Below, in pieces: positions 1 to 64,000 of a DNA stretch of 64,000 nt. The stretch covers positions 82,459-146,458 of the forward strand of contig CAMPDV010001068.1 in assembly GCA_946699065.1 (NCBI GenBank), written 5' to 3'. The stretch is from Loxodes magnus (lineage: Eukaryota; Ciliophora; Karyorelictea; Loxodida; Loxodidae). The stretch's first letter is position 1, and each line of letters opens with the position of its first letter. The notes below the pieces were generated by a model. The model did not search any database. It was given only the letters and a program-made list of their open reading frames with translations, and was not told the DNA's origin. The position numbers and the translations under genes are program-made.

Positions 1-1265
1 TGATACATTGATTATCAAAATCTTGATTTTTTCTCTTAATTTGTCTTCAATTTAAAAATTACTTAACTAAGATACCTATAAAGTTCAAATCTCCTAACGA
101 TATGAATGTGGCTTTATAAAATATATTATTGAGTAGCTTTACACTTTCTACTTGTTCTTAAACCCAAACATATATTAATTTCTCCACTAAATTTAGAACA
201 ATTTTAATCTTTAAATATTCCTGCTAAGCTACAAATTCTTAAAAGTTTAGACTAATTTTTTTTCTCTCTTAAGCAAGTACTTGTCATTTAATGCTTAAAT
301 ATATCTTTCTTTATATCATAACTTCAATATCTAGACTCATATTTAAATTAAATGCATATGTTAAAGATCTATTCCTTTCTATCTGTAATTAACAACCTAT
401 TAGGAAAAAGTTTATAGTTGACTAGCTAGACACTAATATATTAGCATTACCTTAAAATGTTTATATATTGTTATTTTAGCATCTTCTATGATTTTATGCT
501 TTAAAATAATCCTAACTTATTTACTTCTTTCTCAACCTATTTTCAGAAATTCTAGATGTTCTATCTACTTACTAGCATTCTCATAATCTTGATATAGTTT
601 TTTGGATATGAATATTGATCTAATTAGTAGATTACTAACTAGAATGGAAGATAGGATAATAATGAATTAGTAGCTAAGTCTAACTTTTATTAATAGCTAT
701 ATCATGGTATGTAGAGTATAAATAGGAATGGCTATTGATTAACATCTTAGCAGCACTATAATTTTAATTTCTACCTTTAGAGCGAAAGCTACTTAGATAT
801 TCTTTTCTAACTAGTAGCATAAATTTACAAATATTTATTGTTATAAAGAAATAAACCAACAAATAGAAATCAATAGGATAACTAGCATTTTCTAAGTTTG
901 GAAACAGAATAAAAATAGAATAAAAGAAAAAAGATTGATATTAAATTAAAAGTAGCTATATAATAAAAACTATAAGTGATAAAGATAATTAGCAATAACT
1001 AATTGAAATATAATAGATATGTATTATTATAAGTAAACTATTACAACTACTATACAAATCTTAATAATATAATAATCATAAGTAAATAATTTAAATCTAT
1101 ATAAGACTAAAAGAATTAGATAAATAATAAACTAGTAAAAGGTATTTAAATTGAGAAAGATCAAATATAATCAAATATTTATTACTTAATTAAAAATTAC
1201 ATTATTAGATTTATCTATTCAATTGTCAATACTTGCTTTTGTCATTGTATAAATATCTCAACCGT
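1..1265. other. AT-rich stretch without a recognisable gene
   Basis: Very A+T-rich sequence on both strands. No family motif, tRNA or copy of the repeats described elsewhere in the window was seen. Confidence 0.4.
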
Positions 1266-1269
1266 AATA

Positions 1270-2345
1270 ATATAATTAATAAGGAATTTAATTCGCAAAA
1301 GCAGGAAAGAGTATTGAACCTATCGAATATTTTGATATAGCTATTATAATAGACCCTAAAAAAGCAAATTTGCATTTTAATAAGAAATTGTACTTTAAAA
1401 GTTAGAAAAATACAACGAAGCCCCCTAGAGCTACAATTTAGATTTCAAGCAGGATCTAATAATGCAAGTGCTCATATAATAAAGTAGTTGATCTGAAAAA
1501 ATTAGGAAAAACAAATGAAACCAATGAAAGTTTTAACTAAGCTATAAAACTAAGCAATGCCAATCCAATCTACTTAAAAATAAAGGTTTTTCCCTCTAAA
1601 AATTAGGAAATTATCGTGAAGGAATGTAATTTTTCAATCAGCCATTTAACTTGATAATAAATACGCAGATGCTTATTATGATAAAGGTCTTTGTCTTCAA
1701 ACCAAAAATAAGAATCAAGAAGAAATATAAATTTCCATAAAGGAAACTATCTAAACACGAATCTTAAATTTCATCAAAAAGAGTCTCAATAAAGTCCGCA
1801 AATAAAAGGAAGAAAAACAGAAAAAATGATAAAGAAGTTCTTATAGTAAAAAAATGGGAATTAAGAGGTTCGAAAATGGACAAAAGAAATTTGATTCTGA
1901 TAAGAATTCTAGAGAAATTGCAGAAAATAGCTTGTGACAAATTGGAGCAACTAATCTGATAGATAACAAAAAATGTATGCCCTGCCTGAAATAACCAAAG
2001 AATAGAGTGATAAAAAAAGAAAAGTTAAGATTAAGTGAAGAGAAAATGCGCAACTAAAAAGCTTACAAAATTAAACTAATAAGTATAGCAAATAAAACTT
2101 AAGAGTTAGGTGTTTAAAATGATCTTTATAATAAAGGAAAAAAACAAAGAAATTTAGATCAAGCTGTTGAAAAAAATATTCAATATAAAAAAGTAAATTC
2201 AGCTTACTAAGCAAAGTTTTGATGGCTGGAGGGTAAAAGTCATTTTGTGCTGTTTTGTAAAGGAAATATTGATGAAGAAAAAAATTTAAATCTAAATCTA
2301 AATAAAAAGGTTATATTTTAAGAAGACTTTAGTATAATATCATAA
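1270..2345 (+). pseudogene. Decayed TPR-repeat protein gene
   Basis: Reading TAA/TAG as Gln, the start gives a good tetratricopeptide pattern: KAGKSIEPIEYFDIAIIIDP followed by ANLHFNK. Further TPR-like pieces follow (EKYNEA; KLGKTNETNESFNQAIKLSN; YADAYYDKGLCLQ), but they lie in different frames. At least three frame changes occur between about 1,370 and 1,660. A Lys/Glu-rich tail and a last piece (AYQAKFWWLEGKSHFVLFCKG) extend to about 2,340. TPR proteins are helical scaffolds for protein-protein contacts; nothing shows a specific partner. The shifts make this look like a dead copy, though assembly indels could explain some. The start codon is not identifiable. Confidence 0.5.
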
Positions 2346-2839
2346 GTTAAAAATACCTCAAAGAAGAAACATAATCTGAAGCATGCTTCTTTATAATTTA
2401 GATTTGAAAAAAAAGTTAAACATTTCAATACAGACAATATTTTTAAAAGATATTAAATAAATTTTAATTGAATGTTTTTAAAAATTAAAAGTAGAAAAAA
2501 AGGAGTCATCAAAGGAAATACAAATAAAATAAAGTGTAAATATAAGAATTGTTAAAAAAATTAATGAAAAAAACATGTTAAAACTAAAAATTGCTAGTTT
2601 TTTAATCGAAGTTAATTTTGAAAATAAGTATAAAATATGCAAAAAAAATATCGAAATATTTTAAGAATAGTCAAAACTGAAAAAAAGAAAGTATCAGAAA
2701 AATAAGAAAAAACTAAAAAAAAAAGATTATTATAAAGATATAAAAATTAAAATTAAAAAAATTAAAAGAGTTAAGGTATAAAAAATCAAGTTCAAAAAAA
2801 GGGAAAAAACATGATGATTTTGCTTCATCTTTTAAATTT

Positions 2840-4192
2840 ATATTTATATTTATATTTAAAAAAATCAGAATAACAATACCAAAAAAAATCTACCGCTTTT
2901 TTATAAAAATATTCTTAGTACTCTAAAAGCTTTACTTACTTCAGATCTTAAAATATTGCAATTTTTCTTTTTTTTTAAGCTTTGGGTTGCTTTTCATTTA
3001 TTTTAGCTTGTTCTAACTTAGCTTTATGCTTTTTTATTTAAGCAGCCTTTTCTATTTTTTTTTTAATATTGGTTTTTTTTTTTCTTTTAGTGCTTTTTTT
3101 TAAGACTTTTTTTATATCGCAGACTCATATTCTTCTTTTATGCAATATTTTTTAATCTTTTTTTTAATATATGTTCTTTTTTATAATAAAAATTTGTTTC
3201 TTTTTTTTTCTTTAACAATCTCGTTTATATTTAAGGTATTATTTTCTTTTTAATTTTTTTAATCTTTTGATATTTTTAAGTTTTACTTTTTTTCTTCATG
3301 TTTCTGATTTATTTTTAGAGTTATTTTTTCGTATTTTGATCTCTTTTTTTTGCATGTTATAATTTTAAATTAAAGTATTCTTGATTTACTTGTACTTTGA
3401 ATGATAACAGTATATGAAATTTAAAATTTTTATTTTTTTACTTTCGATTTCTCTCTTAGACTCTCTATTAAATTTTTCTAAAGTTTTCGAAAGTTCTTTT
3501 TTTAAGTTTTCATTCCGTTTTCCTTAATTTGATTCTTATGTCTACTAAAAACTATTATTATTTACTTTTCTTTATATTGTAGTCTTCAATAATTACTTTT
3601 TAAATTTCGGGATTTTCATTGATTCATTTTTAGATTATTTTTTTTCATTTTTTTCATTTTTTTTGACTTTATTTTTCTTTTTTAATTCATATTTTATTTT
3701 GCAAGTATTTTTTTAGATTTGTTAATAAAGTTTTTATGTTTCCTTTTATATTTTTTTAACCATTTTTGAAATTTGCTTGTTTAAAATTTAAGATTTTGGC
3801 ATTTTTATTCATTTTATTTCAATCTTTCTATTAATTTTGTTTTAATTTTTTAATTTAGACATACATTTTTTTCAATATAAGGTTATAAATTCTATGTTTT
3901 GTAATTTTGTATTTTTTTTGATTATTTCATTAACATTTTCGTTTAAAATATTTTTATCTTTTATATTATTTTTTTTGGCTTTACTATTACTTACGATTTA
4001 CTTTTTAAAGTTTATTTTTTATTTTTTTTTTATTTTTTAAACTTTTTGTAAAAATATTAATACTTTTTTTCTTTAGATTGGTTTTACTAAAATGTAGTTA
4101 TTTTATTTTATTAAATGAAATATTATATAATATAAAATTATAAATGCTTTACGTTTTTCATCCAGCGTTTAACAGGTTTAAATTTTTTCCAT
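2840..4192 (-). CDS. Lys/Gln-rich low-complexity protein (paralogue of the 9.1-10.3 kb region)
   Basis: The minus strand opens with ATG at 4192 and reads MEKIQTCQTLDEKRKAF. This matches the conserved start of the second copy near 10,270 (KNIQNCQTLGEKRKNF), which is the best evidence that it is, or was, coding. The rest is extremely Lys-, Gln-, Asn- and Ile-rich. Near the far end it gives a coiled-coil-like stretch (KKIEKAAQIKKHKAKLEQAK around 3,050-3,000) in the same frame as the ATG. Intermediate segments could be read in other frames equally well, so continuity is not proved. No known domain was recognised and no function is assigned. Confidence 0.35.
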
Positions 4193-4199
4193 TGCTTTT

Positions 4200-5440
4200 T
4201 ATTTTTAAAATGAATAGAAAAAGAAAATATTTAATATAATAGAAAAAATTAATTTTAGTTTAATAAAAGATATATTCAACTTAAAGAAAAATATCCGCAG
4301 GAAAATATTAATTTAAGATATTGAGAAAGAAGAAAAAGTAATTTTATATAAATTTAATCTAAAGCACGGTCTTCATAAAATTTCTTAATAATCCTACTTT
4401 TAAACTTGATGCTAATTATAAAAAAATATAAAATCAAGAAATTTGAAAGAAATTCTAAACATTCTTTAAACCTTTTTAAATAATAAAATGCATTTTTATT
4501 GTATAATCCTTGAGAGAAAAGTTTAAAAATATAAAGTTTGTATCTAAAATTAAAAAAAATCGAAATATTTAATGAAAAAACATTAAAAATAAAATCTTAA
4601 ATAAAAAGTTAGAGATATTATTGAATAATAAGTCTCTTATTTTATAATAAAAAATAAAATATATTAAATTAATGGAAAAAGTTATTTTATATTCATCAAG
4701 TTAAAACTTAAAACTTAATTAATTTTTTATAAAATTATTTATGTGAAAAAATGATAGAAAATTCTTTTATTCTCTTTTGCTATATCTAGAATGTTCTTAA
4801 AAAACATATTTTTTTAATTATCAGAAGTCTGTTTAATGAGAAATGAAAATCTTAAAAAAATTATCAAAATAATCCAATATGTTAAGAAATTATTTTTAGA
4901 TCTTTTTATATTTGCTCCTTCTTAAATGTAATAGTTTAATGAATTCTGAATAATGTGATAAAATTTCACTATCATTTTTTTTAATGTAAAAGAGGAAATT
5001 AATATTGATATAATTCGCATTAAAAAAATTTAAAATAGATATTAATAGAGAATAGAATCAGGAAATGAGTCATAAAGTGTCATCAGATAACTTGAAACAC
5101 TCACCCACGAAGTAAAGACAAGAAAAAGTGTCAAGTGTGAAATACTCAAAAATATTGGGTTTAAAAATAAAAATACTAAAACGCGAAAATTTACAGTAAT
5201 GGTACTGGAAACTAAGAAAGTGAAAAAATTTAAAACAAGATTCAAATTAATCTATTAATATAAAGTTAAAGTGCTAGTACGATTATAATTTTGAAAATTT
5301 TTAAGTTCCGATTAACTCCTAACTATGGCTTAAGAAATTTCTCTGACAGTGAATGTGATAAATTGGAACTAATTTCGATGTCAATTGTAGCAATATTATG
5401 ACGAAAATTGTTACGAAAGCCTTTACGGCTTTAAAATATC
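4200..5440. other. No clear gene; short Lys-rich coding-like patch
   Basis: Mostly AT-rich. About 5,040-5,280 is slightly richer in G+C and gives Lys/Val-rich peptides in two plus-strand frames, but no family could be assigned. Confidence 0.3.
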
Positions 5441-5712
5441 AAATAAATAATATGATTATAGGGCGTGCAGCACCTAGATGGCGCCCATTTCTTTCAATAT
5501 TAATATTAAAAGAAAGTTTTCTCGTGCTTCTTGTAGTCATTATAACCATCCAATGAGTCACTGAGTAAGTTAGATTTGTTTCTTCCGAGCTTTTCCACCT
5601 TTCCCCCAGGTGATATCTAGTGCGTAATTACTCGCAATACAGTATAAACTGCAGAATACACTGCACCAGATTACATACTAGTTTTTCTGACAACGGCCGA
5701 CATCCATATATT
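5441..5712 (+). mobile_element. Short LINE-derived repeat (left end plus 3' end)
   Basis: It begins with the same left boundary as the 44.4-kb and 58.8-kb elements: an AAATAAATAA run, GATTATAG, a variable G+C-rich stretch, then CTTTCAATATTAATATTAA. It ends with the family's 3' region: TTCCGAGCTTTTCCACC, a GGTGATATCTAGTGCG-like stretch, CTGCACCAGATTAC, then CTAG and a CGGCC tail. It has no coding region and is about 270 bp, so it is a non-autonomous derivative. Confidence 0.6.
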
Positions 5713-7784
5713 CATTAAAAAAAGTAAACTCATAATTATGATATTATAGTTTAAACTATTGCTTATGCAGCTTTAGTTGGATCATTATTAATCACATTTT
5801 TTTAATTTACTTCTGCAAGTTTTATTTTGATAACTAAGCTCACTTTCATTCTATTATTTTTACTAAAAATTTCATTTTACTCAAGGCTTTGCAAAAGTAA
5901 AAATAACAGAAATCAAAATGGTTAGATTATATGAACTTTTGAAATGAATTTTTATTAAATTAGAAATTAAATTGCTATTAGTATTTTAATTAAACTTAAT
6001 AGTTTTCAAAATTGTTTAAGCGGTATAAATTATAAATATATCAAAATTAAGTTAAAAAATTAACATAAAATAAGTTTAAAATAAGAATTTATTAATTATC
6101 TAAAATTATATAAAAAATGGAGACCAGATGGAAATTGACTATGGACGTTTTTAACAATCTAGTAAGCAGAGGTGCGCAATTAATACTGAACACCAACACT
6201 GTTTGGAAGCTTTCAGCTTTGAGGACAAAATCATTCCATTCTGATCTCATCCTTTCTAGCCTTTCTTGAGGAAAGGTAAGTATTATTTAAGTGGTATCGT
6301 AGAGATAAACAAGAAATTAAACCATTTTGTAGATTCAACAAAGACGAAAGAAGAACCTAATTAAATTTTAATTAATTTAATTTATAATATTCTTAAAAAA
6401 TAAATTATAAGTTTAAAAAGAAGTAAAAATACAAATGACTAAAATTAAAAAAAAAATTTAAATAATTAGATTAAATAATTTATATTAATATTAAAGAAAT
6501 TAAAAAATCTAGTAGATATTATAAAAAATTAGGTTGAAATTATTATCGTCATCTTAAGTTAATTTTAATAAATAAGTGAGTGAAACATGTTAGATCATTA
6601 TAAAAATTTCATATTTAATCTTAAATTAAAATTTTGAAATTTCTATACTCTTTTACATAATCTTTATGAAATTATTATTATTTTATGATTTAAAAATATT
6701 AGGTATACTAATTATACTAGCATAATAATATATCTCTAATTAAAAAATTTTTGTTAACATTTTAACAGAAATTTAGCAACTTAAATTTTTTAATTTTGTT
6801 TAAATCACCATAAATATCCAAATCGTAAGAAAAACCAAAGTAAGTAAAAAATTTATATGCAGTATTAATAAAATAAATAGAATATTGTATAAAATTTTAT
6901 TTATTAGGTAATTTCTTAATCACTTATATAAAAAATAATTTATTTATTTACAAAAATAAATTATAAGACTTTCTCTGGTTTACATATAAATATAAGGACT
7001 TATTTAAATAATTAGGTTTACACGTTAGATTTGTATTTTTTTAATAATTATTTAATCTCAAAAAGCTAACTTTAATAGAATAATTTAGTATAATATCAAA
7101 AATGCTATAATTAAATATTGAAAAAAAGGGCAATGGTACAAGCAGTTAAATTCAAGTAATTATTTTGGTTATTTTACCCTTTAATTGGTGTATGAGGTAG
7201 TGTGCTTTCTTAACTATTTTGGGAATATGAGATTTAGATAAGGAGGTTGGAGTCTAATATTTCGTAATATTTACAATGGATTGCAGATTCGATGATGACT
7301 TGGCATTATCTACAAACTAGGTGTAGAAAAGATCAATTCTCAAGCATAGATTCTAGTGAGGTTATTATGTGTTGTATTTAAGGTTTTCTTGATTCCGAAA
7401 TTGGGTTCTTAAGCAAAATTAAAATTTTATATAAATTTTTTATCTATTATTAACTTTAATAGACACTTTATTCTATAAATATTAAGCTAGAATGCTGGAT
7501 TTCAGATTTTTTAATGACTAAAAACAAAAAACATTTAAATTATAAAAAAGTTATAATTTTTGCTCCTTTCAATTATAAGCATTTTTGTTTTATTATTTTC
7601 CATTTCGCCATTCGTAATTTTTTAGCATAGTTTGCTTGTTTTTACTTCAGTTAAAACAGTTATCTCATTTATAACTACATAAAAAATTTAACAAACTTTC
7701 TTCCAGATTTTTAAATTTAACATAAATATCACATCATAAAAAATAAGAAAGAAAGTTATAGAGAATTATTTAATTATATAATAT
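5713..7784. other. No certain gene; two isolated G+C-richer islands
   Basis: Island 1 (about 6,118-6,350) has a plus-strand open frame starting METRWKLTMDVFNNLVSRGA, with a possible 16-bp GT-AG intron-like string near 6,276; no homologue was recognised. Island 2 (about 7,120-7,420) is of unknown nature. Neither resembles the other repeats in the window. The remainder is AT-rich. Confidence 0.3.
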
Positions 7785-8082
7785 AATTGAAAAGATGGTG
7801 GGAGCTGAGATTGACCTGCTTGACTAAACTTTCTGGCTAGGAAAAAGTTCCTGTCTTGTCGCTGAGAAAGTCTTTGGTCAGAGTCATTTTCTCAAGGAAA
7901 CGCTGTCTTCTAGGTTATCCGCTCTTGGTATGGACTTGAAGCCTGGCTACTCATAGCGATGGATTTTCCTTGCGGCTGTGTCTTGAACACAACAGGATAT
8001 CCCCAGTATTCCTAAAAAAGAAAGAATCGGGTCGTATAACTGGAAAGGAGTTTCAGTTCCCAAAATTCTTTTAGTTAAAATT
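7785..8082 (+). repeat. Dispersed ~300-bp repeat, family A, copy 1
   Basis: One of four copies sharing the start AATTGAAAAGATGGTGGGAGCTGAGA and an end close to GGAAAGGAGTTTC then CTTTTAGTT. It is strongly richer in G+C than its surroundings. This copy is the most diverged and lacks about 8 bp after CTTTCTGG that the other copies have. No terminal inverted repeats are evident. See the findings for its possible nature. Confidence 0.75.
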
Positions 8083-9059
8083 ATTAATTTGATTATATAG
8101 TATAAAGTTTATCACAACACTTTAGGGTTTTCCGTTCGATGATCAATATATCTCAAACATATTATGTAAATAATTTTTCCTATTTACGCTTTTTTTTAGA
8201 GAAATTCAAAGCATTATCTTACCATATGCCCTTTACATTTGCAGTATCAGCACCTCATTATTTTTCTACTAAAATTTTAAGATTTCGGTGAAAAGTTATA
8301 GATCAATTATCTTGGATTATTTTCTTCATTTAATTAGGTTTACTCCAATCCAAATATCTTTAAATTTGCATAATTTTTAGGCTATTTTAAATTGCATTAA
8401 TTTACAGTAATGTTTATTAAGATAAAGTAATTCAGTTTATTTCTTGTCTAATAATTTTATTTTCATTTATAAGTAGATTAATGGATATCATCAAATCCTA
8501 AGTTTATCGGCTTAGATCACTTACTGTTTTTAGTTTTTTATCTCTAACTACAAAAAGTATAGTTCATCTGTAGTATCTAGCTAAGATATTCTGGATTTTA
8601 TGGAGGAAATCTATTTCTTAGGTGCCATTTTTAAATTATCATAATATTTTATTATTTAATAAAGCTATTATTTTTAAAGTTAATTGTTGCTTTGTAAAAT
8701 TGTATTGTGGTTAAAATCCTAAAGCTATTAAACATTAAATTAATACTTTTGATAGCTCTAATCTAAGACTCTTAATTAAAGATTATTACTCACTCCATTT
8801 TGAGAGTTTAACGAGATTTTATCAAAAAAATTTGCAAAGAAGAAGAAAATTAAAAATTTAATTGATTGATAAAAGATTAGGGATCTCATAAATTGACGTA
8901 GATATAATCATTAATTATAATAATTCGACAATAATTTTCATTTCTAAAATCTCAAGTGAATAAAATTACAAGTTTTATAGAAGTGATAATAATACACAAG
9001 AGTTTCTTATTCTTTGAATTTTAAGACTAGAACTAATCAAGATAAACAGCTTGAATACC
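8083..9059. other. AT-rich stretch without a recognisable gene
   Basis: No motif, RNA gene or repeat copy was seen. Confidence 0.35.
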
Positions 9060-9860
9060 TATGCTTTTTTCCTTATCATCTTTAAACTTCTCTCTCTTAA
9101 GCTACGGTTTAAAGTCACATCTTTAATTATTCAAATCTTCTGAATTTCGATGAAAAATTCTTTTTTACTTAGATATTCATATTTCTGATCTACTTCTTAT
9201 TTCTTAAATGTCTTTAAACTAAGGTCTATCCTTCAAATCTTTTAGTTTCTTTCTGTAATCAAGTGAATCCAGTTTGCCTTATCTATACTTTTCCATATCT
9301 TGTTAAAACTTCTCTCTAAAGCGCTTTTGAAAAGTCACATCTTCCAATATTCAAGTTTTCTTTCCTTCAATGAAAAAATTCAATTTTTACTTAATTATGT
9401 TTTTTCTCTGTCTTGCTTCAAATTTCTTTCTTAAGCTTTTTTAAGTAATATATTCGCTTATTCTAATTTCTATCTGTTGATATATTCATTCAGCTTTACT
9501 TAGTTAAGCCTGATCTCTTTCTTACTTCAGACTTCACTCTTAAGCTTTTTAATAAATTTATATCTTAAAGTATTCTTAATTTATGTCTGTCATTGAATGA
9601 ATCTAGTTGATAAATAGTTAAGATTTATCATTTTCTTACTTCAGAATTCACTCTTAAGCTTATTATTAAAGTCACATCTAAAAATATTTGAAAATTCTGA
9701 CTTTCGATATTTTCATTCAGTTTTTCTTAATTATGTTTTTTTCTTTGTCTATTTCTTACTTCTCTCATAAACTTATTATTATAATCTGATATTCAAGAAT
9801 TCTGTTTGAAATTCTTGAATCATAAGTGATTCATTTCTAGATTATTTTTTCAACTTAATT
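9060..9860 (-). repeat. Imperfect ~115-120 bp tandem repeats
   Basis: A motif like CTTACTTCAGACTTCACTCTTAAGCTT followed by TTAAAGTCACATCT recurs at roughly 9,090, 9,305, 9,420, 9,525, 9,640 and 9,755. On the minus strand one frame gives a recurring LRVxSEVRK peptide, so the array probably codes for a 38-40 residue repeat inside the adjacent minus-strand gene. The units have diverged and differ slightly in length. Confidence 0.55.
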
Positions 9861-10274
9861 TTCTTCTTTTTATTGATTGCTCCTAATTTTACAAGTTTTT
9901 TATCTAGATTTTTCAATACCTTTTTACATGTTTTTTTATTAAAATTTTTAAGTTTTTTTGCCATTTTTATTTTAAAATTTTGATTGTTTAATATTTTATA
10001 TTTTTGGCTATTATTATTTAATATTATTTTTAATTTTTTTAAATTAAAACATAATATTTTTATGCTTGGCTATTACTTAAAATTTCTTTTTTCTATGTGC
10101 TTTTTATAATTTATTTATAATTTTTTTAAACTTTTGTCGAAAATTTAAAACTTAATTATTTTAGGTTGTTTTTTTTAAATTTATTACATTTATTTTCTTT
10201 ATTAAAATAAATCATAAAATTAAAAAGTTTTTGCGTTTTTCACCCAGCGTTTAACAGTTTTAAATGTTTTTGAT
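9060..10274 (-). pseudogene. Second Lys/Gln-rich protein region with internal repeats
   Basis: The minus-strand beginning (about 10,274) reads IKNIQNCQTLGEKRKNFLIL, clearly related to the start of the 2.8-4.2 kb copy, but no ATG sits at the equivalent place. Downstream the sequence is Lys/Asn/Gln-rich, then runs into the ~39-residue repeats with LRVxSEVRK. The missing start and apparent frame drift suggest a decayed paralogue. An unseen upstream exon is possible, since tiny introns occur in this genome. No function can be given. Confidence 0.35.
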
Positions 10275-10294
10275 GGTTTTTAGCGAAATATTAT

Positions 10295-11337
10295 TTTAGA
10301 CTTCACTATATTTGTTTTCCTTTAATAAAATATAAGTAATATTTAATCTCCTAAAATAATTGCTTTAAACTCTTGTCTTCAATTTAATTTTAATATAATA
10401 ATCCTTTTTAATCTATTGAATATAACTTTCATATTAAAATAAATTATATGAAGAATCTCTATAATTCTGAAGAAGTGTTATATCAATAATACTTAAAATA
10501 GTAAATAGGTATTTAAGCATGTATAAGTTATATAATAACTTTAGATTAAGAATTAAAAGAATAAATATAATCAATTCATTTCCTATTAATACTTATAAAT
10601 CTATCATAAAGTGTTTATCATATCTTATCTGTCTATTAATTAAGTGAGTATCAAATATCTCTACAAACTATTATATATCAATAAACCTCCAGTTTCATAA
10701 TCAAAAAAATAAAGAATAATAAAGTTTAAAGTTATGTCTAAATAAAAAATTAGTTTACTTAATAAAGTTTTAACCTTGCTACGTATCTAGTTATCTCTAA
10801 AATGAGGTTTAAAGTATTAATGTTACAAATTATAAAAATGATATATAAAGCTTAGGATTTAATTTATATAAAAGAAACATAGATAAAATGCTTGAAATAA
10901 TTTATTTAAATTTACAATATTTCCTATAAATCTAGAATATTATTTCTTCATAAATTTGAATAATAATTATTATTATTTCTATAAATCCTAAGTTTACTTA
11001 GTATATAATATATAAGTAAGAAGTATACAGAATATATCTCTTTAAAGGTTAATGTTCCCCTCCAGATATAATTCAGATGCTATCTCTTATTTATCTTACG
11101 TAAGTATTGTAAGTTTGTACTCTAAATATTTTAAAATGTTGTATTTACTAATTGACATTTCGTAAAGTTGAAAGTATTACGAAATTTAAAATTAATAAGT
11201 TGCTACAAAAAGTAAAAAACGAGTATAAGCTAAATAGCTAAAATAATTTATTTTAAATCAATAATCAAGTTTATTCTAATTTAGCTCTTAGATTAAAGTA
11301 TAGAACATTTTGCATCTTTTAATATTTTTATTTTATA
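10295..11337. other. AT-rich stretch without a recognisable gene
   Basis: Nothing identifiable on either strand. Confidence 0.35.
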
Positions 11338-11560
11338 AATAAATAGGAGCGATCCTCCAACTGACATTGACTTAAGATCTGGTACCAGGAAGTATCCATG
11401 GGTGAAGAACCAAACAAGAATCTTGGCAGGAGCTAAGAAAGAAGACAAAGAATAAAGAGGCGTCAAGTAACGTTATTGATGAAAGATGTCAGATACTAAG
11501 GTGGGAGCATTCCGATCAAGCCCTATAGAAAATGTGACTCACATGATAACACTGGAATTT
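11338..11560 (+). repeat. Dispersed ~230-bp repeat, family B, copy 1
   Basis: It shares with 43,604-43,830 an AATAAATAGG start, ACTGA then CTTAAGATC, a CCATGnGnGAAGAAC block, AATCTTGG, GAGGCnT, AGATACTAAGGT and GTATTCCGAT-type blocks in the same order. It is non-coding and G+C-richer than its flanks, with no obvious terminal inverted repeats. Confidence 0.6.
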
Positions 11561-13869
11561 CTTATTACTTTTGAAGTGTAAACATTCTCTTCCACGATTT
11601 TGATGTTTCTGCTTTTTCTGTTTAGATTTTTATTAATGTTTACCTTTCTAATTTTATTTGGTAAAAATGCCAGGCTATATTTTTTAACTGAGGTATAAAT
11701 AATGAATGATCAGTATAATAAATTACATTTCAATCTTATAATTTTCGCAATAATCTTAAAGATGGTTATAAATCTATTAATAATTCCTTTTTCTTTTGTA
11801 AGAAATTTTAAATATTGAACATAAATCAAAATGCATATAATATTCTAATATTATACTATTGCATTTCCACAATTTTGACTTATGATTTAAGATGTCTAAT
11901 ACTATATTACAGACATTATATGAACTCCTTTCCATGAACTAACTGTAATATTTAGAATTATACAAGTTATTTCTCCAAATAAGTATATTAAGAGAAATTG
12001 AGATGTTTATAATTAGAAAGGCGCAAAAGAAGAGTTAAAAATAAGGAGGCGATCAGATTGAAAGAATAATGAAGAACTCTTCATAATATTTTTTGTCATT
12101 AAAAGGAGATAATAATTCTGACATTTAACAAAGTTAAAAAATAGGTATGCAGTTTAAATATAATTTAAGCTAATACTGTATTCTGACTTTAATTAATCTT
12201 TTCAATAAATTTATTAAAACTAAAATATTTTTTAAATAATTCTATAATTAAGATAATTATTAACTATGAGTATTTAAAGCAGCATAACTTCGCTTTCTGT
12301 TTATTCTTAAGTGTCTTTTAATGTGCATAACGGGGATATTCTGTTGATTATTTCTACAATCAGGGGTTACATACTCCATATCTATAGATTTAAGCTTTAC
12401 CAAGGCCAGATAGGCACTCAGATACTTTCTCTTCAAGATCTCGAATCCAACTAGCAATCTCCCAAAGTTTAGTGATATATTAAGACAGATCTAAATGTTA
12501 CTCACGCCATTTTTTTATTAAAAGAAGTAAATAATACTAAAATATATATCCTTGTAAAAAAGGTAGCATCATTTGCTTAAATAAAATAGTTTTCTTAATA
12601 ATTGACTATCAATATTATTTAATTTTTATATCTAAAAATTTCACTAAATGAAATAATTATAAAATTCATCTAAAATATTTAGAATTTTCTGAGTTCATCA
12701 ATTAAAAAGATTATTTTTGTACCTTAAATTAAAATGTGAAAGCTATTAGCATATTTTCAAATGATTTTAATTTTAATTAATAATGATGATATCACTTTAA
12801 TTATCTTATCTTTATCTTATTTATTTTTAAACAAAATCTTTCTCAATCTTGAGTCAGTAGTTTTCGATCTATTTTTCTGGAATTTTTAAAAATATTTTAT
12901 CCAATTAATTCTTATTTGAAAATTTTGTTAGTCTTTTCATCATTTTTATTCTTAAAAAAATGAAATTAACTTAGTCATTTTCTATAATTATACATTTTCA
13001 TTTAAAAAATCAATCTATTGATAATAAAATGTCTCTGATACTAAGTTATTTTAGATTAGCTGGGGATGTATTATTATTTATTCATTAATATAGTCGTCAA
13101 TATCTTACTTAAATTTCTGATCTTTTCTTTTAATTAAATTTTTTAAAAGCTTTTAGATTAATTTTTAAATTCAGTTTAGCTGACTTTAAAGTTTTTGAAC
13201 ATCTTTGTTCTTCGTTCTCTCTAAAGATAAAATCCTAATTTTATCTTCTTGCGATGAACTTTAACTTTTTTTTAATCTTTGTCCTTTTAATTATCCGGCT
13301 TTTCTTTATGTTTCTAAGTAATTTCTTTGAGAGAAGAATATATTAATCTATATTTAAGGATGAAATAGATATTTTAATTAAAAAAAGGAAATATTAGTTG
13401 GAGTATTATTGATTAAAAAGTTAAATAAAATAATGTAAATAGAATATTTTTAAAAGAAGCAATATACTTATAATAGAATCATATAATAAGATTAATATTT
13501 ATTTTAAAGCTTTTCTATCTATTCGTAATAAAGCTCTGGGGTAAAACAGTATATACAATTCTAGGAATAATTTATCTTTATTGATCTTTTATAATAAAGA
13601 AAATTAAAAAAACTAAAAGGAAATTAGTTTAAATGTTTAAAATAAGAATAGATAAATATGTAAAAGATCAGTATTAAATTTAATATAAGATTATTAAATC
13701 CATTTTGCTTTTATACTTAACAAACTCAAAATAAAACAGTAATCTTAATTATTTTAAGAAATTATAGAAACTATTCTAGCATTTTTAAATTGATTATTTG
13801 GATGTTAAAGAAAGCAAATAATTCCTACGATTATTTTAAAATAAAATAAGACTAAAATTTTATTAAGAT
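11561..13869. other. No clear gene; one G+C-richer island
   Basis: The island at about 12,260-12,480 contains ATAACGGGGATATTCTGTTG. This resembles a block inside family A repeats (ATAACGGGGATACCCTGTTG), but the similarity does not extend far enough to call a copy. 12,780-13,330 is T-rich and could encode Lys-rich peptides on the minus strand; no motif supports this. Confidence 0.3.
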
Positions 13870-14420
13870 TCAATAACAAGAATTAATTTAATACCTACAG
13901 AATACTTATGTTTAGATGAAATTGACAATAAATCCTCATAATTCTCAATTTACACTTATTCTAATCTTAACAAACATATGGTAAGAGAAATTTTATCGAT
14001 TTATAAGCTTAGAGCATTTTCCTATAACTTCTAATATGATTTGCTGTAAAGGCATTATAACATTTAAAGCTCTAAAACATTTTCTTGCGGAGACCTTGAT
14101 ACTTTTAAACATATTCCAACATATGAGGTCTTGAAAGAGTTAATTGAAGAATTTAAAGACTTAAAAAATTAGATTTATTAAAGCTCTTAACCTATAACCA
14201 AAAATATTTAAATACAAATTTTACAAGTATTCAGTAGCTCAAGAAAATTGACCTTAGAATCAAGATTTTTCATAAAATCTGCTCAGAAGAAGAATATAAA
14301 TCATTGAGTAAAAAGATATGTTTGAAAAAAAAAAACTTCTATTTTAAAAAAGTGAAATTAAATCAACACATTAACTGTAAAAGAAGAGTTAGAATAAAAT
14401 TTAATACAAGAGTAGAAAAA
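13870..14420 (+). pseudogene. Decayed RING-type (TRIM-like) gene fragment
   Basis: One plus-strand frame reads INLIPTEYLCLDEIDNKSSQ, later LRAFSYNFQYDLLQRHYNI and then SKTFSCGDLDTFKHIPTYEV followed by LKELIEEFKDLK. This has the layout of a ciliate RING-finger protein (C-G-H-x2-C-x2-C-L core, then C-x-x-D-x-x-T-F and an I-P-T-N-Y-x-L-L-like linker into a coiled coil). Most zinc-binding Cys/His positions of the C-G-H-x-x-C core are replaced. It could not bind zinc as written, so I call it a decayed ubiquitin-ligase-like gene. The family call is moderate. Confidence 0.4.
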
Positions 14421-14623
14421 TTGAGATAGCTCCAAAATTCAAACTTTTTTATTATTATAAATAATATAGTATAGACATTTTTAGTAAATTTAAATAATAA
14501 TAGGATAAATTAAGTTTAGCAATTTTCGAGGATTTTCACCTTTTCATACTGGACACCAGATTGCTCCAGTGTTAAAAATAAAGTTTTAGATGTCTCTATT
14601 CCTCTCTCCTCCCGTTACTCTTG

Positions 14624-15418
14624 TCATTTCCGGGTCTAGCCTGATTTCTAATTAAATTTTCTCTTGTAAATGTATCCTTATTCATTTAAATATAATCTTT
14701 CTCTTATTTGTCTCTACTACATTTGTTTTTTCTTCCTCTACTGTGCTTGTATGGTTCTTTATTTATTCCAGTATTACGTCTTGAAATTTTGGAATTCCTT
14801 GCAGCGTCTTCATAAGTTTTCTGTCGAATTGCAGTAGTAACATTTCTTCACTACTTTTTGGAGTTTAACCTTAGTCTTCCTATTGGTCTCTTCAATCATC
14901 ATTGGATCTCCCCTTTGTTCATCTAATTTCTTTTCTAGTATTTCCAGTCTAATACTCATAATAGATTGTTTCCAAAGTTAATTTTAGGATTAGCTACTCT
15001 GGTCTTAAGATATGTTTCAGAAAGCGCTTAGTTTTCTTTCTTAGGACATAAGTCTGGATTTTATTCTTTCCGCTAGGTTGAGTTTTTCCATCAGTTTATC
15101 ATTGTCCTTTCTCAGTTTCCTAACCTCTTCCTGGAGGTTTAGTACCACTTTGATGAGCTGTCCCATGCTCATCTGGCCAGAAGGATTGAACTCTGAGACC
15201 TCCTGGTGCAGAGCAGACTTCATCTACTTTCTGGGTTTCTCTTCTGAGGTTGGAGTTGTCTCATGTGTTGTCTTCTGAGCCTGTTTCTGTTCCTCTTCAA
15301 GTTGTTAGAATTAAGAAAAAGGTTAGGGTTAAGGGTAAGAAGACTATCCAAGATTGGATTCAGGTTTCCTCTCCAACTTTTTGGAGGTGGTGTAAAAACC
15401 TCTTTTGAATCCTTCCAT
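14624..15418 (-). CDS. LINE ORF1-type zinc-knuckle protein, intact reading frame
   Basis: ATG at 15418 to TGA at 14624-14626 is one uninterrupted frame of 264 residues, with TAA/TAG as Gln and internal TGA as Trp. It begins MEGFKRGFYTTSKK, matching MAGFKKGFFTTSSE of the 44.6-kb ORF1. A Gln-rich linker follows, then a coiled coil (LQEEVRKLRKDNDKLMEKLN) and a basic region. The zinc knuckle is CYYCNSTENLWRRC, with Asn where the other copies have His. The end is basic (GYIYKRKFNQKSG). Such proteins coat LINE RNA. Overlapping plus-strand and short minus-strand frames here are parts of this gene. No ORF2 lies downstream, so this is an isolated, 3'-shortened copy. It is the best-preserved ORF1 in the window. 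Confidence 0.65.
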
Positions 15419-16341
15419 TTTTTTATTTTTTAAATATAACTTTATTTATACATTTTTTATTATAATTTTATATGAAATTTTACTACTTTGAGGTTTTTTC
15501 ATATTATTTGAATCTAATTAAATTTAAAATTTTTGCATATTTTAAAAGATTTTCATATTTTTTTAAATCATTTTTTTTTGATTTTTTTAGTGCTTAATGA
15601 TATTTTATTAATAATTAAACTCAAAAACATCATTTTTTTAATTTATAAAAGAAAGATAAATAAAAAAATAAATATTTTAAATTTAAAATTTTTTGCTTTT
15701 CCTTTAAATTCTTTATAAAAAGCCTAATTTAAATATTAAAACTTTAATTTTTAATTTCCTTTAATATTCTTTTTAATATTTTATTTTAATACAGTTAAAA
15801 GCATTCTTTTTCCTAATTTTTTAAAAACTTGATTTGTATTTATTTGTTAAGATAAATTCCTAAATAAAAAGATGGAAGATTTAAATTTTTTATTTTTAAT
15901 AATAAATTCTCTTAACCGAAACGAAATAAAATAAAAAGTTTAACAAAAAACTTTCAAAAATATTTAAGAAAATTAGTTATAAAAAAATTATAAAAAAGCT
16001 ATTAAATTAATTTTAAAAATAATAATGAGAATAAATTTTTTGAATTAATTAATTAAGAATTAATTTAAATCATTGCATACAGTTTTCTATATTGAAAATT
16101 TTTATCATCTTTATAAAAATATCTAAAAGCTATTAAATTTATAAAGAACATAAAAATTTATTCTTTAAAAATAAAAAAATACAGATTTTAGTAAAATAAT
16201 CAATTAATTTTTTATTTTAAAAAGTTTTAAGTAAAAAATAATTGATTAAATTAATCTTTTATTTTATTGTTTTTAAAGAATAAATTTTAAATCCACTTAT
16301 TTAAATAAAAAATAAAAAATTTTTATTTTATTATATATAAA

Positions 16342-17180
16342 ATGGCTTCTAAGAAATGACAGAACTTTGAACAAAACATTTAAACAGGAAAGTTCTCTAA
16401 AAAATAAAAAAGCGAAATAATTACAATGAGTGAAAGTGAGAAATAAGATTGATATGACGAACATTAACCACTTGGAATCCAGAATTAAAAAAACTTCCGA
16501 CACAAACTCAAATAGAAATATTATCTAAGTCATTAAAAGAGTTTATGTTAAAAATAGATATCTCACTGATAAAGTAGAAAAATTAGAAAAACTAATAACG
16601 TCTTTACTTGAGAAAAAATATTAATAATCATAAGAAATAGAAAACAAATTGGAACAAAGAATTCTTTAAATTTAATAATAAATTTAGGTAACGCCATTTT
16701 CGTTTTAACAGAATTAATCAGTTCCTATGGAAATAGAAAATGAAGCCTCAAATTAAAATAAACAGTAAACGTTTATTTAAAATAAATAGTAAATTTAAAT
16801 TAAATAAGTGTTACAAGAATAATAGTTTAAAAGAAGAATAAAATGCTACGTGTGCAATAAATAACACCAATGAAAATATTGCTACTAACTAAGCGAAATT
16901 TAAAGAAAGAATAAATAAGATATTTTTATAAAACTATTTAGGATATATCCAACATAAAGTGGAAAAATTTATAGAAAAAATTCTTTAATTCAAATCTTAA
17001 TCCTTGGATAAATAATTAGGAACGCTAAGTGCAAGACCAAAAATATTCCGAATATTAAAGGATGGTGCACTAATGAAGTGCTACACTGCCTAACTAAGCC
17101 TAGTAGGAATTCAAGACAAACCAATAGAGACAAGCTGATAGAATAGGTCAGATGGCTGACTACTAAGGCTTTAACAAAGC
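16342..17180 (+). mobile_element. LINE ORF1-type copy, frame-shifted
   Basis: It starts MASKKWQNFEQNIQTGKFSKK at 16342. The reading then passes to another frame from about 16,454 that includes a coiled-coil region (DKVEKLEKLITSLLEKK), the family motif SVPMEIENEAS and a zinc knuckle CYVCNKQHQWKYC (C-x2-C-x3-H-x4-C). The family's C-terminal pattern follows (FRIYPTQSGKIYRKN). At least one frame change separates the N-terminus from the rest, so it is probably not functional. The rest of the LINE was not found next to it. Confidence 0.5.
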
Positions 17181-17199
17181 TTTTTAACTTTTAACTTTT

Positions 17200-17930
17200 T
17201 TATTTGAAAAAAATCCTAGTTCTAAATAAAACTATCTAAAAAATTTGTTTTAAGTAGTGTAAAATATTTATATATTGCATTAAAATTAAAAAATAATAAA
17301 ATTTGGCTTAAAAAGTTTAAAATTATTTTTATTTTTGTTTCTGTTTTTGGAACAATATATTAACTTATTATTTATTTTTTTTATTAACTTTGTAAATTTA
17401 ATAATCTAGATATGAGACAATTTAGTTCTTTATCCCGTTTTAAAATGAGCAAACGTTCTTCTTTCAAATTTTCCTTAATTTTAAAAATTTTAATTAAATA
17501 TATTTTATACAAATTTCTTAATTTTTAATTAATCTATTATAAAAAAATTTGATATTTTAAATGTTTTTTTAATTATTGATTGTTATTTATAATTAACTAA
17601 TTAGTTAATATTTACATTTTATCTTTGATACTTATGAGAAAATCCTTCTATGTTATTAGAAGAAATGTAAAAAAGTGTTAGTTAGATTATGTTTATTTTA
17701 TACATATATTATACTGTAATTGATTTCATTTTATTTCTCTTATTAAAAATAAATTCTAAAATTTATTTTTCTGAAATAGATAAAAACCATAAAAATATCT
17801 AATTTTCAAATCCCTAAACCTCTAAAGGAACTTCAAAAATTTATAAACAAAAGATTATGAAAAAACAGAAAAAATAACTAAAACAATTTGTTAAGCTGTG
17901 CTTAACTTAAAGGAAGATATTAAAAAACAA
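17200..17930. other. AT-rich stretch without a recognisable gene
   Basis: Nothing identifiable on either strand. Confidence 0.3.
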
Positions 17931-17939
17931 TAAACTAAA

Positions 17940-18420
17940 ACCTATAATTTTAGGAGGATATTTAGAACGCTTAAGACAGTTTAAGCAATCAGGTTAAGTA
18001 AAATTAAGTTTTCTTTAAAATTTAAATGAATATTCTGCTAGATTTAGCACATAAAAATTATCATAAGAATGTAATTATGTAGAATATTCATAAAAAAAAT
18101 CTAAGTAACATACTGAAGCAAATGAAGTGTTTAATAAAATCTAAATTGTTAAAAGGGAGCTTTAGAAGAAAAGGAAAATAGTTGTACCTGATCATAATGC
18201 TAAGGAAAATTCTTAAAAAATTTAAAATAATTAAATTTTTCTAGTAATTATTCGGAAAGGTCATGTATTTTATATTAAGCAAGGAAAAAGCCTGAATCAT
18301 TGTGAAGCAAAAGGGCAAGAATATACAAAAAAATCAAGAAGAAACCTATAGAGAAAAGTTCTAAGAAATTTTAGATTTTTGAGATTCAGAACTTATTAAA
18401 AATTCCTTTTGAACATTTCT
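17940..18420 (+). other. Coding-like segment, family unknown
   Basis: Two plus-strand frames give protein-like strings: LERLRQFKQSGQVKLSFLQN with RKGHVFYIKQGKSLNHCEAK in one, and NIQKNQEETYREKFQEILDF in another. Composition is richer in charged residues than the flanks. No family was recognised, and the alternation of frames suggests decay or introns. No function is assigned. Confidence 0.25.
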
Positions 18421-18429
18421 ATTAATCCA

Positions 18430-20150
18430 TTTGGTTTCATACTTTTGGGTAGTTCGGAGAGCGATAAAATTATCTGAAAAGAGCAAATTATTTTGTCTAT
18501 AATAGAATTTCTCTCATTTTTTAATTTAATTTTAAAATTTAAAATTATTAAAATAAAATAAAATATTTTATTAAAATCAAACTCAAAATATTTAAAATAT
18601 TATTTTATCATAATAATTATTATTTAAAAGATTATAACTTTTAGTTCTAAAGAAAAAATGAAATTAGATTATTATATTATTTATTCTTATCTTATAGTTT
18701 AAGTTAATAAATTAAATTATAAAATTTTATTCTTACAATATGATTAACTAATGACTAAATTAAATTCATAAACGTTTACATTTTTTTTAATTTATATCAT
18801 AAAAGTTTATTAAATTTAAATTTCTAGAAGTTTGTATATTTAAGTTTAATATTTAAGTTTTTTAACTTTTTCTTTTCTTATTTAAAAAAATTGTTGCATA
18901 CTCTTTTTTTATTTTTTTATTATACTATCAATTTGCAAAATTTAATTTTTATATTTTCAATTTAAAAAAAATTTAAGCCATAATTACATTAAAATTACCT
19001 CATTATTGCTTTTTTTAAAGATTTATAATAACTAAAGCAAGATATATTAGTGAAGATACATCAAAATAAGTATTTTCTAAGTTGCTAGAATGTGTTAAAA
19101 CATTAAGCACTTTTATTTGAATACAAACAAATCGCAGTTTCATAAAAGATATAATAATAAGAAAAATTGGAATAAAAATGTATTTATTTATCTGAGAATA
19201 TATACAGAGAAATTTTGCTTATATATTTTATATTTTAAATCTAAATTAATTGAGAATTAAATATACATTTATCAATTAAAAAAAATGTAATTCTGAACTT
19301 ATTTTAAATAAAATATTTTTAGTAATTAAATTATTTTGGCTTCCAATAATTATATTGAAATTAAAAATTTACTAAGATAATAAAAAGAAAAATAAAAATG
19401 TTGTTTTGATCTAAAAGAGTTTAATATAATGATAAAAATATTAGGTGGCTAGTTAATGAATAAAGAAATAAAGTAAACTAGAGTAAAATTAATGGATGCC
19501 AACATTATTAAATATTAAAACTAAAAAATTAAAGACACTTTTCTTTTATTTTTAACGCTGAAATATTTGTAATTGTAATTTTATTTCTACTACTTTAAAC
19601 CTTATTTTAGGAAAAAATAAATTATAAATAAAAAATTTAAATTACAGAAATGTAAATATAAACAAATTTAAAAATATTGAAATAATATGCATTTCAATAA
19701 TTGATTAAACGCTTATAAATATATTATAAATAACTGTTAAAAGCATATAATTTAAAATTATTTAAGTTTAGTCTCTTTATATTTAAAATATTTATTTTTA
19801 TTTTAAATAGTATTAAGTTAATTAAATAGTGTACTATAATCAAAATATTTAAAAATATTAAGTTAAACTTGCTTCCTAACTTATTTTATAAATTTTTAGA
19901 GCAAGCAAAACAAATAAAATGCTTATTAACAAATGAATAATAGTTTATTTAATAAATGTCTTAGTAATATTATTATTATTCTTTAAATATTATTTTGATA
20001 ACTTACTTTCTGAACAAAATTATAGTAAACTTCAAGAAATGCCTTTTTATAATTAACTAAAAGTATTGGAGAAAACAAGAAATGTTAATTTTCTATCACA
20101 AGATGTCTTAAAAATCAACTACAATAATTTATAAATTTTGGAAAGGAAAA
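18430..20150. other. AT-rich stretch without a recognisable gene
   Basis: Extremely AT-rich; nothing identifiable. 20,155-20,345 becomes G+C-richer just before the next open frame and may be its leader. Confidence 0.35.
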
Positions 20151-20352
20151 AGAAGTTACCCTTGAAATTCGGCTGAGAAATCAATGAAGTAATAGGGAAT
20201 AGACAGGCACAGGCAGTACGGGAATTGAACTTTGGAGGGAGTGAGTGGAAATTGCTCAACATATGTCGATTATTGTCAATCTTTAGGAAATTGTTTGCTC
20301 AATATTTTGAATAAAAAACTCATTCTGATACTGGAGTAATAATTTGAATAAA

Positions 20353-20967
20353 ATGGATAGAGGCTGATTACCTAAGGAAGATAAATGGAAAAATTTTGAA
20401 CCATCTAATACTACTAGAGTAAATACCTAATTAGAAAAGCAAGATTAAAATCTGGAAAACTTAAAACTCTTTAATATAAGACAGTAAGAACGAAAGTTAG
20501 CTGCTGACAAAATGGAAATAGAGCAAAAATAATTCTTAGCCATCAATAGAAAGTAACTAAACCAACTAAGTAAAATTCTATAACTGAAGAAGTCACTATC
20601 ACCTTTACAACAATTACAAAAAATTTAAACAGAGATAAAGAATTTATTGAAACAAATATTATTGAAAAAAGAACAAGAAAGAAAAAAAGCATGATCTCTG
20701 TAAAGGAAAAAACTTAAATAAATGAACTGAATGTTCTGCATGCAAGCTGAAACATTACACAAGAGAAAAAATCAATCGTAAGAAAGGAGGATACAGTGAA
20801 GCAAGAAGGATGTGGAAAGAAAACCTGAAGAAATTAGAGCACCTTGTTTCGAAAATATATATCAAGAACTTAATATTAAACAGCAAGGTACATGAACTAC
20901 TGCTATCCAGATGGAGTTGAAATCTCCTAATAAAGGAAAATATTAATTGCTATTATTATTATTATGA
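20353..20967 (+). CDS. Unassigned 204-residue coiled-coil protein, possible LINE ORF1 relative
   Basis: ATG at 20353 to TGA at 20965-20967 is one frame. It begins MDRGWLPKEDKWKNFEPSNT and is rich in Lys, Gln, Leu and Glu, with a long predicted coiled coil (residues about 45-130, e.g. LQQLQKIQTEIKNLLKQILL). A different frame near 20,715 gives CSACKLKHYTREK, reminiscent of a zinc knuckle with one ligand lost. The gene could therefore be a frame-shifted ORF1-type copy rather than a host gene. Size and position after a G+C-richer leader fit an ORF1. Function unknown. Confidence 0.35.
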
Positions 20968-20969
20968 AT

Positions 20970-22182
20970 AACATTTTATTTTCAAGCAAAATAATCGAAA
21001 ATTAGAATTATATTTTTTCCTATCTTTAAATTTGTCTATTTATAATATTTTTGAAAATTAATTAAAAAAATATTTCAATAACATTAAAAAATATGAGTTT
21101 ATATATATAAAAGTTAGATTAAAAATTGATATCTTCAGAGATATTTCGACCTCTTTCCCACCTACCTCTAAAGTTATCCAGTTGTTTAATAAAATTTAAT
21201 GATTTAAAAAATTGTTATTAATCTTTGTATTATTCTTTTATAATATCTGCTTTTATCTTCAGTTTAGTCTTTTTTCCCTAAGATTATTTTAGTATATTAT
21301 TTATAATTTTCTTGCTATTTGTTTACATTCTTTCAGTATTATTTCTTAAATATTAATTGTATCTTATTACTTTTTTTACATTTAAAAATTTTCGCTAGAA
21401 ACTTTTAAATATTTTGCAGAGATACTTCTATGAATTGCGAAAGAATTTTTACTATCTTAGTTTTATGTTTTCGATCTTTATATCCTCTACTTTCACTTTG
21501 TAATTTATTTAATCTTTTCTTTCAATTTAGTATAAAATTTATTGCACTTTTATACTATATAATATTTTCCATCCTATTATTTTATTTTAACCATATTTGA
21601 TAGATTAAAGATTTTAACTTTATTGCGTAGTCCAAAGGTAGTTAAATTTTCTCTCTTGTGACATTAATCTTAAATAATTTTATTTTTGTTTCTATTAATT
21701 TATGTAATGCTTTCAGAAACTCTTAACTAGAAAATGACAACATATTTATTAAGTTATTGTAAATTAAGAACTCTTAATACAATACTGACTTAATCTATTT
21801 TTAGGCTTTACTTCAGAGGTTGTAGATGTAATTTTACGCATAATTTTCCAGTTAATTTTGTTCGCTTTTCTTAATTATTAAGATGTATTTTACTTTATTT
21901 TCTTTTGAATTTTATACAAATACTTCTTGTAAATTGTTTATATTTTTTAAATCAAAATCAATATATAATTTTATTTCTTTTTAAACAAAAATAATATTAA
22001 AATATCATAATTTTAATTTATTTAATTTTCTAACTCTATCATCCATTTTTCCAATATCTTAAAGTTATCCGACTTTAGAAAAGTATATCCTTAATTAAAA
22101 ACATTAAAAGATGTGAATTTTAATTTAAAATTGATAGTTTTTATATAATAAATTTAAATTATTAATCTTAATTATTCTTATA
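20970..22182. other. AT-rich stretch without a recognisable gene
   Basis: T-rich and A-rich blocks alternate; no motif or repeat copy was seen. Confidence 0.35.
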
Positions 22183-22486
22183 ATTGAAAAGATAGTGGGA
22201 GCTGAGAATGACCTTCGTGACTAAACTTTCTGGTTTTATGGCTAGGAACAAGTTCCTTTCCTGTCGCTGAGAAAGCCCCTGGTCAGAGTCATTTTCTGAA
22301 GGGAACACTGTCTTTGAGATTATCCGCTCTTGGTAGGGGCTTGAAGCCTGGCTGCTCATAGCGATGGAGCTCCCTAACAGCTGTGCCTGTAGCACAACAG
22401 GATATCCCCGTTATTCATAAAAAGAGAGCGTCGGGTCGTGCAATCGGAAAGGAGTTTCCGGTCCAAAAGCTTTTTTAGTTGAAATT
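22183..22486 (+). repeat. Dispersed ~300-bp repeat, family A, copy 2
   Basis: Nearly the same as the copies at 29,901-30,205 and 61,301-61,605. It contains the short palindrome AGGAACAAGTTCCT and, close to the 3' end, the hairpin CGGAAAGGAGTTTCCG followed by AAAAGCTTTTTT. A 75-residue minus-strand open frame across it is not treated as a gene, because other copies carry an indel and no codon-level constraint is visible. Confidence 0.8.
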
Positions 22487-22489
22487 AAT

Positions 22490-24545
22490 TAATTAATTAA
22501 AAAAGCAAAAGGACTTTAAATATAAAATTAGGAAACTGGCTTATTAAATAATTAAACTGTTTTAATAGGAAAATTAATATGTATAATGCTAGGTAAATTG
22601 AATGTTAAATGATATTTCCATATATTTATTTATTATTCCAATTATGAAGTTATTATTATAACAGAATTAATATACCATTTTATTTGCTAACATTGAAAAA
22701 TAAAATTATTGAGTATATACTTTGCAAATATCTAACAGTAAGTTTAAGAAAGATATATACGTTAAATAATTAAAAGGTCATATCTAGTTAATAGAAAGGC
22801 AGCAAAAAGGTATTTAAATGAGAATTTAAAATCTATTTAGTTTTTTTTATGCAATTTTAGTTGATCGAAATCAATAAATTAAGCAAAAAGGTATAACATA
22901 TTTCTTTAAATAACTTTAAGTTTATCTATAATTTTTATGAGATATATAATTACTAAAATCTAAGACATAAAAATAGCTAAAATTTATATAAATCAAGAAA
23001 ATTGTTTAATTAAGATATTCAAGTTGATAAATTAAAAAAAGTCTATATAAAAAATGAGTATTTCGCTAATATATGTGTAAATGCTTTTTTTAAAGCGACT
23101 ATGTATATTATATTTGAATTTTAGAACTTAAGTTATATAGATAAGACATTATCTCAAGGATAAAGGAATTTTTTGAAGTTAATTACATTTTTTAATCTCA
23201 TGCGAATCTTTAAGAATTGGAAAAGATGATATTTCATAATGAAGTTTTAATATAATTTATTAAAATTGGTTAATAACTAATATCAATAGAGAAAAGGAAA
23301 TGTAATAATTTTCATTTAATTAAAAAATTGCAAGTATTTTTATAACTTTTTAACTTTTTTTACTAAATAAAAGAAGAATTTTATCAATTTTTATCATTTT
23401 AAATAGAATGAACATCTTGGTAATATCACTATATTTCATCTATAAGATATGACTTCTTAAAAATAAAAAGCGATATTTTTATACTTGCTTTCATATTTAG
23501 AATTTATCTTATTTCATCTTATACAATCAACAATATTTATTTACATAAACATTTTTTTAATCTCTTTAATCCACAAATAACTCATATTTAATATCTATTT
23601 ATAAGCTAATTTTTATGAAACTGGATCATTAAATATATTGGTATAAACTAAATATAAAGTTTTTGTGAATTATCTATGTTTGTTGGATTTCTCACTATTA
23701 TTTTATATGTAATAATAATATTAAAATTATAAGTAATAATATATTAAGATATAATTAGAAAGCTATATAAGATAGATGTAGTTTAATTTTTAATTTAAGA
23801 ACTTTATTATTTCTATTTCAACTATTATTAAAAGATCAATTAAATACGCTGCTTACCATAGTGCTACTGCCTTTTATTTCTAATCAAAAGAAAGAGGGTT
23901 CTATTCCCTCAGTAGCCTTTTTGCATGTTATGTATTCATTTTAATAGAAAATAAAATGTCTCTTAATGTTTATCTTTATTCACTTCATATTAAACTTATA
24001 AAAGATAGCCTGCTTTTTGAACATTTTATATATCTTCTTAAATAATATAAGAATCATTTACCTATATAATTATACCTTTCAGACTTTAAAAAGCTCTATT
24101 TAAATTCTTGAAACAGGAACTTAAAATTTATAAATGTAAAATAACAAAAAAGAAAACATTATTATGATTTAGAGGTTACTCAGATAAAATTCAGCATAAA
24201 TAAGTTTGAAATAAGATATTAAATAGTTACAGTAATACGGTTTTATCCTGATTTATTGATGTTTAAAGAGAAAGCAAGGATTTAAGAGAAGGAATTTAGT
24301 TTTTCTAGAAATTTCTTAATTAAAATGAATGAAGTGAAATAAATTAAAACTTGAATTTTTAAATAAATAATTAAAGTTATATTGCTAAATTATTAAATTA
24401 TTAAATTATTAAATTAAAAGGTAAATAGGATTTATTTATTTATAACACTTTTAATATATCTGCTTTAATTTTAAAATGATATTTAAAAAAGATAACTATA
24501 TAATGCAATTATTATATTTTAAATTTAATAATAATAAAAATATTA
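22490..24545. other. AT-rich stretch with only a tRNA-like sequence
   Basis: Apart from the tRNA-like structure at 23,847-23,917 and a short (ATTAAATT) reiteration near 24,386-24,415, nothing was recognised. Confidence 0.35.
23847..23917 (+). tRNA. tRNA-like sequence, possible decayed tRNA-Arg(UCU)
   Basis: A good T arm is present (GAGGG, loop TTCTATT, CCCTC at 23,894-23,910). The anticodon loop TTTCTAA would give UCU, and TTTCTAATCAAAAG resembles tRNA-Arg(UCU) of other eukaryotes. A TTTTT run follows, as expected for a Pol III terminator. Against this, the acceptor pairing CGCTGCT/AGTAGCC has a C-C mismatch, the anticodon stem has one mismatch and no proper D stem forms. An alternative perfect 7-bp pairing, GCTACTG (23,863-23,869) with CAGTAGC (23,910-23,916), would give a D-armless shape. 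Probably a pseudo-tRNA. Confidence 0.3.
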
Positions 24546-24559
24546 ACTAAATGTTTAAA

Positions 24560-25210
24560 ATTTTTGAAGTTCTCCAAGATTCAAACGATTTCGCTCCGCC
24601 TTTTTTAAAGTGGAAATTAACCACGGCATTTTTTGTATATGGGTAGCTACCATCAAGAATTTTTCATATTACTAATAAAAAACTTCTATTTATAAATTCC
24701 AGAATTGATTATTCAAAGCTTGTTCAATATGCTTCATGTTTTGATTTTTTCTCTTTTATGCAAATTTTATCATTTTTATCAATTTTTAATATAAGTGATA
24801 GTTTGAGCTACAACATCACAAATTTTTTATCTATTTTTTCTTAATCCACTAAGGAAAAAGTAATTTTTCTATCTTTTCTGTTCTTTGAATTAAATTTTTA
24901 TCATTATTTTATTCAGTAGTCATTTCTTGATCTTTAGCTTAAGAAGTTAGGAATTCAATACTTATATTTACTCCTTGCTTGAAATTTTTCTAAGACTGAA
25001 TATAGAGCTATAGTTCTGTCACAGCATTGCTTTATATAAGTTATTGCCTAAGAATTAAAAATTCGTAATTTTAGCTTCAAAGTTATTCATAAGATCTCTA
25101 ATTCTTTCTTCTTGATTGTATATTTGTTCTTCATATTTAGAAATTAGATTTTTCATCTTTTTCATTTCGGTTAAAAACAAAGTACTTACATCCACTTGCC
25201 CAACCATTAC
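24560..25210 (-). mobile_element. LINE ORF1-type copy, decayed
   Basis: The minus strand begins near 25,205 with MVGQVDVSTLFLTEMKKMKN and a coiled-coil region (LISKYEEQIYNQEERIRDLM) equivalent to the middle of the intact ORF1. Further on, in another frame, come a degenerate knuckle-like CCSSNYHLY and the family's C-terminal region (QYEKFLMVATHIQKMPWLIS). The N-terminal third is missing and more than one frame change is present. Confidence 0.4.
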
Positions 25211-25214
25211 TTTC

Positions 25215-26385
25215 CTTTCTAAAGAGGATCTTGATGATATTTTAAATATAAATTTAGATTGTAGAATCTAGGTATTAGATATTGAAAATAAGGATATTAA
25301 TAAATTATTTAGGACATTATATTCTTTTAAAATATATTGAAATAAATAATTATAGTGTAATAGCAAAGGGTTTAAAAATTCTAAAGTATGAATAAACTAG
25401 ATCTAGTGCAATATTTATTAGTATTTAGGAAATAAAGAATTTGAGTTTCTAGATGATTTATGGTAATTAAATTGTAAATTAAATAATAATGATTTAAGTT
25501 CTGAAAGAATAATTAAAGTATAAGAATTCTAGATAGGTCTAATCTTATTTATAGTTAATTTTAATAAATTAAAAGGATTTATCTATGGTTTATATAATAA
25601 AAATAATAATAAGATTAACATATTAAAACTAATATTTTATTATAACTATAGAAATATATATTCCTTTACTTATTTATTTAACTTGCTTAAACTAACTATA
25701 ATTTATAAGTATTATTAAATTAAACTTTTATAACTTGCTGCTTAATTAATATACTCATTATTTTAAAGTTACAACTATAAGATTATGCGCAATACTATGA
25801 AATAAGCTAAAACTTGTTTACAATAAATAAAGCTAAATTTTAATTAAATGTATATAAATAACTAATACATTTGATAATTTACTCTTAATATATTAAAATG
25901 TAAAGCAAAAGTTAGACTAAAGTAAATAAGAAAATGGTATTAACTAACCAATTAAATAAACTATATAAAATTTAAATATAACTATAATATTTAAATTATA
26001 AAATGCTAGATATTAATATTTATAAGAATTATTATTTTATTTTTAAATAAATACCTTATAAAAGAGTAAAATTATTTAAACTATTATTCAAGTCTCAATT
26101 ATAAATAAACTAACTTCATTTTTAAATTTATAAACCTTTTCCATAATAAAACAATTACAAGTAAACTTTAACGTTTATCTAATTTATTATTTAAGTAAAA
26201 TTAAAACTAATTATTATGAGTTAAATAATAAATTAGGCTCTTTCTATTTATTTTTCTTTTTTCAGTTTTTATATAATTGTTGATATAAATCATAACAATT
26301 ATGATTTATTATAATTTAGCTTGAAGCAAACTTAACAGGTTTCTTAGTAAATTAAATGTTTTATATGCATTTGATATATTAAACA
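25215..26385. other. AT-rich stretch without a recognisable gene
   Basis: Nothing identifiable on either strand. Confidence 0.35.
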
Positions 26386-26389
26386 TTTC

Positions 26390-26660
26390 TATTATTCAAA
26401 AATTATATTTTCTTTAATGATGAAATCTAATTACAATTATCTCTAGGACATCTTTAAATCCAACCTTTTCATCCTTTAAATCTTCCTCTTACTGTTTTCA
26501 TTATAAATTTTAATCTCCATCAATATATCTATCAAGCATATAAATTTTATAATTCTCATCTTAAATTCTTTATGAAGATATAAAAGGAATGTAATAATAA
26601 AGCACTTCTCAAACTTCAAAATCAAAATAAAATTTCTAGGATGAATAAAATAAAATAGTT
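26390..26660 (-). pseudogene. Fragment of the kinase-kelch gene family (kelch part)
   Basis: The plus-strand text from TCTAATTACAATTATCTC through TTTTCATTATAAATTTTAATCT to TCTCAAACTTCAAAATCAAAA aligns in order with 27,660-27,880, the C-terminal kelch part of kinase-kelch gene 1. It is clearly diverged, with small gaps. Only this part is present, about 0.8 kb downstream of gene 1, in the same orientation. It is likely the remnant of a tandem duplicate. The short minus-strand frame at 26,476-26,664 falls inside it. Confidence 0.55.
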
Positions 26661-26664
26661 TCAA

Positions 26665-27460
26665 AATATAGAAATATTGGAGTGTATCTATAATACTTAC
26701 AACATAGGCTATAATAATTATTAGAATATGCTAATAATATAATTTTTTATTGCTTATATGATTATCTTTCTCTTTATTTAGCTTATTTATATATTTTATT
26801 ATTTTCATTTTATTAGTCTGGAAATTAGCTTTTTATTTAAGTAATTGTAATCTTTCAATGCATAATCTTTTTGCTTGAATAATTTTAAGTAGTTTCTTTT
26901 ATAGATCAGAGCAAAGAAATAATCTAATTTAATAATTTGGTTTTTAGATAATTTTTCTATATAAAATTAATCTCATTCATAGCTATTTCTGAGTTCTTAA
27001 TTTAAATTATTTAAATATAATTTTGCTTATATTTATCAATAATAAACTATTTACTCTTTTTTTCGCTCTTATTTAATAAAAGAATCTTACAGAACATAGA
27101 ATCATCTATAATAAAAATTTTAACTTACATTTAAATAACTGCAATGTTTTAACTATAATGCGTAATTTGGAAGAAGAAATAAAAATGCTAGTGCTAAATA
27201 GAGTATTCCTTTATAATAATGTACAAGGATAAAATAATTTTAGATAATTACAATTTTAGAATGAAACTAATTATTTATTAAAGAAATAATATTCTAACTT
27301 TTATAAATTTCAGTGTATAATCCAGTTTTGTCTTTCCTAAAATTAAATTAATTCAAAAATTTTATTTCTATAATAATTAAAATTAAGACACTATTTTATT
27401 AGATTTTTCAAATTAACAAAGCTAATCTAAATTAATATAATTTATTTTAGTTTTAAAGAT
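26665..27460. other. No clear gene downstream of kinase-kelch gene 1
   Basis: AT-rich. It may include further decayed sequence of the duplicated kinase-kelch gene, but I could not align it with confidence. Confidence 0.3.
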
Positions 27461-27461
27461 A

Positions 27462-29444
27462 TCAAAATTATTATTGCTTCTACTCTTCATTCTGTTAATA
27501 TCTATTTTCACTTCTAGACTTCTAAAGCTACTCCTAATCTTATTCATTTACGAATCTTATTTTAATCTCATATAATGTTTCTCAGATCTTATTTTCTATA
27601 TCATAGCTATAAATCTTTTTTCCATCAAATACATATATTTTCTAATTATCTAATATTGGATTCTAATTGCAAGGCCCTCCAGGATAACTCTAATCACCTA
27701 TCTTTCCATAATTCAACTCCTCTTCTTGCTTTTTTCATTATAAATTATAAACTCCATCTATATATTCACCGAACATATAAACTTTATGACTCTCATCTTA
27801 AACTAAACTTAATGCAGATCCTAAAGGAATGCAATCATAAAGTATTTCTCAAACTTCAAAATCAAAATCAAATCGCTAGCCTGACATTTATTCTAGTCCT
27901 TCATTATCTATTCCCCCTAGAACAATAATAGTTTGATCTATCAAAATACTTCCAAAATTTTTATTATTGTATATTATTTCATCAAATTTTACGAATTTGT
28001 CTTCTTCCACGCTATAATATTCGCATGTTTAGTCAGGTTAAGATGGATTATTACCACAAAATATGTAAATTAATTCATTACTTTTAATACTTCTATGAAT
28101 TATTCCTGGATTGCTTCTAGACTATAGCATCTATTTTTATTTTATAACTTTTAAATTTTTCCTGTTAATAATTTGAAAGTTTTGTGAGCGGTTTCCATCA
28201 AATTTTCCTCCAGCAACGTAAATAAAATCTTAAGTGTAATAAACAGAAGTTTCTTCGTCCATCTAAATAGAATTGTTTTATAGTCTCTATTCAATAAATA
28301 TTACTCCATTTCTAGTTATTACTGTATTTGCATCCTTTAAAAAAAGACAATTAGGAAATTAATTGTAATTCATAAATTATTTATCTTTTAACTCTTAAGT
28401 TGAATTTACTGAAACTTATGGATCGATTTTCGAAGTTTGAATATTCTTTGAATTAATATCTTCTTATTTAATCAAATTTAACTCTTAATGCTAAGTTTCG
28501 TAAGTATTTTAAATTTATTCAATTGTTGCTCTAAACTCTTCAATGTTTGGTCTATTGTTTGGATTATAATTAAAGCATTTTTCTAAAAGCTAATTTAATT
28601 CTTTATTCTTCTTAATTTATTTTCCTATTTCTGGAATTTTTTTTTATTCCACAACATAATTAAAAATTTAATTTTTAGGTATATTACAGAGTGGAGCTTT
28701 TTCATTCAAAATTTCTGTTGCAACGCATGCAAGAGACCAAATATCACTTTAAGGATATATTTTTCTCAAAAATACTTCTGGAGCCATTCACTAAGTGGTT
28801 CCTCTCATTTTAGAAGTTGTAGATACAATATCATCACTTGCTAAGCCTAAATCAGCTATTTTAGGAGTATTATTATCATCTAATAAAATATTTAAAGATT
28901 TGATATCTCTATGAATGAGGCCTACATTGTGAATGGCTTGTATTCCTTCAGCAATTTAGCCAAGTAACTTTATGTTTTTATAAAATTTCTCTTTTTTATT
29001 TAAGGTATCAGGAAATAATTATTCATTTTTAATTAAGTCATACAAATTTCCTTTTCGTTAATAATCAGAATAATGACAGAAACAGTAATTATCTTCCTCA
29101 CTAGTATCAATAACTACTCCTATAATTCTCAAAACTTTTTGATGATTAACTGACAAAAGTTATTTGCATTCATTGTAGAAATTATTAATGAATTCTTGCT
29201 AAGTTACACCTCTTTTTTGGGTCATTATTTTGAGTGCATAGTCAAGATTGTCAATTTTTATAACATAGACTGATCCAAAACCTCCTTTGCCAATTTTTTT
29301 AAGTTAACTAAGATATTTTCCATTTGGAATTAGTTAATGATAATCTCATATTCTAATAGGTGATCTGATATCTTTTGAAGCTCCGTTTTAGTATAAGAAT
29401 TCTCAAATATCATAAACTGTATAATCTTATTTCTTAGATTCCAT
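27462..29444 (-). CDS. TKL-like protein kinase with C-terminal kelch-type repeats (kinase-kelch gene 1)
   Basis: ATG at 29444 to TGA at 27462-27464 is one frame of 660 residues. The kinase domain (about 45-300) has the glycine loop GKGGFGSVY (52-60), the Lys in YALKIM, the catalytic loop HRDIKSLN (178-185), IADLGLA in place of the usual DFG, and TTQWMAPE. In that last motif Gln is TAG and Trp is [11 protein letters not shown] is typical of the tyrosine-kinase-like group. Residues about 355-640 hold kelch-type beta-propeller repeats ([48 protein letters not shown]). It would phosphorylate Ser/Thr, with the propeller as the likely partner-binding part. The C-terminus is Gln/Glu-rich just before the TGA. 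Two paralogues lie at 41.2-43.4 and 54.3-56.3 kb. Confidence 0.8.
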
Positions 29445-29900
29445 TTATATTTATAAAATTAAATTATAGAAAGTGGTCTTAATTAAATCTAAAGACCTTA
29501 TTTAAATTAGTTTATTTCGCTAGAAACTAAAAAGTGTTTGCTTACAAAGGTTAAGTCTTTTTACCAAAAATTTAATTATAGAAATGAAGTTTAAAAAATA
29601 AAGATTCTATTTATAGTTATAAGACAAGGAACTATTTCTAGTTGTGATACTCTATTCTCTTTATATAAACCTCTTATTATTTGAAGATGTTGGTCATTTA
29701 AATTTAATAACGTAAAAGCTTAGACTCAAAGATTTTAAATTAGTTAATTATTAGATATTTCTAAGTATTTCAAACTAATTAATCAAAATTATGAAGATAA
29801 ACATTACTACCAGCATTAAATCACTCTACTTCTTTATTTCTTTTTATTATATTCATATCCAAATTTAATATCTAGATACTTTCAAATTATTCATTTATTC

Positions 29901-30205
29901 ATTTCAACTAAAAAAGCTTTTGAACCGGAAATTCCTTTCCGATTGCACGACTCGATGCTCTCTTTTTATGGAATAACGGGGATACCCTGTTGTGCTCCAG
30001 GCACAGCTGCTAGGGAGCTCCATCGCTATGAGCAGCCAGGCTTCAAGCCCCTATCAAGAGCGGATAATCTCAAAGACACTGTTCCCTTCAGAAAATGACT
30101 CTGACCAGGGACTTTCTCAGCGACAGGAAAGGAACTTATTCCTAGCCATAAAACCAGAAAGTTTAGTCACGAAGGTCATTCTCAGCTCCCACCATCTTTT
30201 CAATT
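29901..30205 (-). repeat. Dispersed ~300-bp repeat, family A, copy 3 (inverted)
   Basis: Same element as at 22,183 and 61,301 in the opposite orientation, lying between the divergent kinase-kelch 1 and WWE genes. The plus-strand 84-residue frame here is nearly identical in sequence to the minus-strand frame in copy 2, simply because the two copies are nearly identical. I do not regard it as a gene. Confidence 0.8.
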
Positions 30206-30605
30206 ATTACTTTAAAATTATTTCTCATATAATTAATAAGAATTAAATCAAGTTTGCTGTTTCCAAAATAAAATGAAAAGAAAAGTTACTAAAAGAATAA
30301 AAAATAATTTTTGAAGATATCAAATTTAAATACTGCTATACATCAAAGTGCAAATCTAATGTATTAATAGACTCCAAGTAAGCTAATTAAGTTATATAAG
30401 CATATTAACTTAGATACTTTTACAATCTAATCCATATTATATCAAAATTATTATAACCAAATAATTTACTTTAAATTCAAACTTTAGAAAGTGAAAGAAA
30501 GATCTAGTGATATAGATGTAGAATCTAATTATTCAAATACTAGCCATAATATACTAAATGCTAGAGTATATTATATATGATAAGCGTGATAGATTGTAAG
30601 GATAT

Positions 30606-32523
30606 ATGTATAATAATTAAATTATTAAGTTAAAAATAAAAATTATTTAGTCTATTTAAGCAGAATGCAATATATGTCTAAATTAGTTTGAAAGTGAGGT
30701 TTATATACCTAAGATTCTTCAGTGTGTCATTCATTATGTATAGTCTGCTTAAAATAAATTTGTAAGATACTTAAAAAATTACCTGTCATAAATGTAGGCA
30801 AGTGTTCAACATGGATCCCGATCAAAGTATTACTAATTTTGGGCTTTTAAAGATTCTCTAATCCCAGAAGTAAGAAAAAAATAGGAATAAAACTGAAATT
30901 AACATAATTTAATCTAAAATAATCTTTTGCTTAACTCATTAAGAATTAGTTTGTCATGGATGTACTCTTGGTAATCATGCATCTCCAAACTTCAATGTCA
31001 AAGATTTTAGAAACGCCTATAAAGAAATGATTCCGAAATATGCAAACTAAATGCAAGTAATTACATCCTAAACAGATAAACTTAACAGATTTTACTAATA
31101 GAAGATTAAATTAGATATTGAGCAGTTCAAAGAAATGATTATCAAGCAAACTGAAGAACTTATAAACTTTCTCTAAGAAAATAAGCAATCAATGATAAAA
31201 AAAGCAGATGATATCTTATAAAACTAAGTAGAATCTTCAAGCAAAGAACAAGAGTAATTTTAACTAGTCTAGTAGGAATTCTAAGAAATACAGAAAGAAT
31301 AAGAAAATGATTAAAGATAAGAGTTACCTTAAATATTAGAAAGAATAAAGAAATTAAAAAACATCGAAGAAAAATTAAGAGCATTTCAATTAAATGATTA
31401 GCAAGATAAAGTCTAAAAGATTATAGTTACTAAATTATTCAGCGAGTAGCTTTAGCAATAAATCAAATAAGAATGTGACATTTAGCTGTAGATAAAGTAG
31501 GAGTAGTAATAATAAAAAATAGTTCAATAGGAAGAGCAAAAGATTTAGATTATTGGGAAAGAGGAAAATAAATAGATTGTGAAGAAAAATAAAAAGACAA
31601 ATGATCTAGAGAGTTCTTTCTTATTTGCAGCAGTTAGGAAATTAAAATTAGATTTAAGCAAATTCTAATTTTATTACTATTTAGAGTAAGATTAACTTGC
31701 TAAAAATTTTTAAAACTAATAGCAACTAGATGCTTGGCTATAAACTTTAAAATAAGATTATCAGCTGTTTGTTCTTGAATTTAAACCAGAAGAAAAAAAA
31801 GCAATAACGATAATCGGAACGTTTCTGTACATGGATAATAAGAAGAACTGAAATAGAATAAATGACACAGCTAATTTACTATTATAATTCGCTTAAAACG
31901 CAAAAGATACTAACGTAGTCATTGCTTTTACAAATGATTACTAATAAAATTTCTATTACGTTGATTTAACCAACCTTTAGTAAGCAAACTTGCAAACTGG
32001 AAAATAAAGATAAATGAAATATGATAAAACTTATAAAAATTACAATAGATGGCAATGACAAAACGAAACAAGACAATATATAGATTTTGAGAAATAGAAT
32101 AGTGACGAAATAGATTAAGCTTTTTAACAAAAACTTCCATCTTGCGAAATTAGAATAGGAGGATTTGCAGAACGTTAGAAAGTTATCGAAATAGATTTCA
32201 TTAGTATGAATTAAAAAAACACACACACTGGATAAAAAAGACCTATAAAAATATTGCCTGGGCTTACTTTACCAAGACCTGGATATATAATTGTTGGAAA
32301 TAAAGAAAATGTTCTAAAAATGATTCAAGAAACAAATAAGTAACATTCTTAAACATTAAATTCAAATCTACCTTTATCTTATTAATTTTGGGTTAATATT
32401 AAGAGTAACCACATAAATAGCTAAAGAAAAAATTATAAAATTCAATACAAACAAAAAAGCAAATTTCATATTAAATTTCTATTTTCAAAGTAAATAAAAG
32501 AAAATCAATTTTTTTTGATGTGA
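30606..32523 (+). CDS. RING / B-box / coiled-coil / WWE protein, ubiquitin-ligase-like
   Basis: The frame from ATG 30606 gives RING ligands ECNIC (residues 20-24) and LQC. The next RING parts, GHSLCIVC and TCHKCRQVF, lie in two further frames, so the finger is complete only across two one-base shifts (about 30,726 and 30,773-30,779). From 30,781 a single frame runs to TGA 32,521-32,523. It holds a B-box-like CLTHQELVCHGC, a long Glu/Lys/Gln coiled coil and a WWE domain (about 32,020-32,260: NRWQWQNETRQYIDFEK and IEIDFISMNQKNTHTG), whose second Trp of W-Q-W is a TGA. WWE domains read ADP-ribose marks or ubiquitin-system partners; the RING would recruit an E2. Both shifts sit at GG/poly-A runs, so an assembly error is as likely as decay. 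Confidence 0.7.
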
Positions 32524-32699
32524 AGGTTTAGCAAAAAGTATAAAATTATATAAATATAATTAATAATTGACTAATTACGCTAACAGTAAATTTATAATAC
32601 ATAAAAAGGCTTCTATTCAAACAACTTAAAATAACAATGAATTTAATTAAAATAAATGAAAAAAAGAATTGGCTGTCTTAATCTTCTTAAAAGTAGTTA

Positions 32700-34259
32700 T
32701 CATGTTTGATTAAAAATTTAGATGTTGTCTGCTTTAATTTTTTAATTTAAATCAACAAAAGCAAAAATTAAATTTCGCTATTTTTAAATTTTGCCCTCTG
32801 CTAGACTTTTTGTACTTAGTTCTAAATTTTAAGGATTCATCTAATTACTTTCTAAGAATTCTATTCTTTTTTAAATCCACTCTAAAAAATCTAAGGCACA
32901 ACTTCCATAAATCTAACTTGCATTTTATAATGATTTATATCTATCAATAGGATCAAAGTTCAATGCTTTATGAATTTTTCTGAGACACACTGGACAAAGA
33001 AAACTTGGTCTACTAATACTCTCTTTAAAATGATTAATACCATTCATAATACACCTGTAAAAAATGCAATGACTCATTCCAAATAAATGCCCAACTTCAT
33101 GAGATAAAATTCTACTCATAAAATATCAAAGCTACATTTCTTAGTCTCCTTCTTATAGTGATTGTGCTTCTTAAAACTCATATCTAGCAAAACTTATTAC
33201 GCAGCATCTTGACATTCTATCGGCAACTCCATATATTCAATTTTCTGGGTGTTTACTATATAAATCATATTTTGTGATTCCTACCATGCAAAATGATCCT
33301 AAAGGTAATTTATATAAACTCATTATATCTCCAGCATTATACTACTCGCCATATTCTGATTAAACAAGCTAAAGTTTATGTTTCTTAATATTCAGAATAG
33401 GTAATATTTGCACTTATATTCCTAAATAAAATGCTTGTATGTATTATTAAAGGATTTTAAGCATATTCTAATTAACTTGCTTGTCAAGAGGTAGAAGAAA
33501 TATTATATTTCTTCCTATAGAAGGTAAGAAATGATTTCATTTTAACCAACTTTTATATCCTTAGCCACCCTCTTTATTTAAACTTAATCAATCATTCTTC
33601 TTCGGGATTTCGATATTTTACCACCAAAGATCAATGTTCTAAAAAACAAATTTAATACTCTATGGAATATCACTTCCTAATGCCTTCTCTTACTACATTC
33701 TATCAGGTCTTTTGAATTTAGGTATTTTTTCAACCATTTTAAAAATAATCCCAACTGATAAATCACTAAATTTGCATAAATTCTGATATTATTAGCATCT
33801 TTCTATGATATACACAAACTAACCCAAATATCTTATATCAATAGAATAAAAGATGACTATATATTCATTTATTAAGCTATGAAAAACTCTAAAAAATTGA
33901 TAAAATAATTAGTTTTAAGACTGCATCCAATAATAATACTCAACTACAAATGCCAAAATATTAGGTATATTAAAATAATAGTTACACTTACTTTTTATCT
34001 ACTTTAGATTCTTAATTTAAGTTATCTATATCTCACTATTATAATTTGATGAAGTTTTAAATTTATTAACTATAAAAGATACACTAAATCAACTAAAGAG
34101 ATAGGGATCATTTTATTAAATATAACCTATTAAAGATGCAAAATGCTTATCAAATACAGTCTTTCAAATTATTTTTATTTCTAAATTAAGTAATTATAAA
34201 GAGTGTTATGCTTATAAATTAATAATTAGGAATATTAGTCTATTCATCTATAAATCCAT
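32700..34259 (-). CDS. Archaemetzincin-family zinc metalloprotease
   Basis: ATG 34259 to TGA 32700-32702 is one frame of 519 residues. The C-terminal half is a clear archaemetzincin: FCMVGITKYDLY, NWIYGVADRM, ISFARYEF, then the metzincin zinc site HEVGHLFGMSHC (His387, Glu388, His391, His397). The second zinc site follows, with its spaced cysteines (YRCIMNGINHFKES, CPVC), then KALNFDPIDRYKSL. These proteases cut peptides at the N-terminal side of basic residues in characterised members, and most are cytosolic. The first ~170 residues (e.g. FDKHFASLIGYIQQNDPYLF) are rich in aromatic residues and not recognisable as part of the family. Two Trp there are TGA. The start overlaps one arm of an 82-bp palindrome, so the N-terminus is uncertain; ATG 33737 (MVEKIPKFKRPDRM) is an alternative start for the conserved part. 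Confidence 0.8.
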
Positions 34260-34279
34260 TTATAACCATAACACTCTTT
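34198..34279. repeat. 82-bp near-perfect inverted repeat at the start of the metalloprotease gene
   Basis: AAAGAGTGTTATGCTTATAA starts one arm (34,198-34,219), and its reverse complement, with one mismatch in 22, forms the other (34,258-34,279). The spacer is 38 bp. The chosen ATG of the archaemetzincin gene (34,257-34,259) sits at the inner edge of the second arm, so the first ~20 codons come from the palindrome. It could be a tiny MITE-like insertion or a hairpin in the mRNA leader. Confidence 0.7.
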
Positions 34280-34626
34280 CTTATAAACTTTAAGGTATTT
34301 ATATCCTTCTAAAAAAGGAGAATCAGAAGTCACTTTTGTTTTTAGTATGATGTTTTTAAACTTTTTCTTGGAAATAAAATAATTAAATTTAGAAAAGCTA
34401 AAATAATATAATAGAGGGAATTATTTAATTTGGCTTGTAATTTAATTATTTAATGATAAAGTCTAAGCTTATTTTATATATAGCCTTTATAATATTCATA
34501 AAACATCAATCTATCTCCTTAATTTATTTATTAAACTTAAACTTTAAAGCTAAAATTTAATAAGAGCTTTTAGACATTTAAGATTTTAAGTGTATATTAA
34601 GTTAAAAAATTCTTATCAGTATTGAA

Positions 34627-36292
34627 TCAAAATCTACTTAGCTCTATTAACGTTAAGTCATTTAAGATGCTTATTATATAAAAAATAGATTAAAGTTACC
34701 TATCTCAATCAGTTAGAACGTACCATTTAACTCTGGCGTAATTCCATTTTGTCCTTATAACCTCATCTATGCTCAAATTTCTTTCGTAGCATGCAAATTG
34801 CTAGATTCTCAGGCAGAATAAACTTGAAGTTCGCAAATTGTCAATATAAGCTAATTGGAACCTATAAGGAGCTTTTTAAACAATTTCCATTTGATTTGAA
34901 AATAAAACTGAATAATGATTCTCAGTCTATAAAACTCATATAGGATATATAGGGTTTTTATAAAAAGTGCCTACAATAGTAAGCTAATTAGTTTCTCATA
35001 TCGAAAGAAATCCTAATTATGATTGTTACTAAATCCCCTTTAAGGTCTGTTCACTGATTGTCTTATTATCAACATTTCCATTAAATGTATTTGAATGTGC
35101 TTTACCTGTTAATAGTAAGTTAACAAGCTCTTAACTAGCAAAGTTATCTTCATTTAAGAAGGAAACACTATTATCCATTTCGTTTATTATTTGTTAAATA
35201 CCTTTAGTTAATATTATACTATAGCTAAGTAAAATTATCCCTACTGGACTTTGGAATTACCTTAAATAATCCAATAAGAATTGCTTGGCTTTAGACTTTT
35301 AATCTAATATGATATATTAACAATCTTCTGGCTAAAGCTTTATTTCTTAATTCTAATCTGCTAGTCTATTTATTTAGTCCAATTATTCTTACTCTATGAA
35401 GCAAACTCTTAGTCTTTCCTCATTTTCTTATTAACACTGACTAAGAATATCTAGCAATGAATTAACTAAGCATTGCTGTATGATAGAAGGAGTAGCAAGA
35501 ACTATAGGAATTTTTTTGCTGAATAGTAAGTTTTTTATAATATAAGCTTGTAAGCCCGCTATGAGACCACAAGGTCCTGGATTTTTCTAAATTATATGAT
35601 TAACTTACTTAAACTAGTTAAAATTGGTATTTTTCGTTAAAAATCAAACCTTAGCATCAACTTTAGTTAAAGCTCTTTTTTTCATCTCCAAAAAGCAGCT
35701 TCAAAATGTCATCACTTTCTTATTTGCTTATTTTTAAAGTGTTTTCCAACTGGCTTTAAGGAATTTAAACTTGATTTTACATAAACTCTTGATCATTTAA
35801 TTTTTCACTTTCGTTATATAAGCTATTTTAGGATAAAATATCACAAGTCTATCATTTTTTAGTTGCTTTTTTGTTCTACTCCAAGAATTATTAATTTGAT
35901 TGAGCTTATTAACTTTAAGCAGGCTCTTTTGTAGATGAATCGTTTTGATAAAATAGGCTCTAAATAGCTTTATCAAGCTATTGAATTTAGCTCTAGACTT
36001 ACTATTGGATTAATTGCTCTTGCTACTACTATTTTGATTAATTCTCTTTAGTAAAAATGTTCTATAAAATCATAAGATTAATAATAATCTCTAGCACGCT
36101 AGCAGTCTTTGGTTTATAACTCTGAAGATTATCCAAATTAAGCAGCTTCTTAATCTTTTTTAGTGAGAAGCTATTTTTGTAAGGACTTTCTTGTAAGAAC
36201 TAAGCTAGAGTGGTATTTAAGTTATGCTTTTGTAAAAACTCTTAAATTATAAGCTAAGAAATTATTTTAGGTAAATCATTTTATTTCTCCAT
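34627..36292 (-). CDS. MINDY-4-type deubiquitinase
   Basis: ATG 36292 to TGA 34627-34629, with one 22-bp intron, gives 547 residues in a single frame. The first ~35 residues (LPKIISQLIIQEFLQKHNLN) look LisH-like, as in MINDY-4. A Gln-rich linker follows, then the catalytic region: SWCQGLIFNEKYQF, then Q-K-N-P-G-P-C-G-L-I-A-G with nucleophile Cys234 and Gln228 six residues before it, as in other MINDY enzymes. Later come ELVNLLLTG, GFLSIWETNQLTIVGTFYKN, and NHYSVLF with the likely catalytic His452. MINDY enzymes cut ubiquitin chains, with preference for Lys48 linkage in characterised members. Gln228 is encoded by TAA, which supports the reassigned code. It lies divergent from the tandem-kinase gene. 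Confidence 0.85.
35587..35608 (-). other. 22-bp spliceosomal intron
   Basis: Within the MINDY gene, the minus-strand string starts GTAAGTTAATC and ends ATTTAG. Removing it joins ...LVQ to KNPGPCG, restoring the exact Q-x5-C active-site spacing of the family and one frame of 547 codons. Without removal the two conserved halves are in different frames. Confidence 0.8.
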
Positions 36293-36779
36293 AGCCCTTT
36301 ATTTATATCTCTTTACTTTTAATTCTACTACTTTATAGAACACTTATATCAATCAAGTCTATAGGATAATTATGTAGGCTATATTTAAGATAGATACCAT
36401 TAAGCTTAATGCATAAATTATGCTAATCTTAGAAAATAGGTTGCTTTAATGTAAATCTTCCCATTAAGAATTGAAGATACATAAAAGCAGAAAAATGCTA
36501 ATTGTATAAGGATTTAAGTATATAGTTTGCTCCTTTAAACAGAAAGGTAAGCTTTACTAATCTATTAAAGAACAAATAGAATCATTGAAATACTTAATCA
36601 CATTCAAAATTAAAGTAGACTGAGAATCAATATCTATAAATCCAAAAGATACAAACTAACTTAATAAAATCCAACAATATGACTATTCATAGATTTAATA
36701 TCTAATAAAACTCAATATTTGCTTATATAATTAAGAAACCTTTCTATTTCAAAAGAACTTTAAATTTCCATTATAAAAT

Positions 36780-39700
36780 ATGCTATTAGAACTAATTTAA
36801 TCAATATTATAAAAATTCTCTTCAACCCATTTATGTAGAAACTATTGTCAAACAATTACAGAAGCTTCTAATTAGCATACTAATGGTGCGACATTTCATT
36901 ATCAAAAAGAATAAAATAATTAATAAAAATAGTTGTAATAGAGAGAGGTCTAAGGTAATATAATCCCTTGATAAATTAGAGAGTAGTTATAAGAAATGAT
37001 CCATAATTAAGTTATTTAAGAATTTAAATATCAAGATTTAGAATTTTCTGAGAGTCATTTAATTGGAGAAGGTGGATTTGGTAAAGTATACAAGTGCAAT
37101 ATTAAGTTTTAAAAGGGTTCTACGCTAGTAGCTGCTGTAAAAGTAATAGAAACTGATACTAAAATAAGTAAACTTAAAGTAATGAGAAGATTCATTGAAG
37201 AAGTGAAAATTCATGCTTCTCTTAGACATGATAATATTATGCTACTGCAAGGAATTAGTTTTGATGTTAAGCTCTGCTTAATTATGCCTCTTATGTAGAT
37301 GTCTATTTAAAATATTATTGAATTAGAAAACTAAACATTAGAGTAAATAAAACAAAAGCAGAGCTTAAAATTCTTGCTATAAATAGCAAAAGGGATCTAA
37401 TGGCTACATGCATAAGGTATTATTCATCGAGATTTGAAGCCTAATAATATTTTAATTGACTAATTCTATAATGCAAAAATAGCTGATTTAGGACTAGCAG
37501 TTCTATAGGATCATCTTAATTATCAACAGTAATCTGGTACAAGATAATACTAAGCGCCTGAAATTTTTAACTAAAATTATCCAGCAACATAAGCTATAGA
37601 TATCTGAGGATTCGCATGCATAGCAGTAAATTTGCTTTTGAGAAATTAGCAAGGCACATAAAAAATAAAATAAGAAGAAATGTTTTAAGAAAGCTAGATA
37701 TCTATATTGATAAACTAAATACCAATCTAATATCGAGAAATTATAAATGCTTCTCATTAAATCCTTAAGAAAGACCATCAGCTGGATAAATAGTTAAATT
37801 CCTTGAAAGTATGAACGATGAATAAATTTCTAAGTTATAAAATAAATTTACCTAGCAATATAAATCAGAGTATATTTCAAATCAACAATAAAAAAAGGCT
37901 AATAGATCCAACATAAATAAAGAAACTGAGATTTATAACTAATTAAATTAATCATTGGTTGAAACAGATTAGCCTAATATAATTGAACTATTAGATAATA
38001 ATGATAAAGAAAAAGAACTTTCATAATCTAGAAAAAACTAATAGAAATTAGAGGAAAGCACTTAGATGGAAATTATAAAATAACTAGAAAAATTAAATTT
38101 AAATCATTTTACTGATGTATTAGAATTTTAAAACCTGGTCTTTTAAGAAAATAAACCAATTGGAAAAGGAGGTTTTGGAGAAGTATTTAAATGCTAAATA
38201 CATAACAACGATTTATAGCAAGAAGTCACAGTTAAAATAATTAAAATTCCATATAGCAATCAAAAATTAGTCGATTATATTATAAACGAAATCAAAATCT
38301 AAATAAGCATTAAGCATGATTCTATATTATAACTTTGGGGAATAAGTTATAATCAGAAACTATGTTTAATCACTCCTTTAATGACTTGTACACTTGGAGA
38401 TATTATTTCAGGAAAAGCATGCCTCTTCGCTAAAAGAGATGAATAATATAATCGATTAAGAGTAGTAATGAAAATATTAAATCAAATAGCCGAAGGAATT
38501 CAATATTTACATTGAAAAGGAATTGTGCATAGAGACTTAAAGCCTTAAAATATATTACTTGATAAAGAATAAAATGCTAAAATTTGTGACTTTGGAATAG
38601 CTAATTTTTAAACTTACTTAGATAAGTGCTTTCAAACAGGAACTCTTAGATATTAAGCTCCTGAAATTTTAACTGAGAAATATAAAACTTCGAATGCAAT
38701 AGACATTTGAGCCTTTGGTTGTTTAGTATTTGAGCTTCTGTTTGAAAAATAGACTTGGGGAAATATTGATGAGGACTAGATAGCTTAAGCTTTAGTTGAA
38801 GAGAAAGAACCATTTTCATAGTTTCAAGTAACTCATTAAATTGCAAAGGATTTATAGAATTGCTTTAAAGTAGAATCAGTAGGCAATTTTATAAATCTTT
38901 TGCTTTAATGCTTTAAGATTGATCCAAATAAAAGACCTTCTATATAATAAATTGTCGAATGCTTCTAAAGCTTGAAACTAGATGATCAAAAGAAAAATAT
39001 TTAGACCTTTAGTTGTAAAAAAAACGAAGAGGAAAGAAATACTTGTATCCCAAATGTATCTAAGTAAAAATATTTTGGAAGCTCAAATAAATCATCCTAA
39101 CCAAACTCCAATAATATTATATAAAGTCTGTATGCAGAACAGGATAACTCAAATGAAGAATAATCAGGAACTTTCATTTGTAAAAATGAAAGCGGAATCT
39201 GCGGAAACGTACTTTAACACTTAAATTAGAAATAATATTTCTATAATTTTCATATTATATAAGTATATTAATTAATTGGAAACTCTAAATTCACTTTTAA
39301 CATAGCTAACTATAATTGCTAATATTCAAATCCATCTCTAAGCAATTTATCTCTAGTTAATTTTGATTTAAAATAAAGGATTTTAAGATTGCCTAACATA
39401 ATTAGAAATCCTTTTAAACATCATACATAAAATTTAAGTCTTTTTAGATAACTATTTTCAAAATTTACCCTCTAATCTATTAATTATACGAATACATAAC
39501 TTCAAAAATTGTATAAAAGGCATCTAAAATTAAATAGTTAGAACTTAATTAACTAGATAAATAAAAATAGTAAAGCATTGTATGCAAATAAAATTTATTT
39601 TTGCATCACTCTTTTAGAGATTTAAATTAGCTAAATTTTATTTTATTAAAGTATCATTATGAGATAGGCTATTAAGAAAGTTAACTTAGAATGTTTTTTT

Positions 39701-39991
39701 TAAAATTTAAATGTTCTTAACTTAGAAATTGGTAAGCTATATCTTAAATAATTATTATAAATTATTTCTAATTATGTTAATTAACTAAGAATCTACACTT
39801 TAGTGTTTTAATTTAGAAATAAAAGCTTATTTAGAGCTTAATTATTTATCTTAAATTTAAAGATCTAAAAGTAAGAAATATTTTTGAAAAGCATTATCTA
39901 CTTTTTGCTTATTCTATTTCTCCTTATTTACTTCGAAGTATTTTACCTTTAAATTTTATTTAGGAAGTATAGATTCCAATGTAATTATTGA
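36780..39991 (+). CDS. Tandem protein kinase (two kinase domains in one gene)
   Basis: From ATG 36780 the frame gives kinase domain 1 (about 37,030-37,830): GEGGFGKVY, AAVKVIE, HRDLKPNN, IADLGLA (DLG, not DFG), GTRQYQAPE, DIWGFACI with TGA as Trp. Its last part (LNPQERPSAGQIVKFLESMN) is in the next frame, one base back at about 37,752-37,754. That frame continues through domain 2 (about 38,150-38,975): GKGGFGEVF, VTVKII, HRDLKPQN, ICDFGIANF, GTLRYQAPE, DIWAFGCLVFELL. Hence one gene with a single -1 break. Both domains keep the catalytic Lys, HRD Asp and DFG/DLG Asp. The tail after about 39,230 turns AT-rich; the first in-frame TGA is at 39,989-39,991, so the true end may be earlier. Confidence 0.65.
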
Positions 39992-41217
39992 ATTTATTCT
40001 TAAGATTATAAAATATTTTTATTTCTTTATAATTATGTAACCAGATCTGCTCAGATAGATAAATTTAAGTAATTGTTTACTTATGTATTCTGAGCTTTTC
40101 TTTTTATCTTTTGTAAAATTTTTTAATTGACAATACTTTGCAAAAAATTAAAATTTTTTTTCTTTATTTGATAGATGCAAAAAAATATTGAGTAAATATG
40201 AAAAATAGCTAAACATTATGATTTATTTAACTAATAAAGGAATATAATATAAAGCATATCTAGAGGTGCTAATTATAAATAAAATAGATAGATAAAACAA
40301 ATTTAATTTATCTCAAATAAATAATTAGAGATAAGCTATATGAATAAAATAGCTCTAATAACTATTATCTATGAAAAACTTTCTAAATAAAAAAATTGAC
40401 TAATAATTTTTATTTCTTAAATAATAGAAAGCATTAAGTATAATTTAAGTTTAGATTTAAACATAAAATACATCAAACTTTATTTATTTTAAATTATTTG
40501 AACTTAAAAGTTCAAGGCTTAAAATTAATTTATTTACTTGTTGTATATCTATTATTCTATATACGTCTCTTTCAAATTTTAATTTATTTAATTAAAGTTT
40601 TTTTTATCTATATATTTTTCTCTTTTTTTTTAATTTTATCTTACATAAATAACAAATAGGAGTAAAGAGATTATTTTTCTTTAATTTTGGAAAGAGTATT
40701 GATGATAAATAAAATATAAATTCCTTGCTATTAAAGATAAAACTTATTATTTAATTTTATAATTTTATTTTTAACTATTCTGTCCCTTTTAAAGCATTTG
40801 ATTGCTTATAACTTAAATCTAAAATATGAAATAACAAAATTAAATCATTTTTTAATTCTATTTTATTCATTTATTTTACTCTTATATTTTTATCGAAGTA
40901 CTTTAATTTAATGATTGAATATAATCTTTATTTAACTACTCTTTAAAATCTTATTTATAAATTCATTTCTTAATTAATAATAAAAGAAGCGTAAGTTTTA
41001 TTTTTATATTTTACTAAATTAAATAAAGATTAGAAATTTCTTAGTTTATGCTTGTATTTTTATTTATTAGGTATATTTTTATCTATTTTGCTTTATAGTT
41101 AAAAGAGTATTCATTAAAATTATTAAATATCAAAAGAACAACTTTTTTAATTTTAGTTGAGCTTCTTAAATTTTTCTCATTTATAACTGTAGCAAAATAA
41201 TTAAATAGAGAGTCTAA
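39992..41217. other. AT-rich intergenic stretch between the tandem kinase and kinase-kelch gene 2
   Basis: The two genes converge on it. Nothing identifiable apart from possible 3' untranslated sequence. Confidence 0.35.
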
Positions 41218-43407
41218 TCAATTTCTGTTCAATATTTAATCAAGATTATTATATTCAAGCAATTGAAAACTCTAAAAATAATTAACCTTTACATTTAAAT
41301 AAAAAAGACATTGGTATCTCTTTTAATCTATGAAATTATACATTTAATTTTAAGAAAATAAGATATAAATTTTATATTTATTATTTTAAATTAATTTAAA
41401 GTTTTTCCTTAAAAGTTAAGATTGTTAAAACTACTTATATTCCTCATTCTCCTACATTTCATTTTCGTTTTTAAAGTTTTATAAAATCTATTCTATTGAA
41501 CCCTGAAATTTTATTTTGTATATTGTTTCCCAACTTTTTTCCTGAATATCATAGCAATAAACTTTTTTGGCGTCAAATACATATATTTTTTAATATTCTA
41601 TTATTGGATTCTAATTGCAAGGTTATCCGGGATAACTTTGCTCACATATCTTTTCATATTTTGCTTCTTCTTACTCCCATTTGAAATTATAAACTCCATC
41701 AATATATTCTCCAAACATATAAATCTTATTATTCTCATCACTTGCTAAACTTATAGAAGATCCGTTTGGAATACAATCTATAATTACGTCTCAAATTTCC
41801 TAACATAAATCATACCTTTAACCTAATACTTACTCTTATTCTTCTTTATCTATTCCCCCTAAAGTTAAAATATTTTAGTCTATTAAAATGCTTCCAAAGT
41901 TTTTATCGTAGAATATTATTTCATCAAATTTTACGAAATTATCTTCATGTACATTATAATATTCACTTGCTTTATCCTATTAAGTTGGATTATTTCCTGA
42001 AAATATATAAATTAATTCGTTTTTTTCTACATTTCTAGGAATTATTCCAGGATTACTTCTAGGATAAAGCATTTATTTAGTCTTAATAACTTTAAAATTA
42101 TTTCTATCAATAATTTGAAAGTTTTGTGAGCAGTTTCCGTCAAATTTTCCTCCTGCAACGTAGATTGAATTTTCATTATAATAGACAGAAGTTTCTTCAT
42201 CCATCACGATAGAACTATTTAATAATTTTTCTTCTTTAAAGTTAACTCCAGTTATAGATATTACTGTATTTGCATCCTTTAAAAAAGAAACTTTAGGAAA
42301 TTAAGGTAAAGTTTATTTTGCTATAATTATTTTTTGCTCATTTGTATTTTTTGTTGATCATCCACTTTTTTAACCAGAAGGTACCTGGCTTGGAAAATCT
42401 TCCTAATGATTATCTACTATTTATTAATTGATTTAAGGTATTTAAAGATTTTTTTCATGTTAACTCTTTATTATTTCTAGCTACTGTCTAAATTACTAAA
42501 TAGTAGGTCTTTCTTTTGGATCATATCTAAAACATTAATTTAAGAGTTATAATAATAGATTATCTCTATGTATTTCTTCTAAAAATTTAGGAATTTTTTT
42601 TTAATTAACAACATAATCTTAAATTTCACTTGGCTTTAAATCTGGATAAGGAATGCTTTTATTGAATATTTCTACAGCGACACATCCTAAAGCCCAAATG
42701 TCACTTCTATCATAATTTTTTTAACCAAAAACTTCAGGAGCCATTCATTGTGTTGATCCTTTAGCTCTAGACGTAAATGAAGTCAGTTAATCTGACGTTA
42801 AACCTAAATCTGCAATTTTAGGCGTGTCATTGTCATCTAACAAAATGTTTAAAGATTTTATATCTCTATGAATGAGACCTACATTGTGAATGGCTTGTAT
42901 TCCTTCAGCAATTTAGCTAAGTAACTTTAACTTCCTATAAAATCGCTAATTTTCATTTTAGGCATCTGTAAATAATTATTTCCTCTAAATTAAGTTATAC
43001 AGATTTCCTTTTTATTAGAAGTTAGTATAATGACAAAAGCAAAAATCATCTTCCTAGCTAATATCAATAGATACTCCTATAAGTCTTAAAATTTTTGTGT
43101 GATTTACTGACAAAAGTTATTTGCATTCATTATAGAAATCCCTTGTTAGCATTTATTATGTTTCTCCTTTTTTTTAAGTCATTATTTTAAGTGCATATTA
43201 GATCCCTTCAATATCTATTAGGTAAACTGATCCATATCCTCCTTTGCCTATTTTCTGTAGTTTATTTAAGAATTATTTACTAGGAATTAATTCATTATAA
43301 TCTCAAATTCTTATTGGAGATCGTGGGTCCTTTGATGCTCCGTTTTTTTTTAGCATTTCTCAAATATCATCAACCTTGATTTCTTTATCCTAATTTAGAT
43401 TAGACAT
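41218..43407 (-). CDS. TKL-like kinase with kelch-type repeats (kinase-kelch gene 2)
   Basis: ATG 43407 (MSNLNQDKEIKVDDIWEMLK) with the same order of parts as gene 1: [38 protein letters not shown] (Trp = TGA), DIWALGC, then a linker and kelch-type repeats in the C-terminal half. Start and end motifs are in the same frame across 1.9 kb. The homologous C-terminus ends at about 41,425 with KQF followed by TAA. Read as Gln, the frame runs on to TGA 41,218-41,220, adding an AT-rich tail of about 70 codons not seen in gene 1. Where translation stops is therefore uncertain. Likely a Ser/Thr kinase with a propeller for target recognition. Confidence 0.75.
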
Positions 43408-43603
43408 TTAAATAAAAAAGGTAAGTATGTAATATAATTAAATAAAACTAAAGGATTTGATACAGTTCTAATTAAATTAATAATAATTAAAGTTAATTAT
43501 CATTATAACTAATTATAACTCTAGTTATATCATCATTCAATGTATATTCTAAAAATTATCATTATTTTAACCTTTAAACCTTTATTATCATTATTATTCA
43601 ATC

Positions 43604-43830
43604 AATAAATAGGCAGGAGCAATCTTCTAACTGAGATTTACTTAAGATCAGCTATCAAAAGTACCCATGAGAGAAGAACTGAAAAATAATCTTGGTAAAA
43701 AGAAAAGACAAGACTGAAGAGGCATTAGTGTTAATGATGAAAGAAGCCAGATACTAAGGTCTCTTAGGGAGTATTCCGATAGTGGAACTATAGAAGACAA
43801 AATTCACAAAGGAATGATAGTACTATGGAA
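43604..43830 (+). repeat. Dispersed ~230-bp repeat, family B, copy 2
   Basis: Same block order as 11,338-11,560, about 200 bp upstream of kinase-kelch gene 2. A few bases of difference per block and small gaps indicate old divergence. Confidence 0.6.
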
Positions 43831-44139
43831 GATTTAAGAAAATAATTTTTTTAACTTTAAAATCTTTATTAAAGAGTTGAACACCATTGAGGTTCTACGC
43901 ACCCTCTAATCTAATTAAGTTATTTATTTAACTAAAAGTGTGAATAACACTTTTTCTCTAGTTTTAAATCATTTGTGACTCCATGAATAGTACTACTTCT
44001 CCTTCATCTTACTGTAATTTATTATTGTTCTTTTTTTTTTAAATATATTATTATTTAGTAATATTTGTAAATTTTTTCAATTTCTTTAAACCTAAAATTT
44101 TTCTAAGTAAAAATTATAGTTAATAACAGTCAAGTTTTA

Positions 44140-44366
44140 GTTATTTTCCCACTCCTACACAGAGCAAATGCCAAGATAGAAAGATTCTGAGAACTGAACT
44201 CAGTGTTTCCTAGTCAGCTTTTTTCACCGCTAAAGAGAACCCTCAATAAGTAAGACTTATATCACAAAGGTCACATCCTTTCTTATTCGTAGTGACATCT
44301 TTTACAAGAGTATTTGTAATACAGTCTATACTGCATCAAGTTATCTACTCGGCTGCTATGGCACAT
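44140..44366 (+). mobile_element. LINE 3'-end fragment
   Basis: It has the 3' region shared with 51,450-51,708: a GAGAACCCTC block, a hairpin with ATAAG/CTTAT arms, GTGACATCTTTTACAAGAGTA, ATACTGCATCAAG and a CGGCTGCTATGGC end. There is no left end or coding region. It lies immediately before the larger element at 44,432. Confidence 0.5.
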
Positions 44367-44626
44367 TTTTAATTTTTCAATTTATAATAAATCTTTACTT
44401 TATCTTAAAATTTAGCAATCTAAATAATAAATAAATAAATAATTTTGATTATAGAACGCTTAGCCCCTTGTTGGCACAGTAGCTCTTTCAATATTAATAT
44501 TAATTCTAAAAAAATGTTCTCATATTTCATTTTTTTTATTCTAGCCTTTCAATATTTCACGTCAGTTTCTCCAAATGAGAAATCAGCTTTTTAAAAATTA
44601 TTATTGAGGCTCGAAAATAATATAAA

Positions 44627-45559
44627 ATGGCTGGCTTCAAGAAGGGTTTTTTTACCACCTCCTCAGAACAGGAGAGAAAACAAGAAGCAAATATTCTCAC
44701 CACGTCTTCTTCAACTTAACGCTCTTCTTAATAAAAATAACCAGAAAAACAAAAAAAATTAGAAGAACTAATAAAAAATACTAAATCCTACAAATTAAAA
44801 TAAAGCGGACTTTTTTCATCAAAGGAAAAGCAGGAACTGAGACAAAAATTTAGAAAAGAAAAGTTGACACAGCTCTCAACGCCTCCATTGAAAACTGAAA
44901 AAAGAGACCACTCAACTAAATCGATAAAAATAATAACGAAGAAATAAAAAATAAACGAAGAAGGTAAAGTACGATAATTTAATATAGATCCTATTACCTT
45001 TGATTTAGACAACATTGAAATAGAACAAATGAACTCTGAATAGATGAAACAGCTGATTCATCTACTTATTAGAAACATAAAAAAATTCAAAGAGGAATTA
45101 AACTCCCAGAAGGAAGAGATGTTTACAATAAGTCAGGATCTGATAAATCATGAAGATGATGACGAAGTCCATATGGTAGACCAAAGAGCTAAAGTCGGAG
45201 TCTATGAGTCAATTTAAAATTTAGAGAATGATATTTGAGTAATGCAAGAACAAGACGAGAAAAACTGAGTAAAATTAGATTCCAGACTTAAATTAATAGA
45301 AGAAAACCTGTAGAAGCCTTCTTAAGGAATTCCAATGGAAATAGAGAAACAAGAAAAGATATTTCTTAGAGCAAGGAAAAGATGTTACATTTGCAACAGC
45401 ACTTGACATCTATGGCGAAAATGTCCCCAATAGAAAAGAATAAGAATGAATATTTGGAGTAATATTAACTATTAGCAACTGATTATTGAACAAAGAGAAA
45501 ATGCAATCATCAAAATTAATATTCAGACTGAGAACCTAACTACTTTTTTTTAGAAGTGA
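44627..45559 (+). CDS. LINE ORF1 zinc-knuckle protein
   Basis: ATG 44627 to TGA 45,557-45,559 is one frame of 310 residues. The start is MAGFKKGFFTTSSEQERKQE, then a Lys/Gln-rich linker, a coiled coil (MKQLIHLLIRNIKKFKEELN), acidic HEDDDEVHMVDQ, the family motif GIPMEIEKQEK and a zinc knuckle CYICNSTWHLWRKC (C-x2-C-x4-H-x4-C). Three internal TGA codons are at Trp positions. ORF1 proteins bind LINE RNA and act as chaperones during target-primed reverse transcription. The frame is complete, but the element lacks the polymerase. Confidence 0.65.
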
Positions 45560-46019
45560 TCTTCAAGAAAGACATATTCCTTAAGAATATGATTAATGCT
45601 TATGTCAAGAAAAAGAGACATTCTAACACATACTCAAATGTAAATACTACCAAACAAGTATAGATAATATTAAAACCTAAATAGATAAAATAATTAAAAG
45701 CAAAAATAAAGCGTAAAATAATATAAACTAAGAAAATCTTTATGAAAATATAGAACAAGAGCTCTTAGAATATAATTAAAACATAATAAATTAAATATTT
45801 TGCAAAAAAGACTATATGACTCAAATTGATAGAATAATAAAATCTACATGAAGCAGAATAAAATAAACATGAAAACAAATATATTCTTTCTAAAACTTAA
45901 TGAAAATAAGACAAGTAAATCTAATCTTAATGAGACAAGAAGAAATACTACAACATTTTCAAGAGTACTTAAAAGTAGAAGTGTATTGAGTTTAGACATA
46001 AAACTTCAAAGCTATTAAG
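45549..46019 (+). CDS. C-terminal tail of LINE ORF2 (partial)
   Basis: In a different frame from ORF1, starting within its end, the sequence reads RSDLQERHIPQEYDQCLC and then ETFQHILKCKYY. This gives C-x-C-x7-H-x3-C, the zinc-binding region that ends LINE polymerases (typical form: C-x1-2-C, E-T-x-x-H-I-L, C). About 110 further residues follow in frame, with Trp codons as TGA. The endonuclease and reverse transcriptase domains are absent upstream, so this is a remnant. Confidence 0.6.
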
Positions 46020-46522
46020 CAAACTATATTATTTTTAATTTAATTTAATTTAATAACTATTAGCAACTGAAATGGCGAGCAACGGAATTCTTCCCATCGG
46101 GAAATGGGAAAACCTGGAAAAAAAAACAAATTCTTAACTCGGACTATCAAAAAGAGAGAAGTCCAGGAAAAAGAGCACAAGGAACGAACATGCAGGAAAG
46201 GAGATTTTATACATTTAAAACTTCAATTAAGCCGGAAGGCGAACAGTTATTTTAATGATTTAATTTAATTGAGGCTTGAATCAAATGTTCCAGTCTTCTT
46301 GAATAAAATCTAAATTAGAAATAATATTTAAGAAATTAGAAGACCTATCAGTCAAACTTTCATACTGCTAATGCGAACCCTCGGGAAAATAAGGCTCATC
46401 TTTTCCGAGCTCTTTCACCCTTCTCCATTGTGGCATCTAGTGCGAAATAACTCGTAATGCATTATCCATTTCAACATATTACTCACTAGTTCTTCTGACC
46501 GCGGCCAACAAGCATATATTTG

Positions 46523-47480
46523 TAATATAGAAAAATTTATATGATAGCTTTTATATTTTATGTTATTTAAGAAAAATATTGGACTGATATTAAATTTATT
46601 TAAATAGTAAATAATGTAATAGGCTTTATTACTATCTAAACTTATAAATTTATATAATTAAATTTACAATTTAATATATAATTATTTATTTACTTAATTA
46701 CTAATACGCATCAATTATTCATTAAGTTTTGTTTAGTTATGCTAATAAAACTAAGATCTATAAATTCCTTCTTTTACCCTGTTAATAATAAAAATAAATA
46801 TATTTTATTATTAATCTATTAATTAATTTTCTTTAATCTAAATTTTTTAATTTAAATATTAGTAGTTAATTTAAATACTATCTCTTTTTTATAATTTTCA
46901 ATTTTATAAATAAAATACTTGCCACTATTTAGATAGTTTCAAATTTAATTTTAAAGATACTATATTATAATATCAATTAATATGTCTTTACTATATTTCC
47001 TTATAGGTTATAAAACTTTATTTACATTTCGATCATCAGCCTATTTTATTTGTAGCTCTTGCTTTTTTTCTTTTACAGCTTCATTTTTGTCAAAATAATT
47101 CTATCATTGTAGTATTTTGTTAATTTTATTTAAGATAAATATGTATTTTCTTACTTATTAATGAACAAATTAAATATTATTAAAGCATATTCCATATTAT
47201 TTAAAATAAAATGCAAGACAATAAAGATGATTTATCGTATATATACTCCTTTGTCTGTAAAATTATCTAATACTGCTTAATTTTATTAAATTGTATAGCT
47301 AGGAAAGTTAATAATTTATACTAGTTTTTATTAAATTTAACTAAGCTTTATCTTTATTTAAAATTATCAAATATCATCAATTTATAAAGTATTAAAGCTG
47401 ATTAGCATACTATCTTGTCATTATATTACTAAATTTAAATTAAATAATCAAATCATTATATTAAGATTAAAAATGCTGGA
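46523..47480. other. AT-rich stretch without a recognisable gene
   Basis: Nothing identifiable on either strand. Confidence 0.35.
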
Positions 47481-47499
47481 ATGTTGAACCTTAGGAAAG

Positions 47500-48300
47500 A
47501 TTTCTTTGCCGCTCCAAAGAAATAGGAGCTGGGTGCCAAGTGACACTACTAGAAATTGAGCAGATCAAGAATAAATAACTTATTTTGTGATTTTAATTTC
47601 GGAGGAAAAACCGAGGAAGCAGATAAAATATGTACTTTATCAGAAATTCTGTAATTCTGTTCAACTGAAGAGATCAGCTTGAAACAGCATAGAAAGGAAG
47701 TCTTTAGCTTACATATTTAGGTTAAGAAACATAGAAAAGAGAAAATTAAACACTTAGTGTAGATTAATAACAGAATATAAGATACAATTAGCATTAGACT
47801 TGATAAATATGAAAAAGAACTTAGAATCATTTGGAACTATTAATAGACTAAATAAGTTAGACGTATTTCTAATTATAGTAGATTTAGACTTAAAATTAAC
47901 ATACTCAAAGCCTTCTAAAGAGCTAGAAAAGTTAGCAGATCCCCTAAATCAGTATTATGAATATTAAAAATGAAGAGAATAATTAGTAGATATGTTATCT
48001 AATAAAAATTGAAACCTAGAAAAAGAGATACTATTTCTGTAAAAACTATTAACACCTGTTCATATACTGTAGACAATTAAAAAAATTCAAAAAATAATAA
48101 CGAAGCAGAAAGATAAAGAGAATTCAAAGACTATGATGTAATCAAGATGGGAGAAACTACAAGAGAAAACTTGCTGTAAGGTATTCAGAAATGGAGCTAT
48201 AAGAAGAGAAAATAAAGAATTTAAGCATAAAATAGTTAAATTTTATGAGCGGAAGAATTATGACGCTGATGATAAACAATCTTAATTAAATAACTTTTAA
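47500..48300 (+). mobile_element. Decayed LINE ORF1-type copy
   Basis: A G+C-richer leader (47,480-47,650) is followed by Lys/Arg-rich coding-like sequence with a degenerate knuckle RYYFCKNYQHLFIYC (first Cys lost) at about 48,015-48,060. The basic C-terminal region typical of the family follows. Several frame changes are needed to follow it. Confidence 0.35.
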
Positions 48301-49009
48301 AATAAAAATAATAATTAAAAAACTAAAATATTTTATCTATGAAGTAATTAGAAAAAATAAATAAAATCTTTATTTTTTACAAAAATAATTTAGAATTATC
48401 AACTGATATAGACATAATTATCCTACTAGTAAAAAGAAAAGCTTTGATAATATAAAAAGGTAAATAAATTGATTTAGAAGATATCTTTCTAGACTAATTT
48501 TAAGATATTTGAATATTTTATATAAATAATATTGTAATTTAGACAAAAAGATAAACTATTATTTTAAAAATTTAACTGGATTTTAGAATAATAAATACAA
48601 TATACTTAAAATATATTAACACTTTTTATTTAATTAAATCTATTATTAATTAAAATAATTAATATAAAAAAGATATTTATTAAACTAATTCTAAAATAAT
48701 CTTTATAAATAATATAATTTTATTGTAAATTTATTTAATTAAAATAGAATAAACTAATTAATTTGTTAGATTTAATTAAAATTTACTATTATCATATTGA
48801 ATGGCTAATTTTAAAATATTACTATTAGATCATTATTGTTTATATATTTGTACCTAGTTTAAAAAATATAATTTTAATTTATTAAATAAGAATTAAATTA
48901 AATTATTTAACTAAAGGAAAATTACTATGTTATCAGTATATAATTTAATTTAAATAATTAATTAATAAATAAAAAATTATTATCTTAATTATTATATATC
49001 ATTTAATTT
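48301..49009. other. AT-rich stretch without a recognisable gene
   Basis: Nothing identifiable. Confidence 0.35.
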
Positions 49010-49310
49010 AAATACGATGGACCTTATCTTTTAAGGTCGAGAAGAATTCCCCAGAAAGGAACTGACTGTGAAGCAACCTTTTCTAAATGTAGGAACTGAC
49101 TAATCTCTTCATCATGGGTTCGAAATATACCTGTAATCACCTGTTAACGTCCTATGCTTTGGAGATTTTGAACCGCAACCTTGCCCGCAAATAAAAGAGA
49201 TAGTGCTTTGAGAATATTGGAGATTAAAGAGACTTATAAATTGACTTTTTTAAAGAGATGCGCCCTATTGAAGGGCTATTCTCTCTATAATAAGATTTTT
49301 TTTATAAGAG
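49010..49310. other. G+C-richer island with hairpins, nature unknown
   Basis: It contains GACCTTATCTTTTAAGGTC (7-bp stem), a GGTTCGAAATATACC string resembling a Pol III B box, and GCCCTATTGAAGGGC followed by a T-rich run. It could be an RNA gene, a tRNA-derived SINE or the leader of the ORF1-like copy that follows. There is no second copy in the window. Confidence 0.3.
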
Positions 49311-49319
49311 TCTGAATAT

Positions 49320-49862
49320 TGGAAGAAGATTAAATAAAGTAAAAAGAAGAAGTTGAGAATCATTGAAGATCAAGATTCTCACTCCAGCGAATAATATAGA
49401 AATATCACAGGATAAAAAAATGATAAGAGAAAGAATTCAACAATGAAAAAACATCTGAATATCTCAAGAACAAAAATAAAAAAATCATAGTGAGATAAGA
49501 CTGATTTAATACATAAATCGAATGAAGACTGAAATAATTTCTATAAAAATCCTTATAGTGTGATTTATTTCAAAGGAAATAGATCAAGAAATGGAAAAGC
49601 ATAAATAAACCAAAAGAAATTATAAAATTTTGCAACATTTACAAAAGTCGATACACCTATGAAAGAAATTATGAAAGAAATGAGCACAGTAAGAGAAAAA
49701 AGAAAAGCAATTTGATGATCGATCTGACACAAGGTAGCGACTTTCTTCCCCCAAGTGATAGAAATATCTGATGTAAAAAGAAAGAATAACTGAACTGGAG
49801 CTTGAATAGTAATGGAAAAAGGAAATCCCTAAAAATTTTCCAAAATTATAGTCATAAAGCAA
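49320..49862 (+). mobile_element. Possible LINE ORF1-type copy, strongly decayed
   Basis: Lys/Glu/Asn-rich coding-like sequence. Near 49,620 a frame reads KFCNIYKSRYTYERN, where the equivalent copies have the zinc knuckle and basic tail. Ligands are mostly lost. Assignment rests on position after a G+C-rich leader and on composition. Confidence 0.25.
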
Positions 49863-51449
49863 ACTTTATTTGAATTTAATTAACTTAATAAATTAGTTAA
49901 TTGGACTTAAAAATAATTATGAGAAATTTTAATTTGTTTCCTAAAGGCATTTATAAACTGTTTTATACGATCTGTAGATTTTTCTGACTACTTTAAAAAT
50001 TTAATTGTCTTTCTTTCTACGAAATTTATCATTATTTCATTTATTTTCTATATACTCTTTGCCATTTTTTTTTTTTATTCTTGAGACTTATTTAAAATTA
50101 ATATATAGTTTCTCTTTTTCTCCTTTAACATTTTTTAAGTATTTTTCTTTAGTCTGTCTTGCTGATTCTAATCATTTATTCAATTCTATTTTGGAAATAA
50201 AAAATTTTAAAATTTTTGGCAGGGATATTTTTATAAGTTAAAAAAAATTCTCTTTTGGATTTATATTTTATTATATTTATCACCTCTATTTGCATCCCCC
50301 AATCTCAATAACATTAGCAATCAGATTAAGTTATCATTCATTTCTATTTTTTTATTATTCATTCAATTTTTTTCTCATTATTTTTTATATACTAATTTAA
50401 AATTGTTTACATATTATTTATTTTAATTTTATGCTTCTTAAGTCTCTTTATTTCATCTTTTAAGTTTTAATTCCTTAAAATTATTTTCTCTTAATTTATT
50501 TATTCAGTTGTGAACAATTCAGTGACTTTATTTCTTTTCTATATTTGGCTTATTTTATTGAGTTTTCTTTAGAGATAAGAATCAAAATTAGTGTGAGACC
50601 TTCATCTACATTTTTTTATCTTCTCACTATATTTAGTTGCTATAAAATTCTGCTTTTGCAAAAATTAAAAAAATTAAGGATATTTTATAGCATTTATTAG
50701 TATATTTGTTAGTATTTTAAGAATAAATTATATAGAATAAGCTTAAATTATAAATCTTAAAAATAGTAAATGAATTAATAACTAAGAAAATTCTAGATTG
50801 TAAATTAGTTTAAGATAATATAATAATTATCAGCCATAATTTTATTTATATTTAATATTCTAGTTTAAAATATTTTCTTTTATTAATTATAAAAATGCAT
50901 CTTTTTATTTAACTGGATTTATTCCCTAAAATTTCAAAAATTAAATTAATCTTAAAAATAATTTTTGATTTATTTAGAGATTTTCAATCCCGTTCAAATC
51001 AAAATTTATATTCTAAAGATATGATAAAAATGTTTAATATTTTTCAAACATTTTTCTTTGTTTATTAATACATTTTCAGATCATTATAGTAAAGTTTTTC
51101 TAAATTCATCCTGATAATTTTTATTTTTTATTTTTTAATTACTTTTTCCGGTTATTTTTCATTTCTAATTTTTAATTAAAACTTTTATAAATTAATTAAG
51201 ATAGTGTGAAACCACCATTGTTTGGTTCACCTCGAAAAAATAAATAAGCCAAATTTAATTATTAATAATAGGTTAGAAATGTTGCTAGCTTCATCTGGTC
51301 TCTTTGATTATTTTATTCTTCTATCCGTTTTTATAATCAAAATTGATTGAATTCACTCTTCAAATTCTTGTAATCCTTCCAAAGACCAGAGTTAGAGAGC
51401 ATTCCAATATTTGTGTCAAATGATCCAATTAGGTTAAATTATTTTAAAT
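49863..51449. other. T-rich stretch without a recognisable gene
   Basis: Long pyrimidine-rich plus strand. The 78-residue plus-strand frame at 50,005-50,241 is a low-complexity Phe/Ser/Leu run with no domain. Confidence 0.35.
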
Positions 51450-51708
51450 AATAGCTATTTGTGATCTCAGTCGCAACTTTGCTGCTTTCTAAACTCCTGA
51501 TCAGAATAGCGATATGTAAAATCAGGATAACTCTGAGATCTGGATTTCGGTTCCCTCTAATCGACTTCTTGTACCGATAGAGAGAACCCTCGAACAAGTA
51601 AGGCATATCACTCAATGGGCCCATCCTTACTTGTTTGTGGTGGCATCTATTGCAAGAGTACTTTCAGTGCAGATATGACTGAACCGGATTGCCTATTCGA
51701 TCGAACAA
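51450..51708 (+). mobile_element. LINE 3'-end fragment with strong hairpin
   Basis: It shares with 44,140-44,366 the GAGAACCCTC block and downstream conserved blocks (GTGGCATCTATTGCAAGAGTA, GACTGAACCGGATTGCC). Its hairpin pairs ACAAGTAAGG (51,594-51,603) with CCTTACTTGT (51,625-51,634) perfectly. Confidence 0.55.
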
Positions 51709-52084
51709 AAAACCAGAATCCATTTTAAAAATGAATATGAAATATTTATAAAATATTTCATCGAGATCTATAATAGGATTATATCTTCTTTTTTTCTATT
51801 TGCATTTAATCAAATTTTCGAATCACTTTCATTAAACAGATTATTTATCTTATTTTATTATAAATTTGGTATTCAATTTCTAAAGCTAGATGTTAGATTG
51901 AGCGTTATGATTTTAGAGTAATCTTCAAAGACATAAAAATCTATTTCTTAAGAAATGAGTTGCAAGTCAATTTCTTCCTTTTTGTTAAATTTTTTTTTGT
52001 TATTCTTCTTTAAATGCTTGGTTTCTTCGTGTTAACTTCATAATTATTTAGATAGCGTTCATAATATAAAATTACATATCTCTA

Positions 52085-52790
52085 AAAGGGTTATCTGGTT
52101 ACGAAGGAGAAAACGAGAAGAAGAAAGAAAGCATCTCACTTGTTAGTCCCCTTCAAAAGCCATAAAAAAACAAACAATTTTCTGGATAAATAAAGAAATA
52201 ATATTAAATAATAAAAAACTATATAAAACCCAAAAAATAAGACAGTTTAAAACTTAGAATAAAGATTATTACCAGGTTGAGTACAATGAAGATTGGGATG
52301 TCCCATATTATGTAGAAGAATTACGTAAGATTATAGGAGTTCTATGATACGAAAAGCAACTGCTAAGAGAACGAGCGGATTCAATTTCTTCAAAGAACCG
52401 ATTGAATTTAAAGAAGTGTAGGCGTCAATTTACTACCTTAAAGAAGAATTGATAAAACTAAAAGCATCTAAAATTGAATTACCAGGAGTAACAGCCGAAT
52501 TCAAGCCTAAAATACGAGAAGTGGAAATGAATTAACAATCTAAAGTGTAGGTATCCTTTCCATGCTGCACAAAATCTAAAATAACTATAGTAAAACAACC
52601 AAGAAAAAAGATTACTACTTAGGTTCAATCTATCATTTTCTAAAATGATGTTAAGAATTTTAAAATTTGTAAAAATAAAAATCAAGAAAATTACGAAAGA
52701 ACTGACACATCTATATTATTCAAAAGGGAATTTATATATAAAAATTTAATAAAAATGCTATAAACTAAAGAGAAACATTCCTTTTAATAA
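52085..52790 (+). mobile_element. Probable LINE ORF1-type copy, decayed
   Basis: After a G+C-richer leader, one frame reads YYQVEYNEDWDVPYYVEELR and then KIIGVLWYEKQLLRERADSI, a coiled-coil-like region in the place where ORF1 has its coiled coil. Further frames are Lys-rich, with scattered Cys but no complete knuckle. No host family was recognised. Confidence 0.35.
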
Positions 52791-54198
52791 ATTACAAACA
52801 GATTTCTCTCAGCTCTTTAGCATAAATGATAAATTAAAATTATCATTTAATTTAATTTAGATAGCTTCTAATACTCAAATTTTAAATTAAAAATTTCTAA
52901 TATTTGAAATGCTAAATTGACTTGACATCGTCACGAGATTTTTCTTCCGAAGTAGAAGATGTTTTACAAATGGACTTTTCATATTGACACTTTTTTATTC
53001 ATTTTGCTCTAATTTATTTGTAATTTAAAGAATTTTTTTCGTAATCTAAAAATATCTTTTTAATGTTTTTATCAATTTTAAAAAAGGGATTCATTCCGAT
53101 AATTTTATTAATTATTATTCTAAAGACAGATATTCTTAGCTATTACAATGCTTATCGTAAAATTAATGAAAGTAAACTTAGTTATAAAGGAACTATAATA
53201 TTATGATGTAATTAATGCCTTTTATATCTCAAGGATTGGTGCAACTAAATTAAGAATAGACTGATTATACCTCTAAACCTTAGGGAAATTTCTTGTTGGA
53301 TCTAATATCTTTAATTTATTTATCCGTACTATTTCTGGTCTTAGTTGAAGCTTGAAATATATGAATATGGAATGTATATTAGATACTCATATTATCTCTT
53401 TTTAACAGAAATAGATCAGAATGTTGACCTATCTATATCAATTAATAAGTTTTTCAGATTAAACTGTACAAAATAATTTTACCGGTCTCAAGTTTTACAA
53501 GCTAATTTAAATTAAAATTAAGTTAATGTTCAGTACAATTACTAAAAAATAATATTTAAAATAAATAATAAACTAAAAACAATGAAATAATTATAAATAT
53601 CATAATTTAGCTTTAGCATTCAATTATAAAATCATTATAAATGTTCTATTATTGACTCTATTACAACTTGCTTAAAAGTTAATTAAAAAAAGTTAGAAAA
53701 ATAAAATAAATCTAACAATTCTTATATCGTATTTTAGATAATTTTAATCCTTTTATCAATTCTTAAAATAGTAATAAAAGTCATTTTACATTAGTTAATA
53801 TCTTCTTATATTATTGAAGAAATTTACTTTCATGAATCGAATTTTAAGAATAAAATGATTTTACATTAAACTGAAATTGTCTAAAAGAACAGATGATAAA
53901 ACTTTCTATTTGAATAAATATTCATACATTATAACCTTAAAGCATATCTAGACATAAAATTAAACAGAATAGCAATATACCTAATTAAAATTATAATGTA
54001 AATAGATAGTTTACATTTTTTAGATCATACAATATTTTATATAAAAAACTAACAATAAAAGTAAAATAGTATTATAAAAATATTTGAGAATAAATAAATT
54101 TGAAGAATTTCGAGTTAAAAATGCAAATAATTAAATAAATAAAAAATAAATATTTAATATTTTAAAATCTTGATTCTTTTATAAAATATTCAGTTTCT
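52791..54198. other. AT-rich stretch without a recognisable gene
   Basis: Nothing identifiable; downstream flank of kinase-kelch gene 3. Confidence 0.35.
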
Positions 54199-54226
54199 TA
54201 ATTTAATTTAATTTAATTTAATTTAA
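54199..54226. repeat. (ATTTA)n simple repeat
   Basis: Five to six uninterrupted TAATT/ATTTA pentamers just downstream of kinase-kelch gene 3. Confidence 0.8.
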
Positions 54227-54319
54227 ATTAATGAATATTTTTATTTTCTAAAACTCAAATTAAATCCTTAACTTCGAACAAATAAATATTTATTTTATTT
54301 AAAGATTTTAGTTTCTAAA

Positions 54320-56314
54320 TTAAAATTTATAAAGTTATTACTACTTCTACTCTTCAATCTTCTATTATCTAATCTTTCTAGTCAAATTTTATAGTTATTC
54401 TTAAATTTATTCATAAGTTAATTGTATCTTACTTTCATATATGGTTTCCCAACAATCCTTTTGAATATCATAGCAATAAACTTTTTTGGCGTCAAATACA
54501 TATATTTTTTAATCCTCTATTATTGGATTCTAATTGCAAGGTTATCCGGGATAACTTTGCTCACATATCTTTTCGTATTTTGCTTCCTCTTACTCCCATT
54601 TGAAATTATAAAATCCATCAATATATTCTCCAAACATATAAATCTTATTATTCTCATCTTTTACTAAACTTAATGAAGATCCGTTTGGAATATAATCATC
54701 AATTATTTCTCAAATTTCAATTTCTAAATCATATCTCTAACCTAATACTTATTCTTATTCTTCACTGTCTATTCCCCCTAAAACGAAAATATTTTAATCT
54801 ATTAAAATGCTTCCAAAGTTTATATTATTGAATATTATTTCCTAAAATTTTACGAATTTATCTTCATTTACATTATAATATTCACTTGCTTTATCCTATT
54901 AAGTTGGATTATTTCCTGAAAATATATAAATTAATTCGTTTTTTTCTACATTTCTAGGAATTATTCCGGGATTGCTTCTAGGATAAAGTATCTATTTAGT
55001 CTTAATAACTTGAAAATTATTTCTATCAATAATTTGAAAGTTTTATGAGCAGTTTCCGTCAAATTTTCCTCCTGCAACGTAGATTGAATTTTCATTATAA
55101 TAGACAGAAGTTTCTTCATCCATCAAGATAGAACTATTTAATAATTTCTCTTCTTTAAAATTAACTCCAGTCATAGATATTACTGTATTTGCGTCCTTTA
55201 AAAATGTACAGAAAGGGTATTAAATATTATTAGAAAATTATAAGTTATTTTGGAATTTTTGTTCTTTAGTTATATTTTCGCTTTGTTCTGAATTGAATTA
55301 ATAAATGTAAGTGCTTTTTATATTATTTGATGGTAAATATGAGGAGCTAGTATCTTAAAATTAATTTTCAAAATTTTATATTATTTATTCAATTGTTATT
55401 CTAAACTATTGAATGCTTGGTCTTTATATCGGATCTTAATTAAAGCATGCTTCTAAGAGTTATCTTAGTTAATTACTTTATTTAATTTAATTTCCTAGTT
55501 CTGGAGTATTTTATAAGTTTACCACTTAGTCATTAATTTGTTTTGCTTCGATATTATTAAATGGAGCATATTCGTTAAATATTTCTGTTGTAACGCACGC
55601 AAGCGATCAAATATCGCTTTAAGGATAAATTTTCCCCATAAAAACTTCGGGAGCCATTCATCGAGAAGTTCCTCTTGCTTAGGAAGTTTTAGATATCTCA
55701 CTATCACTTGCTAAACCTAAATCAGCTATCTTAGGAGCATCATTTTCATCTAGCAAAATATTTAAAGATTTTATATCTCTATGAATGAGGCCTACATTGT
55801 GAATGGCTTGTATTCCTTCAGCAATTTAACCGAGTAACTTTATTTTTTTTTCAAGTCTCTTTTTATTATTTTAGACATCTGGAAATAATTATTAATTTTT
55901 AATTAAGTTATACAAATTTCCTTTTTATTAGTAATTAGTATAGTGACAAAAGCGATAGTCACTTTCTACTCTAGTATCAATAGCAATTCCTATAATTCTT
56001 AAAATTCTATGGTGATTGACTGATAAAAGTTATTTACATTCATTATAGAAATTATTAATAAGATCTTGCTAAGTTTATCCTTTTCTTTGTGTCATTATTT
56101 TGAGTGCATAATCAAGATTATCTATTTATATAACATAGACTGCTCCAAAAGCTCCCTAGCCAATATTTTTAAGTTGTTTTAGATATTTATCATTTGGAAT
56201 TAGTTAATCATAATCTCATATTCTAATTGGTGATCTGATATCTTTTGAAGCTCCGTTTTTGTTTAATAATTCTAAAATATCATCTACTGTTAAATCTTTT
56301 TTCTTAGATTCCAT
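54320..56314 (-). CDS. TKL-like kinase with kelch-type repeats (kinase-kelch gene 3)
   Basis: ATG 56314, with start and C-terminal motifs in the same frame. The kinase keeps the Lys, [24 protein letters not shown] (Trp = TGA) and DIWSLAC; kelch-type repeats fill the C-terminal half. It is closest to gene 1 in the kinase and to gene 2 in the kelch half, which differ from each other there. This could reflect recombination between copies. The upstream glycine loop is altered: GKGGFGSVY of gene 1 corresponds to a stretch with N-I-G-x-G-A-F-G-A-V-Y character. The family C-terminus ends with YKF then TAA at 54,320, and no in-frame TGA occurs for at least 185 further codons, so the stop codon is uncertain. 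Confidence 0.7.
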
Positions 56315-56392
56315 TTATATTTATAAAATAAATAATTTAAAGTAATAATAATTAATAATCAACTAACTTAATTTATATAAAATAGCACCTAA

Positions 56393-57180
56393 GAAATAAT
56401 AGACCTCTATTAGCGAATATTTTAAAAATAAGAATAACTACCTAATTTAATCGAATAATCATCTTTATAAGACTAAGAATCATCTTACGTATCCATTGTA
56501 TCATCAGTGCAGCAAAGGATATCAAATATATAATATAAGCTAAAACAGCAAAGATTAAGAATAGAAAAATTATCAAAATGTTAGGTAAATTGATTTAATA
56601 ACCAGATCTATAATTTCCAGCAATACAAGATACTCTTGATAAGCTTTAAGAGTCAATAATAGCTAAATTTGAAGATATCGGCAAATAATTCAATGAAGTT
56701 CCTCAATTATTTTAATTTCAATTCTCTATATTCTAATATGAAATTAAAGAACTTTAAGTAAAGTAAGAATATTAACAGCTAGCAGTTTAAAAATTTCAAG
56801 ATTAGTAATTAAGCATTCCAATGGAAATCGAATCTGAATAATAATAAGAGATAAATAAGATAAATTACTATCGTAAAAAGATCAGGTGCCATATATGTCA
56901 GAAAAACCATTGCTGAAGATAGTGCTAAAAGAAAAATGAAATTGAAAGAACTAATAAGAAATAAATATTATACGAATTTTTCCGCATTTGGCCAAAGAGA
57001 ACAGGATAAATATATAGGAAAAAATTTTAAAACTCAAGACTTAAAGAATAAATCAACAAATGAAATAGAAACTAGATGAACAGATATATCCTCAAATATA
57101 TTTTCTTGTAAGATGTTTTAGATTGTACTTATCGATTTCTTTCATTTTACATTTTGAATTTTTAACAGACTAAATATTTT
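56393..57180 (+). mobile_element. LINE ORF1-type copy, decayed
   Basis: It begins IAPKKQQTSISEYFKNKNNY near 56,385, without an ATG. From about 56,805 a frame carries LSIPMEIESEQ, a zinc knuckle CHICQKNHCWRQC (C-x2-C-x3-H-x4-C) and the family C-terminus (FFRIWPKRTGQIYRKKF). Frame changes lie between the halves. It is just upstream of kinase-kelch gene 3 in divergent orientation. Confidence 0.5.
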
Positions 57181-58812
57181 AATAAATTAAATTTGATAAT
57201 TTAATTTAAATAAAAATAAACGAATTTAAACCTGCGCTTCACTACTATAATAGTTATTTAGAAGATATATTAATAAACTAATTAAAACTAATCTAATTAG
57301 ATTTTATAAAATGAATGTAAAAATAGATTCTTAGTTTATAGTTAAGAAGCAGATAACTATTAAAACAAATTTATTTATAATCTTAATTTATTAAATTATT
57401 ATTTTTAAATTTACTTTATTTTTATTTTATAGCTATATTTTTAAGACGTAAAAAGAGAATTAAATTGCTTATATATAAATTAAAAAAATCGATTAAAAGG
57501 ATAATTAGTAAAACTGAAGAAGGTATTAGAGAAATTAACTCAATATATCTTTTTCATTTTGATTTGTATTAATTTTATAAATAAAGTGTTATGTAGATAA
57601 TTTAATCATAACTAAATATTTTAGATCACCATATTGTCTATATATTTAACTTAACTCTAGGTAATCTTACTAAACTTATTAATAGTTAAAATTATTATAT
57701 TTCATTTTATTTATAAAATTTTTAATTGATCGGTTTTAGAAATGAGTTGGGCATTGTTTATATTAAATCAAAATTATAGTTAAAAAAAACTAAAATATTT
57801 ATGACGCTTTATGCCTTTTGATTTTATGATATAACTTTTTAAATATTTAAAACTTTTTTTAATACTTTAAATAAATTTCTAATATAATTTATTTTAATTA
57901 CGTTTATAGAATTCAAATCAACTAAATATAATATAAATATTGACAAATTAAAATTTAAAAAATTTTGCTTTACATTAACTTTCAAACAGTTTCAGCTCTC
58001 TATTTTTATTGAGAATGAAATTTTCGTCTAAATTTTTTTTCTGAAGACTATTACAATTCCTCCATATGGCTAAGGTCTCCTCTGTTTTCAATCATTTTTT
58101 GTACATTCTATTGTTATTTATAAAATATCTCGTTAATTCTCTTCAAATTCTTTAATCATATTTTTTTAATCCTTTCAAAAACAAAAATGTATTTTATTGG
58201 ATGTTGGAAAGATTTGTAACATCAGCACCTCTTTATTTATTGCTTCCGTTTTATTTGGAAGTATAAAGTTCTTAAATATTAAATTTTTTTTAATTTAAAT
58301 TCATTAAATTTTTAATTCATTACTTACTTGATTGGCTGTGTTAATATCTTAGTTACCTCAGTAATCATCAAAATTTACTCGATTTAGTAGATTAAAATAA
58401 TTATGCCAATTATTCGTTATGTTACAATTTTATTTGAACAAATTATTTTTCTTTAAATATATCATTTAACTGTTAAGTATTTTCATCAGTTACTTATTCT
58501 ATCTGAAAGATTTTATATCCATCTGCTTATTAAAAGCTTTCTTTATTTTGTCACATTTCATTCCTCCTTCAAGAATTAATTTTTCTATTTTATTATTAAA
58601 ATGCTATGCTAATTTCCTTATAGCATCTCTCCTTGATAAAGAAGATTCTGTAGCTTTTATTTTTTTTTCTAGTTAGGCTTTCTTTAAATCCTTTTATTTG
58701 CTAAGTTTTTAATGCTTTGATTTTTCCATTTTTCGATTTTCTTTTGAATAAACTAAATATTTATTTTTATTTCAAAAATATAAAATATAGCTATGAGGAA
58801 ATAAAATAATTA
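57181..58812. other. AT-rich stretch without a recognisable gene
   Basis: Nothing identifiable; 57,960-58,760 is T-rich with Lys-rich peptides possible on the minus strand. Confidence 0.35.
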
Positions 58813-59232
58813 AATAAATAAATAAAGATTATTATAGTTAAGCATCACTTCGTTGGAGTGCAGCTCTTTCAATATTAATATTTAATATTAAAAAATCTTC
58901 CCTTATTTCTTGCTAAATATCTAGCCGTCTTATGAGTCACATTAGCTTCTCCAAAAGGGGAATCTGCTTATTAAAGATTATTCTTGATTTTTTAACAAAT
59001 TTTACAATCTTCTTGTATAAAATTCAAATAAGAATTAGTAATTAAGAATATTAGATAATCCGTAAGTCAAACATTCATTCTGTTAGTGAGAATCCTCGGA
59101 CAAGTTAGGCTTGTCTCTTCCGAGCTTGTCCACCTTTCCTCGTGGTGGCATCTAGAAAGAGATTACTTGCAATGCAATATGCACTGCACCAGTTTACCTG
59201 CTATTTCTCCAGACCATGGCCAAAATTCATAT
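58813..59232 (+). mobile_element. Compact LINE derivative joining both ends (~420 bp)
   Basis: The left end matches 44,432 onwards (GTGCAGCTCTTTCAATATTAATATT, then TTCTCCAAAAGGGGAATCTGC). The right end matches 46,300-46,520 (ATCCTCGGACAAGTTAGGC, TTCCGAGC, GGTGGCATCTAG, CACTGCACCAG, CCATGGCC). The junction is near 58,985, where both ends of the long copy carry a TTGAGGCT-like string, so recombination at that short repeat may have made it. It has no coding region. Confidence 0.65.
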
Positions 59233-59299
59233 TATTTTTATATAATATTTCAGAATTAAATTTATTATTATTATAAACAAAACAAGTACTTAATTTTAC

Positions 59300-60135
59300 T
59301 TGCTCTTTTTCTGGACACTTTAATCAATTTTGTAATAACCGATTTTCATCTTTTGTCAGGATCACCCTCTCCATTTAACTCTTCTTAGTTGTTTAGGTTC
59401 TGGATAAGATTTTTACTTTTTCTAAAAATCTTTTATGAATGATACAATATATTTCCCTAAATAATTATGTTTTCTTTCTTGTCAGTATCTCTCTTACCAA
59501 TTTCTTTTTTATATTTTCTGAATAGTTAGCATTATCGATTAAAATATTTTTCACTCCTTCAGCAGTAGTATTTCTTCACATTTGGCTTATTTAATACATC
59601 CAAGTATATAAAGACAGTATCTTTGTCTAGTTCCATTTTATATCCAATTTTCTTTACTTATCATTGTGCGTTTTAGAGTTGAAATTACCTTTTAGTTGCT
59701 TTTCTTTTTTTTTCTAGTCTATGGCCTAGTTCTATTAAATTCTAATAGGTCTAAGTTTTACTACTCTAGAATTGAGATATGTTTAAAAGAAATTCAAATC
59801 TTTTTCTTCAACCATGAATCTTGATTCTATATTCTCTGCTATTTTCAAATTTTTCCATAAGTATCGCATTCTCTTTTTCTAATTTCTTGATCTCTTGCTG
59901 TAGATCCAGCATCATTTTAATACTGCATATCACAGTTTGGTTAATGCTCAGTGCTCAAATCAGTTGATTTGATAATGCAAGATATTTTGGCTTATTTTCT
60001 AAGCTTTTTTTCAGAGGTAGGAATCTCAATTTTGTGGGCAACCTTATTGACAGCTTATCCTTTGTCCTAGAAATTCTAGGATGCTGATTACTCCTATCCA
60101 CTAGAAGCAAAAAAATCTTTGAATATTCCTCTCAT
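59300..60135 (-). mobile_element. LINE ORF1-type copy, decayed
   Basis: ATG 60135 gives MRGIFKDFFASSGQEQ, matching the start of the other ORF1 proteins. In a second frame the coiled-coil region MMLDLQQEIKKLEKENAILM is well kept, aligned with LNLQEEVRKLRKDNDKLMEK of the intact copy. A degenerate knuckle (KKYYCWRSEKYFNR) follows near 59,570. At least two frame changes are present. Confidence 0.5.
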
Positions 60136-61300
60136 CTTTTCCTCTTTTTTCCAGAATAAAATTTAATAATATTTATTTAAGGTTTAGCTTATTTAAAAAT
60201 GATAAAAAGATTATACATTAAAATGTTAGTATCATACTAGATAATTAATAAACTATTTATTATAAATTCGATATTCAAAATGAAAGAGTAGACTAGGTGT
60301 GATCTCTTAATTAGACCTCACTAGACTTTTAATCCGTTTGCAAAAGCTTGAAAATCCATAATTTATGTTCAATCACCTTAGGGTGCTTGAACTATAGGCT
60401 ATGAAATAGTAGAACTTAATAGGTTGGTTCAAAATCCAACACTTGGCAACGCATAGTAAAAATCGATAGAGTAAATTGGAATTGGATTAGATAAATAAAA
60501 CTTGTATTAAGAGAAATTTATATGAAGAAAAATATAATTATTATGAATATAGAAAGTTAGTTAAGTTAAATACAAATAAAAAATCTATAATTACTACAAA
60601 ATAAAGTTAAAAAATAGTGTCATTAACTAAAAGATAAAATATAGAATTTACAAATCAATTTGTAGAATATTTAATAATCTTTCTATAATTATTAAATTTA
60701 AAACATTTAGTCATAAAAGATTAATTCATATTTGAAAAACAGAAAAGAAAGATACGACAAATTTTAATTAGATAGCAAGAAACTGAAAAATATAACAAGG
60801 GGTTGGATTGAATAATAAATTATGGAGATTATTTTGATTATTATATAAAATTCACTAATAATATTAAACAAAATTATTAAAGTTTAAATAAATAAAATTA
60901 TATTTGGATACTAAATTAAATAAAATTAGGGGATTTCTTAGAAATAAAAATATAATATAAATAATTTATAAATAATAAGTATTTGCAAATTACTAGAACT
61001 TATAAGATAATTTAATAAATTTATATCATTCTTTATAGTTTCTATTTATTTAATTAATAATGGTCATACCAAATTTGTTATTTAAATAACAATTATAGTA
61101 AGATGATCTGCTATAATGATAGAATTATCTGGATAAATCTAAAGCTGTATAAAGGGAGAAGGAAAATTTGAGGAATAATAAAGAAGGAATGATGAATGAA
61201 ATGTAAATAAGCAGGTTTATTATCTATATGAAAATATAATTTAGACATAATAATTGATATTATAAGTAGCAATCATATATATTAATAGATTAAAAAATAT
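60136..61300. other. No gene; G+C-richer island with tRNA-like strings
   Basis: 60,270-60,480 contains CTAGACTTTTAATCCG, like the anticodon arm of tRNA-Lys(UUU), and GTTGGTTCAAAATCCAAC, like a T arm. They are too far apart and lack matching acceptor stems, so no tRNA is called. It might be a SINE-like sequence. Confidence 0.3.
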
Positions 61301-61605
61301 AATTGAAAAGATGGTGGAAGTTGATATTGGCTTTCTTGACTACACTTTCTGATTTTATGGCTGGGAACAAGTTCCTTTCCTTTCGCTGAGAAAGTCACTG
61401 GTCAGAATCATTTTCTGAAGGGACGCTGTCTTTGAGATTATCCACTCTTGGTAGGGGCTTGAAGCCTGGCTGCTCATAGCGATGGAGCTCCCAAGCAACT
61501 GTGTCTGGAGCACAACAAGATATCCCCGTTATTTCATAAAAAGAGATTGTCGGGGCATGCAATCGGAAAGGAGTTTCCGGTCCAAAAACTCTTTTAGTTG
61601 AAATT
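61301..61605 (+). repeat. Dispersed ~300-bp repeat, family A, copy 4
   Basis: Full-length copy from AATTGAAAAGATGG to CTTTTAGTTGAAATTAAT, with point differences from copies 2 and 3 spread evenly and the 3' hairpin CGGAAAGGAGTTTCCG intact. Confidence 0.8.
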
Positions 61606-62575
61606 AATTAATAGAATAAAGAGTCTAATTTTCAGAAAGAAGTAATTAATTTAATTCACTATTTTATTAAATCAATTAATTCTAAATCTAAGTCTATAAA
61701 ATTGCTAATAATCAAAAATAAAGAGAAAACTTTTAAAAATAAAAGAGCAACATTTGATTATTACTTATATATTATTTAATTAAGAGGTATTTTAAAATTT
61801 ATATAAACTATAAGGAAAAAATGGAATAAATGTAGAACTATTTAATGAAGAAGCTTAATTAATTAATAAAAAAGCTTATAAACTGAAGTTAAAAATTAGT
61901 TTAAATTAGATTAAATACATTTTTTATATTAATTAATTAATTAAAGATATAAAGTAGTATTAATTTTACCAATATTATCTTAAATTATATAAAATAAATA
62001 TGAGAAGGTATATTTTTTATTTTAGGGCTTGATTAAGTAATAAATAAATTTAAAAAATAGTAGCTTGTTTTTTATTTATTTATTTTATAATTAAAGATTT
62101 TACAAATTTTTAATATTTTATAAAAATGGTTGAGTTTTGTCCATTTTTTTAATTAATTTGAACTTTTAGAATAGATACGTTTGCTATTATTTTTCTTTGA
62201 ATATTCTACCAAGATATAAACAATTAAAATAATTAATTGAATGAATGAATAAAGAAAAAGATCTTCATTATTTAGCAATATAGAGACATAGATGTAATAC
62301 TTATAATATAAACTATAAATTTTACAACAATGCTAAATATAAAAATTAATGAATTATCTACCAACTATTTTGCTTTTTGCTTTAGTCAGTAAATTCTTTT
62401 AAAGCAAAATTCTCTTAAATAATTTAAGGTGCTACTTATGCTTTGTCAGAATTAAAATATCGACGAAATTGTAAATTTTCGGAATTTAATTTTTTTGAGA
62501 ATCTCCCACATATATAATTATAGTAATATAGAATTAAACTTTTAAATCCTTCCCTTCTAATATTATAAAAAATAA
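61606..62575. other. AT-rich stretch without a recognisable gene
   Basis: Nothing identifiable before the ORF1-type copy. Confidence 0.35.
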
Positions 62576-62578
62576 AAA

Positions 62579-63195
62579 ATGGGAAATTACTAATAAAAAG
62601 TCTCTTCTCAAAAGGATTCATCTTAGTCAAGTTACGACTAATAAAAAATACTATAAGAACTCTAAGTTATTCAATTAGAAAATTTTAAACTATTAAGAAC
62701 TGTATAAGAACTCGAAAGTAAAATTGAATGTTTAATGATTAATTCATAGAAAAAAAAATTGAAAATAAATAGCTAGGAATTATCAGAATAGAATAATTAG
62801 AAACAATATTTAACCTATTAGCAGAGTTAACTGAAAGCATATTTCTGTAAAAAATGTCAATAAATGATCCGATGGATGTAGAGCAACAGCCTATAACAAG
62901 ATATATTCTCTATTTTAAAATAATGAGATGTTGAAACTGTAAACAACCAGAGCACAAAGTTAGAAGCTGCTTCCAATTCTAATTAAAATAAAAGAAATTA
63001 GTAGAAAACTATGAGAAAATATTTTCAGGATATATTGCAACCAAGAAGATAAACTACACAGGAAAAAAATACTCCAGCTAAACAAAGAAGCTCTAAACAT
63101 ATAGCATGCAATTAACGAATTTAATAAGAAATGAATGGGATTCGACCTATCGAAAACTCTCAGAAAAAGTAAATTAAAAATCCTTAGGACTTATG
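62579..63195 (+). mobile_element. LINE ORF1-type copy, frame-shifted
   Basis: ATG 62579 opens MGNYQQKVSSQKDSSQSSYD and a coiled-coil region (VQELESKIECLMINSQKKKL). The reading then moves to another frame near 62,860 with NDPMDVEQQ (the equivalent of IPMEIE) and a well-kept zinc knuckle CWNCKQPEHKVRSC (C-x2-C-x4-H-x4-C; its Trp is TGA). The C-terminal pattern is YEKIFSGYIATKKINYTGKK. The short minus-strand frame here is antisense. Confidence 0.5.
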
Positions 63196-63346
63196 ATAAA
63201 CAAGATCCCAAGCAAATATGAAGTTACTTTTATTTAGTGCTTTATTTTAAGATTAATTTAATTAAGCAAATATTTATTTATCATCTAATTTATAATTAAT
63301 TTAAATCTATTTTTAATTTAAGAAAATTAAAATTAAAATTAAAAAA

Positions 63347-63417
63347 TGATCCCACCGAGATTCGAACTCGGATTGTTGGATTCAGAGTCCAAAGTACTAC
63401 CATTACACCATGGGACC
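63347..63417 (-). tRNA. tRNA-Gln (anticodon CUG)
   Basis: A complete cloverleaf: acceptor GGTCCCA/TGGGATC (one G-T pair), D arm with AATGGT, anticodon stem TTGGA/TCCAA with loop CTCTGAA (anticodon CTG), and T arm CCGAG-TTCGAAT-CTCGG. It has no intron and no encoded CCA. It reads the ordinary CAG codon; the UAA and UAG glutamine codons would need separate tRNAs, which are not in this window. Confidence 0.93.
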
Positions 63418-64000
63418 AATTAAAATTAATTATAAAGCTCCTATATAAAATTGCTAAATTATTAAAATCCTAATTAAGAATGAAAAAAGAAATTACTATC
63501 ATACTTTATTTGTTTAAAACTTGCTTAATTTCTAAAATTATTACATTAATTATTTAAAGCTTATTAAGAAAAAACAACTTAACTTTTAATCAATTATTTG
63601 AAATTTTATTATTAAAGCTAAGTCATTACTATTATAGCACAGCTAATAATATAAGCAAATAAATATAAGCTTTATTATACAATCCCAAATAAATAAAATA
63701 TTCTATTGATTAATTTTATACCTTAAATATATTATTAATAAACCATAAATCTCATATATTTTATTAGTTATAAATAGAAATATAAAAGTATTAATTATAA
63801 AACTATTTATTAAAATTATTAATTCACTTTTGGTCTTTTAATATAAAGAGGAAAAATAAACGAGTAAGATCTTTGTAAAAATTTAGCTAAAAGACAAAAC
63901 AGAATATTAAAAATAAAATAAAACTAATGTAAAAAAACTAAAAGCATAGTAAATAAAAAGATTGAGATAACTATTACTATAAATTTGGATATTAATTAAT
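63418..64000. other. AT-rich stretch without a recognisable gene
   Basis: Upstream flank of the tRNA gene; nothing else identifiable. Confidence 0.35.

Follow-up and report, generated by a model that had tools for sequence, protein, structure and literature searches.

Best-fitting genetic code for a Loxodes magnus genomic window: UAR as glutamine, UGA as tryptophan or stop

Results

Gene content of the window

The window is a 64,000-nucleotide stretch of a Loxodes magnus contig (C1068:82459-146458), and the genome-wide searches reported below covered the assembly of 705,730,643 b. The standard code leaves only one ORF of at least 100 aa in these 64 kb. Translation under NCBI table 27 revealed domains that Pfam recognises as kinase, kelch, WWE, M54 and MINDY-3/4, listed here by position in the window together with candidate gene ends and a tRNA gene.

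27462..28260, minus strand: kelch-like region downstream of kinase 1 (Pfam Kelch_6 33.5 bits, Kelch_1 30.5 bits)
28533..29306, minus strand: kinase 1 domain, with in-frame TAA, TAG and TGA (table 27 translation, Pfam Pkinase 161.5 bits)
32050..32250, plus strand: WWE domain (Pfam 59.2 bits with TGA as W, 54.0 with TGA as C)
32521..32523, plus strand: TGA proposed as the stop of the WWE gene, a candidate (GC 0.18 to 0.167, no clear drop)
32967..33284, minus strand: archaemetzincin (peptidase M54) domain with HEVGHLFGMSHC (Pfam M54 38.1 bits; PDB 2x7m, E 4.4e-07)
34627..34707, minus strand: candidate stops of the MINDY gene, both in-frame TGA, at 34705-34707 and 34627-34629
34723..35631, minus strand: MINDY-3/4 deubiquitinase domain (Pfam 206.4 bits; PDB 9rmd, E 7.5e-25)
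37047..37730, plus strand: kinase 2 domain (Pfam 150.3 bits)
38141..38959, plus strand: kinase 3 domain (Pfam 187.2 bits; 180.3-180.6 with TGA as C, R or X)
63346..63418, minus strand: tRNA-Gln(CUG), an ordinary glutamine tRNA (ARAGORN; Rfam tRNA 62.1 bits)

A GC-rich island at 29905-30205, considered as a known RNA, was set aside, as it matched no Rfam family at cut-off and its folding was ordinary (z -0.65 and -1.44).

Stop codons at conserved positions in the window

Four sites that an earlier note on this DNA had read as tryptophan or glutamine-tryptophan held up on inspection. On the minus strand at 28788-28793, TAG and TGA stand for Gln-Trp within M-R-G-T-T-[TAG]-[TGA]-M-A-P-E of a protein kinase, although the PDB relatives listed for kinase 1 (IRAK4) carry A-Y there. 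The TGA at 37605-37607 is the Trp of D-I-W in kinase 2 (A-I-D-I-[TGA]-G-F-A), with W opposite it in all four listed alignments that extend this far (three to CDK7, one to CDKL2), and the TGA at 38708-38710 is the corresponding Trp of kinase 3 (A-I-D-I-[TGA]-A-F-G), opposite W in EGFR and CDKL2 and opposite Y in CTR1 and IRAK4. The TGA at 32056-32058 supplies the second Trp of the WWE motif W-Q-W (N-R-W-Q-[TGA]-Q), a region for which a PDB search with stops as X gave no match. The same note had assigned the MINDY glutamine to TAA, which proved incorrect: the codon is TAG, at 35587-35589, six residues ahead of the G-P-C-G Cys.

The domains hold other in-frame TGA codons as well. Those inside the kelch-like region lie at 27849, 27735 and 27582, the first of them facing T in a weak PDB kelch alignment; the TGA at 38513-38515 in kinase 3 occupies a variable position; and within the MINDY domain the TGA at 34936-34938 is opposite W of MINDY-3 and that at 34996-34998 opposite M. 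Among the nine window TGA codons within the PDB alignments listed, three face W, two face Y or F and four face neither, and for one of the three W-facing codons W is found in two of four PDB families. Taken alone, the letters of the window are thus weak evidence that TGA means Trp.

Domain scores bear on both codon classes. Pfam bits peaked with TGA as Trp, against C, R and X in three domains and against C in a fourth, with margins of 5.2-8.9 bits (kinase 1, for instance, fell to 154.8-155.8 bits with TGA as C, R or X). They also peaked with UAR as Gln, against K, E, Y and X, in the two domains compared, MINDY-3/4 scoring 206.4 with Q, 203.6 with E, 201.0 with K, 189.2 with X and 185.8 with Y.

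Codon meaning across genomic kinases

A larger sample was drawn from the genome's protein kinases, with 48 of 136 matches used. Of the TGA codons in these domains 37 fell in well-filled columns, and for 30 of those the column had a majority residue: W in 28 cases, L in one and I in one, so that TGA coincides with conserved Trp beyond chance; W enrichment at TGA reached 88-fold, in counts that are not independent because some of the kinases are near-duplicates. The D-x-W site itself was encoded by TGG in 17 kinases and by TGA in 13, with the motif unmatched in 18. Gln was the residue most enriched at TAA (4.5-fold) and TAG (4.7-fold) in a test whose CAA control ranked Glu first.

A log-odds tally was also tried as a test of UAR and rejected, since Gln was not clearly recovered and the CAA/CAG control failed alike. 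With all three stops masked, Lys came top for TAA and TAG and Gln fell outside the top three; with another background, TAA gave Lys then Gln and TAG gave Gln then Lys. The controls went wrong too, masked CAA/CAG yielding Lys, Glu and Asn and masked GAA placing Asp ahead of Glu, so the tally evidently breaks down once a residue has lost most of its codons to masking, and it speaks neither for nor against Gln. The commonest tally columns listed for TAA or TAG included none with a Gln majority, E and G leading, as is expected because UAR was masked.

tRNA genes

The genome holds tandem arrays of Gln-like tRNAs whose anticodons are UUA and CUA. Arrays on two contigs, in which 107 genes were read, encode a tRNA-Trp(CCA) in which pair 27-43 is open, leaving a 4-bp anticodon stem; the open pair is A.C in all 40 genes read on contig C67 and U.C in all 67 read on contig C148, and the CCA anticodon and the other four anticodon-stem pairs are intact in the genes read. 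The difference between the contigs suggests that the pair was perhaps opened twice or has diverged since. In addition to the arrays there are two tRNA-Trp genes with a 5-bp anticodon stem. Tandem arrays are a general feature of this genome, since tRNA-Lys(UUU) and the Gln-like tRNAs (UUA and CUA) have them too, and this weakens the Trp arrays as proof of special dosage. A 4-bp-stem tRNA-Trp in Loxodes is already published.

The best-surviving alternative keeps the code and changes the decoder, such that UGA would be read by a tRNA-Trp(UCA) or through anticodon editing and not by the 4-bp-stem tRNA-Trp(CCA). Pattern searches of the genome, which demanded a standard loop and a spacing of 14 or 15 bases, found no credible tRNA-Trp(UCA). 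At 14-base spacing the CCA-or-UCA pattern gave 128 matches, just one with UCA (six in the backwards control), which by eye is not tRNA-like; at 15-base spacing 14 of 15 matches had UCA, and these UCA-loop repeats (L009-L013, L015-L023) were discarded as tRNAs, ARAGORN detecting none in 14 of 14 and Rfam none in the three scanned. An odd tRNA-Trp(UCA) could escape such patterns, yet we regard this alternative as unlikely and favour the 4-bp-stem tRNA-Trp(CCA).

Histone H4, eRF1 and gene ends

The H4 and eRF1 genes carry evidence on both sense and stop codons. Across nine histone H4 genes TAA or TAG replaces an invariant Gln codon four times (Gln27 is TAG in two and TAA in one, Gln93 is TAG in one), and in 9/9 a TGA follows directly on the last Gly of G-F-G-G. 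The two eRF1 genes both stop at TGA after E-D-F-L. Compared with a PDB eRF1 chain that we take to be human, their TAA codons fall on human Gln at 7/13 and 8/15 positions and their TAG codons at 2/6 and 1/5, so that most eRF1 TAG lie off human Gln. The eRF1 stretch N-I-K-S-R-A-V-Q-K-A aligns with N-I-K-S-R-V-N-R-L-S70 in the PDB chain, and both genes have Ala at human Ser70. A third eRF1_1 match (L024) was rejected as a third eRF1 because its minus-strand reading resembles Pelota/Dom34.

These gene ends bear on a Condylostoma-type code (table 28), in which UAA and UAG serve as stops too. All three codons have sense readings here, as they do in Condylostoma magnum, and rare possible UAA stops in karyorelicts are reportedly mentioned in a 2022 abstract by Seah and colleagues. 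We nevertheless consider table 28 very improbable because all nine H4 and both eRF1 genes end at TGA, with no end at TAA or TAG in either family (0/9 and 0/2, a small sample). The L. magnus MAC genome paper (706 Mbp assembly) likewise assigns Loxodes to table 27 with UGA as sole stop, describes sense UGA as depleted ahead of the true stop and gives 3' UTRs a mean length of 53 b and a median of 41 b (Seah et al. 2024, PMC11441545). Hardly credible at all is the idea that the stops are real and that these are pseudogenes or were read in the wrong frame: non-coding DNA would likewise show the lone standard-code ORF, but the families still score highly when the stops are read through, in-frame TAA and TAG lie on conserved Gln of H4 and eRF1, and TGA lies on Trp columns.

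Under table 27, then, TGA would also end the genes of the window, three of which had been proposed to stop at TGA shortly after their last family motif. The TGA at 27462-27464 (minus strand) is a plausible candidate stop of the kelch-containing gene, with GC of 0.24 upstream and 0.133 in the 60 b downstream. For the WWE gene "shortly after" does not apply to 32521, because the domain ends 90 codons earlier. For MINDY the better candidate, favoured over 34627-34629, is the TGA at 34705-34707, which lies five codons beyond the domain end and 26 codons upstream of 34627, GC changing from 0.347 to 0.20 at the former and from 0.287 to 0.183 at the latter.

Discussion

Genetic code and proposed mechanism

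The NCBI table 27 reading, UAR = Gln with UGA = Trp or stop, is supported as the best fit to the Loxodes magnus nuclear code: kinase columns, H4 and eRF1 all agree with it, and the karyorelictean code that the earlier note had put forward is borne out, together with its four Trp or Gln-Trp sites, though its MINDY codon and some of its gene ends are not. We are highly confident in the joint statement that this DNA is macronuclear and comes from Loxodes magnus or a karyorelict very close to it, in which UAR is read as Gln via UUA and CUA tRNAs and UGA is Trp in mid-gene and stop at the gene end. Codon meanings and gene ends were all read from DNA sequence; the codon meanings, the TGA at which the H4 and eRF1 genes end, the tRNA genes with their stems and the eRF1 residue are direct observations. 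The code is already known for Loxodes; the present evidence confirms it and points to the probable tRNAs and release factor behind it.

We propose that UAA and UAG would be read by the tRNAs with UUA and CUA anticodons, presumably charged with Gln. In mid-message, an abundant tRNA-Trp(CCA) with its open 27-43 pair may read UGA through first-position wobble and outcompete an eRF1 that the replacement of Ser70 by Ala could weaken. At the message end, nearness to a short 3' UTR and poly(A) tail would favour eRF1, and such a poly(A) proximity effect has been proposed for Parduczia and Condylostoma (Swart et al. 2016, PMC4967479). Because no single eRF1 change tracks the codes, according to the same paper, Ala70 is a supporting point only and is not put forward as the cause.

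More speculative, and in our view doubtful, is a two-tier Trp system in which more than 100 open-27-43 tRNA-Trp(CCA) genes outcompete eRF1 at sense UGA by dosage while the two 5-bp-stem genes serve UGG only. If it were true, gene dosage, beyond tRNA structure alone, would set the balance between sense and stop. The possible addition to the published case is that the genome has both normal tRNA-Trp copies and large arrays of UGA-capable ones, together with an Ala70 eRF1, a combination that makes the competition model directly testable.

Comparison with known systems

The closest counterparts are the table 27 systems of Loxodes magnus and Parduczia sp., the latter assigned the karyorelict code by Swart et al. 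2016 (PMC4967479). Shared are UAR as Gln, UGA as Trp or stop, AT-rich 3' ends and a TGA directly behind the final H4 codon; no difference was found, as fits an identical or very closely related organism. Condylostoma magnum (table 28) differs in that UAA and UAG also terminate there, whereas only TGA ends were seen here. A further likeness is with Blastocrithidia, whose eRF1 Ser67 we take to correspond to human Ser70. That system combines a 4-bp-stem tRNA-Trp(CCA), its top anticodon-stem pair open, with eRF1 Ser67Gly, a change at the human Ser70 counterpart (PMC12153298). The two systems differ in that UAR is Glu, UAA is the stop and eRF1 carries Gly there, whereas here UAR is Gln, UGA is the stop and eRF1 carries Ala.

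Stop codons within conserved domains of the window

Under the standard code, the 64-kb window, with a GC content of about 17-27%, holds a single ORF of at least 100 aa. The earlier note had proposed the karyorelict code (table 27; UAR = Gln, UGA = Trp or stop), and its observation is largely right. The domains concerned are:

28533-29306, minus strand: kinase 1
37047-37730, plus strand: kinase 2
38141-38959, plus strand: kinase 3
32050-32250, plus strand: WWE domain
32967-33284, minus strand: archaemetzincin (M54) domain
34723-35631, minus strand: MINDY-3/4 domain
27462-28260, minus strand: kelch-like region, 3' of kinase 1, with in-frame TGA at 27849, 27735 and 27582

The proposed TAG TGA stands at 28788-28793 (minus) inside kinase 1, and TGA is likewise present on the plus strand at 32056 (WWE), 37605 (kinase 2) and 38708 (kinase 3), all within domains that Pfam recognises under table 27. 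The MINDY domain is genuine (206.4 bits), and the codon of its Gln six residues before the Cys, a Gln which we take to be catalytic, is TAG (35587-35589) rather than TAA as first claimed. Reading UAR as Gln gave the top Pfam score in both domains compared, MINDY (206.4 bits; E 203.6, K 201.0, X 189.2, Y 185.8) and kinase 3 (187.2 bits; K 183.1, E 182.9, X 174.8, Y 170.4). Reading TGA as Trp scored highest by a margin of 5.2 to 8.9 bits in MINDY, kinase 1 and kinase 3 (alternatives C, R and X) and in WWE (scored against C only).

The window by itself gives modest evidence on TGA. Within the PDB alignments shown, W stood opposite three of nine TGA codons (37605, 38708, 34936), Y or F opposite two (28788, 33237) and other residues opposite four (38513, 34996, 33126 and 27849, the last in a kelch alignment that is a weak PDB match); the codon at 38708 faced W in EGFR and CDKL2, and Y in CTR1 and IRAK4. 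We therefore took 48 kinases from the whole genome.

Kinase-wide codon usage

The kinases were the best-scoring 48 of 136 matches in 705,730,643 bases (7,843 contigs), and near-duplicates among them mean that the counts are not independent. After masking of all three stops, filled columns held 37 TGA codons, 30 of them where a majority residue existed (W for 28, L for one, I for one), in keeping with the proposed placement of TGA on conserved Trp. At TGA, W was enriched 88-fold. The D-x-W motif carried TGG in 17 kinases and TGA in 13, with the motif unmatched in 18. Gln was the most enriched residue at both TAA (4.5-fold, 221 codons) and TAG (4.7-fold, 115 codons). Controls for enrichment were mixed: TAT, TAC, TGT, AGA, AAA, AAG, GAA and CAG each returned their own residue on top, CAA ranked Glu first, and TGG could not recover Trp because TGA was counted as unknown. 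A masked log-odds tally placed Lys first for TAA and TAG, with Gln outside the top three (with a different background, Lys then Gln for TAA and Gln then Lys for TAG); this tally was set aside because its masked CAA/CAG control likewise yielded Lys, Glu and Asn.

Histone H4 and eRF1

Histone H4 is the cleanest test of the code. Nine H4 genes were found in the genome, with Gln27 encoded by TAG, TAG and TAA in three and Gln93 by TAG in one; all nine have TGA directly after G-F-G-G, and GC falls from 0.36-0.42 within the gene to 0.15-0.22 over the next 60 bases. Two eRF1 genes (loci L025 and L026 on contig C196 of the assembly, G000), about 35 kb apart, are both open under table 27, retain N-I-K-S and match the PDB eRF1, presumably human, at 231/419 and 233/419 compared places. 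TAA falls on human Gln in 7/13 and 8/15 cases and TAG in 2/6 and 1/5. Both genes end E-D-F-L-TGA, with one or two further TGA within the next few positions. The karyorelictean reading is right, backed by the H4, eRF1 and kinase tests.

Gene ends and other elements

Among the three TGA codons proposed as gene ends, 27462-27464 is a plausible candidate, while 32521-32523 lies 90 codons beyond the WWE domain without a clear GC drop. For MINDY, 34627-34629 is less favoured than 34705-34707, which would be the preferred stop because it lies close to the domain end (five codons beyond) and at a GC drop.

Upstream of the WWE domain, a Cys-rich C-x-x-C stretch seen by eye (30660-30830, plus) suggests a possible RING-WWE protein; the single frame tried gave no Pfam match there. 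A 300-base GC-rich island (29905-30205) is an interspersed repeat in this AT-rich genome, with 2013 candidates at first look and 40 scored matches including itself, the other 39 at 96-97% identity. It showed no Rfam family at cut-off and no unusual fold, and may represent a young SINE or an element derived from an RNA.

tRNA genes

A tRNA pattern with anticodon CCA or UCA and 14-base spacing gave 128 matches (backwards control, 6). All 100 matches listed carry CCA, and the UCA-only form matched once in the genome. Of those listed, 48 lie on contig C67 at a spacing of ~187 b and 50 on C148 at ~241 b, one C148 gene standing apart on the opposite strand; in the stretches taken from C148, ARAGORN called 67 tRNA-Trp(CCA) genes, all of them identical. 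Base-by-base reading covered 40 of the 48 genes on C67 and 67/67 on C148, with the remaining 8 on C67 and some 10 unlisted matches outside this count. In every gene read the top pair of the anticodon stem, 27-43, is open, leaving four pairs, as A.C on C67 and as U.C on C148. Contig C110 holds two tRNA-Trp(CCA) genes with five-pair anticodon stems. A non-pair at 27-43 was found in none of five other tRNA kinds examined; Gln UUA has a G.U there, and the Met gene described next has a mismatch at 31-39.

One C110 gene (362484-362556) has an extra T-stem base, as does a tRNA-Met 775 b upstream; the two (G000:C110:361709-362556; L014 696-1543) differ only in a single base of the T loop and in the anticodon arm, which looks as though it had been swapped.

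A UUA-or-CUA pattern gave 263 matches (backwards control, 14), those listed being Gln-like by eye save four. ARAGORN called tRNAs with both anticodons in four stretches taken, labelled Stop and Pyl; from their likeness to tRNA-Gln, we infer charging with Gln. Trp is not alone in being arrayed: the genes for tRNA-Lys and for the two Gln-like tRNAs are tandemly repeated as well.

Two tRNA-like elements were also seen. A weak match in the window (23847-23918, plus) reached 30.8 bits in Rfam (cut-off 29), with no ARAGORN call. A repeat at L016-L022 (G000:C444, C558, C561, C594, C921, C1144), which has a CTTCAGA loop and a T arm resembling that of a tRNA, looks tRNA-derived; ARAGORN found no tRNA in the seven loci, nor did Rfam in the three scanned.

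Relation to known systems

The phenomenon itself is already known: passages of PMC11441545 give table 27 for karyorelicts including Loxodes, with UGA as sole stop and also Trp, and report the code, context rule and 3' UTR features for L. magnus. To this we add an independent H4, eRF1 and kinase test, two corrections, and arrays of tRNA-Trp genes whose 27-43 pair is open in either of two forms, alongside normal copies. The main text of PMC11441545 has no word beginning with tRNA, and the passages seen on Loxodes and tRNA do not mention arrays, which may nonetheless already be reported. Four-bp-stem tRNA-Trp(CCA) is said to occur in Loxodes in passages of PMC13092985 and PMC12005148, both citing Swart et al. 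2023/2024, and the former describes raised UGA readthrough with an open top pair in Blastocrithidia and Condylostoma tRNAs. As for the release factor, a passage of PMC12153298 gives Ser67Gly in Blastocrithidia eRF1; both Loxodes genes have Ala at the place aligned with Ser70.
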